NCBI GenBank assembly: GCA_020052615.1
Contig: JAGVOT010000112.1
Location: 1-46,082 of the forward strand
From: Nitrospirota bacterium
Lineage (GTDB): Bacteria; Nitrospirota; UBA9217
Direction of reading: 5' to 3'
Length of the DNA stretch: 46,082 bases
Position 1 is the first letter of the stretch. The number at the start of each line of letters is the position of its first letter. The position numbers and the translations under genes were made by a program. The notes under the pieces are model-generated. The model had not been told where the DNA came from. It saw only the letters and a list, made by a program, of their open reading frames with translations, and ran no database searches. Shown one piece after another: positions 1 to 46,082 of this stretch.

Positions 1-828
1 GCGGCCTTCCGCGAGCTCGCTCTTCCGCCAAGCGACCGCGGACCGTCCGACGAGATCAGCCGGCTGACGGCGACCTTCCGCCAAATGGCAGGACGGATCG
101 AACAGCAGGTGGCGTCGCTCAGGAACGTCGACGCCCAGCGGCGGGAGCTGATCGCCGGCGTGTCCCACGATCTCCGAACTCCCCTTGCCACGCTTCAGGG
201 CTACATCGAGACGCTCTTGATGCGCGACAGCGTCCTGTCGGCAGAGGAGCGGCGCCAGTACCTGGAGATCGCCATCCGGCACTGCAGCCAGCTCACCAAG
301 CTGGTGGCGGGCCTCTTTGACCTGTCCCGGCTCGAGGCCGGCGAAATGACCATCCACCGGGAACCGTTCAGCATCGGCGAGCTTGTCCAGGACGCGGCGC
401 AGAAGTTCCAGCTCGAAGGCCGCTACCGGGGCATCCGTGTAACGACGAACGCCGATGGCGACGTCCCCTTTGTGTCTGCCGACATTGCGCTCATCGAGCG
501 GGTGCTCGAGAACCTCATCGAGAATGCGCTCCGCTATACGCCGCAGGGCGGGACGGTGACCGTTCTCCTGCGGCCGCATGAGCATGCCGTCGCTGTTGCC
601 GTTTCCGACACCGGGACCGGCATCCCTGCCGAAGAGCTGCCCCATATCTTCGACCGTTATTACCGCGCCGGTCAGGGCCGGAAGGACCGGACCGGCCATG
701 CCGGGCTGGGCCTGGCCATCGTCAAGAAGATCCTCGATCTGCACGGCGTCGGGATATCCGTTGCCAGCGAACCGCAGAAAGGGACGTCATTCTCCTTCAG
801 CCTTCCCGCTGTCCCTGCCAGGCCGTAA
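1..828 (+). CDS. Sensor histidine kinase, C-terminal part (gene starts upstream)
   Basis: The reading frame is open from base 1, so the N-terminal sensor and membrane parts lie outside the window. The first ~35 residues look like the end of a HAMP linker. A HisKA domain follows with the phospho-accepting His in VSHDLRTP (residue 56 of the fragment), then a HATPase_c domain with N box ENLIENALRYTP, G1 box DTGTGIP, F box with FDRYYRAG and G2 box GLGLAIVKK. It would autophosphorylate and pass phosphate to a response regulator that is not in the window; by usual order the regulator is upstream. It lies 134 bp before a run of exported-protein genes and a set of 11-bp-spaced repeats, which suggests but does not prove that its regulator controls them. 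Confidence 0.93.
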   Translation, partial: AAFRELALPPSDRGPSDEISRLTATFRQMAGRIEQQVASLRNVDAQRRELIAGVSHDLRTPLATLQGYIETLLMRDSVLSAEERRQYLEIAIRHCSQLTKLVAGLFDLSRLEAGEMTIHREPFSIGELVQDAAQKFQLEGRYRGIRVTTNADGDVPFVSADIALIERVLENLIENALRYTPQGGTVTVLLRPHEHAVAVAVSDTGTGIPAEELPHIFDRYYRAGQGRKDRTGHAGLGLAIVKKILDLHGVGISVASEPQKGTSFSFSLPAVPARP

Positions 829-877
829 CCTGCCCCTGGTGCCACGCCCCCTCTCTTCCCTGAAGCGCCTCCCGATG

Positions 878-914
878 TTACAGAAATGTGATCATTTCGT
901 GACCATGCCGTGAA
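878..914 (+). promoter_or_regulatory. Possible OmpR/PhoB-type operator: four half-sites at 11-bp spacing
   Basis: TTAC at 878, TGAT at 889, TGAC at 900 and TGAA at 911 start exactly 11 bp apart. Direct repeats with an 11-bp period are the usual binding pattern of OmpR/PhoB-family regulators. The array sits between the histidine kinase gene and the Met-rich peptide gene and ends just before a possible -10 (TATGCT, 925-930). The half-sites are short and degenerate, so this is a suggestion only. Confidence 0.3.
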
Positions 915-962
915 CCCGGAGAGGTATGCTCCTTTCAGAACAAGGGAAGGAGGTGAGACCAC

Positions 963-1271
963 ATGAAGACCATGAGGCAGCATTTCATGCTGTTCCTGTT
1001 CCTGTCGGCGTTCCTGCTTGCGGGACCGGCCTCGAGCCTCGGTGAGAAAGGGGCTGGTTGGGATGGCAGGGGGAAAGGCATGGCAGATGACGGGAAGTCC
1101 ATGGAAAAGCATGACGGGAAGATGACGCAGGAAGAAACAACCATGAAGGATGAGGGAATGAAGGCAGGCGAGATGAAAAAGGACAAGCAGAACCACGAAG
1201 GGACCATGAAGCACGACAAGGGCATGGAGAAGCATGGTGAAATGATGAAAAGCAAGGACGCCATGCAGTAG
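963..1271 (+). CDS. Exported Met/Lys-rich small protein (MXKDX-repeat-like)
   Basis: 102 residues. A strong RBS (GGAAGGAGGTGAG) precedes the ATG. Residues 1-27 form a signal peptide with a hydrophobic core (LFLFLSAFLLAG). The mature ~75 residues contain 11 Met, many Lys, Asp, Glu and His, and no Cys, in short units such as KGM, KDEGMK and MKKDK. This resembles the pentapeptide MXKDX repeat proteins. It has no enzyme fold; it is probably disordered in the periplasm, where Met and His could bind Cu(I)/Ag(I) or be oxidised by reactive oxygen or chlorine species. The nearby methionine sulfoxide reductase fusion makes a sacrificial, recyclable Met sink attractive, but that role is inferred. The neighbouring exported UGA-containing protein starts 66 bp downstream. 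Confidence 0.8.
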   Translation: MKTMRQHFMLFLFLSAFLLAGPASSLGEKGAGWDGRGKGMADDGKSMEKHDGKMTQEETTMKDEGMKAGEMKKDKQNHEGTMKHDKGMEKHGEMMKSKDAMQ

Positions 1272-1336
1272 GTCCTTCTGCATCGATCAGGCGGGGCCGG
1301 ACCAGCCGGCCCGCCGGCCGCATAGGGGGGGAAGAG

Positions 1337-1639
1337 ATGGACAGGAAATGGATGGTCTTGCCGGTAATGGTGCTGACGCTGATCGGGACGGTCGTTCTCT
1401 CCGCCATGACCGCTCAAGCTGATATCGGGGACGCAACGGTCGTCTTCGGCGTCACCTGATATGACGTCGGCAAGGCGGCCCTGGAAGGGCTCCCGGGAGT
1501 GAAGAAGGTATCGTCAGGATGGCGCGGTCTCATGGAGGTGAACACGGTCGTGTTCGATCCCGCCAGGATCACCGTGGAACAGATGGAAGAGGCGTTGAAG
1601 CGGGCGGGGACACACCGGAAGACGTTTAGGGACCAATAA
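1337..1639 (+). CDS. Putative selenoprotein: exported HMA-fold protein with in-frame UGA (Sec41)
   Basis: Read through the TGA at 1457-1459, this frame gives 100 residues. A signal peptide (residues ~1-28, ending TAQA-D) is followed by one heavy-metal-associated (HMA/MerP-like) domain. The part after the TGA is plainly [10 protein letters not shown], then [22 protein letters not shown], matching beta-alpha-beta family spacing. The UGA codon lies 13 residues before the G of LPGV, exactly where HMA proteins have the second Cys of CxxC; the first Cys position is Gly38, giving GVT-U. A start with RBS-like GGGGAAGAG precedes ATG 1337. The frame stays open to a TAA at 1637 and the downstream codons are well conserved for the family, which argues against decay. 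A hairpin suited to a bacterial SECIS starts 18 nt after the UGA. Alternatives are a nonsense mutation or a sequencing error in a Cys codon (TGC/TGT). Confidence 0.68.
1477..1491 (+). promoter_or_regulatory. Candidate bacterial SECIS hairpin
   Basis: GCCCT (1478-1482) pairs with AGGGC (1486-1490) around the loop GGA, with an added G-T pair at 1477/1491. The apical loop begins 23 nt after the UGA at 1457-1459 and opens with G. Bacterial SECIS elements lie inside the coding region just after the UGA, with a short stem and a G near the start of the loop, so the geometry fits. A short GC-rich hairpin also arises easily by chance in GC-rich DNA. Confidence 0.5.
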
Positions 1640-1685
1640 GCAGAGCTGCAGAGCCCATTTATTAAGGAAAAGAGAGGTGAACATC

Positions 1686-2798
1686 ATGTTCTGGAAAACA
1701 GTTATCATATCAATGGCCCTGATGCCGCTGATCACGGTGTCCGCCGCGGCGGCGCCGGAGCAGCAGCTGGAAAAGGCGATATTCGCGGGCGGATGCTTCT
1801 GGTGCATGGAGCCGCCCTTTGAAAAGCTGGACGGCGTAAAGGAAGTGATCTCGGGCTACACGGGAGGAGCCAAGGCAGATCCGACCTATCAGGAGGTCTC
1901 GTCAGGCACGACCGGCCACGTCGAGGCCGTGGAGGTGATCTATGATCCGGCGAAGGTAAGCTACGAGAAGCTGCTCGATGTGTTCTGGCGGCAGGTCGAT
2001 CCGACCGACAAGGGCGGCCAGTTCGTGGACAGGGGTTCGTCGTACGTGACGGGCATTTTCTACTTCACCGACGGGCAGCGAAGGCAGGCCGAGGCCTCGA
2101 AGCAGGCGCTCGAACGGTCCGGCAGGTATGACAAGCCGATCGTCACGCCGATCAGGGCGGCCGGACCTTTCTACCGGGCCGAGGAGTATCATCAGGACTA
2201 TTATAAGAAGAACCCTGTCCGGTACAAGTTCTACCGGTACAATTCCGGACGCGACAAGTATCTGGAGCGCGTCTGGTCAAAGGAGACCGTTATGAAGACC
2301 TCGATGGTTGATGCCGCCTATCATAAGCCGTCGGACGCGGAGCTGCGGAAGAAACTGACGCCGATCCAGTACAAGGTGACGCAGCAGGAGGGAACGGAGC
2401 CGGCGTTCAAGAACGAGTACTGGGACAACCACCGGGACGGCATCTACGTGGACATCGTTTCCGGGGAACCGCTCTTCAGCTCGAAGGACAAGTATGAGTC
2501 CGGGACCGGCTGGCCGAGCTTTACGAAGCCCCTCGAGGCGGGAAACATCGTGACCAGGGAGGACCGGAGCCTGTTCGGCGTCCGGACCGAGGTGCGGAGC
2601 AGGCAGGGCGATTCGCACCTGGGCCACGTGTTCAACGATGGCCCGAAGCCCACGGGCCTGCGCTACTGCATGAACTCGGCGTCGCTCCGGTTCGTCCCCA
2701 GGGAGGACCTGGAAAAGGAAGGGTACGGGAAGTACGTGAAGCTCTTCGCGCCTGCGAAGGATGCCGCCCCCCGGCGCAAGGCGCCGGTCGGCTGCTGA
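1686..2798 (+). CDS. msrAB: Exported MsrA-MsrB methionine sulfoxide reductase fusion
   Basis: 370 residues. The frame could begin at GTG 1677, but that codon is inside the RBS (AGAGAGGTG, 1671-1679), so ATG 1686 is the likely start. Residues 1-20 form a signal peptide ([18 protein letters not shown]). MsrA follows with GGCFWC (Cys37 nucleophile, Cys40), which reduces S-methionine sulfoxide. MsrB runs from about residue 220 with SGTGWPSF, the GHVFNDGP motif and catalytic Cys328 in RYCMNSASL, which reduces the R form. The MsrB zinc CxxC pairs are absent ([12 protein letters not shown]). The C-terminus ends VGC, leaving a Cys that might act in recycling. It is the third exported protein in a row after the Met-rich peptide and the putative selenoprotein, so repair of oxidised periplasmic Met is the likely job. 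Confidence 0.96.
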
Positions 2799-2854
2799 TG
2801 AGCGGGAGAGAGGAACAGGCGCAGGAATACAGCGATCTGCTGGACCCGCCGGCC

Positions 2855-2913
2855 TTTGCACGGTCTGTGGCGAAACTGATGACGGGGAGTACGAAGGGCA
2901 AGGATTCGGCGTG
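2855..2913 (+). repeat. Dispersed ~59-bp repeat, copy 1
   Basis: This block aligns without gaps to 36699-36757, with about four in five bases identical, including a run over CTGATGACGGGGAG. Both copies lie upstream of a GGCC-rich hairpin. It may be a short intergenic repeat or the shared end of a vanished gene family. The 230-bp gap it lies in shows no other gene. Confidence 0.55.
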
Positions 2914-2940
2914 ATCGACCGTTGCAAGCGAACATTACAG

Positions 2941-2970
2941 GGCCGGAGAGCGATCTCTCCGGCCTTTTCT
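2941..2970 (+). terminator. Rho-independent terminator (GGCCGGAGAG hairpin family)
   Basis: A perfect 10-bp stem GGCCGGAGAG (2941-2950) / CTCTCCGGCC (2955-2964) with loop CGAT is followed by TTTTCTTTT. It ends the msrAB transcription unit. The same stem recurs at 29349, 36842, 42161 and 44833. Confidence 0.85.
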
Positions 2971-2993
2971 TTTCGATCTCCCCCTGCTCCGGG

Positions 2994-3022
2994 TTTACCT
3001 TCCGGCCCTGCGGCGTTATAAT
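2994..3022 (+). promoter_or_regulatory. Sigma-70-like promoter, apparently giving a leaderless mRNA
   Basis: TTTACC (2994-2999), a 17-bp spacer and TATAAT (3017-3022) stand directly before the AAA ATPase gene. Transcription would start about 7 bp on, at the A of ATG 3029, and no Shine-Dalgarno sequence is visible. This predicts a leaderless transcript. Confidence 0.55.
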
Positions 3023-3028
3023 GATCAC

Positions 3029-3838
3029 ATGAAAAAGAAAACGATATCGCAGCAATACCTGGTCACCGACGAGCCTTATTATCTTCCCGTGGGCAAGGAG
3101 GTGGAGCTCTTCGAGTCCGCCTACCGGCACCAGATCCCCGTGCTGCTCAAGGGGCCAACGGGCTGCGGCAAGACGCGGTTCATGCAGTACATGGCCTGGA
3201 AGCTCAAACGGCCGCTCGTGACCGTCTCGTGCCACGACGACCTGACGGCCTCGGACCTCGTGGGCCGCTACCTCGTTCGCGGCGGGGAGACGGTCTGGGT
3301 GGACGGTCCGCTCACCACGGCGGTGAGGGCCGGGGGGTTCTGCTACTTAGACGAGATCGTCGAGGCGCGAAAGGACACGACCGTGGTCATCCATCCCCTG
3401 GCCGACGACCGGAGGATCCTGCCGATCGAAAAGAAGGGCGAGGTCCTGCACGCGCCCCCCGAATTTCTCATCGCCGTCTCGTACAACCCCGGGTATCAGA
3501 GCGTGCTCAAGGACCTGAAGCAGAGCACCCGCCAGCGGTTCCTCGCCCTGGAGTTCACCTATCCCCACAGGGAGCTCGAGGCCGAGATCGTGATGCATGA
3601 GTCGGGCGTGAACGAGGACACGGCGAGGCCGCTCGTGAGCCTAGCGGAAAAGACGCGGAACTTGAAGGACCGGGGCCTGATCGAGGGCGCGAGCACCCGG
3701 CTCCTGATCCACGCGGGCAAGCTCATCGCCGCCGGGATCGAGCCTGGGAAGGCCTGCGAAACGGCCGTTGCAGGGCCGCTTACCGATGACCACGAGATGC
3801 TGGGGTCGCTCAACGAGATCATCAGCGCGTTGTTTTAA
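3029..3838 (+). CDS. MoxR-family AAA+ ATPase, CbbQ/NirQ/NorQ type
   Basis: 269 residues, typical length for CbbQ/NorQ. Walker A is GPTGCGKT (residues 42-49), Walker B lies around [10 protein letters not shown] (~110), and sensor-1 is in [12 protein letters not shown]. The C-terminal CbbQ_C-like part follows. These ATPases form hexamers that, with a VWA partner, remodel or activate metalloenzymes such as Rubisco or nitric oxide reductase. The VWA partner is the next gene (4197), but the usual one-operon spacing is broken by a 358-bp palindromic insertion. No Rubisco or nor structural gene is in the window, so the target is unknown and no cbbQ or norQ symbol is assigned. Confidence 0.9.
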
Positions 3839-3850
3839 AGATCCTTTTTT

Positions 3851-4179
3851 GCCGCAGAGGCCAAAAGTAGGCGCTTCTAAGCGACGCAGAGGAAGGCAAC
3901 GGTCAAGTCAATGGTCCCTGTTTGAATCCACGAACGAGCGTATTCCCCGTAGCCTGCGCAAGGAGCTTCGACTTTGATGGTCTCGTAAAAAGTCCATGTG
4001 CTGTCATTGCGAGGAGCAGAGCGACGCGGCAATCTAGAATTATCAGCTAGATACGAACTACGAGATTGCTTCGCTGCGCTCGCAAAGACGGCTTTTACGA
4101 CTTTTTACGAATACATCAACTTTGGGTGCTGTAATGCAAGCGTTGCATACCTGTCTCTGTGTCTCTGTGCCTCTGCGGC
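3851..4179. mobile_element. Nested MITE-like palindromic elements between the AAA and VWA genes
   Basis: The 358-bp gap 3839-4196 has no gene. It is built as nested inverted repeats. The outer pair is GCCGCAGAGG (3851) and CCTCTGCGGC (ending 4179). The middle pair is a TTTGATGG..CGTAAAAAGTC-type arm near 3973-3994 and its complement GACTTTTTACGA..CATCAA near 4099-4121. The inner pair is TCATTGCGAGGAGC..GCAATCT (4003-4034) against AGATTGCTTCGCTGCGCTCGCAA (4063-4085). Long nested palindromes without a transposase are typical of non-autonomous elements. The outer TCTCTGTGTCTCTGTGCC-type tract is a second repeat kind. Confidence 0.7.
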
Positions 4180-4196
4180 AGAAGTGATAGTATCCC

Positions 4197-6449
4197 ATGA
4201 AACGCATTTCCGATAAACAGGCCGGCGAAATCTGCACGGCCTTCGTCAAAAACCTGGAGATCGACTTTTTCGAGCCTGACGAGATCGAGGGCGTCCTCGC
4301 CGCAGTCGACTCCTTCGAACATCCGGTGCGACAGAAGGTCCAGGCCCTCTGTCTTGCCCTTTCGAACGCCAGCTCCTCGCTGGTGCCCCGCGTGCTCTCC
4401 CACATCAAGGCCGCATCAAAGTACCTGCCTGCCAAAGACCTGGACGCATGGGTGGGTACGGCCTTCGACCTGCTCGACTCCACAGGACTCGACCATGCCC
4501 TGGCCTTCCTCGGGAAGAACAGCGAAAGGGAGCTTGCGGCGTTCGCGGCACCCGAAGGCGTCCCTTTTCACGATGTTTCCGCGATGCTCGAAACGCTCCT
4601 GGCCGGCCTGTCAAGGCTCGACCTCAAGGTCACGGGCGATCATGACCTTTTCACGGATACGGTGACCGTGCATTTCCCTGTCCTCGTGAACAGGTTCCCG
4701 GACCGGGAAAGGAACGTTCTTCTGTACAAGCTCTCCGCAGCCTATGCCTGGGCGCAGATCGCCCGGGGCACCCTCGCGCTGGACACGGGCCTTTCGGCGA
4801 TCACGTCGCGTTTTAAGGATTATCCCCTTGACCATCCCGATATCGATGCACTTTTCTCACAGTTTCCCGAGCGGGACCTTGCCGTTGATCTTTATGCGAT
4901 CATCGAGGCGTTCCGGCTTGAGCCTTTCTTACGCCAGGAGCTTCCCGGCCTCATGAAGCAGGCAGGGAGCATCCTGCCGGACCTGTTCGAGGACCGTCAC
5001 AAGCTTGACGGTCTGTCGGAAAAGACCGCCTATGTCGAAGCGTTCTATCAGTACTTCCTCGGAACACGTACGAAGGGGGCCGCTCCGCATGATTTCACCG
5101 ATTCCCTGGGCAGGCTGATCTTCCTTCCCGGGGACGCCGGACCTGAAGAGCGCATCGATACCCTCATAAGCCTCTACGAGACGGCTGCGGGCCTCGGCGG
5201 TGAATACGAGCCGCGGCCGCCCCTGCCCTTCTTCGGACAGATACGTCCGGAGAAGGTATCGCGTGCCCTCGCCGATCTGAGACAGGCGCGCACGAAGAAA
5301 CTCGAAGCACAGGTGACGAAGCTCCTCGATCTGCCCGAGCCCGGGCCGCGTGAACTGCCCGTGGGGGAACGGGCGCCCGGGGAGCGCCTGGTCGAGCCGG
5401 ACAAGGAATATCTCCTGATCAAGGGGAGGCTGGTCGAGCTTGACGAGGAGCTGAAAAAGGTGATCGAAGAGCGGGGCGGCGTCCCCGGCGGCGTCCTGGT
5501 CAAAGGAAGCGAGATCGGCGGGAACAGCCCGGTGAACTTGACGGACCTGATCGAAGAGGAAGAAGCCGCAGAAGCGGGAGGCGGGATCCGGTACGACGAA
5601 TGGGACTTTCGGAGGGGAGGCTACAAAAAAGACTGGTGCAGCCTGTATGAACAGGACATCCATCCGGGCCATGAGCCCGTGGTGGAGCAGACGCTCGCCC
5701 GGTACGGCGGACAGGTGAAGGTGCTCAGGAAAAAATTCGAGCTTCTCAAACACGAGCCCAGGACACAGCGCCGCCAGAAGGACGGCGACGACATCGACCT
5801 CGACGCCGTGATCGAGGCCTTCTCGGACGCGGCAGCGGGCCTCTCTCCGCGAGAGGACCTCTTTACCCGGCTGGACCGTTCGGAGCGGAACATCGCGGTG
5901 CTCTTTCTCGTGGATATGAGCGGGTCCACCAAGGGGTGGGTGAACGAAGCGGAGAAGGCGTCGCTGGTGCTCATGGCCGAAGCGCTCGAGACGCTCGGCG
6001 ACCGCTACGCGGTGTACGGGTTCTCGGGCATGACGAGGAACAGGTGCGACCTGTACCGGGTGAAGGGTTTTGACGAACCCTACGCCGGGAGCGTGAAACG
6101 GCGGATCGCGGGGATCGAGCCCAAGGACTACACGCGCATGGGCCCCTTTATCCGGCATGCCTCGAAGATCCTCGCCTCCATCGAGGCGCGCACAAAGCTG
6201 CTCATCACCCTGAGCGACGGCAAACCCGAGGACTGGGACGCCTATAAGGGGGACTACGGCATCGAGGACACGAGAAAGGCGCTCCTGGAGGCCCGCGAGC
6301 AGGGGATCCATCCTTTCTGCATTACCATCGACAAAGAAGCCCATTCCTACCTGCCGCACATGTACGGCGAGGTCAATTACATCTTCATCGACGACGTGAA
6401 CAAACTTCCGAACAGGATCACCGAGATATACCGGAGGCTGACGACGTAG
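4197..6449 (+). CDS. VWA-domain protein, CbbO/NorD type partner of the AAA ATPase
   Basis: 750 residues. The N-terminal ~480 residues are helical and poorly conserved. The C-terminal third is a von Willebrand factor A domain with the MIDAS motif DMSGS (Asp573, Ser575, Ser577) and a later TLSDGKPEDW motif, as in NorD and CbbO. Such proteins bind a divalent metal through MIDAS and act as the adaptor that brings the MoxR/CbbQ hexamer to its client enzyme. An acidic stretch (LIEEEEAAEAGG, ~460) and a central Arg/Lys-rich part are present. ATG 4197 follows directly after the palindromic element, with no clear Shine-Dalgarno. The client enzyme is not in view. Confidence 0.88.
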   Translation: MKRISDKQAGEICTAFVKNLEIDFFEPDEIEGVLAAVDSFEHPVRQKVQALCLALSNASSSLVPRVLSHIKAASKYLPAKDLDAWVGTAFDLLDSTGLDHALAFLGKNSERELAAFAAPEGVPFHDVSAMLETLLAGLSRLDLKVTGDHDLFTDTVTVHFPVLVNRFPDRERNVLLYKLSAAYAWAQIARGTLALDTGLSAITSRFKDYPLDHPDIDALFSQFPERDLAVDLYAIIEAFRLEPFLRQELPGLMKQAGSILPDLFEDRHKLDGLSEKTAYVEAFYQYFLGTRTKGAAPHDFTDSLGRLIFLPGDAGPEERIDTLISLYETAAGLGGEYEPRPPLPFFGQIRPEKVSRALADLRQARTKKLEAQVTKLLDLPEPGPRELPVGERAPGERLVEPDKEYLLIKGRLVELDEELKKVIEERGGVPGGVLVKGSEIGGNSPVNLTDLIEEEEAAEAGGGIRYDEWDFRRGGYKKDWCSLYEQDIHPGHEPVVEQTLARYGGQVKVLRKKFELLKHEPRTQRRQKDGDDIDLDAVIEAFSDAAAGLSPREDLFTRLDRSERNIAVLFLVDMSGSTKGWVNEAEKASLVLMAEALETLGDRYAVYGFSGMTRNRCDLYRVKGFDEPYAGSVKRRIAGIEPKDYTRMGPFIRHASKILASIEARTKLLITLSDGKPEDWDAYKGDYGIEDTRKALLEAREQGIHPFCITIDKEAHSYLPHMYGEVNYIFIDDVNKLPNRITEIYRRLTT

Positions 6450-6805
6450 CGTCTCCGGAAAGGGCGCTTTTCCCCGTGTCACCGTGCCGGTATCTCCCGT
6501 TCCTGCAAGAGCCTCACCCTACCCGTTCGGGTAGTATCGATCACTCCTGCAACTTCTTGACTCCCGCGCGCAATTCCTCTATTCTCTTGCCATCGGGAGG
6601 CCCGCACGCAGTTCCTTCCTGTCCATCACTCTCCCGCTGCGTTCAGTAGAAATAATCACAGGTTCAAGTCAGGCCCCGAAGGGGCGCCGTATGAGGCCAG
6701 TTAGGACGGGCGCCAGGATGGGGATGTCATGCCGCAGGCCTGACCTTCAGCGTCCTGAGGCGGAAGTTTCCGGGAAAAATACAACCCAACGAAAAGGAGC
6801 CGATC
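6450..6805. other. Intergenic region with possible promoter and hairpin
   Basis: No gene is supported in these 356 bp. A perfect 6-bp hairpin CTACCC-GTTC-GGGTAG lies at 6519-6534. TTGACT (6557-6562), 17 bp and TATTCT (6580-6585) form a fair sigma-70 promoter for the cluster starting at 6806, with a leader of about 215 nt. A weak AGCG/CGCT hairpin before TTTT (6448-6471) could end the VWA gene. Confidence 0.4.
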
Positions 6806-7837
6806 ATGCCGAAGCAACTGGTTATCCTGGTTCATGGAATGGGTACGCATCCCAAAGGAAATATGCTCAAGGAATTCAGAAAGGCGCTCGCTGATCGGGC
6901 TACGGGATTCGGTATTTCAGATCAGACGTTCCTGGACAAGGTCGATTACCAGGAATTCAATTACAGTGAATATTTCGATGTGATCCGCAAGCAGTTCGCC
7001 GAAAATGCTCAGGCCAGGAGAAAGGGCTTTGCTTATCTGGCGGGCTCCGGATTCGAAGAAAAGCTGCTTTCCCAGCTGACGTCTTTCGAGTCGAACTTCG
7101 GAAAGGATGAGTTCTTCTACACGCACTGGCTCGACGTGATTCTCTATTCAACCATGTATTTCGGCGAAAAGGTGCGCCTTGACTTTATACATTATTTTGA
7201 AAAACTGCACCAGAAATACGGTCATCAGAATGTCCACATCATGTGCCACTCACTGGGCACGGCAGTGGTGCATGATGCCCTGGCTAAGTATTATCGGACT
7301 GACTCCAATCCCTTCGATGACATCCCGGACCTGAGGACGGGAAATTTCAATATCGCCTCGCTCTGGACCTTTGCGAACGTGAGCCGCATGGTGAACCTGC
7401 TGAACGGCCTGACTGATCCGATGCATTCCACAGTGGTGACGGGGAATGATGGCTGCACGAGCAATTTCGTGAATATTCGGCACAAGTACGATCCCTTCAC
7501 CTGGTTCAAGACCTATGATAGAGAGATGGACGACTGCGAAACACTCGAAAACAAGGTATTCAAGAAGGCCAACACCCACGATTTCTACGAGTATGTTACG
7601 GAACCAACTGTTGCAAGGGCGATCCTGAACTTCATCTATGAGAAGACGGTCACGAAGGCCCAGTTCGAAAAGGGGATGACAGACTACAAGAGCGGAAGCC
7701 TGAACCAGGAAGTGAAGGAGCTCAAGGATCTGGTCGATGCGGCAGCAAAAGATATTTCGATCAGTTCGGTAAAAGCGGCTATCGCGCAGTTCAAGATGAT
7801 CCAGAAGAAGATCGATGAGCTCTCGCATGATGCATAA
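6806..7837 (+). CDS. Lipase/esterase-like alpha/beta hydrolase
   Basis: 343 residues. The start opens straight into an alpha/beta-hydrolase strand, QLVILVHGMGTHPKG (oxyanion HG motif). The nucleophile elbow is CHSLGT (Ser ~149) within VHIMCHSLGTAVVHD, and VNIRHKYDPFTWF may carry the acid residue, with a His after it. No signal peptide is seen, so it is probably cytosolic. The C-terminal ~70 residues are helical and charged (LNQEVKELKDLVDAAAKD), a possible coiled coil. ATG 6806 follows AAAAGGAGCCGATC. It heads a run of four same-strand genes with short gaps whose products are exported or membrane-bound. The substrate is unknown. Confidence 0.75.
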   Translation: MPKQLVILVHGMGTHPKGNMLKEFRKALADRATGFGISDQTFLDKVDYQEFNYSEYFDVIRKQFAENAQARRKGFAYLAGSGFEEKLLSQLTSFESNFGKDEFFYTHWLDVILYSTMYFGEKVRLDFIHYFEKLHQKYGHQNVHIMCHSLGTAVVHDALAKYYRTDSNPFDDIPDLRTGNFNIASLWTFANVSRMVNLLNGLTDPMHSTVVTGNDGCTSNFVNIRHKYDPFTWFKTYDREMDDCETLENKVFKKANTHDFYEYVTEPTVARAILNFIYEKTVTKAQFEKGMTDYKSGSLNQEVKELKDLVDAAAKDISISSVKAAIAQFKMIQKKIDELSHDA

Positions 7838-7862
7838 CGTTCCTGCGAACAAGGAGACGGCG

Positions 7863-8927
7863 ATGGATAAGAAAACAGCAGCAATGTGGCTTTGCCTCGT
7901 CCTGGCGACAGTGTGGCATCCATTCGCGGCGATTGCCGGCGAAGCAGAACCGGTCGTCTGTGTTGAAATACAAGAGCCGTACAGCGGCACGTTGTTTGTT
8001 GAACTGTATAAAACCACGAAGAAAACGGCCAAGGCGTTCTGCGAAGAACTCGTCAGAGCAAACGTGGGAAAGGACGCGTACGACAACACGCGCATGAACA
8101 ACACCCTGCGGGATCTGGCGGTCAGGTCGAAAGAGGCGCTTGACCACCTGAAGCTAGGAACGTCCGCGGACTACGGAGCGCAGTTTGACGCGCTCAACTC
8201 GACATTCGCGCATTTTGACCTGAAGAATCCACTGGTGCCCCTATTCAAGACCGAGTCATCGATGGCAGGCGGGCCGGTTGGATATTTTACACCCCTGGAA
8301 AACAAGACCGATCGCTTTGCGATCAATGAAGTGGATGATTGCGCGAAGCTTGCGCCAGGGTCCTCGTGCAGGGCGATCTTCGACGACTTTGCCAAAGCAT
8401 TCAATCCCTATCGTTCCAGCTATGACAAGTTCTATGCAACGAAGAACGCGCAGCTCTTGAAGAATATCGGCGACAAATGGGACAAGTTCCTGGAGGTCAG
8501 CAAATCGCAGACCGTCCTGGAGGTGCTGCTGACGACGTGGGTCAATAAGAGCCACTTCCAGGAGAATCACCTCGTCGGACCGCCGAATTACCAGATCATT
8601 GCGCTGCATCCGCAGCTCGTGTACGACAGTCTGGAAAAGGCGCCTGACGGCAGCAACCAGGCAATGGGTCTTGCCGTTGAATGGGTCGGCGTGAATTTCT
8701 GGGCCCTTAAAGTACCTTTGGGCATTTCTTTTGCCAGCGTCTATGTCGATCGAGCGAACGTGAGGGATATCGGAAATGGAGTCCTGTTGCATATCAACAA
8801 CCACTATGCCATCGGGTGGGCGAATTACGGCCACAACGCGAACAGCGTCTACGTGACCATCGACCTTCTGAAGATGTTCGAAGACAAGAAAGCGAAATAC
8901 GGTGACTACGCGAAGAGCTATCTCTAG
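7863..8927 (+). CDS. Exported protein of unknown function
   Basis: 354 residues from ATG 7863, preceded by AAGGAGACGGCG. The frame is open further upstream, but that extension overlaps the hydrolase gene and would hide a good signal peptide (residues 1-22, MWLCLVLATVWHPFAAIAG). The mature part has Cys at several places (VVCVEI, KAFCEEL, DDCAKLAPGSSC), suggesting disulfides. It has Tyr/Asn-rich beta-type stretches near the end (GVLLHINNHYAIGWANYG). I do not recognise the family. It starts 25 bp after the hydrolase gene, so co-transcription is likely, and it could be the extracytoplasmic partner of the two membrane proteins that follow. Confidence 0.72.
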   Translation: MDKKTAAMWLCLVLATVWHPFAAIAGEAEPVVCVEIQEPYSGTLFVELYKTTKKTAKAFCEELVRANVGKDAYDNTRMNNTLRDLAVRSKEALDHLKLGTSADYGAQFDALNSTFAHFDLKNPLVPLFKTESSMAGGPVGYFTPLENKTDRFAINEVDDCAKLAPGSSCRAIFDDFAKAFNPYRSSYDKFYATKNAQLLKNIGDKWDKFLEVSKSQTVLEVLLTTWVNKSHFQENHLVGPPNYQIIALHPQLVYDSLEKAPDGSNQAMGLAVEWVGVNFWALKVPLGISFASVYVDRANVRDIGNGVLLHINNHYAIGWANYGHNANSVYVTIDLLKMFEDKKAKYGDYAKSYL

Positions 8928-9025
8928 GAGGAGACGGCGAGTGGCCGTTCTTCCCTTAAGCTTTTCCGGCATTAGAGACATTACTTGAGCGGCCATTATG
9001 GCCGTCAACGAAGGAGGGCATCGCG

Positions 9026-10165
9026 ATGAGAAAATACGCAGTTCTCATTATCCTATGCATCTTGACAAGCACGATGTATGTCGCATCAGTCCATGCTGGT
9101 ACTGTGCAGCAGGCGCCGCAAGCGGCCGGAGATTCGCAGAATCCGGCGAATCCGAAAGACAAAGAACAGTCCGGCCCCCAGCTGCTGGATCAGCTCACGA
9201 CTGATCTACTAAAGGTCGTAAAAAACCACCCTATATGGGCGATCGTCATCGGGATGGCATTCCTGGCGCTGATCATCGGCCTGGTCATTCTTGTCTACTA
9301 TGCAAGTCGAATATCAACTGACGTATCGTACCCGAAGCAAAAAGAACCGTTGTTTTTCTTCTGGCTCGGCATGGTCTATACAAGTCTGCTCTTGCTGGCT
9401 GCCGTTGCCTATAACATTCTGGTCGGTCGTAACGACGTATTATTGCTCGGCGGGATACTGCCGATCGCCGTGCCTTGGTTCGGCGCGGTCGGAGCCGTTA
9501 CCATCAGCTTGGAGGGCGTGTTCCTCTGGAACAACCAGTGGGATACAAAGTACAACTACTGGCACATCGGGAGGCCGCTGTTTGGCGCGGTCCTGGGCAT
9601 CGTGGCGTATTTTATTTTCGTAGTTATCGTGACCGCTTCCGGATCGCCGCCGAAATTTCTGGACGCGGGCGGAACAGCAGGCACGACTCCAAAAGACCTT
9701 ATTATATTTTATGTGCTCGCCTTCCTCGTTGGATATCGAGAGGAAACCTTTCGCGAACTCATCAAGCGCGTAACCGATCTTATCCTGAGGCCGGGATCAC
9801 AGACGGCTTCGGAGCCCTCTGCAACCTTCAAAGTCGACGGCAAGCAGGTGAACGAGATCAAGATGCCGGCAACCGCTATAAATAAACCGTCCTCTGTCAC
9901 GGTCGAGGTTCAAAACACAGGCGGCGTATCTCTCATGACACCGGATATAAGTGTAAGCACCGATTCGCCGGGCAATGCGGGGACGTTTGTAAAGGATGGG
10001 GGCCACGATAGCGTATCGGGGAAAGACTTGACTCCCGGTGAAATGAGAACGGTCATGGTGACTTTTACGCCTCAAGTGGCGGGAAGTTTTACGGGAGTAT
10101 TGACCCTCAAGGCCTCGAACCTGTCAACGCCAAGGACAATTCGAATTACCGGAACTGCGCAGTGA
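9026..10165 (+). CDS. Membrane protein with C-terminal Ig-like (ASH/SPD-2-like) domain
   Basis: 379 residues. A cleavable signal peptide (MRKYAVLIILCILTSTMYVASVHAG) is followed by a Gln/Pro-rich linker. About four transmembrane helices follow: PIWAIVIGMAFLALIIGLVI, the FFFWLGMVYTSLLLL region, LLGGILPIAVPWFG and the IVAYFIFVVIV region. From about residue 270 there is a beta-sandwich with the pattern of ASPM/SPD-2/Hydin-type domains (VTVEVQNTGG, MVTFTPQVAGSFTGVLTLKASN). ATG 9026 follows GAAGGAGGGCATCGCG. I do not know its function. Its position suggests a complex with the neighbouring exported and membrane proteins. Confidence 0.72.
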   Translation: MRKYAVLIILCILTSTMYVASVHAGTVQQAPQAAGDSQNPANPKDKEQSGPQLLDQLTTDLLKVVKNHPIWAIVIGMAFLALIIGLVILVYYASRISTDVSYPKQKEPLFFFWLGMVYTSLLLLAAVAYNILVGRNDVLLLGGILPIAVPWFGAVGAVTISLEGVFLWNNQWDTKYNYWHIGRPLFGAVLGIVAYFIFVVIVTASGSPPKFLDAGGTAGTTPKDLIIFYVLAFLVGYREETFRELIKRVTDLILRPGSQTASEPSATFKVDGKQVNEIKMPATAINKPSSVTVEVQNTGGVSLMTPDISVSTDSPGNAGTFVKDGGHDSVSGKDLTPGEMRTVMVTFTPQVAGSFTGVLTLKASNLSTPRTIRITGTAQ

Positions 10166-10217
10166 TGGCGACGAGTCACAGGCCGGTGCGGGCAATAACG
10201 CGGACAGAGGAGATGAT

Positions 10218-11396
10218 ATGGATCTGCGGTCGTCTCAGAATGGTAATTGGGTAGTCCGGCAACTAGTAACGTTTAGGCAAAAGTGGATCGGCATGTCCCG
10301 GATAAAGAGAATAATGTACGTTTCCGGTCTCACCTGCCTTTTTGCGTTACCCTACTGGGCTTTCATGTGCTACTCGGTTGGTTTTGTTCAAGGAATCGAG
10401 TTGCTGCAGAATAACCCGGCCATATCGGTGTTCGAGATTGTATTTAAACCTCTCGCAATTGGCGTCTTTATATCTATTTTTCCAGAGAAGGCTTTCGCCG
10501 ACGCCTGCTGTGGCATTAAGCGTATTGCGATTGCATTGCTTGTTATGTTCGGGCTTCTAACCGTGGGACTCGTTGCTCAAGATGCTTTGACTGCAGTAAA
10601 AGAACGGGTAATTGCTCCCTACGACTTCCCGAACGCTGAGCAGATCACGTTCTTCGACTACGATGCAAAGCTAAGGGAAAGAGTCAAGAATGAAAAGGCA
10701 AAGTCGACAGACAAAGGCAACAAAAGCGAGAAGAATGTCATCATGGTTGACTGCAGTTATGATGGTCTCCTTCTAAAAAAGACACTTCCCGCGGCTGACT
10801 GCTATAAGAAATATACAGATATTATGAAAGAAAAGAAGGACCTGAAGCCGGGGTTTGTCAGCGGTGTCAGTGCCGCAGCGATCTGGGTTCGCTTCTTCAC
10901 TTTTACATCAGTGGCATTCATTGCAGTGACTTTCTGGTATCTGCTTGTCTTCGCATATTCACGGTCGACGTTGCCTACCACTTCGTTTGAAAGCTTGCTG
11001 CTCACCTACGGATTTATCATAGCGTGGTTTCCGCTTCGTATGTATTCGGAATGGTATGCAAATTTTGAAAAACTGGATCTCAATAATTATCCCGCTTTTT
11101 ATTTTGCGGCATTGTTCGCGGTCCTGTTTTTGGGTCTCTTGTTCTGGATGAATACGAAGAATGTCCTTGTCAAAAGCATGGCTGCAGGAATATCGGGGCT
11201 GTCGATACTATTCGCCATTATTGCGAAATTTGATCAAGAGATGTTCAACAGCATCGCAGAGCTCTATAAAAAGATCGGCTGGGTAGGTTTTTTAGGTTTG
11301 ATACTTATTTTGACGGTTTTTCTGTTCGCTCCCGTCATGAATTATGAGAAAGGCGAGCAGCAGGATCAGAAGGAAGAAGGACGGGATGCCGATTAA
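10218..11396 (+). CDS. Multi-pass membrane protein of unknown function
   Basis: 392 residues with about eight predicted transmembrane segments (for example GLTCLFALPYWAFMCY, IAIALLVMFGLLTVGLVA, AFYFAALFAVLFLGLLF and VGFLGLILILTVFLFAPV). A soluble loop of ~110 residues lies between TM 3 and 4 (~130-215); it is Lys-rich and has two Cys (VDCSYDG, AADCYKK). The C-terminus is short and charged. It begins 52 bp after the Ig-like membrane protein (GGAGATGAT before ATG 10218). Base composition here is visibly more AT-rich than in the DUF2339 gene downstream. I do not recognise the family. The 230-bp gap to the next gene shows no gene. Confidence 0.68.
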   Translation: MDLRSSQNGNWVVRQLVTFRQKWIGMSRIKRIMYVSGLTCLFALPYWAFMCYSVGFVQGIELLQNNPAISVFEIVFKPLAIGVFISIFPEKAFADACCGIKRIAIALLVMFGLLTVGLVAQDALTAVKERVIAPYDFPNAEQITFFDYDAKLRERVKNEKAKSTDKGNKSEKNVIMVDCSYDGLLLKKTLPAADCYKKYTDIMKEKKDLKPGFVSGVSAAAIWVRFFTFTSVAFIAVTFWYLLVFAYSRSTLPTTSFESLLLTYGFIIAWFPLRMYSEWYANFEKLDLNNYPAFYFAALFAVLFLGLLFWMNTKNVLVKSMAAGISGLSILFAIIAKFDQEMFNSIAELYKKIGWVGFLGLILILTVFLFAPVMNYEKGEQQDQKEEGRDAD

Positions 11397-11628
11397 AAGG
11401 GTTATGCGTAAAACTCTTTATCTCGTCCAGGCGTGAAAGGTCTGCAATTCATCATGCGGGGACAGAGAGAACCACGGGGGTCAGGTTTACTTAGTTGCCA
11501 AAGGACATGAAAGTAGACCCTATAGACTTTTCCTGACGGGATATATGTTGAAGAAGAAGAGGTATATGTAGAACGCGGAGAAGCAGCGCGGGGGAGCATA
11601 GTGAAACGGAGCATCACAGGAGGCGAGC

Positions 11629-14600
11629 GTGGGTCATGAAGGCTGTCTGGTCATCCTGGTCGTCGGCGTCGTTGTCCTGTTCATCCGCTCTATCAACATC
11701 CGGCGCGATCTGGAATCGCACGTCGAGAAGCTCAAGCGGGAGATCGCGGAGCTGAGAGCGGCAGCGGCCGCGCCGCGGCGGGAAAGCGCGGCTGAGCGGG
11801 TCGAGGCGATGAAGAGACCAGCCGTCGCGCCTGTTCCACACGTTGTCGATACGCCTCCCCCTCCCACCATTCCGCCCGCATCTCCGGTGCCGCCACCGTC
11901 AACCGTTCCCGAGGGAACCGAGGTTGAGCCGCCTCCGATAACGCTTACAACCTCCGGTCTGCCCATGGGGTCCTATCCTCCCTCTGCGCCGGGAACGCCG
12001 GAGGAAGAAGCACGGCCTGCGAAGCCGATCACCCTTCCGCCCGCGCCTGCATATGCCTCTGCCGCACGCGTCGATCTTCCAGACCTGGCTGCCTCGCCGG
12101 AGCCTTCGGAGACCTCCGGCCCGAGCCTGATTGACCGTTGGGAAAAGTTCAAGGCGAACGTGGACTGGGAACTCTTCACCGGCGTCAAGCTCTTCGCCGG
12201 GCTCGGCGGGCTGGCGCTCTTCATCGGCGCCGGGTTCTTCGTCAAGTATTCCATCGACCGGAACCTCATCCCGCCGGAGCTCCGGCTGGCCATCAGCGCC
12301 GTGTTCGGCCTGGCGCTGATCATCGGGTCGGCCCGCATCAACAAGGAACGGTTTTCCGTCCTTCGCCATACCCTGGGCGCGGGCGGCATCGGCGTGCTCT
12401 ATAGTGTTACGTTCGCCGCCACGCTCTACTACCATTACCTGTCAAATCCCGTTGGCTTCGGGCTCTTGACGGTCGTCTCGGCCACGGCCTTCGTGCTTGC
12501 CGTCTTCTTCCGCGGCATTCCCATCTCGGTGCTCGGCGCGCTCGGCGCGTACCTTACGCCGCTTCTGGTAACGACCGGCCAGGGCAGTCTCATGGGTCTC
12601 TTCGTCTACCTCGCCGTGGTGAACATCGGCCTGTTCCAGGTGGTGACGCGCCTGCGCTCCGGCCTCCTGCTGTTCATCGCGACCGTGGGGACGCTCGGCA
12701 CGCTCTTCCTCGCGGCCTTCTCCGGCCGCATCCATCCCGAGAGCATCGTGATCGCCGGGGTCTTCATCGCCAACCTGGCGCTCTTTAGCTTCTTCCTCGA
12801 CCGGGGCAGGGAACAGACCGAAGGGAGCAGGCTCCTGTCCTGGTCCGGTTACACGCTCTATCTCTCGGCAACCCTCGCCGCGCTCTTACTCCTGGACCGG
12901 GACGGCATCGGGCCGCTCCTGATCGCGATCTTCGGCATGGCAGGCAGCGTAGTCCTCGCCTTCCGCGACCGCAGATGGTTTGACGGCGTCGTTCCCTACG
13001 CTGCGATCACCTTCATTCTGGCCTTCCTCTGGACCTGGCTGCGTTTCGATCCCCGCACCCTGTCCTGGGGGTTCCTCGGTCTTCTCTTGTACGGCACCGC
13101 GGGCGGCCTGGGGCCGGTGCTGCTCATTCGCCGCTACGGGCTCGACAAGGTCAACCTGGGATGGTTCCGCGTCTTTCCCGTGGCCCTCGGCGTGATGCTG
13201 CTCGCCGTAGTGCTGAAGGAGCCGAACATCGCCTTCTGGCTCTGGCCCGTGATCCTGCTCTTACAAGTGATGAGCATCATGGTGAGCCTCATCTTCGGCG
13301 GCCTGCTGCAGGCAGCACTCCTCGTGCTGTTCTTCCTGGCCTGCGGCCTTACATGGCTATTTCGCATGCCGCCTGAGCTCGGCAGCCCGATCTTCTTCGG
13401 GTTCTTGCTCTTCGCGGGAGCTGCCTTGGCGCTGGCCATGGTCTATGCCTTCAAGAAGCTGGGCCAATGGCGGTCGGCGCTGACGCAGGACGCTCCCGAC
13501 GCTGCCTCGTGGACCGCAAGCCCGGTCGTGACGGAATGGCTCTCCGCGTTCCCCGCGTCGGCCGTCTTCATCCTCCTTGCAGCCTCCTTCTGGCTGCAGC
13601 GTCCGCTCCATCCCGAAGCCGGGATGGTCACGCTGACCTGCTTCCTTGCTTTGAGCCTCTTCCTCTCCCGACGGCTTTCTGCGCCGGTCATGGGCATGGT
13701 TGTCCTCTTGTCGTCGCTCGTCAGCCAGGCGGCCTGGGCGTTCCGGCCCGACCTGTCCCTGGACCTCCATGTCACGGCGTTCCTCTGGTCAGCGGCGTTC
13801 TTCGTCGCAGCCGTCGTCGCGCCTTTCCTCTTCTTCCGGTCCATCGAAAAATGGGCGCGGCTCTGGATGGCCTGGGCGCTCTTCGAGGTCGGGCAGGGGC
13901 TCTTCGCCATCTGGGCTGCGGACCACATCTGGGTGCGCGAGACGAGCGGGTGGCTTCCGCTCGCGCTGGCCGTGGTAAAGCTTCCTGCGGTGGCAATGCT
14001 GCAGAAGCGGCTGAAGGACCGGCCTGAACGGAACGCCGTGCTCGCCTTCCACGGCGGCGTGCTGCTCTTCTATATATCATCGGTCCCGGTGATGCTGCTC
14101 GACCAGGGCTGGATCGGTCTCACGCTCGTGATCGAGTCCATGCTGCTGCTCTGGCTTAACCGCAGAGTGGTGCACGAGGGCCTGCGCTGGGTCGCATCGT
14201 TCATGGCGCCCATCGGCTTGCTGCTCCTGTTCTTCGCGTTGCCGCAGATGAAGCACCCAGGCGACATGGCGATCCTGAACAGCGCGGTGCTGGCAGTTGC
14301 CGGCGCGGTCGCCGCGCTCGGTTTCGCTGTGCCTCTTAGCAATTTTCCGGACAGGAAGCTCAAGGGCGCTAATCTGCAGGAGTATTTCCGCTGGCTCGCC
14401 GTGGGCAGCGGGTTCTTCCTGCTGAATCTCGCAATAGCCGACATCTTCGCCGAGGCGGATCAGCTCTTCCGCATAGCCCCTGGCCCTGATGCCCTGCAGG
14501 CCATCTGCTACAGCCTGGTCTGGCTGACCTACGGCGCTCTGATCTGGTCGCGGCTGAAGCACTCGGTCGTCATGCGCCATGCCGGGCTCATCCTTCTCTG

Positions 14601-15549
14601 CATGGGTACGGGCTTCCTGCTTATCCTCCCTGTTCTCTTCCCGGCCTTCGTGCCGGCCATGTCGCCGTTCCTGAACCTCGGCCTGCCGGCATACCTGTAC
14701 GGCCTGGTCGTGCTTGCCCTGCTCGTGCGTCTGGAGCTGAAGCAGCAGACCTCGCGGGAGCTCTACAATCTGCTCCTATTGCTGCTGCTCCTGACCGGCT
14801 TCGTCGCGGTGAAGGTCCAGATGAGCTCGGTCGTCCAGCCCGGACAGCCCTTCCGGTTCTTCTTCAACCAGTCGTCGTCCATGGCAGTGGGCTCGGCAGC
14901 AGGCTGGCTCGCCTACGGCCTGGGGCTCCTGTACTGGCCGCGGGGACTGGACCGGCCCTTCCGGATCGCCGGGGTGGTGCTGGTCATCGCGGGACTGGCT
15001 AAGGCGCTGACCTATCCGTTCGCCCACAGCGCGGCATTCGGCGCCATGACGCCGCTCCTGAACACGCCGTCGCTTCTGTACCTGGCGATCGTTATTGTCC
15101 TTGCAGCGCTCACTCTGAATCGGCCGCAGCAGTATTGGCCGTTCGTCTCTCCCACGCTGCGTGCCTTCTGGGGCACGGCGCTCGCTGTTGTGACCTTCTG
15201 CGTGCTGAACATCGAGATATCGAGCGTTTTCACGGAGACGGGGCGGAGCTTCAGCCTCGAGACCTACGGCAGCCTTGCTCATCAGCTTTCCTACAGCCTC
15301 GGATGGCTCATTTACAGCATCGGCCTGCTCGTCGTGGGCATCAAGTGGAATACCGGCAAGGTTCGCTGGGCAGCGCTGATCCTGATGGTCGGGACCTCGT
15401 TCAAGATCTTCTTCATGGACCTCTGGCGGCTCGGCCAGCTCTACCGCGTGGCCTCGTTCATAGGACTTGCCGCGGTGCTCATTCTCGTATCGTTCCTGTA
15501 TCAGCGGTTCATGACGGGGAAGGATGGGGAAGAAAAGCAGGAAGGCTGA
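11629..15549 (+). CDS. DUF2339 giant multi-pass membrane protein
   Basis: 1306 residues. GTG 11629 is chosen because AGGAGGCGAGC stands just before it. An N-terminal membrane segment (VILVVGVVVLFI) is followed by a short coiled coil and a Pro-rich linker (~60-150). After that come more than twenty closely packed hydrophobic helices to the C-terminus. The start of the membrane part, DWELFTGVKLFAGLGGLALFIGAGFFVKYSIDRN, is the characteristic DUF2339 opening. Biochemical function is unknown. In many Gram-negatives a DUF3999 gene lies next to it; here DUF3999 is at 24618 and the intervening 9 kb is mostly foreign-looking defence DNA. Confidence 0.9.
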   Translation: MGHEGCLVILVVGVVVLFIRSINIRRDLESHVEKLKREIAELRAAAAAPRRESAAERVEAMKRPAVAPVPHVVDTPPPPTIPPASPVPPPSTVPEGTEVEPPPITLTTSGLPMGSYPPSAPGTPEEEARPAKPITLPPAPAYASAARVDLPDLAASPEPSETSGPSLIDRWEKFKANVDWELFTGVKLFAGLGGLALFIGAGFFVKYSIDRNLIPPELRLAISAVFGLALIIGSARINKERFSVLRHTLGAGGIGVLYSVTFAATLYYHYLSNPVGFGLLTVVSATAFVLAVFFRGIPISVLGALGAYLTPLLVTTGQGSLMGLFVYLAVVNIGLFQVVTRLRSGLLLFIATVGTLGTLFLAAFSGRIHPESIVIAGVFIANLALFSFFLDRGREQTEGSRLLSWSGYTLYLSATLAALLLLDRDGIGPLLIAIFGMAGSVVLAFRDRRWFDGVVPYAAITFILAFLWTWLRFDPRTLSWGFLGLLLYGTAGGLGPVLLIRRYGLDKVNLGWFRVFPVALGVMLLAVVLKEPNIAFWLWPVILLLQVMSIMVSLIFGGLLQAALLVLFFLACGLTWLFRMPPELGSPIFFGFLLFAGAALALAMVYAFKKLGQWRSALTQDAPDAASWTASPVVTEWLSAFPASAVFILLAASFWLQRPLHPEAGMVTLTCFLALSLFLSRRLSAPVMGMVVLLSSLVSQAAWAFRPDLSLDLHVTAFLWSAAFFVAAVVAPFLFFRSIEKWARLWMAWALFEVGQGLFAIWAADHIWVRETSGWLPLALAVVKLPAVAMLQKRLKDRPERNAVLAFHGGVLLFYISSVPVMLLDQGWIGLTLVIESMLLLWLNRRVVHEGLRWVASFMAPIGLLLLFFALPQMKHPGDMAILNSAVLAVAGAVAALGFAVPLSNFPDRKLKGANLQEYFRWLAVGSGFFLLNLAIADIFAEADQLFRIAPGPDALQAICYSLVWLTYGALIWSRLKHSVVMRHAGLILLCMGTGFLLILPVLFPAFVPAMSPFLNLGLPAYLYGLVVLALLVRLELKQQTSRELYNLLLLLLLLTGFVAVKVQMSSVVQPGQPFRFFFNQSSSMAVGSAAGWLAYGLGLLYWPRGLDRPFRIAGVVLVIAGLAKALTYPFAHSAAFGAMTPLLNTPSLLYLAIVIVLAALTLNRPQQYWPFVSPTLRAFWGTALAVVTFCVLNIEISSVFTETGRSFSLETYGSLAHQLSYSLGWLIYSIGLLVVGIKWNTGKVRWAALILMVGTSFKIFFMDLWRLGQLYRVASFIGLAAVLILVSFLYQRFMTGKDGEEKQEG

Positions 15550-15575
15550 CCCTCTTTTTCACTTTGATAGTCCGG

Positions 15576-15620
15576 TATAATTTCTTGATTTTCGCTAATA
15601 TAAGTAATACTATGTATTAC
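15576..15620 (+). promoter_or_regulatory. brnT promoter -10 and perfect operator palindrome
   Basis: TATAAT at 15576-15581 has no clear -35. Downstream, GTAATAC (15604-15610) and GTATTAC (15614-15620) form a perfect 7-bp inverted repeat around TAT, directly before the RBS CCGGAGGG. Toxin-antitoxin operons are usually repressed by their own antitoxin at such a site, so this is the likely operator. Confidence 0.6.
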
Positions 15621-15636
15621 CTCCGGAGGGACTACA

Positions 15637-15909
15637 TTGTTCATCAAGGAATTTGAATGGGACGAGGGCAATGTTGTGCATATTGAACTTGGTCATGGTG
15701 TAAAGCCCGAAGAGGCGGAAGAAGTCTTCGCGAGCAGGCCGATATATCGAAAAACGAAGAAGGGCCACTACGTCGCGATGGGGCCGACGGAGGAAGGGCG
15801 TTACCTTACTGTAGTGTTTGCCATGAAAAATAACGGCGTTGCGCGGGTCATCACGTGCTGGGACATGGATAAAGCGGAAATCAGGTACTGGCAGAAACAT
15901 CGAGGTTGA
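15637..15909 (+). CDS. brnT: BrnT-family (DUF497) toxin
   Basis: 90 residues from TTG 15637, chosen for the RBS CCGGAGGG six bases before it. The sequence follows the BrnT pattern: an early FEWDEGN..H motif, EEAEEVFASRP, GRYLTVVFAMK, and a C-terminal RVITCWDMDKAEIRYWQK in place of the usual RvItaRdm..Er..Y. BrnT has a RelE-like RNase fold and inhibits translation by cutting RNA. The next gene, 18 bp away, encodes the antitoxin. This is the left edge of the island that separates DUF2339 from DUF3999. Confidence 0.85.
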   Translation: MFIKEFEWDEGNVVHIELGHGVKPEEAEEVFASRPIYRKTKKGHYVAMGPTEEGRYLTVVFAMKNNGVARVITCWDMDKAEIRYWQKHRG

Positions 15910-15927
15910 AGCGAGGAGGCGGGAGCG

Positions 15928-16218
15928 ATGAAGGCGAAAGCAGGAAAGAAAAAAGTGACTGATGAGGAGTACTACGATAAACGAGGCATTCTCAGCGAAA
16001 TAGTGGAAGGTGAAGTCGCGCTGAGTCTTGAAGACGCGCTCAAGCAGGATATCCTCGCGGGAAAACGAAAGAGGAAATTGCGTAACATAACGATCAAGCT
16101 TGACCCGCTCTATCTCTTGTCGATCAAAAAAGTCGCCACGAAGAAGGGAATTCCCTATCAAACCCTGGTGCGGCAGTGGGTCGCGGAAAATATACGCAAA
16201 GAGTTGAAGATAGCGTAG
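15928..16218 (+). CDS. CopG-type antitoxin (BrnA-like)
   Basis: 96 residues, ATG 15928 after GAGGCGGGAGCG. The N-terminal part includes YYDKRGILSEI. The C-terminal part, KRKLRNITIKLDPLYLLSIKKVATKKGIPYQTLVRQWV, matches the CopG_antitoxin ribbon-helix-helix pattern (strand NITIKLD, then helices with IPYQTL). It would bind and neutralise the BrnT toxin and repress the operon, probably at the palindrome 15604-15620. The classical BrnA N-terminus is not obvious, so I leave the symbol empty. Confidence 0.85.
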   Translation: MKAKAGKKKVTDEEYYDKRGILSEIVEGEVALSLEDALKQDILAGKRKRKLRNITIKLDPLYLLSIKKVATKKGIPYQTLVRQWVAENIRKELKIA

Positions 16219-16309
16219 GGGGGAAGCATAATTAGAAACAACGTCGCTTCCTCAACGTCCCGGAGTCGGTCCCTGATGTGAGGGGTAGCCGCAGGGCTTG
16301 ACCATATCC

Positions 16310-16537
16310 ATGAATAAGACCAATTTCGATGAATATCTCGATGGCCAACCAAGGGGCCCGGGGTTTGTCGCCCGTTGCGTGCGCGCCGGCGAGGAATGGG
16401 AAGTGGCGCTCCAGATCGCGGCATTTCGCTCATACATTGTTTCCGTAGACGATAAAAAAAGAAAGCACGCTGGGAGCCAACGTCCCCCTGATGTATCTTT
16501 CCCCGACGCGAGCTGGACATTATCCATAAGATACTGA
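16310..16537 (+). pseudogene. Truncated XRE-antitoxin N-terminus
   Basis: The start MNKTNFDEYLDGQ..FVARCVRAGEEWEVALQIAAF resembles the N-terminal helix of HTH antitoxins of HigA type (NFD.YL..QL.DP.F..RF..AG..WDVALQ.A). The helix-turn-helix that should follow is gone, replaced by unrelated residues (SYIVSVDDKKRK). It is probably a remnant that runs into another decayed fragment. It could still be read as a 75-residue peptide. Confidence 0.45.
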
Positions 16538-16544
16538 AGGAGAT
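16491..16544 (+). pseudogene. Frameshifted N-terminal scrap of an MNT-type nucleotidyltransferase
   Basis: From ATG 16491 the frame reads MYLSP. With one surplus A (about 16506) removed it continues RELDIIHKILKEI and stops at 16542-16544. This resembles the opening of MNT nucleotidyltransferases of HEPN-MNT toxin-antitoxin pairs. Only ~18 residues remain, so the call is tentative. It overlaps the end of the truncated antitoxin frame. Confidence 0.25.
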
Positions 16545-16550
16545 ATGATC

Positions 16551-16832
16551 ATGGCATGGAAGGAAGTAAGTGTTGAAGAACTGGCAAAGTCGCTGGGAGC
16601 GAACGTTGCCGAAGTTCGCAAAAAACAGCGATTGGTCAAGGTAATCGTCAAGACGCGGAAAGACAAGGTCTTGTCGCAGGCTGCCTTGGCAAAGAAGCTT
16701 AAAATCAGCCAGGCGCGGATTGCGCAGATCGAATCGGGCGTCGGAACGGCGAAGGTCACGTTCGATGTGCTGTTCAACATGCTGGTCGCGCTGGGGTTTG
16801 ATTATAAGGTCGTGACGAAGAAGGCGGCGTAG
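16551..16832 (+). CDS. XRE-family helix-turn-helix protein (orphan antitoxin-like)
   Basis: 93 residues. AAGGAGAT (16536-16543) is 9 nt from ATG 16551 and only 3 nt from ATG 16545, so the second start is preferred. The HTH lies in LSQAALAKKLKISQARIAQIESG, followed by a helix pair (VTFDVLFNMLVALGFDYKV) as in HigA-type antitoxins and Cro/CI regulators. No intact toxin is adjacent; decayed fragments lie upstream and a broken restriction gene downstream. It may be an orphan antitoxin or a small regulator. Confidence 0.75.
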   Translation: MAWKEVSVEELAKSLGANVAEVRKKQRLVKVIVKTRKDKVLSQAALAKKLKISQARIAQIESGVGTAKVTFDVLFNMLVALGFDYKVVTKKAA

Positions 16833-16837
16833 GGAGA

Positions 16838-17197
16838 ATGCAACCGGAAAGATCTTATCCGGTCGCCTCAGTCTATGTACCAAACAGCATCAACGTCCCC
16901 TGGGCGTCCATGAGCAAGTCTAGGATTCGACTTCAAATATACTCCTACCGTTTTGCCGAGCAAGTTTTGAATAGCAAGCTAGCACTTAAGCAGGAGGTGG
17001 AAGCTGTTCTGCTGAACCCTGAAATAAAATTGGACGACTTGTCTCGACCCAAGTTCAATGAAGTATTGGATAGGTTATTCACTGACAAGGGATGGCAAAG
17101 CCAGCCTGGCTTACCCTTTGAGAAGGTCGTGAAATACTTACCGCATTTCAAGAGCGCAATTCAGGTTCCCATCTATGTTATAGGTCTTGATATTTAG
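16838..17197 (+). pseudogene. BglII-like restriction endonuclease with the catalytic middle deleted
   Basis: 119 residues from ATG 16838. Both ends resemble the BglII endonuclease family as I recall it. The N-terminal half includes IYSYRFAEQVLNSK and LSRPKFNEVLDRLFTDKGWQSQP. The last part is FEKVVKYLPHFKSAIQVPIYVIGLDI. Between GWQSQP and FEKVVKYLPHF an intact protein has about 90-100 more residues carrying the metal-binding D..E.Q/K active site; here the two ends are joined directly, in frame. R.BglII is about 220 residues. No methyltransferase gene is nearby, which fits an inactive relic. An alternative is a small family that uses only the ends. Confidence 0.6.
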
Positions 17198-17257
17198 GAC
17201 ATAGGCTGCCGGCGGTTCGTTATCGATAGGGTGCAGTTCGAAAGTTGGGATAGTGAA

Positions 17258-17947
17258 ATGATAGATATCTCACGAGCATATTTTTATTTCGATACAGTAG
17301 CGCCCTCTGAAGATGATCTTATCGCGTATGCTCGAAGAGTCTTCGATGAAATGGACGCTGCAGCTGAGAATATTCTACCGTTCGATGATTATAGTCTCTA
17401 TCTTTCGATTGAGGAAGGTTCACTCAAGGGGAGTAGTAAAATCGCAGTGGTCGTTTATGCTCTATATTTGGGCATCGGGCAGTATGGAAGCTTTGTAAGA
17501 GGCCTTGAGACAATCGCTCAGCAAGGTCGTGCTGTCGCGCGGGCTGTTATTACCGCAGCTTCCGACGATAAAATGGTGCAGCATATGCCGAAAGGAACTA
17601 CTCGAGTCGATGCTGGGGCAGCTTCCAGTCTTGAGCGGTTGTTTGCTAGAGTTCGTGATCGGGAAATCAGCCCAGAAGAGGCTACCCGCCGAGCATTGGA
17701 GATTCTCGATCCGACGGGGTCCGAACTACCTTCCGAAGCTCAAAAAGAGATTGCGACTGCGCTTGAAGCGATACGATTGAATCCAAAGCAAATGCAGTTA
17801 GATCTTGAAACGGAAGAATCGTCCGTCCCGTCGTCTGGGCCGACAAAGCGGCGGGGAAGACCGATGCCCGATGCGCAGCACCTCATAGTTGTCATAGAAC
17901 GCAAAAGAAAAAATAGCCAACCTCAGTTTCTAAAGGAGTATCGTTAA
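17258..17947 (+). CDS. Hypothetical protein in defence island
   Basis: About 229 residues from ATG 17258; GTG 17231 would add nine residues and neither has a strong RBS. The frame is continuous and codon use is like its AT-richer neighbours. Visible features are a segment IEEGSLKGSSKIAVVVYALYLGIGQYGSFVRGLETI (~60-95), which is weakly hydrophobic and of a type seen in small defence-linked hypothetical proteins, and a helical Glu/Ala-rich centre. A basic tail, TKRRGRPMPD..VIERKRKNSQ, resembles an AT-hook (KRRGRP) and could bind DNA. I cannot assign a family. Confidence 0.6.
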   Translation: MIDISRAYFYFDTVAPSEDDLIAYARRVFDEMDAAAENILPFDDYSLYLSIEEGSLKGSSKIAVVVYALYLGIGQYGSFVRGLETIAQQGRAVARAVITAASDDKMVQHMPKGTTRVDAGAASSLERLFARVRDREISPEEATRRALEILDPTGSELPSEAQKEIATALEAIRLNPKQMQLDLETEESSVPSSGPTKRRGRPMPDAQHLIVVIERKRKNSQPQFLKEYR

Positions 17948-18182
17948 TAGCACTTTAGCAGCATTGTGTTCTAGAGACTTCTTGGATTTGCTGAATTGCA
18001 CAAATAAGTCCACTTAAGACACAACGTTCCTCTAGCAGCTTCCCAAAAGTCCCCTTAAAAAAAGGGATTGTTAAACCAGGGCAACCCTTAAACATTCGCC
18101 CTATACAGCCACCACCGGTACCAAAGCCGCCCAAGCGATAGTGTTTTAAGGTAAAGTAAGGCAATAGGTGCTTTCTTAACTA

Positions 18183-18212
18183 TTGGTCATTTAATCTTTA
18201 AATCGCTATAAA
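18183..18212 (+). promoter_or_regulatory. Candidate promoter for the DUF4917/SIR2/HerA genes
   Basis: TTGGTC (18183-18188), an 18-bp spacer and TATAAA (18207-18212) lie 15 bp before ATG 18228. The 280-bp gap upstream (17948-18227) has no gene; it holds a weak hairpin of CCCCTT and AAGGG type near 18050-18065. Confidence 0.4.
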
Positions 18213-18227
18213 ATTGGAGCATCATAC

Positions 18228-19250
18228 ATGCCCGCTACAGGTCTACATAAATGGTCTAGAATCAAGTCTCGTTTTCGAGATTGCCTCTTGCTGGGCAACG
18301 GCGCCAGCATAGCTGTTCATGAGAATTTTGACTATAGGAACCTACTCACAAAGGCTAGGACTAACCGCCTGATTACGAAGCAAGTCAAAACTGCATTTGA
18401 ACACTTCAAGACATCAGATTTTGAATATGTTTTGAATATGCTATGGCATGCACGACATCTGAACATGGCGTTAGGCGTTAACGAGATAAAAACTGCAATT
18501 GCTTATCGAAAAGTAAAAACAGCGCTAGTTAAGACGATTAAGCATGTTCATCCGGAGTACTCAGAAGTTCTCCCAAAGCTCGATGGACTATCGGCTTTTC
18601 TTAAACATTTCAAAACAAATGTCAGTCTTAGCTACGATCTAGTTGTCTACTGGGCAAGAATGTTTGCAAATAACCAGGATTCCACTATTAGTCTGAAGGA
18701 CTGCTTTCTTCCTACAAAATTCGATCCCAATTGGCGGCGTCTTAGAAAACCAATTCCACCAGCCAAAAGAACGACACTTGTTTTTTATCCTCACGGTAAT
18801 ATTGCACTCGTCACAGACCTTGTTGGTAATGAACACAAAGTGATTGTAACGACATTTTTCAATCTCCTTAATCAGATAGAGAGCACTTGGAACAGCGAGA
18901 ACTACGTGCCGGTTTTTGTTTCTGAGGGTAGTTCTGAGCGTAAACTTTCGGCAATCTACAGAAGTTCATATCTTACCACCGTTTACGAAGATGTTTTGCC
19001 TGACGTTGGTGTGTCCCTTGTAGCCTTCGGATGGTCGTTTGGAGATGCAGACGCACACATTCTCGATAGCTTGTCGCGGGGCCGCTTAAAGAGGATTGCC
19101 GTCTCTATTTTTACAAAAAACCCTGAATGGCGCAGCGTCCGCGATAATATTAGAACCAAGATAAAGAAAGCATTCCCGTCGCGAACTAGACCGGAAATTG
19201 TATTCTTTGACTCTGCCTCAGTGCAATTTGGTGCTGAGGTTGAGGCGTAA
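18228..19250 (+). CDS. DUF4917 family protein (SIR2-like fold)
   Basis: 340 residues. The N-terminal DCLLLGNGASIAVHENFDYRNLL (GNGAS ~24-28) and the C-terminal SLVAFGWSFGDADAHIL match DUF4917. That family looks like a distant SIR2/NAD-binding fold: the first motif is the nucleotide-binding loop and the second parallels GYGFGDEHVN of SIR2 defence proteins. FVSEGSSERKLSAIYRSSYL (~250) is another family signature. A catalytic Asn-Asp/His set like that of active SIR2 NADases is not obvious. The RBS context AAAATTGGAG is shared with the SIR2 gene 75 bp downstream. It probably belongs to the same defence module. Confidence 0.82.
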   Translation: MPATGLHKWSRIKSRFRDCLLLGNGASIAVHENFDYRNLLTKARTNRLITKQVKTAFEHFKTSDFEYVLNMLWHARHLNMALGVNEIKTAIAYRKVKTALVKTIKHVHPEYSEVLPKLDGLSAFLKHFKTNVSLSYDLVVYWARMFANNQDSTISLKDCFLPTKFDPNWRRLRKPIPPAKRTTLVFYPHGNIALVTDLVGNEHKVIVTTFFNLLNQIESTWNSENYVPVFVSEGSSERKLSAIYRSSYLTTVYEDVLPDVGVSLVAFGWSFGDADAHILDSLSRGRLKRIAVSIFTKNPEWRSVRDNIRTKIKKAFPSRTRPEIVFFDSASVQFGAEVEA

Positions 19251-19325
19251 CAGATGCGTGCCAACTTGATAAAAACTTGTAATTGCATGAAGTGTAAATA
19301 GTTTTTTAAAAATTGGAGGTTCGCG

Positions 19326-20711
19326 ATGAATGATAATTATTACCTCAAAATTGGCAGCTCAGAGTTTTTAAGCGAACAACTCATTGCTGACCTTTCATCC
19401 ACTGATGAAGACACGAAAAAGAAAGCCGAGTCTAACCTCAACGAGCGACTCAAAGAAACGCGTGTTCGTATTGGAACATTGCTTAAAACCGACAATGTAT
19501 CATTATTGATTGGGGCTGGCGTTTCTATTAAGGCGGGTGGAGTTGGCCTTGCCTCGATACCTTTTGTACTGGAAAAAACACTTCACGAAAAGGCAAAGAA
19601 AACAAGTGAGGGTAAAGGCTCAGACTGGCTGTCTCTTTTTTATGCCACATTATCAGCCTTGGTTGGTCAAGAGTATAACCTGAAGGAACGAAGCAAAACA
19701 CTTAGTGGAGATATGGACAAGGATAAACAGATTCCTGTCAATCTTGAGGACTATTTGAGTCACCTGCATATGTGGCGGGCAGGCATGGCTGAGTTTGCCT
19801 CAAGCACAAAACTAACCCTTTCAGTGGGTAAAGACTTGAATATATCTAAGGATGGTATAGATCGTCTGATTCTGGAGGTCAATCGTAGTCTCACATCATT
19901 AGTCGACCTCCCAGCAACCGGCAAAGAAGACGCATTGAAAGATCACAGGCGCCTCATCAAGAAGATTCTCACGCGGCCACTTAACTTGAGGCGTGCTAAT
20001 CTCTTCACTTTGAACTATGACTCGTTGATCGAGAAAGCAGCGGACGCCGAAGGTGCAGTTCTGGTTGATGGATTTGTCGGAACCCTACGGAGGATTTTTC
20101 GGCCCGAGTCCTATAATCTTGATTTCTATTTTCCAGCCCAGACAACAGAAGGACGCGTTCATCGCTTCGACCGAGTGTTGCACCTCTACAAGTTGCATGG
20201 ATCCATTACCTGGCATCGTTGTGGCGCAGACTGGGAAAATCCCTATGGGATCTACGCCACGTTCTACAATCAGACCGCCCCTGAAGATGATGTTTTAATC
20301 TACCCATCGCCCCTCAAATATGGACAGGCGCTTGGTTTGCCGTACTCGGAGTTATTTCGCCGGTTTGGGGCTGCTATTGTTCAGCCTCAGTCGGTTCTAT
20401 TTGCCATTGGCTATGGCTTCGGCGATGAACATGTTAATGCGCTAATACGCCAGGCGCTAGCCATTCCTAGTTTTACCTTGGTGGTCATCGACCCATCGCC
20501 TTCTAGTGATTTTGTTAGCCACCTGAAGCAACTTGCCGATGAGCGGGTGTGGTTAGTCAGCGGATCGCAACTGGGTACTTTTGAACATTTTGTGGAAAAA
20601 CTATTGCCTGACCTGCGCGACGAGGAAATAACCGCTAAGGTTATGAGTACATATAGAGCATTGTCACCTAAAATACAGGACACAACACCTAGTGTGGAGA
20701 ATCCTCTATGA
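19326..20711 (+). CDS. SIR2-family NADase-like defence protein (SIR2-HerA system)
   Basis: 461 residues. The SIR2 motifs are intact: SLLIGAGVSI (NAD-binding GAGxS), LFTLNYDSLIEKA (catalytic Asn230), KLHGSITW (His291) and IGYGFGDEHVNALI. In defence systems such proteins cleave NAD+ when phage is sensed. Its stop codon overlaps the start of a HerA ATPase gene (ATGA at 20708-20711), the usual SIR2-HerA arrangement in which both proteins form one large complex. The N-terminal ~60 residues are a helical extension. RBS: TTGGAGGTTCGCG before ATG 19326. Confidence 0.9.
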   Translation: MNDNYYLKIGSSEFLSEQLIADLSSTDEDTKKKAESNLNERLKETRVRIGTLLKTDNVSLLIGAGVSIKAGGVGLASIPFVLEKTLHEKAKKTSEGKGSDWLSLFYATLSALVGQEYNLKERSKTLSGDMDKDKQIPVNLEDYLSHLHMWRAGMAEFASSTKLTLSVGKDLNISKDGIDRLILEVNRSLTSLVDLPATGKEDALKDHRRLIKKILTRPLNLRRANLFTLNYDSLIEKAADAEGAVLVDGFVGTLRRIFRPESYNLDFYFPAQTTEGRVHRFDRVLHLYKLHGSITWHRCGADWENPYGIYATFYNQTAPEDDVLIYPSPLKYGQALGLPYSELFRRFGAAIVQPQSVLFAIGYGFGDEHVNALIRQALAIPSFTLVVIDPSPSSDFVSHLKQLADERVWLVSGSQLGTFEHFVEKLLPDLRDEEITAKVMSTYRALSPKIQDTTPSVENPL

Positions 20712-22915
20712 CAATTGAACATGAAATAGGGCGAGTCGTTGCAGTGGATACAGCCCAGGTCACAGTTGAGCTTAACCGTGATCTGAAGGCCTTGACGCGC
20801 TCGACTTATGAAGGCACCATAGAAGTCGGACGCATCAATTCCTACATTATTATACCAGTTGGTACTCGGCGTATCGTCGCTATGGTGACCCGGGTCGTCA
20901 TGACAGACGACAGCGAGATTCAGTCCGACAAAACGATGGTATTACTCCCATCAACCCGTCGTCTCATGAAAGCAACGATGATTGGCTCGATAGATGAGTA
21001 TCGTTTCCGACAAGGTATAAATCTCTTTCCTGTTCTAGACTCGAAAGTCTACCTTACAACGAAAGAGGATCTCGATGCTATATTCGGAAGACGTCGTAAG
21101 GGAGACGACATTGCTCCTAACAACCCTGGATATTGTATTCAGATTGGCACATCAGCGGTATTCCCAGATTACAACATATTTATTGATCCTGACGCATTTT
21201 TCGGAAAACATGCTGCCATAATTGGCAGCACAGGTTCGGGAAAGTCGTGCTCAATCGCAACTATTCTGCAGTCTATCATTTCACGAAAAGAGGTAAAAAG
21301 AACACGCTTTGTGATCCTCGATACCAATGGAGAGTACCAGGCGGCGTTTCAGAAGAAGAACGAAGATGACACCTACTCCAACGCTATTCCGGAGCGCCGG
21401 TCCTTATATATTCCAACTGATCCATCTAAAAAAGAACGATTGACCATCCCGTATTGGTTTATGGACTCAGAAGACTTTGTGAGACTATACCGGGCATCAC
21501 CCGGAGTTCAACGCCCTGTTCTTTTAAAAGCGTTATCCTCTGCTAGGTTGTCTGCGACTGAGTGCCGGGGGTGGTTAGATGTTCGCGAAGCTGTGATTAA
21601 AGAATCTAATCGCATCCTTGCTTTATGCGCTACTTCTGATAAAGCAGATGCCCGCACCATTCGACAACTATGTGACGGTATGGTCGCATACCTTGCCAGC
21701 GATGCGGTTGTTGCTTCTTTGCCTGTATTTGATGAGAAGTATACAGAAATTCCAATCGCTAAGTTGCAAACAGATTTTCAACAAGTAAGAGAAATAGCAC
21801 GCGAAGGTATCAAAAAAGAAGGCCAGGAATTTGAGTCCTATGCAGTTATTGATGCTAACAAGCGGCAACGCGTAGAAAACATCATTAGGCCGATACTCGG
21901 AGTTTTGGGAAAACTGCCAGAAGGGACAGCAGGACTTGGTCTATCAACTGCAGATTGTCCTAGCTATTTCAGCAAGCAGGCTTTTCGCTACGAACATCTC
22001 GAGAATGCAATGTCACGCGACGAGTCCAACTCAGCCAGAGCTCGCGATAATTGTTCAACGATGCTCATGCGAATCTACCGTCTGTTGGAGGATGCTCGCT
22101 TTGAATTTCTATTCGGGCCAAACACATCGGATTGGCCTGCAGTCCAATATGCTCTTGCTACTTTTTTGCGCGACATTCTTGGACTTGAGACGTATGCGGA
22201 TGGCAGCTTAACTAACAGCGAGTCATTAATGGAGGGCATCTTACCATTTTATGACCGGCAAAGAGCAGGCGCGCAGACCTCAAATGTGGTCATTGTCGAT
22301 TTGAGCTTGCTTGCATCGGAGGTTCTGGAGAATGTCACCGCATTGATAGGTCGCTTGATACATGAGTTCTTGCAACGCCTGAGCGAGCCAGTCAGCGGTG
22401 TAGGACGCGGCGAGTTTCCGGTGGTCCTTGTTCTTGAGGAGGCGCAAAACTACATTCGAGAGAGCCGTAAGTCTGAAGAAGATTCGATATCAAAACAGGT
22501 TTTTGAGCGTATAGCGCGTGAAGGCAGAAAATTTGGTTTGAGTCTGGTCGTAGCATCTCAACGTCCCAGTGAGTTGTCGAAGACTGTGCTATCGCAATGC
22601 AACAGTTTTGTTGTTCATCGGCTTCAAAATCCCGAGGACTTGCGCTACTTCCGTGAGATTGTTCCTGGCATCTATGGACAACTTCTTGATCAATTGCCTG
22701 CGCTTGCACCGCGTAGCGCTTTGGTGTTAGGGGAATGTGTCCAGGCTCCTGCGCTAGTTGAAATGCGTGAAGTTGATCCAGCACCAAGAAGCAAGAACCC
22801 CCAGTTTTACAAAAGCTGGACGAGTGAGGCACTTATGCCCGATGTTGAGGCCGTATGCGCTAAGTGGGAGGGTGCAGACGTATGCGAGGTTAAGGACAAA
22901 TCTAAGTCGAAATGA
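20708..22915 (+). CDS. herA: HerA/DUF87-type hexameric ATPase, partner of SIR2
   Basis: 735 residues, somewhat longer than many HerA proteins. The N-terminal HAS-barrel-like domain (to ~130) precedes the RecA-fold motor: Walker A GSTGSGKS (173-180), DTNGEYQAAF, Walker B VVLVLEEAQNYI (Glu577-578) and ASQRPSELSKTVLSQCNSFVVHRLQNPEDL (sensor/Arg-finger part). A helical insertion of ~250 residues lies inside the motor (~280-520). HerA is a DNA-translocating hexamer; in SIR2-HerA it is needed for defence and may bind invading DNA and hold SIR2 in check. The 4-nt overlap with SIR2 implies translational coupling. Confidence 0.92.
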   Translation: MTIEHEIGRVVAVDTAQVTVELNRDLKALTRSTYEGTIEVGRINSYIIIPVGTRRIVAMVTRVVMTDDSEIQSDKTMVLLPSTRRLMKATMIGSIDEYRFRQGINLFPVLDSKVYLTTKEDLDAIFGRRRKGDDIAPNNPGYCIQIGTSAVFPDYNIFIDPDAFFGKHAAIIGSTGSGKSCSIATILQSIISRKEVKRTRFVILDTNGEYQAAFQKKNEDDTYSNAIPERRSLYIPTDPSKKERLTIPYWFMDSEDFVRLYRASPGVQRPVLLKALSSARLSATECRGWLDVREAVIKESNRILALCATSDKADARTIRQLCDGMVAYLASDAVVASLPVFDEKYTEIPIAKLQTDFQQVREIAREGIKKEGQEFESYAVIDANKRQRVENIIRPILGVLGKLPEGTAGLGLSTADCPSYFSKQAFRYEHLENAMSRDESNSARARDNCSTMLMRIYRLLEDARFEFLFGPNTSDWPAVQYALATFLRDILGLETYADGSLTNSESLMEGILPFYDRQRAGAQTSNVVIVDLSLLASEVLENVTALIGRLIHEFLQRLSEPVSGVGRGEFPVVLVLEEAQNYIRESRKSEEDSISKQVFERIAREGRKFGLSLVVASQRPSELSKTVLSQCNSFVVHRLQNPEDLRYFREIVPGIYGQLLDQLPALAPRSALVLGECVQAPALVEMREVDPAPRSKNPQFYKSWTSEALMPDVEAVCAKWEGADVCEVKDKSKSK

Positions 22916-23000
22916 TCGAATAACGATTTATTGGCTAAAGAAGATCGTTCTCATTTTCTGGGCATACAGAATCAATTTGACCAAATGAGGGATAACAGTT

Positions 23001-23678
23001 ATGACACCTGAGCTAAAATTTCATTCAATTGTAATCAGCATCACTACTGCAATAGTATTTTCGATCTGGTATGGCCTGACAAGTATAATATCGGCATATC
23101 CATGGTTAACCATTGTTCTATCAGCGCTAATCTCGTTAGGCATTTATCGATTGCTGGCGTTGCTTTTATTGTCGATTTTGAGAAATGTTAAATGTGTAAA
23201 GATATTCATTCTCGGACCATATTTCATGGAAGGGACTTGGGCTGGCTTTTTCGTAGGGCATGATAATAAGCCTAGATTATTTATGGAAATATTCGAACAA
23301 GATTTGAGCTCCTTAGTCATACGTGGTCGAGCCTTTAAAGAAGATGGCACTTTTCATGGGTCATGGCTCGCGGATAGTGCGAATATCGATCCGAAAAGAG
23401 CACGCCTATCTTACTATTATGATGCGGATGTAGTTGGCAATACACATATCAATCCGGGTTTGGCTCGCTTTGATATGGATCGCTCTGCCTCACATAAGCC
23501 GGCTGAGAAGCTTGTGGGTTACTCGTCTGACTTGTTTAGTCCAGCCAAGCTTATGGCTTTTGAAGAAAAAATATCTGTAAAAACGACTATAGAATCCACA
23601 AAAGGACTTGAAGCCGCTCGTAAGCTATATGAAAAATATAAAAGTCACATTCCGACTAATCGCCCGGAGGAACAATAG
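23001..23678 (+). CDS. Two-TM, beta-strand-rich membrane protein (Cap15-effector-like)
   Basis: 225 residues. Two hydrophobic helices (~8-30 and ~33-60) are followed by a soluble, strand-rich domain starting YFMEGTWAGFFVGHDNKP and continuing with alternating strands (LFMEIFEQDLSSLVIRGRAF, GTFHGSWLAD, ARLSYYYDADV). This layout and the opening EG.W.G motif recall the CBASS effector Cap15 and the SMODS-associated 2TM beta-strand-rich family, whose barrel binds a cyclic nucleotide and opens the inner membrane. No CD-NTase gene is in the window, so either it is an orphan effector or the likeness is only of fold. It ends the AT-rich island. Confidence 0.6.
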   Translation: MTPELKFHSIVISITTAIVFSIWYGLTSIISAYPWLTIVLSALISLGIYRLLALLLLSILRNVKCVKIFILGPYFMEGTWAGFFVGHDNKPRLFMEIFEQDLSSLVIRGRAFKEDGTFHGSWLADSANIDPKRARLSYYYDADVVGNTHINPGLARFDMDRSASHKPAEKLVGYSSDLFSPAKLMAFEEKISVKTTIESTKGLEAARKLYEKYKSHIPTNRPEEQ

Positions 23679-23739
23679 GGTCAAGTCTTGCCCCTTGAAT
23701 TTTCGATTTTCGATGAGAAATTTCCCATGCAGTTGACCC
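23678..23739. repeat. Short inverted-repeat element at the island's right edge
   Basis: GGGTCAA (23678-23684) and TTGACCC (23733-23739) bound a 62-bp element that begins at the last base of the 2TM gene's stop codon. Similar GGGTCA-type starts appear near 11470 and 42208. It may be a REP-like sequence and marks where base composition returns to the GC-rich background. Confidence 0.35.
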
Positions 23740-23771
23740 AAGCCAGAGTTGGAAAAGAAAGCTGAGTCATC

Positions 23772-24512
23772 ATGAGATGGTTCTTACTGCCCGGAATGGG
23801 CGCAACAGATGCCATGTACAACGGGCTGAAGCATAAGCTGGGATTGAAGCTCCCTGCAGCAAGCTGCAGGGAATCTTCGATCCTCAAGGAAATACTATAT
23901 TATTCTAATCGCTCGCTAACCCCGCAGCAAGCTACGGGGAATGCGCTCGCTCCTGGATTCAAGGTCAATTTTCTCAACTGGCCTGAATATCGCGGTGAGA
24001 AAACGTACGCAGACGTGGCCCGGAGAGTCATCAAGGGAAATGATATTGGCGCTGATGACGTTGTGGGTGGATCTTCCCTCGGGGGCATGGTTGCTCTTGA
24101 GATCGCCCAACTGCTGAATCCGAAAGCAGTCGTTCTGCTCGGCAGTGCCGCAAACCGAAAGGAAGTTCAGCCGATGCTTTCGCTGCTGTCTCCGCTCGCT
24201 AACGCAGCCCCTGTAACGATAATTCAGGCTCTCGTCGGAAAGCATCGAAGTCTGGTGAGCAGCATGTTTGCCGACGCTGACCCTGCATTCATAAGGGCGA
24301 TGTGCGCGTCTCTGCCTTCATGGGATGGCTATCACGGTCCGGCTGAAAAGATATTTCGTCTTCATGGGAAACAAGATCACATCATTCCGTGTCCGGCATC
24401 TGGATGCGAGATAGTTGAAGAGGCAGGCCATTTGCTGGCAATTACTCATCCAGCAGAAACAGCCATGTTTATGGAGAGCGTAAGCGCGCGATTAGCCTCT
24501 GAGAACCAATAG
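23772..24512 (+). CDS. Alpha/beta hydrolase with an in-frame palindromic-repeat insertion
   Basis: 246 residues. The N-terminus MRWFLLPGMGATDAMY holds the oxyanion strand, GGSSLGGMVALEIA the nucleophile elbow (Ser ~101), and RLHGKQDHIIPC and EAGHLLAITHP the Asp and His of a catalytic triad. Between GLKHKL and FKVNFLNWPEYRGEKTY, where the family is normally continuous, lie about 35 extra residues (LKLPAASCRESSILKEILYY and SNRSLTPQQATGNALAP) encoded by two hairpin repeats (23844-23951). The frame is kept, so the protein may still fold with a surface loop here. The substrate is unknown. It lies just beyond the right edge of the defence island. Confidence 0.82.
   Translation: MRWFLLPGMGATDAMYNGLKHKLGLKLPAASCRESSILKEILYYSNRSLTPQQATGNALAPGFKVNFLNWPEYRGEKTYADVARRVIKGNDIGADDVVGGSSLGGMVALEIAQLLNPKAVVLLGSAANRKEVQPMLSLLSPLANAAPVTIIQALVGKHRSLVSSMFADADPAFIRAMCASLPSWDGYHGPAEKIFRLHGKQDHIIPCPASGCEIVEEAGHLLAITHPAETAMFMESVSARLASENQ
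23844..23951. repeat. Twin hairpin repeat inserted inside the hydrolase reading frame
   Basis: The first hairpin is CCCTGCAG (23852-23859), loop CAAG, CTGCAGGG (23864-23871), extended by GAAG/CTTC arms (23846-23849, 23875-23878). The second is CCCCG-C-AG (23920-23927), loop CAAG, CT-A-CGGGG (23932-23939), one mismatch. CGCTCGCT flanks the second hairpin as direct repeats (23910-23917, 23944-23951). Both share loop CAAG followed by GGGGAAT or GGGAAT, so they are two units of one repeat type. Confidence 0.75.
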
Positions 24513-24617
24513 AGTCTTGCGATTTGACATTGACCTCCCAGGGTCGAATAAGGGACGTTACTGATGTTGCGTTGATCGCAATGACAACACAAAAAAGATC
24601 AAAGAAAGGTGACCTGC

Positions 24618-26642
24618 ATGAAAAAGTATCGAACTTCAGTGTTCTTCATCATCCTCGCGCTCATCCTTCTCACGTCGCCGCATCACGCTCTGGCCGACCA
24701 GCAGTGGCACTACCAGGCATCGGCGCAGGTCAGCCAGCCGGGGCTGATCGAGACGGTGCTGCCTGCCGGCGTCTTCTTCGGGACGGACGGCGCGGCGAGG
24801 ACGTCGCAGCTGGACCTGACCCTCGTCGGGCCGGACGGCAATCCACGTTCCTTCGAGCTTTTCTGGAAAGGCGACACCGGTCCGCGCTCTGTCGCGCTCA
24901 AGCCCAGCCGCCTGCTTTTCGACAAGAAGCGCATGCTCGTCTGGGAGGCCGACGCCCCGAAGGACCTGCTGATCGAGATGGCCAAGATCGACGTGGACGC
25001 GCCCCAGACCATGGGGACCGTGAAGATCGAGGGCTTGGACGGGAAGGGCTGGCGCGTGCTGGCTGAGAACGCGGCCCTTTACGAGTCCGGGAGCCCGTCC
25101 TCTGCCGAGGTCAGCATCGCGCCCGGGACCTATAAGAAACCCCGGCAGTCCGGCGGACACTTCGCCGCCGAGATCAGCGTCAAGTCCGGGACCTACCAGA
25201 AGCTCCGCTTGAGCTTCAAGGGCTATGACAAGCGGTTCCGCGAGACGACCCTGCCGGTGACCTCGGTGACGCTGTCGGGCAAGAACGCCGCGCAGGACTT
25301 CGCGCAGCAGTCCGTTCCGCTCAAGTACTCGGACAAGACCGACGAGCATATACGCGTGCTCTCTACGACCCTGCCGGGCCTGGGGCTCTGGATCAAGCAC
25401 ATTGCGCTTTCTACCGAAGCGCAGTTCCAGGGGACCTGGGAGCTGGGCGCCGAGGTGGTCTCCGGCGGCAAGCAGCAGTTCCAGAAGCTGCTCTCCGGCA
25501 GCGTCACGACCGTCGGAAAGAACGGCAGCCTGCTCGAGATCCCCGTGGGCGCTTACTGGGGCACGCGCTCCCTTGTGCTGCGGCTCGATCCAGGCACGAG
25601 GTACATCGGCGGCGTCAGGTCCATGGCGATCACCGTGAACCTTCCTCGCATGATCTTCCACGCCGACAAGGCCGGCGTATATCTAGCTCGGACCGGCCTG
25701 GGGAGCCAGGTGAACATCCAGGAGGCGCCGGGGGACAAGGAGCGGAAGATCAGCGCTGTCGTCGCTTTCTCCGATATGCAGGAGAACCCGCAGTGGCAGC
25801 CCGCGAGTCTGCTCGCGAAGTATGCTGTTGCCGGCGGGCCCTTCGACGGGAAGGGGTTCCGCTGGAGGTCGCGGGTCCCGGTCGGCGAGGCGGGATACTA
25901 CCGGCTGGTGCTTGATCGCGAGGCAAGCCTCCGGCAGGGATCCGGCACGGTGCGGATCGTGAAGGACGGGCTCCAGGTCCCTTACTTTTCCGGGCCGAGC
26001 GAGGAGCGGAAGATCGACCTTGTTGCAGCGACTGAGTACGACAAGAATAAGAACAGGACCTCATGGACTGTCGAGCTGCCGGACCGGTCAACCGACCTCC
26101 GGGAGCTCTCCGCCGAGTCCGACGGGATCTTCGACCGGGTCGTGCAGATCGAGGTGCCGCTCCAGGGGCGCGCGGGATGGCAGGTGTGGCGGACTATGCG
26201 CTGGCAGAATGCGGCCCAGGCCCCGTCGGTCCTGCGGGTGTCGCTTGTGGGCCTGCCGCGGGAAGCATCGAAGCTGCGCATCACCATGGAGCACGGCGAC
26301 AACCGGCCCATCGGGCTTGGCAAGCTGCAGGCGAGCTACGGCGCGCCGGCGCTGCTCTTTCTCGCACCAGCTGCCGGGGAGTACGCGCTCTACGGCGGGA
26401 ACGAGAAGGCCGGGCCGGCGAAGTACGACCTGACGCTGGTGCAGGCCCACCTGGCTAGTGTCCTTCCGAAGACCGTGGAGATGGGGAAGGTCGGATCAGC
26501 CGGTTCAGCGGGGTTCAAGAATGCGTTCGTGGGGATCTTCGAGGACAAGAGCTGGGGGCTCTACGCGGTGCTCGGCGGCGTGACCCTGGTCCTGATGATC
26601 GTGATCGCCAGGCTCTTTCCGAAGGCGGAGCAGGGGCAGTGA
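24618..26642 (+). CDS. DUF3999 exported, membrane-anchored protein
   Basis: 674 residues from ATG 24618 (AAAGGTGACCTGC before it; GTG 24609 is part of that RBS). A signal peptide (VFFIILALILLTSPHHALA) is followed by a long, strand-rich extracytoplasmic region starting WHYQASAQVSQPG, typical of DUF3999. A single C-terminal transmembrane helix (LYAVLGGVTLVLMIVIARLF) comes last. DUF3999 genes usually sit beside DUF2339 genes and the pair is thought to act together in the envelope; the role is unknown. Here the DUF2339 gene ends 9 kb upstream. Its stop overlaps the next gene (GTGA at 26639-26642). Confidence 0.85.
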   Translation: MKKYRTSVFFIILALILLTSPHHALADQQWHYQASAQVSQPGLIETVLPAGVFFGTDGAARTSQLDLTLVGPDGNPRSFELFWKGDTGPRSVALKPSRLLFDKKRMLVWEADAPKDLLIEMAKIDVDAPQTMGTVKIEGLDGKGWRVLAENAALYESGSPSSAEVSIAPGTYKKPRQSGGHFAAEISVKSGTYQKLRLSFKGYDKRFRETTLPVTSVTLSGKNAAQDFAQQSVPLKYSDKTDEHIRVLSTTLPGLGLWIKHIALSTEAQFQGTWELGAEVVSGGKQQFQKLLSGSVTTVGKNGSLLEIPVGAYWGTRSLVLRLDPGTRYIGGVRSMAITVNLPRMIFHADKAGVYLARTGLGSQVNIQEAPGDKERKISAVVAFSDMQENPQWQPASLLAKYAVAGGPFDGKGFRWRSRVPVGEAGYYRLVLDREASLRQGSGTVRIVKDGLQVPYFSGPSEERKIDLVAATEYDKNKNRTSWTVELPDRSTDLRELSAESDGIFDRVVQIEVPLQGRAGWQVWRTMRWQNAAQAPSVLRVSLVGLPREASKLRITMEHGDNRPIGLGKLQASYGAPALLFLAPAAGEYALYGGNEKAGPAKYDLTLVQAHLASVLPKTVEMGKVGSAGSAGFKNAFVGIFEDKSWGLYAVLGGVTLVLMIVIARLFPKAEQGQ

Positions 26643-27799
26643 ACGAACCGGCTGCGGTCCGGATAGAGCAACGCGAGATCGGGCATGATCGATCGAGGCG
26701 ACCTTTGAAAAGACTGATCTCGATGATCCTCATTCTTGCGGTCGTGGGCGCCTGCATGCCGGCTGCTTCAGCGGCGGAAACGTCCGGCCCGGCCGATGCG
26801 CGGGAGCCGGCCAGGCGGCGCGTGGAGCGGGAGCGTCAGTTCCTCTACCGGGCGCTGGAGGAACTGAATAAATCGCAGGGATACGTGAAAGAGACCATCC
26901 GGAGCCTGGAGAGGGATCAACGCCGTGACATCGTCGATCCGTCGAGACGGGAAAAGGACAGCGCCGGTCTGCTGGTGTGGTACCGGACCTACGCGGACTG
27001 GCTCGCGGGCAGCATGGCCGACTTCGAGGCGGACCTGTCCGCGGCTTATGCCGACGACCGGGGAGGGGTGGTCCGGGCGGACCGCTGCTACGCCATGGCC
27101 GACGGCTATGCGAAGCTGGGTGCGCAACTCGATGAACTGGTCGTGCATCTGGACAAGGTGAACGACAGGACGCTGCAGCGCATGGCCCTGCTTCGGGACG
27201 CACTGGCGTACGTCTCCTCCTCCGCGTTCATCGAGGAGCGGAACAGGGACAGGGACAAGGACCGGGAAAAAGACAAGGAGAAGAAACAGAACGAACCAGG
27301 CCGCGAGCACGGGAAAAGGAAGAAAGAAAAGGATGACCTGTACGAACGGTACAAGAACATCACCGACATTGATATCGCGATGATGCAACTGGAGCTCAAG
27401 AACCTCGACGAGCTCCAGAAGCATTTCGTCGCACTGATTGCGCAGGGGCGCATGGAGCAGGCATGGATCGGGCGGAAGACCCTGGATTACGAAGCGCTCG
27501 GCCAGCTTGCCCGGTACGCGGGGAGGGACGCGCCGGATGCCATCGAGGAGGCCTCTAACCGGATGATCAAGCTCTACGAGTCCGACATCGCCTATTTCAA
27601 GGGCAAGGTGGAGGACCTCTCCCGCGCCCGGGCGGCCGTCGTGCCCGTCGGGTCGCTCAAGACGATCGACCGGCTGGAGGAGCTTTTGGACAATTATGAC
27701 GACATGAAGAGCCGGTACGAGCACCATATCGCCTGGCTTTCGGAACAGGCCGGTGCATACCGGGCGGATATCATCGAGGCGAGGAGGGAACGGCAGTAG
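26639..27799 (+). CDS. Exported, highly charged helical protein
   Basis: 386 residues from GTG 26639, whose GTGA overlaps the DUF3999 stop. A TTG at 26705 (GAGGCGACC before it) would remove 22 charged residues and leave a clean signal peptide, MKRLISMILILAVVGACMPAASA, so it may be the true start. The mature protein is nearly all charged helix. Around 195-230 there is a run of Arg/Asp/Lys/Glu (NRDRDKDREKDKEKKQNE..KRKKEKDD), then helices likely to form coiled coils. No enzyme motif is seen. The overlap with DUF3999 suggests a joint operon and an envelope-linked role. Confidence 0.7.
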   Translation: MNEPAAVRIEQREIGHDRSRRPLKRLISMILILAVVGACMPAASAAETSGPADAREPARRRVERERQFLYRALEELNKSQGYVKETIRSLERDQRRDIVDPSRREKDSAGLLVWYRTYADWLAGSMADFEADLSAAYADDRGGVVRADRCYAMADGYAKLGAQLDELVVHLDKVNDRTLQRMALLRDALAYVSSSAFIEERNRDRDKDREKDKEKKQNEPGREHGKRKKEKDDLYERYKNITDIDIAMMQLELKNLDELQKHFVALIAQGRMEQAWIGRKTLDYEALGQLARYAGRDAPDAIEEASNRMIKLYESDIAYFKGKVEDLSRARAAVVPVGSLKTIDRLEELLDNYDDMKSRYEHHIAWLSEQAGAYRADIIEARRERQ

Positions 27800-27823
27800 A
27801 TCGGGCAGGATCCCGGATACATC

Positions 27824-27845
27824 GTAAAAAAAGCGGAATCCCGCT
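27824..27845 (-). terminator. Terminator of the DsrE-like gene
   Basis: Read on the minus strand, AGCGG-GATT-CCGCT is followed by seven T. It stands 41 bp beyond the stop codon of the minus-strand gene at 27886. Confidence 0.75.
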
Positions 27846-27885
27846 GAAAGCGTTCACATATCCGTCGCGAGGGAATAGAGTATGC

Positions 27886-28392
27886 CTAGAATATCGGGAT
27901 GTAGGCATATCCCTTGCCCTGGTATCCCGTAAGGGAAATAAAGGTGTTGCCAACCACCTTGATCTCCGGGTAGATAGTGGCGGTGTCTACTTTCTTCATC
28001 CTCGCGGCGACCGAGCACGCTTCGAGCTTCACGCCGAGGTCCTTCAGGTCCTTGATCAGCAATGCGACCTCGTCATATTTGGCCTGCTGCCGCCCGGGCA
28101 CCTTTTCGCGATTCTTCGATACGAGAATAATCGCCGGCCCCCGGAACGCCACGACCAGGTCCGGTTTGACCCCCTGCCTTACAAGCCCTTCGTGCGTCTC
28201 CTCGATGATGGACAGATACAGGGCCAGTTTGCCGGCGTCCCCGATAGTCACGTCAAAGACGGCCTTGCCGGCGGTCACGTCTTTCAACGCATCTGCATCA
28301 TCGACCGCCGCCGCCGTCACGGGAATCACCGCGATTGCCAGCATCGCCAGCACGACAGCGTAGTACCGGGACATATTCATCAACCGTGCCAT
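27886..28392 (-). CDS. Exported DsrE/DsrF-like protein
   Basis: 168 residues, ATG at 28392 after GAGGAGGTGCTCT. A signal peptide (YYAVVLAMLAIAVIPVTAAA) precedes a DsrE-like domain: KAVFDVTIGDAGKLALYLSIIEETHEGLVRQGVKPDLVVAFRGPAI and a C-terminal LKDLGVKLEACSVAARMKKVDTATIYPEIKVVGN, with one Cys (EACS) at the position where DsrE-family proteins often carry a sulfur-transfer Cys. Periplasmic DsrE-like proteins are common in sulfur- and metal-reducing bacteria, but their role is unclear. An extended -10 lies upstream (28467-28475) and a terminator downstream, so it is monocistronic. Confidence 0.8.
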   Translation of the reverse strand: MARLMNMSRYYAVVLAMLAIAVIPVTAAAVDDADALKDVTAGKAVFDVTIGDAGKLALYLSIIEETHEGLVRQGVKPDLVVAFRGPAIILVSKNREKVPGRQQAKYDEVALLIKDLKDLGVKLEACSVAARMKKVDTATIYPEIKVVGNTFISLTGYQGKGYAYIPIF

Positions 28393-28466
28393 AGAGCACC
28401 TCCTCGGGGTCCGCCGAAACCTCGCCGCCAGGTTCCGCGCGGGGTTTTCCCTTCCTCGTTACTTCG

Positions 28467-28475
28467 ATTATATCA
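28467..28475 (-). promoter_or_regulatory. Extended -10 promoter of the DsrE-like gene
   Basis: On the minus strand the sequence reads TGA-TATAAT, an extended -10, 75 bp before the start codon. No good -35 is visible. The rest of the 28393-28760 gap shows only this promoter and the plus-strand one near 28711. Confidence 0.5.
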
Positions 28476-28710
28476 CGGGCAGCAGGGGCTCAGGGGTATC
28501 ATTGGGGCGTCGTTTCTCCGTATGCGATGCAATGATCTCATGATCGGCAGAAAAGAGACATCGTCTTGCGTAATGGGGAACGGGCGACAGGGCCGGAAGT
28601 GAATAGGACGCTGTCTGCGCTGCCCGACGAACAGGCTGCCGCAGAACTATCCGGGGTATGCCGGAACCGGAGGCAGCGACTGAATATCAGGGGGCCGGTG
28701 GAATATGGGG

Positions 28711-28716
28711 TATAAT
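28711..28716 (+). promoter_or_regulatory. Candidate -10 of the small exported protein gene
   Basis: TATAAT lies 44 bp before ATG 28761. No convincing -35 is seen 16-18 bp upstream, so the promoter may be weak or need an activator. Confidence 0.4.
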
Positions 28717-28760
28717 AAGAATAAAAAGCATCGGGAAGTCGATCTCGCAGAGGAGGGATC

Positions 28761-29066
28761 ATGAACATCATCGGGAAAATGGCGCTTGTTCTTGCCGCGT
28801 TGTCGCTGCTGGTCCTGTCCGGCGCCGCGGCCGCGGAAGAAAAGATCAGCGGCACGGTAAAGAGCATAGACCTTGAAACGAGAACGATCGTCATCACCAC
28901 CGTCAATGGACCGGAGGTGGTGATCACCATCAGTGATGAAGACACCGGGACCCTGAACAAGTTCAAGGAGAAACGGATCATAGTGGACGACGCAGTGCGG
29001 GTGAAATATGTTGTCAAGGACGGAAAGAACGTGGCGACGTCCTTCAGAAAGACCGCGGGATGCTGA
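28761..29066 (+). CDS. Small exported beta-rich protein
   Basis: 101 residues, ATG 28761 after GAGGAGGGATC. A signal peptide (MALVLAALSLLVLSGAAAA) precedes ~75 residues of alternating strands: KISGTVKSIDLETRTIVITTVNGPEVVITISDEDTG and AVRVKYVVKDGKNVATSF. This is the pattern of a small OB-like barrel, similar to DUF5666-type exported domains. A single Cys is the last residue. Function is unknown. It has its own promoter and stands alone. Confidence 0.72.
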   Translation: MNIIGKMALVLAALSLLVLSGAAAAEEKISGTVKSIDLETRTIVITTVNGPEVVITISDEDTGTLNKFKEKRIIVDDAVRVKYVVKDGKNVATSFRKTAGC

Positions 29067-29071
29067 CGGAT

Positions 29072-29254
29072 TTATGAACATACAGCTTCATCGGCGCAAA
29101 CGCGGTCGGAATTGATCTGTAGTTGTCGGCGTTGCCGATGGGAACTCACCGCTGAGAAGAACTCGATGCCGTCCATGACCGGCATATTCACGTCCGAAAC
29201 GATGCCATCGAAGTGCTTTTCCCGCACCCTGTCCGGGGCCTTTTGCAGCGCCAC
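29072..29254 (-). pseudogene. Fragment of a CheY-like response regulator receiver
   Basis: The minus strand encodes DRVREKHFDGIVSDVNMPVMDGIEFFSAV, the phosphoacceptor strand and helix of a receiver domain (Asp in SDVNMP). Neither the N-terminal acidic pair nor the C-terminal Thr and Lys motifs follow. After ~35 receiver-like residues the frame becomes unrelated. It is a relic of a regulator gene inside the 560-bp gap 29067-29627, which otherwise holds a terminator-like hairpin and a CCGATC/GATCGG hairpin near 29530-29550. Confidence 0.6.
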
Positions 29255-29348
29255 TATTCCCGATCAGGACCAGTTGAATCCAGGAGGGGAGAAAGAGCAG
29301 ACCTTGGAATCGACATTCTCTCCAGCCCGGACGAATGAAACGGCAAAA

Positions 29349-29373
29349 GGCCGGAGTGAGCTCCTCTCCGGCC
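29349..29373 (+). terminator. Terminator-like hairpin (GGCCGGAG family)
   Basis: GGCCGGAG (29349-29356) pairs with CTCCGGCC (29366-29373) around a 9-nt loop. AAAA precedes it and CTTCT follows, so the T tract is poor. It belongs to the hairpin family at 2941, 36842, 42161 and 44833. Confidence 0.55.
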
Positions 29374-29627
29374 CTTCTGCCGGTCCCGCCGCAAAACCGG
29401 GCCGCGTCCTGTAATTTGACATTCGCGGTATTCAGTGCTACTGTTGCTGCGTTACGTCATGCTGAACACCTCCAGCATTCCTGAATTACTGCCTCATGAC
29501 CAATCATTATCATCTGCCGCCCGAGACGCCCGATACCGATCTTTCGATCGGCTTGCGTCGCCGGATGAGCACTGCAGATGACGTACTATAGATTTGCGAT
29601 TGAAATTTTCGTGGAGGTTCATGCGCG

Positions 29628-32450
29628 ATGACCTTAAACAACAAAAAGACGGTTTGCAGCATCGGGCCAGGAATCCCTTTTTTGGCTCTCTTTTCGTTTT
29701 TGTACGGCTGCTCGCTGATGATCTGCCTTTTGCTCATATCCGCTTCTCTTTCCCGTAACGCCTTTGCCGGTGAAAAGGCGTGGCTCGGGGCAGAGGTGCA
29801 GCCGGTGCCCGGGGCAACCCAGCTGCGTCGCCGGGTCGTCGTTGACGAGATCGGCGCAGGTGAGGGCGGTGTCCTTGTGTCCGCAGTGGCAAAAGGAAGC
29901 CCCGCGGAACAGATGGGCGTACAGAAGAATGATGTCATTCTTTCTTTCAACAACAAGCGTATGAAGACCCCGACTGAATTTAACGATGCCCTTTCCGCAG
30001 CAAGCCCGGGAGACAAGGTAGTTCTCCTGATCTACCGCACGCGGGCCCAATTGACCCTGGAAGGAACGATGGGACGACCGCCCGTGCCCGACGAAACGGG
30101 GCAAATATCAAAACCTTCAAGGGAAGCCGGTCAAGCGAGTGCCGCCAGATCCGCCAGGATCTTTGCGCCTACAGGACAGGAGGCAATCAGATCGGTAGCT
30201 GTTTCTCCCGACGGGAAATACTGCGTTTCGGGCGGGAAAAATGCTCTCAAGCTCTGGGATATTGCAACGGGCAGGGAGATAAGGACATTCAAGGGAGACG
30301 GTGACGCCACCTATGCATCCTTTGCAGCTGACTATTCAGTGGCCTTTTCTTCTGACGGCAGATATGTTCTGTCAGGGAGCGTGTATCACCACGCAAAGAT
30401 CTGGGATGTCGCAACAGGAAAGGAAATGCGGATCTTTTACGGTCCTACTGACGGGAATGGGACCGTGGCTTTCTCTCCCGATGGAAAGTATGCCCTGTTC
30501 ACGGGAAGCAGGAATCATTATCTCGGCCTCTGGGATGTTGAATCCGGCAGGGGGATCGCGCCATTACGAGGGCATACCGACAGGGTTCACACAGTGACCT
30601 TTTCACCTGACAGCAGGTATGCCCTTTCAGCGAGCGGGACCACTATCAAGCTCTGGGATATCGCGAAGGGCAGCGAAATAAGGACCTTTGAGCGCCAAAA
30701 ATGGTGGATCAGCTCCGTTGTCTTCTCGCCTGACGGCAGGCATGCCCTTTCCGGGAGCGGGCACACCCTGAAGCTCTGGGATATCGCGACGGGCAGGGAA
30801 GTAAAGACCTTTTCCGACGGGAAAGGACCGATGATCTCCGTGGCCTTTTCGCCTGACGGGCAGCAGGCTTTGTCAGGACTGCAGGACGGCGCCATCGTGC
30901 TCTGGGATGTCGCAACAGGCAAGGAGATAAGATCAGTTACGGGGCATACGGGCCGGGTCAACTCGATAACGGTTTCCCGCGATGGGAGAAGTTTTTTGTC
31001 CGGAGGCTCGGACGGCACAATGCGGCAATGGGACGCAAAAACAGGCACGGAGATCGCCCAGTTCATAGGTCTAAAAGACAACGAGTGGATAGCGCTCACT
31101 TCTGAGGGCTATTACAATTCCTCCCTGAACGCCCATAAATATCTCAATATTCGTATGGATGACAAGGTCTACGCCATAGACCAGTTCTACGATGTCTTTT
31201 ATCGTCCTGACATTGTCGCGGCCAAACTGCGAGGCGATGATATAAGCAACCTTATCACCCTTACCCTGGACGACGCGCTCAGGAATCCTCCCCCGACTGT
31301 TGAGTTCACCCCGGTGCCACGCGCGACCGATCAGCCGAAGGTCAGCGTCTGCTATCAGGTAAAGAGCACGGGAGGCGGGATCGGAGAGGTGAGGCTGTTC
31401 CATAACGGCAAGCTCATAGCATCCGACGGTTTTTACCGGGACATCGCGAAATTGACCGCGGCAAAAACGCAGCTCGCGGCCCTGACGAGCAAGGCCATCC
31501 ATGACGACATGCGCGGGGTGATCATACAAGGAAAGGCGGGTACGACCCCGATCGTCAGCAGGTCCAAGGGAGAGCTTGTCAAAGAGTGCAAGGAAGTGGA
31601 AAGTGTCTCGGGAGAGAACGAGGTGAGCGTCGCTGCCTTTAACAGCCGGAATACCGTCCAGAGCTCCATGAAGACCTCCACCTTTAACGCGAACATCAGG
31701 GAAGAAGAGCCCCATCTCTACATCCTTTCCATCGGCATCGACCAGTATAGGGACAGCGGAGTCAATCTTAAATATGCCGTGAAGGATTCACGGGACATCG
31801 AACAAAGGCTCGTGAAGCAGGCCGCCACGATCTATAAGCCCCGGAACATCCACCATGCGGCGCTGACCGACAAGGCCGCCACCAAGACAGCGATCACTGC
31901 CAGGATCAACGAGCTGTCGCAGAAGATACGCCCGACGGACAGCTTCATCTTCTTTGCGGCGGGGCACGGCATTCTCCTGCAGAACCAGTACTACCTGCTT
32001 ACGACGGAATTTGACGGAAAGGTAAATGATAAGAACCTCATCAGTTCGAACGAGATCGTCGAGATGTCGAAGAAAGTAAGGTCCCTGGGCCAGCTGTTCA
32101 TATTCGACACCTGCCACGCAGGGGGCGTCGACTCCATCGTGAGCGGGCTGTATGATGCACGGATGTCCGTGCTGGCAAAGAAGATGGGGCTTCATATCTA
32201 CGCCTCGGCAAGCTCAAAAGAGGCGGCAATGGACGGGTATCAGGGAAACGGGCTCTTTACGCATACCCTCCTTGACGGACTGAACAACAATAAGGGGGCA
32301 GATACGAACAGCGACACCAGGGTCAGCCTGGTGGAGCTCGGGGAATACTCCAAGACCTCGACAGCGGAAATATCAAAGAAGACGGGACACGCCCAGACGC
32401 CGTTGATCATAAACTACGGAAAGGACTATGGGGTCTATATTTTGAGATAG
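29628..32450 (+). CDS. Exported PDZ - WD40 propeller - caspase (C14) protein
   Basis: 940 residues. A hydrophobic N-terminal segment (~22-42, SLMICLLLISASLSRNAFAG) is a probable signal peptide. A PDZ domain follows (~70-140: GVLVSAVAKGSPAEQMGVQKNDVILSFN). Seven WD40 repeats come next (~185-480), each ending in variants of LWDIATG (LWD, IWD, LWD, LWD, LWD, LWD, QWD), a full propeller. A linker with Ig-like strands leads to a caspase-like peptidase domain: catalytic His780 in FAAGHGILL and Cys829 in IFDTCHAGG. Such proteases cut after Arg, Lys or Asp. The fusion of an export signal and PDZ to WD40-caspase is unusual, as bacterial WD40-caspases are often cytosolic. ATG 29628 lacks a strong RBS. 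Confidence 0.9.
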   Translation: MTLNNKKTVCSIGPGIPFLALFSFLYGCSLMICLLLISASLSRNAFAGEKAWLGAEVQPVPGATQLRRRVVVDEIGAGEGGVLVSAVAKGSPAEQMGVQKNDVILSFNNKRMKTPTEFNDALSAASPGDKVVLLIYRTRAQLTLEGTMGRPPVPDETGQISKPSREAGQASAARSARIFAPTGQEAIRSVAVSPDGKYCVSGGKNALKLWDIATGREIRTFKGDGDATYASFAADYSVAFSSDGRYVLSGSVYHHAKIWDVATGKEMRIFYGPTDGNGTVAFSPDGKYALFTGSRNHYLGLWDVESGRGIAPLRGHTDRVHTVTFSPDSRYALSASGTTIKLWDIAKGSEIRTFERQKWWISSVVFSPDGRHALSGSGHTLKLWDIATGREVKTFSDGKGPMISVAFSPDGQQALSGLQDGAIVLWDVATGKEIRSVTGHTGRVNSITVSRDGRSFLSGGSDGTMRQWDAKTGTEIAQFIGLKDNEWIALTSEGYYNSSLNAHKYLNIRMDDKVYAIDQFYDVFYRPDIVAAKLRGDDISNLITLTLDDALRNPPPTVEFTPVPRATDQPKVSVCYQVKSTGGGIGEVRLFHNGKLIASDGFYRDIAKLTAAKTQLAALTSKAIHDDMRGVIIQGKAGTTPIVSRSKGELVKECKEVESVSGENEVSVAAFNSRNTVQSSMKTSTFNANIREEEPHLYILSIGIDQYRDSGVNLKYAVKDSRDIEQRLVKQAATIYKPRNIHHAALTDKAATKTAITARINELSQKIRPTDSFIFFAAGHGILLQNQYYLLTTEFDGKVNDKNLISSNEIVEMSKKVRSLGQLFIFDTCHAGGVDSIVSGLYDARMSVLAKKMGLHIYASASSKEAAMDGYQGNGLFTHTLLDGLNNNKGADTNSDTRVSLVELGEYSKTSTAEISKKTGHAQTPLIINYGKDYGVYILR

Positions 32451-32511
32451 AAGGGACGTGCGGAGGCGGGCCAAAGAAAATAGATCATTCGGTCAGGGAT
32501 GCTTGATCCCT

Positions 32512-32560
32512 GCGAATTGGAATCCCCCGGCTCCCGCCGGGGGAGAAATGCGGAATTCGC
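32512..32560. repeat. Nested palindrome (possible repeat or terminator)
   Basis: An inner stem CCCCCGGC (32524-32531), loop TCCC, GCCGGGGG (32536-32543) sits inside outer arms GCGAATT (32512-32518) / AATTCGC (32554-32560). It lies 61 bp after the caspase gene and no T run follows. Its layout resembles the hairpin repeats in the hydrolase gene (GGGGGAG or GGGGAAT after the stem). Confidence 0.5.
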
Positions 32561-32639
32561 GGGAGGTCTTGTTCAGGCAAATGGCGAGGGCATCTTTGGC
32601 GACGCTGCTTCTATCTGTGTGCCCAAAGATCTTGTCCTC

Positions 32640-33440
32640 CTACCTCATGTCTCTTGAATCGCGGTCTCTTCCCGATTCGTCGGTTTTCTCCTTTTTCCCG
32701 GGCTTGCCTTGCCCCTTCTCTCCCTTCTGTGCAGGGCCGCCTTGAGGGCTTTTGTTCTTTGCGGGCCGGAGCTGCTGCCGTTCACCCTTTCCGTGCTCTT
32801 CCGGGCGAACCTTTGTCCGGCGCTGCTGCTCCGGTTTCCGGACCTGAGGCCCTCTTTTTTCGTCCTGTCTCGTTCGCTCCTGCATTTGCTGCCGATGCTG
32901 CTGAACCTCCGGTCTCTTCTGGTATTGCTCTTCCCGTTGACGCCTGAGTTCCTGTCTCTGCTGTTGCGGGCGCGGGGTATAGCCCTGGACGCCCCAGGTT
33001 CTCTGCCGCTCCCAGTACCGCTCCCTGTCCCAGGTCTTCCAGTTCCTCTGAAGATGCTGGTGCGGGATCCGCTCGTAGGCCCACCGGTGTCCGTACCAAT
33101 TCTGGTTGCTGTAGTATATTCTCCAGCCCGGGTCCACATCATAATAGAAGACCGGCACGCCGCCGTAATAACCCCACCCCCGGTCATAATAATAGGAGCG
33201 ATACCAGCCGCCTCCCCAGGGGCGCCACCACCAGCCGCCCCAGAAGAAGAGGTCTGCCTCTATATCCGGGACCACGTACACGCCGATCGTGTCAGGCAGC
33301 ACGATCACTGCCGGAGGCGCTCCGAATATGATGGGCGGCGGCAGAGAGATCCCGATGCTTACATTTACCTCTGCCCCTGCCTGAAGAGGAACGAAACATG
33401 CCAACAGAAGGATGATCGCCACGATAACCGACTTTTTCAT
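32640..33440 (-). CDS. Exported aromatic-rich protein (YXWGXW-type) with charged tail
   Basis: 266 residues, ATG at 33440 after AAGGAGAAAGCAAA. A signal peptide (VIVAIILLLACFVPLQAGA) is followed by a Pro-rich part (SIGISLPPPIIFGAPPAVIVLP), then a Trp/Tyr/Gly-rich middle (WGGWWWRPWGGGWYRSYYYD and GWGYYGGVPVFYYDVDPGW), as in the YXWGXW-repeat proteins common in deltaproteobacteria. The last ~120 residues are Arg/Gln/Lys/Glu-rich and low-complexity. It is probably secreted or in the outer envelope; no enzyme motif is present. Confidence 0.72.
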   Translation of the reverse strand: MKKSVIVAIILLLACFVPLQAGAEVNVSIGISLPPPIIFGAPPAVIVLPDTIGVYVVPDIEADLFFWGGWWWRPWGGGWYRSYYYDRGWGYYGGVPVFYYDVDPGWRIYYSNQNWYGHRWAYERIPHQHLQRNWKTWDRERYWERQRTWGVQGYTPRPQQQRQELRRQREEQYQKRPEVQQHRQQMQERTRQDEKRGPQVRKPEQQRRTKVRPEEHGKGERQQLRPAKNKSPQGGPAQKGEKGQGKPGKKEKTDESGRDRDSRDMR

Positions 33441-33547
33441 TTTGCTTTCTCCTTGATTGCTTTCCGTGATTTCCTATGCACCCGTCTTCCTTTCAATTAT
33501 ATCTTATCCTGGATAGAACAATAGCCTCGAGAAATATAAAAATGAGC

Positions 33548-34669
33548 CTATTCAGCGCCGGGACGGCGCCAACACGTCAGTCCTATTGATAAGCGGTCGC
33601 ACCGGATCTCTGCAAATTCACCGATATCCAGGACCAGGAACCTCGAGGCGTCGAGCTGCCGGGACGTGATCTCAGCCTGGAGATCGAGGGCGCCGTACCC
33701 GGGGGGCTCTTCGCCGAGATGGAAGGCGCCCCATTGGGTCGGGACAAAAAAGCGGGCGCCGAGGTCCTGGAACGCGTCGAGGGATTCACGCACGTCCATG
33801 TGGGCGTAGTGCATGAACCAGCGCGGCCGGTAGGCGGTAATGGGCATGAGCGCGTAGTCGATGCCGGGGAACATGCGGCCGATCTCGCGGTAACCGATGA
33901 AGTAGCCGCTGTCGCCGGCGAAATAGATCCGCGCGGCCGGGCCGGTGATCATGAAACTCGCCCAGAGCGTGCTGTTCCTGCTTTGCGTGACGCGGCGCGA
34001 CCAGTGCTGGCTGGGAAGGCAGGTGAGCCTGGTCTTGCCCGGCGTTTCCGCTTCCTCCCACCAGTCCATCTCCACGACATTCCTGCCGCCGTACTCCCGC
34101 ACAAGCTCTCCGAGACCAAGGGGAACATGGAAGCGCGTATTGGGCGGCATGGCCTCGATGCTGCTTGCGTCAAGGTGATCGTAATGATCATGGGAAATGA
34201 CGACGTTCAATGTCCCTTCAAGTCCGGCAAGGTCCTTTGCGGAGATCGCCGGAGGTGTCTTCCGCACGGGAAGGAGAACGCGGTCGGAGAAGACCGGGTC
34301 CGTGAGCCAGTATTCGCCGCCGAGGCGGATGAGGAAGGTCGCGTGCCCGATCCAGAGAATGAAATCGCCCCGTATCTCCCGCAGGCGCTTTGGCGCGTCC
34401 GGGAGTATCTCAGGGAGATGCTGTTCCTCTTCTTCCGTATAGGCTGACTTCTTGCCGAACCACCGCATGACCAGGTATGACCCGAACGCCCTTTCCTCCA
34501 TCGGGAGCCAGGGATTGAAATAGTTCCCGTCCCTGAAATGAGGCGCCCGGAGCAGGGCCGGGTCTGCCTTCAGCACCCGCGTCCGCCATTCACTTTCTAC
34601 AAAAGGCTCGTCTACAGAGGCGCACGACAGGGCCATGAATACCAGCGCTGCAGCAAGCGGTCGTTTCAT
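33548..34669 (-). CDS. Metallo-beta-lactamase-fold lipoprotein, NAPE-PLD-like
   Basis: 373 residues, ATG at 34669 after GAGGATAAGGA. The start, LAAALVFMALSCAS, has a lipobox (LSCA), so it is a likely lipoprotein. The MBL fold shows ILWIGHATFLIRLGGEYWLTDPVFSDR, the metal motif SHDHYDHLD, GDSGYF and a late H. These are the motifs of the UlaG/NAPE-PLD group of zinc phosphodiesterases, as is PTQWGAFHLGEEPP at the end. The substrate could be a phospholipid or a cyclic phosphate. It stands alone between the aromatic-rich gene and a divergent reductase. Confidence 0.88.
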   Translation of the reverse strand: MKRPLAAALVFMALSCASVDEPFVESEWRTRVLKADPALLRAPHFRDGNYFNPWLPMEERAFGSYLVMRWFGKKSAYTEEEEQHLPEILPDAPKRLREIRGDFILWIGHATFLIRLGGEYWLTDPVFSDRVLLPVRKTPPAISAKDLAGLEGTLNVVISHDHYDHLDASSIEAMPPNTRFHVPLGLGELVREYGGRNVVEMDWWEEAETPGKTRLTCLPSQHWSRRVTQSRNSTLWASFMITGPAARIYFAGDSGYFIGYREIGRMFPGIDYALMPITAYRPRWFMHYAHMDVRESLDAFQDLGARFFVPTQWGAFHLGEEPPGYGALDLQAEITSRQLDASRFLVLDIGEFAEIRCDRLSIGLTCWRRPGAE

Positions 34670-34900
34670 TCCTTATCCTCACCTCCGCCTGAATCCTTTG
34701 GAACCACGGGTCCTGACCCCGTCAGGACGCACAGATAGGACCGCAGGAAAACCCGTCGCTAAGGCGTTGGCAGGCCCTGGCGTGTGCACAGCCGCCCGCG
34801 GTTGCTTTCCCTGCCTTAATTGTACATCCGTTTTCGTTGTTGGGACAGCAGGGGGGCATTCCGAGTGTGCCATATTAACCGCGCGTCTCTGCGCCAACCG

Positions 34901-34929
34901 TTGACGAGAGTATTGGCCGGTGTTATATT
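34901..34929 (+). promoter_or_regulatory. Sigma-70-like promoter of the NmrA-like gene
   Basis: TTGACG (34901-34906), a 17-bp spacer and TATATT (34924-34929) lie 68 bp before ATG 34998. The 327-bp gap 34670-34997 holds this and no gene. Confidence 0.7.
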
Positions 34930-34997
34930 TAAAAAGTGAAGTGGATAGGAATTGCCCTCTTTAAAGCAGCATACAGCGAGGGCAGGGAGGTAGTGAC

Positions 34998-35894
34998 ATG
35001 ATCGCCATACTGGGTGCCACAGGGAATGTGGGCGGCAAGATCGCCGCTGTAATGGCAGCAAAAAATGAGCCGATCCGGTTGATCGCACGGACGGAGGCCC
35101 GTCTCAGGCCGCTGATCGGGAAGAATGTCACGGCATATGCCGGGGATATCGGGAACAGCGAGTTCCTGGCAAAGGCCCTGGAGGGGGTTGACGCCGTGTT
35201 CACCCTGGTCCCGCCGAACCCGACCGCGCCGGATTTCCTCGTTTACGCCGACCGGATCGGCGGGAGCATCGCGAAGGCGGTGGAGACCGCCGGGGTGAAA
35301 CAGGCGGTCAATCTGTCGAGCGTCGGCGCGGAGCTTGAAGGGGGCGGCGGCCCGATCACCGGTCTGCACCGGCTGGAGGAGCGGCTGGACAGGATCAAGG
35401 GGCTCAATGTGATGCACCTGCGGGCCGCCTATTTCATGGAGAACCTGCTCTGGAACATCGACCTGATCCGGTCCAAGGGCATCGCCGGCAGCGCGATCCG
35501 GGGCGATCTCCGTTTTCCGATGATCGCGACCAGGGACATTGCGGCCTATGCTGCCGGGCGGCTGGCGAAGCGGGACTTCATCGGCTCGTCGGTCCGGTAT
35601 CTCCTCGGGCAGCGGGACCTGACCCTTGTCGAGGCCGCTGGCGTGATCGGGAAGGGGATCTCGAGGCCCGGCCTGCCGTACGTTATGTTCCCCTATGACG
35701 AGGCGGAAAAAGGCATGATCGCCGCCGGACTGTCGCCGGACATGAGCAGGACCTATGTCGAGATGGCCCGGGCGTTCAACGAGGGCAGGATCCGGGTCCC
35801 GGAGCGTACGGCGGATAATACGACACCGACGACGATCGAAGCGTTCTGCAGCGACGTGTTCGCGCCTGCGTTCACGCAGAAGAAGGCCGCATGA
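34998..35894 (+). CDS. NmrA-like NAD(P)-binding oxidoreductase/regulator
   Basis: 298 residues. The N-terminal MIAILGATGNVGGKIA is the Rossmann GATGxxG motif. The rest (YAGDIGNSEFLAKALEGVDAVFTLVPPN, AVNLSSVGAE and LRAAYFMENLLW) matches atypical short-chain dehydrogenases of the NmrA/HSCARG and azoreductase-like group, which lack the full YxxxK catalytic pair. It may act as a redox sensor or an NADPH-dependent quinone-type reductase. A good promoter lies upstream and a strong bidirectional terminator downstream, so it is a single-gene unit. RBS: GGGAGGTAGTGAC. Confidence 0.87.
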   Translation: MIAILGATGNVGGKIAAVMAAKNEPIRLIARTEARLRPLIGKNVTAYAGDIGNSEFLAKALEGVDAVFTLVPPNPTAPDFLVYADRIGGSIAKAVETAGVKQAVNLSSVGAELEGGGGPITGLHRLEERLDRIKGLNVMHLRAAYFMENLLWNIDLIRSKGIAGSAIRGDLRFPMIATRDIAAYAAGRLAKRDFIGSSVRYLLGQRDLTLVEAAGVIGKGISRPGLPYVMFPYDEAEKGMIAAGLSPDMSRTYVEMARAFNEGRIRVPERTADNTTPTTIEAFCSDVFAPAFTQKKAA

Positions 35895-35959
35895 CCGGTG
35901 GACCGGTCCGGAACCGTCCGGGGTCATTTTATGGTCATGTCTCTTAATGAAATAACAAA

Positions 35960-35991
35960 GGCCCGGGAAACCCCGGGCCTTCCTGTTTTCG
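35960..35991. terminator. Bidirectional terminator
   Basis: GGCCCGGG (35960-35967), loop AAAC, CCCGGGCC (35972-35979) is followed by TTCCTGTTTTC on the plus strand and by TTTGTTATTT on the minus strand. It separates the convergent NmrA-like gene and the minus-strand gene at 36011. Confidence 0.8.
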
Positions 35992-36010
35992 TCAACGAAT
36001 AATGGATTTA

Positions 36011-36529
36011 TCAAGCTGCTTTCGGTTTAGCGATCGGCGGCGGAGCCATTTCCCGGTAATTGGATACGCCCAGGGATTCGAGGAATCGCTGCATCGCCCC
36101 GGCATCGAGGGATCCGGCCGGTACTCTTACCTCCGTCTGACAGGCGTTCAGCACTGTCTGGACGAGGTCTCGCGCGCTGAACTCGAGGATCTCCTCTATC
36201 GCCCCGGGAGACGCGTCCTCGATCAGGAGGGCGCTTTCCTGGTACCATCCGTGGCCGTGTCCGCCGCTCAGGTCGAAGGGGGTATCGGCGTTCTTCGTCA
36301 CGATCCCCCGCTGGAGGGCATAGTAGGACACATCGGCCCGAAGCTGCTGCAGGCCCTTGAAGGCCGCGTTGGAGCAGATCCCGGTCCTTCCGTATATGAT
36401 GGGGTTGAACCTGGGCAGGCTGAGGCCGCTGGAGAAGATGTAGCTTCCCGGGCGGTGCTCGGACTCACGAATGACGATGGAGAAAAAATCGTTCTTGTAC
36501 TCCCATGTGGCGACGGCTGTGGTAGGCAT
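36011..36529 (-). CDS. Hypothetical protein
   Basis: 172 residues. The start is ATG 36529, set by the strong RBS AAAGGAGGAAGCC; the frame stays open upstream, but the extension crosses a repeat-like region and is not credible. The sequence (MPTTAVATWEYKNDFFSIVIRE...) has no signal peptide or membrane segment. Strands (FSIVIRESEHRPGSYIFSS) are followed by a His/Gly patch (SGGHGHGW) and helices; a Cys lies in NACQTEV. I cannot assign a family. It lies on the minus strand with its own RBS and a terminator after it. Confidence 0.7.
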   Translation of the reverse strand: MPTTAVATWEYKNDFFSIVIRESEHRPGSYIFSSGLSLPRFNPIIYGRTGICSNAAFKGLQQLRADVSYYALQRGIVTKNADTPFDLSGGHGHGWYQESALLIEDASPGAIEEILEFSARDLVQTVLNACQTEVRVPAGSLDAGAMQRFLESLGVSNYREMAPPPIAKPKAA

Positions 36530-36698
36530 GATAGGCTTCCTCCTTTGATGGGACCTAATTAATACTGTATCAGTCCTGTTTGAACCTAGTATAATCGAAG
36601 TCCCTGCCGGGCGCAAGTAAAAAAGAATAATTCTTATCTGCATCTGCGATTTTACATCTCTTGTTAACGGCGGGAAGTTTCTTAAGGTTGCGGCGGAA

Positions 36699-36757
36699 TT
36701 TGCATGGTCTGTGACGAGGCTGATGACGGGGAGGGTCAAGGGTAAGGATGCGGTGTG
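36699..36757 (+). repeat. Dispersed ~59-bp repeat, copy 2
   Basis: Ungapped match to 2855-2913, with about four in five bases identical. It lies in the 377-bp gap 36530-36906, which has no gene, and like copy 1 is followed by a GGCC hairpin (36842). Confidence 0.55.
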
Positions 36758-36841
36758 CAGGGGTGGGAATGACGGAATAGAAGGGAATAGTCCTTCACTG
36801 CATCTGCCGAGGCAGCTCCTGGTTCAACGTGGAACAACAAA

Positions 36842-36870
36842 GGCCGCAGGGTCTGTCTCCGGCCCTTTTT
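36842..36870 (+). terminator. Terminator-like hairpin (GGCC family, imperfect)
   Basis: GGCCGCAGG (36842-36850) pairs with TCTCCGGCC (36856-36864) with one mismatch, followed by CTTTTT. It is the most decayed member of the GGCCGGAGAG family. The gene it would end is no longer visible. Confidence 0.5.
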
Positions 36871-36906
36871 CCGTGGACCATGCAGGATCGCCCTTCAGAA
36901 CGAACA

Positions 36907-37662
36907 TCAATCCGCCGCGAGCCCGCCTGTCATTTCGATCTTGATGAAGTCCTTTACCAGCTCCCGCTCCTGATCGCCGATCTTCTGGAACTTCACCCCC
37001 ATGCCCGGCCGCCTGCTCGGACCAGATCCCTGATGCATGTGCTGGACCTGCCCCTGGACGCGCACGACCCAGCCCGGGGCGTTCGGCAGGTGGAACGCGA
37101 AGGTGTGGACGCTCCCGTAGGAAAGCGGCGCGGTGGTGCTCACGAACATCCCGTCCTCGGAGAGGTCGGATATGAAGTCCATGCGGTCCTCGTCGACGTC
37201 CTCGATGACCACTTCCAGACGGGTGGTGAGCCGCACGATCTTCCGGGGACGTCCTTCCGCGGCGTTCTTGACCGTGGCGTACAGGTCGTCAAGGCTGCAG
37301 GGGTAGCGAAGAAACCCCGCACACCCGAACTCCCTGCAGTTCTGCTCGACGGCCGGGTCCCGATTGGACGTATAGATAATGACCGGAACGTTCCGGGTGC
37401 GCTCTTCCTGCTTGATATACTGGAGGAGCACCAGCCCGTTCATCGCCGGCAGGTCGTAATTGGTGATCGCCGCCAGCGGCACGGTCAGTTCCAGGAAGAG
37501 CATGGCGTCCTCTGCGGTCCGAGCCGTGATCACGTCGTAATCCATCCGCTGCAGATGGATGCTGGTGTAGAATTGGCGTTTGACCTTGCCGTCAATGACC
37601 AGCACGACCTTCCTCTGTCCCTGTGCGTCCTTCTGTTCTCCGCTTGCTTCCAATTCGCTCAT
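36907..37662 (-). CDS. REC-PilZ protein with degenerate receiver
   Basis: 251 residues, ATG at 37662 after AGAGGGATGC. Residues ~18-135 have the receiver fold, but the phospho-accepting Asp is replaced: ITNYDLPAMNG aligns so that Asn68 holds the Asp position. The acidic pair is IDG, and the conserved Lys is missing (FLRYPCSLDDL). Only Thr (IIYTSN) is kept. A PilZ domain follows (~135-240) with the RLTTR and DLSEDG parts of the c-di-GMP site (RxxxR and D/NxSxxG). It should therefore bind c-di-GMP but not be phosphorylated. Its likely field is motility or surface behaviour, in line with the PilT-family gene 1 kb away. Confidence 0.85.
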   Translation of the reverse strand: MSELEASGEQKDAQGQRKVVLVIDGKVKRQFYTSIHLQRMDYDVITARTAEDAMLFLELTVPLAAITNYDLPAMNGLVLLQYIKQEERTRNVPVIIYTSNRDPAVEQNCREFGCAGFLRYPCSLDDLYATVKNAAEGRPRKIVRLTTRLEVVIEDVDEDRMDFISDLSEDGMFVSTTAPLSYGSVHTFAFHLPNAPGWVVRVQGQVQHMHQGSGPSRRPGMGVKFQKIGDQERELVKDFIKIEMTGGLAAD

Positions 37663-37981
37663 AGCATCCCTCTAAACCGCGTTCCCGGCTTCGACATGGA
37701 GCATCGCCGACCAGAAGACTACAATAGCGGGAGGCTTTTTGCAAGGATTCTAATGGGGTATTTTTCGGGTAGGAGGGCCCTGCAGTTCAGGTCGTGCCGA
37801 CGACGCCGGATCCCCGTTCAGGATGAGCGCAGCGAGAGATCGCGCAGTCCGAAGTACCGCACACGGCCGGTACTCGAAAGGCTTTTTCACAGGGCGTGCC
37901 CAAGGAATAAGCGCAAGCGCGACAGGCGTCTTGCAGAAGCGGCAGAAACTCCGAACTGTTCATCTCCGCGCCCCGCGCGAT

Positions 37982-38009
37982 TTGACAAACGGCGAATTGA
38001 GTCTATACT
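37982..38009 (+). promoter_or_regulatory. Strong sigma-70 promoter of the CpxP-like gene
   Basis: TTGACA (37982-37987), a 16-bp spacer and TATACT (38004-38009) lie 77 bp before ATG 38087. The 424-bp gap 37663-38086 shows no other gene. Confidence 0.75.
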
Positions 38010-38086
38010 TTATCTATATCTATGATCTATGGCCCGCCGGGCCAGAAATGCCGAAACTTCGATCTTATCGGACAAGGAGGAAAATC

Positions 38087-38665
38087 ATGAAGAAGAAAAT
38101 GGCGATCGTGCTGGTGCTCCTGCTTACGCTGAGCGTCTCCGCCGGGGCAGGAGGGTACGATCATCCGTGCATGATGGATGACGACATGCTGATGGGCGGC
38201 GGCATGGGAATGGGATACGGGATGAGCATGATGGGCATGGGGCAGGGCATCATGGGATACGGCATGGGCATGATGGGCGGCGGCGCGGACATGATGGGGC
38301 CGGTCGGCCCGTACGGGATGCTCGATCTGTCGCCGGAACAGCGCGCCAAGATCAACAAACTGCTCGATGACCTGCGGAAACAGCATCTGGCGGTCATGGG
38401 AAAGATGCTGGACGAACAGGCGAAGCTGCGCGACCTGTTCAACGAGGAGAAGCTTGACGCGAAGAAGATCGGTGCTGCCTATGACGCCCTCTCAGCGCAC
38501 CGCAGGAAACTGGTCGAGTCGCGCGTCGACGCGACGAACGGCATCCGCGAGATCCTGACGAAAGAGCAGCGGGATCAGCTCAAGCAGATAATGCGCGGGA
38601 AAGGGCGCGGTATGGGTCCGGGAACGGGCGGCGGCCCGATGCACCGCGGGATGACGGGCCCGTAG
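38087..38665 (+). CDS. CpxP/Spy-like exported protein with Met-rich N-terminus
   Basis: 192 residues. ATG 38087 is set by the RBS ACAAGGAGG; the frame is open upstream, but that part has no signal peptide and lies before the promoter. A signal peptide (MKKKMAIVLVLLLTLSVSAGAG) leads to a Met/Gly tract of ~45 residues (units such as MGMGYGMSMMGMG) with an early Cys-Met (HPCMMDDD). A helical Spy/CpxP-like part follows (LSPEQRAKINKLLDDLRKQH and TKEQRDQLKQIM, LTxxQ-type motifs), then a Met/Gly tail. It is a periplasmic stress chaperone or metal-resistance protein; the Met tract could bind Cu(I). It is a second Met-rich exported protein besides the one at 963. Confidence 0.85.
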   Translation: MKKKMAIVLVLLLTLSVSAGAGGYDHPCMMDDDMLMGGGMGMGYGMSMMGMGQGIMGYGMGMMGGGADMMGPVGPYGMLDLSPEQRAKINKLLDDLRKQHLAVMGKMLDEQAKLRDLFNEEKLDAKKIGAAYDALSAHRRKLVESRVDATNGIREILTKEQRDQLKQIMRGKGRGMGPGTGGGPMHRGMTGP

Positions 38666-38702
38666 GGATCTGCGGTAGCTTCGGGATATCCTCTGTTGAT
38701 TC

Positions 38703-39770
38703 TTAACTGAACATCAGTTTTCGCTCAAGGTCCTTTGAGCGGGAGATGCGCTTCGCCTCATCGAGCGTTATGAGCTCGTCCCTGCAGAGCTGAATGAGAT
38801 GCTGGTCCATCGTCTGCATGCCGTATTCGTCGCGTCCCTTTTCGATGTACTGCTCGATCTCATCGAGTTTGTTGTCCCGGATGCACGCCTTAATGGCGGA
38901 TGTTGCATACATCACTTCAAGGACGGGCAGAACGGTCTCGCCGCTCTTTCCCCGTATGAGCCGAATGGATATGACGGCGATGAGGCTCTCTGCCAGCCGG
39001 TTCCTGGTATTCTCCTGCGCTTCGGGCGGGAAATAGCCGACGATGCGGTTGACGGACGAAGCGGTATTATGAGTATGGAACGTCGACAATACCAGATGCC
39101 CCGTCTCTGCCGCCTTGAGACAGGAGTCTATGGTCTCGAGATCGCGCATTTCTCCGACCATGATGACGTCGGGGTTCATGCGCATGGCGGACTTCAATGC
39201 GCCGCCGAAACTATCGGTATCAATGCCCACTTCCCGCTGAATGATGCAGCTTTTGCTCGACGTGAACAGGAACTCGATCGGGTCCTCGATGGTGATGATA
39301 TTGTAATCGAAGCTATCGTTGATATACTTCATCATCGAGGCGAGGGTCGTTGACTTTCCGTTGCCCGTCGGTCCGGTGACGAGGATCAGGCCGTTCGGGA
39401 CCTGGGCGATCCTGCCGAGGACCGCGGGAAGGTTCAGCTGCTCGAAGGTGCCTATCTGATGGGGGATGACCCGCATGACGACGCCGAGATTGCCGCGCTG
39501 CCGGAAGATGCTCACGCGGAAACGGCCGACATTCGCCAGGGCATAGGACGTATCGAATTCCTTCAGGTCGCCGGGCAGCTTCCGGTTGTGCTGCGCCATG
39601 ACCGCGGTCGCGACGAACTCGGTATCCTGCTTCGTCAGGGGCCCGAGCTTGGCGCGAATGAGATGGCCCCGTGCCCGGAACATCGGCGGGTTGTCGACCT
39701 CAAAATGGATGTCCGAGACCTTTTTTTCGAAGGCAATGTTCAGGATCTGATTCAGGATCGCATTATCCAT
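38703..39770 (-). CDS. PilT/PilU-family twitching ATPase
   Basis: 355 residues from ATG 39770 (GGAGGTAACGGCATC before it); the longer frame to 39854 is not supported by an RBS. An N-terminal PAS-like part (VSDIHFEVDNPPMFRARG) is followed by Walker A GPTGNGKST, the Asp box IITIEDPIEF, Walker B-type DVIMVGEMRDLET and the His box STFHTHNTASSVNRIV. The C-terminal helix lacks the AIRNLIRE motif of classical PilT, and MQTMDQHLIQL is PilU-like. It powers pilus retraction as a hexamer. A DUF4388 protein gene lies upstream on the same strand, separated by 197 bp of repeats. Confidence 0.92.
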   Translation of the reverse strand: MDNAILNQILNIAFEKKVSDIHFEVDNPPMFRARGHLIRAKLGPLTKQDTEFVATAVMAQHNRKLPGDLKEFDTSYALANVGRFRVSIFRQRGNLGVVMRVIPHQIGTFEQLNLPAVLGRIAQVPNGLILVTGPTGNGKSTTLASMMKYINDSFDYNIITIEDPIEFLFTSSKSCIIQREVGIDTDSFGGALKSAMRMNPDVIMVGEMRDLETIDSCLKAAETGHLVLSTFHTHNTASSVNRIVGYFPPEAQENTRNRLAESLIAVISIRLIRGKSGETVLPVLEVMYATSAIKACIRDNKLDEIEQYIEKGRDEYGMQTMDQHLIQLCRDELITLDEAKRISRSKDLERKLMFS

Positions 39771-39829
39771 GATGCCGTTACCTCCGCGTTCTCTTGTCGT
39801 CCAGCTCCGAATCAACAGGCAGGAATGTT

Positions 39830-39927
39830 TTCGCGCCAAGCCGCAAAGACGCAAAGGAAAGCCTTAAGAACCGGCTGAAAGCATGTACTTTGCTTTTTTT
39901 TGCGCCTTCGCACCTTTGCGAGAGACG
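39830..39927. repeat. Inverted CGCAAAGACGCAAAG-type repeat
   Basis: CGCCAAGCCGCAAAGACGCAAAG (39834-39856) is met on the other side by a diverged inverted copy ending TTGCGAGAGACG (39916-39927), with an A/T-rich centre. The same sort of tract (cgcagaggc, tctctgtgcctctgcgg) borders the element at 3851-4179. It separates the DUF4388 gene from the PilT-family gene and may weaken their co-transcription. Confidence 0.45.
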
Positions 39928-39967
39928 ATTTGCGGCCTTTTCGTTCTGGTTTGTCCGGGTCGGGTAT

Positions 39968-41767
39968 CTATGATTTTTGCGCCGCCTTCGTCATCTGTCT
40001 GCGGAAAAGGGCGTATTCCAGTGAAATGCCGACCTGCTGGGCAAGGATCTCGAGGATATCGAGCTGCACCGGCGATGCCTTGTTCTTTCCGAAATCGCCG
40101 TAGACGACCGCCACGACCTTTCGATCGCTTATCAGGGGCAGCAGGACAACAGCCGGACTCAGGGGTCTGCCGATCTCCTGAAAAAGCCCCTGGAGCGCTT
40201 CATCTTTGCCCTCGCCGTAATAGGCCAGCCCTTTTTCGACCGCATCCCGGAAAATCGAGGGTTTCGAGAGCGGGATCTTCAGCCTGTCGGCGTGGGTCGG
40301 CCCCAGGCTTTTATCGGTGCTCACTCCTACGGCACGTTCGCCGATCAATTCGGCGGGGCGGACGATGAACGTGACCGCGCGATCGAACATTTCGGCAACG
40401 GTCGCGAGCATCACCAGGGCCGCGTCGGAAGGGGTGGCGATCTCGCGAAGCGCCTTGATGTCCTTCTTCAGCTCTTTCACGTACCGGTCGTTGGTATCGG
40501 GCCGGTATTGAAAACCCCTGATATACGACTTGAAGGCAGAGAGGAATTGTATCGTATCCTGCACGTATGTTTCCTTTCGGACCTCTTTCAACGGTTTCGG
40601 GAGAACGGCCCAGACGCCGTCGCTGTACGATCGAAGGATGAAGCTGCTCTCCTGGGGAGCGGCAAGCTGCAGGAGAGGGACCGCAGGATACGTTCCTCTC
40701 AGCCGGTTCCGCAGGGCAATGATCGTTTCCTCGGGAAACCCGCCCCCGGGTCCCGCGGGACTATCGAAAACGACCACCGGCATTCTCATTGCGGAGAGAC
40801 ACTGCGCTACGATCCGTTCGAGATCGCTTTCTTCGTCGGTGGCAAACACGGGCACGCCGTCCTCTTTACAGATGGTCATTGCCGAATGCTTGATCAGCAT
40901 GTCGCCGCTGAACAGGACGACTGCCTTGCCCGCCTGCTGCGCCGATCCGTCGGGCGCGGCCTTGCGATCGACAGATCTCTTCAGAAAAGAAACAAAGGCC
41001 TCCTGCTCCCGGTCGGGAAAACCCGCAAGCAGTTCCTTGATCTTCTGGCGATGGATCGCTACGGGATCGAAGATCTCCATTTCAGAAATCGGCCGGGGTA
41101 TCTTCTTCTCCAGCCGGTCGATATCGGCAAGCCCAAGGACATCGGCGGTAATGGTCGACGGTGTCTCTTTTGCTTCACCGGCTCGTTCCCCGGGAAGGAC
41201 GTCGGCATAGAGCGCTTCAAAGGACGGCACCTCCTTCCCGTTCGCACGGTCGCGTTCACGCTCGTCAAAGATACGCAGCGCATCCATCAGGACCATCTGG
41301 GCATCAAGTTCGACAGCCGGCCCCATGTCGCCGGAAGACGCCCCTCCTTCGGAAGCGAAGATGATCGCATCGGCATCGAACGTAAAGGTGCCCTTTGTCC
41401 AGCTCATCAGCTCAACGATCGTCAACTCGACCAGCTTCTTGAGCCCCTTCAGGGCGTCTTCCCGCTTCAGCTTGCCCATCTGGATCAACGCGGCTAGAAG
41501 CGGTTCATGTTCCGCGACGGAAGCCTTCGCGGCGGCCAACGCCTCCTTGAGGTCATCAATGGCGATGGCGCCCGTCTTTACCAGAACGGTCCCGATGCGG
41601 ACGCCATTGTCCTTATGATTTGCACCGACGATATATCCGTTGCTGAAGACGATCCTGCTTTCCCCCTTGCTCCCTTTCACGGAAAAAATGCCCGACTTCC
41701 GCGTTGTGTGGATCAACTGGATAATGTCTACGATATGCAGATTTTCCAGATCGCCGGTGAATGCCAT
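39968..41767 (-). CDS. DUF4388 (PATAN-like) - pseudo-receiver - GAF protein
   Basis: 599 residues. The N-terminal MAFTGDLENLHIVDIIQLIHTTRKSGIFSVKG is the DUF4388 opening. That domain reaches ~150 with TVELMSW.KGTFTFDAD. A middle part (~290-400: AVVLFSGDMLIKHSAMTICKEDGVPVFAT .. MPVVVFD .. GVWAVLPKP) looks like a receiver fold without the usual acidic pair and Lys. The end (~440-590) is GAF-like (AALVMLATVAEMFDRAVTFIVR .. VVYGDFGKN .. LEILAQQVGISLEYAL). DUF4388 proteins are common beside PilT or chemosensory genes in deltaproteobacteria and may signal surface contact. It precedes the PilT-family gene. Confidence 0.8.
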   Translation of the reverse strand: MAFTGDLENLHIVDIIQLIHTTRKSGIFSVKGSKGESRIVFSNGYIVGANHKDNGVRIGTVLVKTGAIAIDDLKEALAAAKASVAEHEPLLAALIQMGKLKREDALKGLKKLVELTIVELMSWTKGTFTFDADAIIFASEGGASSGDMGPAVELDAQMVLMDALRIFDERERDRANGKEVPSFEALYADVLPGERAGEAKETPSTITADVLGLADIDRLEKKIPRPISEMEIFDPVAIHRQKIKELLAGFPDREQEAFVSFLKRSVDRKAAPDGSAQQAGKAVVLFSGDMLIKHSAMTICKEDGVPVFATDEESDLERIVAQCLSAMRMPVVVFDSPAGPGGGFPEETIIALRNRLRGTYPAVPLLQLAAPQESSFILRSYSDGVWAVLPKPLKEVRKETYVQDTIQFLSAFKSYIRGFQYRPDTNDRYVKELKKDIKALREIATPSDAALVMLATVAEMFDRAVTFIVRPAELIGERAVGVSTDKSLGPTHADRLKIPLSKPSIFRDAVEKGLAYYGEGKDEALQGLFQEIGRPLSPAVVLLPLISDRKVVAVVYGDFGKNKASPVQLDILEILAQQVGISLEYALFRRQMTKAAQKS

Positions 41768-42160
41768 GGTGGTAAGTATTCCTCAGGTGTGCTGAACAGA
41801 GAACCTTTGACGCTGATCTGCACCGATACAAGCTCTGCTGCGCGCGGATACTGCGGGAACAAATGCCGGAAAGCGTTCCCGGCGCTGAAGACACTGAAAA
41901 ATGTTATGAGCACGAACCCGTCCCCGGCCGGTCGATCGGGCAACCGTTGACTTGAAGCGCGGCACTCGTAAAGGATGTGGTTGGTGTCTCAGAGAGGACG
42001 CGTACCTCGAATTATATAAGCATAGAGGATAAGAATCAAGGGACAACTTAGGGCCCCCCAAAGTCCTTCCCTGCTCGAATGCGGCTGCCATTGCAGCGAC
42101 TGCGTGATCTGGGGACCTTGTTCCCCGCGCTGGATGACTGTTTGCCTATACCGGATCGAA

Positions 42161-42185
42161 GGCCGGAGAGAAATTCTCTTCGGCC
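42161..42185. terminator. GGCCGGAGAG-family hairpin in gene-free stretch
   Basis: GGCCGGAGAG (42161-42170) pairs with CTCTTCGGCC (42176-42185) with one G-T pair around AAATT. No T run follows on either strand. It is the only structure I see in the 479-bp gap 41768-42246; no gene is supported there. Confidence 0.5.
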
Positions 42186-42246
42186 TTCCAATTCTACCGG
42201 TTGCTGGGGTCAGACAGAGTAACAACGCGTACCCGAGCGGTCCGCG

Positions 42247-42798
42247 TTATGCTGCCTTGCGAGCGACGGCTTCTTTTCGCGCAACCGTCATCTCCATCAT
42301 CTTCTCTTCCTTGCCTCCCCTGGGCGTAATGAACATCGCATACTCCAGGGTGTTGCCATCCTTGATCGTGGTCACACTGCGCCAGACGGAGGGGCCTTTG
42401 ATGGGGTCGTCATAGCTGCATTCCTGCGTAATGGTCTTCCCATCGGCGCTTGCAGTGCCCCGGAAATAGTAGATGCCCGTGCTCATCGAATCGAGCCAGA
42501 CGGACTCATACGTTTGGGTATGGTTGTCGAACCCCAGGATGTTGATGCCGGTGAAGGGCTGTCCCATCATATCTCCGGTATACTCCTGCCGCAGGTAATG
42601 CCCGTCAAGGATCAGCTTCTGTTCGCACGTGCCGGTCGATTCCACCGGCGGCTTGCCGGGTTCCATCCACCCCCTGGTCCTTGTTGTCCAGCTTCCCTCC
42701 AGGTTCGCCAGCACTTTATGGGGCTCGCCCGGGGTCCCCACCTTCTTGTATATTTCCATGATCTCCTGCATGTCTATTTTCGCTTCTTGCTTTGCCAT
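42247..42798 (-). CDS. DUF1579 family protein
   Basis: 183 residues, ATG 42798 after GAAGGAGAACTGCC. The sequence follows DUF1579: HKVLANLEGSWTTRTRGWMEPGKPPVESTGTCEQKLILDGHYLRQEYTGDMMGQPFTGINILGFDNHTQTYESVWLDSMSTGIYYF, a lipocalin-like barrel, ending VARKEAVARKAA. No signal peptide is seen, so it is cytosolic. The function of DUF1579 proteins is unknown; a small-molecule binding role is a guess. It stands alone on the minus strand. Confidence 0.88.
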   Translation of the reverse strand: MAKQEAKIDMQEIMEIYKKVGTPGEPHKVLANLEGSWTTRTRGWMEPGKPPVESTGTCEQKLILDGHYLRQEYTGDMMGQPFTGINILGFDNHTQTYESVWLDSMSTGIYYFRGTASADGKTITQECSYDDPIKGPSVWRSVTTIKDGNTLEYAMFITPRGGKEEKMMEMTVARKEAVARKAA

Positions 42799-43045
42799 GG
42801 CAGTTCTCCTTCTGTGAAATAGCTCCTTATAGTTTAATGAAAGCGCAACTGTTTGTTCCTGTCAATGGGGAAAAAAGAGAAGGACGGTAATCAAATGAGG
42901 TTTGATTTTTTACGGTCTGGAAAGAGTTCTTCATTTGAGAATGTGTTATATTTGTGACAGCGAGCTGCACGGCCGCGCTGACTTCGCTGACGAACGCGCT
43001 GTCTGCTGTGGAAGACCATCAACGGACCTTCAAAGGAGGGAGCTC

Positions 43046-43630
43046 ATGGTCGAACAGGAAAAACAGGAAAGTACATCGCTCAAAGCGCGCAGATCTCTTT
43101 CGCAGCTCAGCCTCGCCTTTGCCGGTCTCGGCCTCATTGCCGCCCTTGCGGTGATGTCACCGGACGGCCGCTTTGCCGGGCTCAGCGTGATGGCCCTCTG
43201 CGGGGCGGTGCCGCTCTTCCTCGGCCCGTCGAATTTGCGAAAATACGGGGCCCTTGCCGCTGTCGTCGGGACCGCCGGCGTCATTCTGCTCGCGGGGAGC
43301 GGTGAGAGCAGCGTTTACCGGACCAAGGCGCGGATACAGGCCGTCCATGAATTGGGGGTCCAGTATTGCGAGGCATCGGCGGGTCATCGCCGTCGAACGA
43401 ACGCCTGGCCTTCCGGTGCTGCCGAATTGACCGTACCCAAAAAGCCGCGGACGGTCACCTCGGTTTCCTTCGGCACCGGCGGATCGATCACGTTCATCCT
43501 TTCGTTTCCGCCGGTAAAGGACGGTGCGCTGGTGTTCACTCCCTCGGGCGCGGCTGCTCCGATCACCTGGACCTGCAGGGGCAATACTATCCCGGAAGCA
43601 TATCTGCCCGCCCCGTGCAGAGAAAAGTGA
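43046..43630 (+). CDS. Membrane protein with pilin-like C-terminal domain
   Basis: 194 residues from ATG 43046, set by AAAGGAGG; the longer frame from 42902 has no RBS. Three hydrophobic segments lie in residues ~20-95 (AFAGLGLIAALAVMSP, AGLSVMALCGAVPLFLG and LAAVVGTAGVILLAGSG). The C-terminal ~100 residues read like a type IVa pilin head: an early AVHELGVQYCE part, the strand GSITFILSFPPVKDGALVFTPSG and ITWTCRGNTIPEAYLPAPCREK, with the two Cys of the pilin disulfide loop. The type III prepilin signal (G|FTxxE) is absent, so it cannot enter a pilus in the usual way. Confidence 0.75.
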   Translation: MVEQEKQESTSLKARRSLSQLSLAFAGLGLIAALAVMSPDGRFAGLSVMALCGAVPLFLGPSNLRKYGALAAVVGTAGVILLAGSGESSVYRTKARIQAVHELGVQYCEASAGHRRRTNAWPSGAAELTVPKKPRTVTSVSFGTGGSITFILSFPPVKDGALVFTPSGAAAPITWTCRGNTIPEAYLPAPCREK

Positions 43631-43693
43631 CCGCATGGGATCGGTCAGGCTTCATTATCATCAAAATTCGGTATCGCAGAGCTTGTGCATGCC

Positions 43694-44779
43694 ATGACAC
43701 ATCCTTCTCTGGAGCAATTGGGCTGGAACGGTAAATTCGCAGAAGCCATGGCGCCGCTCCACGGGCAGGGCCTCGTCCCGGCGAGAGTGATCGCCGAGCA
43801 CCGGGGGCTGTACCGTGTTGCCGGTGCGGCCGGCGAGATGCCCGCAGAGGTGACGGGGCGGCTGGTGTTCCTTGCTGAAGAGCGGCTTGACTATCCTGTA
43901 GTCGGCGATTGGGTCGCGACAGCTGTGCTTGATCGGGGAGAGCGGGCCGTGATCCATCACGTCCTTCCCAGAATGAGCATTCTGGCGAGAAAGCATGCGG
44001 GTAAAACGGCCGGGGGCCAGGCCATTGCCGCCAACATCGATATCATATTCCTTGTCGTCGGTCTGGACCATAACTTCAAGCTGAACCGTGTGGAACGGTA
44101 TCTGGCCGTTGCGTCGGGATGCGGAGCACGGCCGATCGTGGTCCTGTCGAAAAGCGACCTTGTCGCCGACGGGGAGGGCAAAGCGGCCGAGGTGCGCAGC
44201 CGGACGGACAACGCGTCGGTGATCGCGGTGAGCGCCAGGACCGGCCAGGGACTGGAGGGGCTCCGGGAGTTGCTGAACGGAGGCAGGACAGGGTGCTTTA
44301 TCGGTTCATCGGGCGTGGGGAAATCCTCGCTTATCAACCGGCTTGCCGGGAGCGAGCTGCTCAGGACCTCGGAGGTCCGGGAGGCGGACTCCAAGGGCAG
44401 GCATACGACGAGCCACCGCGAACTCTTCGTGCTCGACAGCGGCGGCATCGTGATCGACACGCCGGGCATGCGCGAGCTCGGTCTCTGGGATCCCGGAGAG
44501 GGCATCGAGCGGGCATTCGCGGACATCGAGGAGCTTGCCGCAGGCTGCGCCTTCAGGGACTGCACCCACCGGATCGAACCGGCTTGCGCGGTGCGAGCGG
44601 CTGTGGATGCCGGCGAACTCGGACCTGGCCGCTACGAGAATTATCTCAAGCTGGGCCGGGAACAGGAGCACCTTGAAGCGCGGACGGACCGGTTCAAGCA
44701 GCAGGAGAAGAAGGCCTACGACAAAAGGCTGTCGAAGGCGGTAAAAGACGTTTGTAAAAGAAAGAACAGGCAGGGCTGA
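43694..44779 (+). CDS. rsgA: Ribosome small-subunit-dependent GTPase A
   Basis: 361 residues from ATG 43694; GTG 43685 would add three. An OB domain (VPARVIAEHRGLYRVAGAAGE, ~30-90) precedes a circularly permuted GTPase: G4 LSKSDL, G5 VSARTGQGL, G1 GSSGVGKSS and G3 DTPGMREL. The zinc motif follows (CAFRDCTH.IEPACAV) and the C-terminus is Lys-rich. RsgA matures the 30S subunit and releases late assembly factors. It starts 64 bp after the pilin-like gene, and a terminator lies at 44833. Confidence 0.95.
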   Translation: MTHPSLEQLGWNGKFAEAMAPLHGQGLVPARVIAEHRGLYRVAGAAGEMPAEVTGRLVFLAEERLDYPVVGDWVATAVLDRGERAVIHHVLPRMSILARKHAGKTAGGQAIAANIDIIFLVVGLDHNFKLNRVERYLAVASGCGARPIVVLSKSDLVADGEGKAAEVRSRTDNASVIAVSARTGQGLEGLRELLNGGRTGCFIGSSGVGKSSLINRLAGSELLRTSEVREADSKGRHTTSHRELFVLDSGGIVIDTPGMRELGLWDPGEGIERAFADIEELAAGCAFRDCTHRIEPACAVRAAVDAGELGPGRYENYLKLGREQEHLEARTDRFKQQEKKAYDKRLSKAVKDVCKRKNRQG

Positions 44780-44832
44780 AGCGGGTCAGGATTGACGTGA
44801 TTTGCTGTTGCAGCTACGTTTGAACCATCAAA

Positions 44833-44866
44833 GGCCGGAGAGCGACCCTCTCCGGCCTTGTCTTTT
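44833..44866 (+). terminator. Terminator of rsgA (GGCCGGAGAG family)
   Basis: A perfect 10-bp stem GGCCGGAGAG (44833-44842) / CTCTCCGGCC (44848-44857) with loop CGACC is followed by TTGTCTTTTTC. Confidence 0.85.
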
Positions 44867-45063
44867 TCATTTCGGTGATGTTGGCGGAAGGGAGCGGAGC
44901 AAACGGCAACGTCCATCCCGTCTTGACGGACCTCGGTCACGCCCGGCCTGAGCCGCTCCACCTGCCCGGATAGCGCACATAATTACTAATTCTACGACCG
45001 CGCAACGTGGAAAATCAACCAGAAAGAAGGAGTGAACTGCCATCGGTTCGTGCGGCAACCTGA

Positions 45064-45092
45064 TTGACAAGCTGCGATATGCGAGGTATACA
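45064..45092 (+). promoter_or_regulatory. Strong sigma-70 promoter of the efflux operon
   Basis: TTGACA (45064-45069), a 17-bp spacer and TATACA (45087-45092). Transcription would start near 45099. The stretch 44867-45063 between the rsgA terminator and this promoter shows no gene. Confidence 0.75.
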
Positions 45093-45098
45093 TAACTA

Positions 45099-45334
45099 AG
45101 GATGTGAGACGGCAGGAGGGTGCCCTCTGGCGTTCAACTAAGCGGGAACGGCAGGTTCAGGGGCGGATTCCATCCCTGTTCCGGAGGTATTCCGGCCCAG
45201 GATTCAGATCAAGATCAGGCTGAGGAAAGGCGCTCCGGGCCTTTTCAGCGGGCCACCCTGCGATTTTCCGCGAGGTGGTTTTTCTTTTGTCCGCGTCCAT
45301 TGATACAAGGGGGAGGGGAAGGGGTCATCAGGAT
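45099..45334 (+). other. Long structured 5' leader of the efflux operon
   Basis: About 235 nt separate the predicted start from ATG 45335. It contains a helix of GGAAC (45147) with GTTCC (45178) enclosing CAGGG/CCCTG, a hairpin CCGGA-GGTAT-TCCGG (45181-45195) and a GGCC..GGCC pair near 45238-45254. No known riboswitch class was recognised. No credible leader peptide was found, though short ones cannot be excluded. Confidence 0.4.
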
Positions 45335-46082
45335 ATGAAGAGACGCTTGTTCATTAGTGTGATCAGTCTTGCTGTCCTTGTGGCGGCGCTGGCGGCCGTC
45401 AAGACCATGCAGATCGGCGCCATGGTCGAGCAGGGCAAGAACTTCGTTCCGCCTCCCGAGACCGTGACCTCCGCGGTCGTCGCGGCCGAATCGTGGGGGA
45501 CCGCGCTCACCTCGGTCGGAACACTGAACGCTGTCCAGGGGGTGACAATGGCCGCTGAACTGCCGGGCAAGGTCGTTGAGATCGCCTTTGAGGCGGGCGG
45601 GCGCGCTGCGAAGGGCGACATCCTGCTGCGCCAGGACACCTCTTCGGAGCATGCCCAGCTCCCCGGCGCCCTGGCCCAGGTGAAACTGATGCGCACCAAC
45701 CTCGAGAGAATGAGCCAGCTGTTCGCGAAGAACCTGATCTCGCAGGCCGAACGGGACGCCGCCGTAGCGAGCAGCGATCAGGCCGAGGCCCAGGCGGAGA
45801 ACATCCGGGCCACCATTGCCAAGAAGACGATCCGCGCCCCTTTCGGCGGCCGTCTCGGCATACGCAGGGTCAATCTGGGTCAGGTCCTCCGCGAGGGGGA
45901 CCCGATCGTCACCCTGCAGTCCCTTGACCCGATCTTCGTCGATTTCACCCTGCCCCAGCAGCAGCTCCCGCTCCTGCGGACAGGCCTGACCGTGCAGGTG
46001 GCCACCGATGCCCTGCCGGGCAGGACGCTCAAGGGCCGGATCACCGCGATCGATCCCCTGGTGGATAGTGAGACCCGCAGCC
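45335..46082 (+). CDS. RND-type efflux periplasmic adaptor (HlyD/AcrA family), N-terminal part
   Basis: The frame runs off the window end, so 249 codons are seen. ATG 45335 follows GGGGAGGGGAAGGGG. An N-terminal membrane segment (LFISVISLAVLVAALAAV) is followed by a lipoyl-like half (LTSVGTLNAVQGVTMAAELPGKVVEIAFEAGGRAAKGDILLRQD), a short alpha-hairpin (LPGALAQVKLMRTNLERMSQLFAKNLISQAERDAA), the second lipoyl half (KKTIRAPFGGRLGIRRVNLGQVLREGDPIVTLQSLDPIFVDF) and the start of the beta-barrel. It links an RND pump to an outer-membrane channel. The short hairpin suits MexH/MdtA-like adaptors. Pump genes are expected downstream. Confidence 0.92.
   Translation, partial: MKRRLFISVISLAVLVAALAAVKTMQIGAMVEQGKNFVPPPETVTSAVVAAESWGTALTSVGTLNAVQGVTMAAELPGKVVEIAFEAGGRAAKGDILLRQDTSSEHAQLPGALAQVKLMRTNLERMSQLFAKNLISQAERDAAVASSDQAEAQAENIRATIAKKTIRAPFGGRLGIRRVNLGQVLREGDPIVTLQSLDPIFVDFTLPQQQLPLLRTGLTVQVATDALPGRTLKGRITAIDPLVDSETRS

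Follow-up and report, generated by a model that had tools for sequence, protein, structure and literature searches.

A predicted selenoprotein family encoded beside methionine-sulfoxide reductase genes in Nitrospirota and other bacteria

The open reading frame at positions 1337 to 1639 of the forward strand (+) in a 46,082-nucleotide stretch of DNA from a Nitrospirota bacterium (contig JAGVOT010000112.1; the whole stretch is called the window here) almost certainly encodes a true selenoprotein. Comparison with its relatives places the predicted protein in a family in which selenocysteine (Sec) dominates, and there are strong indications that it acts in the cell envelope together with methionine-sulfoxide reductases (Msr). 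This selenoprotein family is absent from the catalogues that we searched, namely a 2026 list of 119 families, NCBIfam and Pfam.

Results

A preliminary description of the window had noted a single frame running from ATG 1337 to TAA 1637-1639 and interrupted solely by TGA at 1457-1459 (+), and translation bore this out. With the TGA read as U, the protein has 100 residues, Sec at position 41 and zero cysteines. A ribosome-binding site, GGGGGGG (1325-1331, +), is seen before the ATG, and residues 1-28 (1337-1420, +), ending in AQA, form a putative signal peptide, with cleavage judged by eye from the hydrophobic N-terminus and the AxA site. Hydrophobic leaders are also found in relatives of the selenoprotein.

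The machinery for Sec insertion, to which the preliminary description had pointed as a check, was found in the window's own genome (G000; 3.99 Mb, 98% complete), which encodes a SelB of full length (score 384 bits, cut-off 242) and carries two tRNA-Sec genes detected by ARAGORN. SelB was present in all 33 family-carrying genomes tested. The two tRNA-Sec genes of G000 are clearly different, being ~60% identical (G000:C50:31653-31747, L008, and G000:C130:47997-48087, L010); the first is identical in G002, G001 holds a 93% relative of the second, and the pair may reflect contamination or two tRNA-Sec types. The same genome also encodes a classical seleno-MsrA with the motif FAMGUFWG (G000:C30:15770-16081; L066, 1435-2259, -), with MsrB just upstream. 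This is a separate, independent selenoprotein, and such proteins are also found in G022 and G014.

A single-query scan of the genome contigs returned no homologue. Searches that read through the TGA recovered a 63%-identical copy in G013, whose TGA falls at the equivalent codon, as well as one with Cys in G012. A profile made from a three-row alignment, in which TGA was treated as a residue, was then used on GTDB species genomes and gave 25 loci, 24 of them with TGA in the family motif; the G013 copy (L029) reads Y-G-V within the motif, and the 25th locus (L047) is truncated or chimeric. When two phyla were searched with profiles, strong matches came from 7 of 396 genomes in the phylum to which the window belongs and from 10 of 395 in that of G015, and G495 yielded an extra, eroded TGA copy. 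A plasmid search found no homologue. In total, the family has Sec at 31 distinct loci, Cys at one (L024) and Ser at one that is much diverged (L091), so that related genomes do have Sec, and in one case Cys, at the UGA column, as the preliminary description had anticipated for a true selenoprotein. The 31 loci that keep the TGA span Nitrospirota, Desulfobacterota and Myxococcota/'Deltaproteobacteria'. One family member, L051, comes from a culturable bacterium, Desulforhopalus sp. IMCC35007. A gene tree, for which few columns were available, nests the Cys and Ser forms within the Sec group, with support that is not strong.

Residues F37, V39, U/C41, Y42, G45, K46, A48, L49, E50, G54, E67, N69, D74, L87 and T92 are invariant in a 26-row alignment; position 42 is F in two members found later, giving the family motif F-x-V-x-U-[Y/F]-D-x-G-K. 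The mature domain contains no other Cys in 33 of 33 cases. One copy, L092 (G495:C1:307581-307814), keeps UYDPGKAALEG and the hairpin core beside an intact MsrAB while the remaining domain is eroded, and it looks like a decaying gene.

A bSECIS-like hairpin follows the UGA (1475-1493, +), with the core GCCCU-GGA-AGGGC at 1478-1490. The elements described earlier from the sequence were all located, with GCCCT at 1478-1482, GGA at 1483-1485, AGGGC at 1486-1490 and a distance of 23 nt from UGA to loop, and the hairpin fits the geometry of the published bSECIS model (PMC13188914). Its folding energy of about -12 kcal/mol is no better than that of shuffled sequence when the single sequence is considered (z = 0.40), and an Rfam search gave a chance miRNA match only. 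The case for Sec therefore rests on comparative evidence. Among 31 Sec genes, codons within the hairpin are fixed (Ala+7 is GCC in 29 of 31, Leu+8 is CTG and Gly+10 is GGG in all 31), whereas outside it the codons after the UGA vary synonymously nearly everywhere, Gly+4 and Gly+13 using all four codons. Over the 8-bp stem, 88.8% of cells are paired; sliding it by 1-3 columns leaves no more than 58.8% paired. Two-sided changes occur at three stem pairs. The Cys-form gene has ACG where the Sec genes have GGG, and its stem is lost. The hairpin is thus conserved across homologues, in its fixed synonymous sites as in its pairing, and comparison indicates that the UGA would be decoded as Sec by SelB and tRNA-Sec through an in-gene bSECIS. 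We consider the frozen hairpin and the pairing of its stem decisive for this predicted decoding, short of protein chemistry.

A reading with no selenoprotein made, in which TGA 1457 would be a genuine stop codon, a sequencing error or the mark of a decayed gene, could draw on the failure of the lone hairpin to beat shuffled sequence, on the decay of L092 and on the truncated or chimeric L047. We regard it as extremely improbable: the codon is TGA at 31 loci and never TAA or TAG, the protein is conserved on both sides of it, and synonymous-site fixation, stem pairing and the presence of SelB together refute it. Pseudogene, sequencing-error and TGA-as-Trp readings were also rejected because the column holds Sec 31 times, Cys once, Ser once and Trp never. 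The selenoprotein proposed in the preliminary description is therefore upheld by the host machinery, the homologues and the hairpin alike.

We examined the genes around 33 distinct loci (the window, L024, L029-L046, L048-L053, L075-L077, L087, L089, L090 and L092). The window begins within a histidine kinase gene (1-828, +; partial, identified by NCBIfam histidine-kinase matches). By tblastn, homologues of the kinase were found beside L030, L032, L035-L037, L039, L040, L043, L044, L049 and L052, and about a dozen loci have such a homologue upstream. Directly upstream of the selenogene, translation shows a small exported Met/Lys-rich protein (963-1271, +), which could be a sacrificial oxidation target, a scavenger or a copper binder; a counterpart adjoins the G013 selenogene (L023, 1845-2123, -). 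Directly downstream lies a gene for an exported MsrA-MsrB fusion (1686-2798, +; Pfam PMSR 3.6e-62 and SelR 1.5e-48, with NCBIfam matches), which joins a GCFWC-type MsrA to a one-Cys MsrB.

MsrA and/or MsrB occurs within ~2 kb on the same strand at 20 of the 33 loci (the window, L024, L030, L032, L035, L036, L037, L039, L040, L043, L044, L046, L049, L051, L052, L053, L075, L077, L089 and L092). Since the genomes carry 0-3 MsrB genes each, such adjacency would be expected by chance at less than about 1% per locus. Where a single Msr type was detected nearby it was MsrB (L032, L035 and L044), and at L032/L088 the Sec domain runs on in frame from a TAT-signalled MsrB and has no signal of its own. 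All 24 MsrBs collected have no Cys beyond the catalytic one and the CxxC zinc pairs, and are hence of the one-Cys type. At L030 (4388-5580) the selenogene is followed by MsrB and then by a seleno-MsrA, placing two selenoproteins in one Msr cluster, and in G124 a YHS_seleno_dom protein (NF041384; L075, 1058-1366, -) is encoded between the selenogene and MsrB/MsrA.

A TAT-exported molybdoenzyme of the SorA/MsrP type (~216 residues, PF00174) replaces or accompanies Msr at seven loci (L033, L042, L044, L045, L048, L050 and L087). It sits immediately upstream of the selenogene except at L044, where a radical-SAM gene and MsrB separate the two. Four of the five MsrB-less genomes have the molybdoenzyme beside the selenogene (p = 0.004, uncorrected for relatedness). 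The molybdoenzyme has an LLICPG motif and scores far below the SorA, SoxC and MsrP cut-offs; it is possibly an undescribed subfamily and may be a methionine-sulfoxide (MetO) reductase. Neither Msr nor molybdoenzyme was found nearby at 7 of the 33 loci (L029, L031, L034, L038, L041, L076 and L090).

Structure prediction with AlphaFold (model m9c776efc14df) gave a confident beta-alpha-beta-beta-alpha-beta domain behind the hydrophobic leader (encoded at 1433-1627, +; block-mean pLDDT of at least 95 for residues 31-90), with a ferredoxin-like fold resembling both MerP/HMA domains and the MsrA core. The top Foldseek match was MerP (1osd; E 5e-4, TMt 0.80, rmsd 1.8), and plant MsrA (2j89) stood at rank 37 (TMq 0.55, rmsd 2.0). 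Profile-profile comparison with hhalign gave 97.5% for HMA, 96.9% for the N-terminal core of MsrA and 95.4% for MsrA against HMA, these values coming from single comparisons and not being database E-values. The Sec aligned with the catalytic Cys of MsrA and with the second Cys of the HMA CxxC motif, the latter being where it had originally been placed. The fold and the profile comparison speak for the 'well-kept HMA domain' of the preliminary description, but that wording was too strong, as a Pfam search for HMA (PF00403) gave no match whatever to the window protein.

The first Cys of the CxxC metal motif is absent from every family member. Its replacement by Gly, as first described, holds for the window copy (position 38), but relatives have Y, A, G, H, E, Q and other residues there. 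A GxxU family motif was accordingly rejected; because the family varies at the first CxxC position, GxxU is peculiar to the window copy and its nearest relatives. With that position variable and the mature domain devoid of other Cys, the predicted Sec site can be classed neither as a CxxC metal site nor as a GxxU motif kept by the family.

These features bear on a reading of the protein as a selenolate metal chaperone or scavenger of the MerP/CopZ type, which would bind Cu(I), Hg(II) or Ag(I) and shield Met-rich envelope proteins from metal-driven oxidation. MerP/HMA proteins (PF00403; PDB 1osd, 1afi) are the best matches in fold and sequence, and are likewise exported with a ferredoxin-like fold whose second metal-Cys position corresponds to the Sec. 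A copper-oxidase-type gene and a Met-rich protein are encoded near the G013 copy, the kinase has a weaker match to metal-sensor kinases, and copper stress in E. coli has been connected to periplasmic Msr repair (PMC9302797). Unlike MerP, however, the selenoprotein has Sec for Cys and no second thiol, and its neighbours are mostly Msr or molybdoenzyme genes rather than mer or cus genes. We consider a metal-binding role quite unlikely.

The resemblance to MsrA raises another alternative, in which the protein would be a minimal MsrA-type enzyme whose Sec attacks methionine-S-sulfoxide or peroxide. Glu67 would then be the catalytic Glu, and the selenenic acid would be recycled by external thiols. 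MsrA itself relies on a catalytic Glu residue. The Sec occupies the position of the MsrA nucleophile and is followed by Y/F much as in the C-F of MsrA, the profile similarity covers the first ~75 residues of MsrA, the family HMM matches MsrA at 4.9e-10, and the fusion of MsrB to the Sec domain mirrors MsrB-MsrA fusions. The invariant Glu67 has the spacing with which the catalytic Glu of MsrA precedes YDP (E-x6-D-P), which is no more than suggestive because HMA domains often carry Glu there too. Against this, the selenoprotein is half the size of MsrA (PF01625) and has neither the GGxxxNPTY loop nor the C-terminal half, where the remaining active-site residues of MsrA lie, MerP is nearer in fold, and a full MsrA is also present at most loci. 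The Pfam match to PF01625 (13.9 bits, E 0.065) falls below the cut-off of 23.7 bits. The MsrA motif G-[C/U]-F-W is absent, with x-U-[Y/F]-D in its place, and the protein is distinct from the true seleno-MsrA of the same genome (G000:C30), known seleno-MsrA having GUFWG. A minimal MsrA thus appears unlikely.

No family like this one was described in the 2026 review that tabulates the 119 prokaryotic families, Pfam has no family model for the window protein, and no model in NCBIfam release 20 scored above its cut-off. The nearest were NF041383 (41.2 bits against a cut-off of 275, E 1.6e-10) and NF041115 (32.4 against 95, E 7.5e-8), and membership of both was rejected. NF041115 (UxxU_metal_bind, a metal-binding selenoprotein) is also a small HMA-like selenoprotein with a partial profile match, but has UxxU where the window family has a single U. 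NF041383 (VPGUxxT thioredoxin-like (seleno)protein type 2, OS_HP5) contains a related domain at profile positions 142-211, which matches MsrA as well; the match is confined to this domain of a 287-residue model, whereas the window family consists of a lone 70-residue domain. Selenoproteins without Cys homologues may be filtered out by existing finders (deep-Sep, 2025; PMC12013277), and this reliance on Cys homologues may explain the gap in the catalogues.

Discussion

The protein is exported, carries one selenol and no thiol, and accompanies two unrelated sulfoxide-reductase folds, and a role in envelope MetO redox chemistry is for these reasons its best reading. With a domain about equally near to the MsrA core and to HMA, and with Msr-linked neighbours, such a role is likelier than metal binding. 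To this extent the initial suggestion of a redox site rather than a normal Cu(I) site stands, although GxxU is not the motif that defines it. We propose, with a probability of about one half, that the protein works in the periplasm, through its single selenol, as a redox partner of methionine-sulfoxide reductases and probably of MsrB. An external selenol for MsrB is favoured because MsrB is the sole Msr neighbour found at some loci, is the partner in the fusion with the Sec domain, and in every case collected is of the one-Cys type that needs an outside reductant. One-Cys MsrBs are reportedly reduced by selenols in vitro, in work attributed to Sagher et al. in 2006.

In the mechanism that we infer, the redox group would be the lone selenol, placed at the N-terminal end of helix 1, and the Sec protein would serve as an external resolving or reducing selenol for one-Cys MsrB or MsrAB. 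The selenol would attack the Cys-sulfenic acid remaining after MetO reduction, forming a selenenyl-sulfide between the Sec protein and MsrB, which another envelope thiol system would afterwards re-reduce. In genomes where the molybdoenzyme occupies the place of Msr, the protein may have a related donor or accessory role. Points that run against a reductant are the seven loci with neither partner nearby and the unusual demand that one reductant serve both a thiol enzyme and a molybdoenzyme, given that E. coli MsrP is served by a membrane protein, MsrQ. The E. coli MsrPQ/HprSR system resembles the present one in pairing exported MetO repair with a two-component system (PMC9302797), but has no selenoprotein and supplies MsrP with electrons through MsrQ. 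The broader proposal, that MetO repair in the envelope has a dedicated selenol donor in the form of a protein, a one-Sec HMA-fold carrier serving both MsrB/MsrAB and molybdenum-type reductases, is one that we offer tentatively, as possible but doubtful. If true, such a donor would represent a type of reductant so far undescribed for either thiol- or molybdenum-type sulfoxide reductases.

The bacterial selenoproteome gains a nearly pure Sec family, of a kind that is easily missed. The likeness of its domain to both HMA and MsrA bears on the kinship of those two ferredoxin-like families. The family also connects selenium, by way of two reductase types that are unrelated, with methionine repair in the periplasm, makes testable how exported one-Cys MsrBs are re-reduced, and likely gives selenium a new job in repair of the cell envelope.
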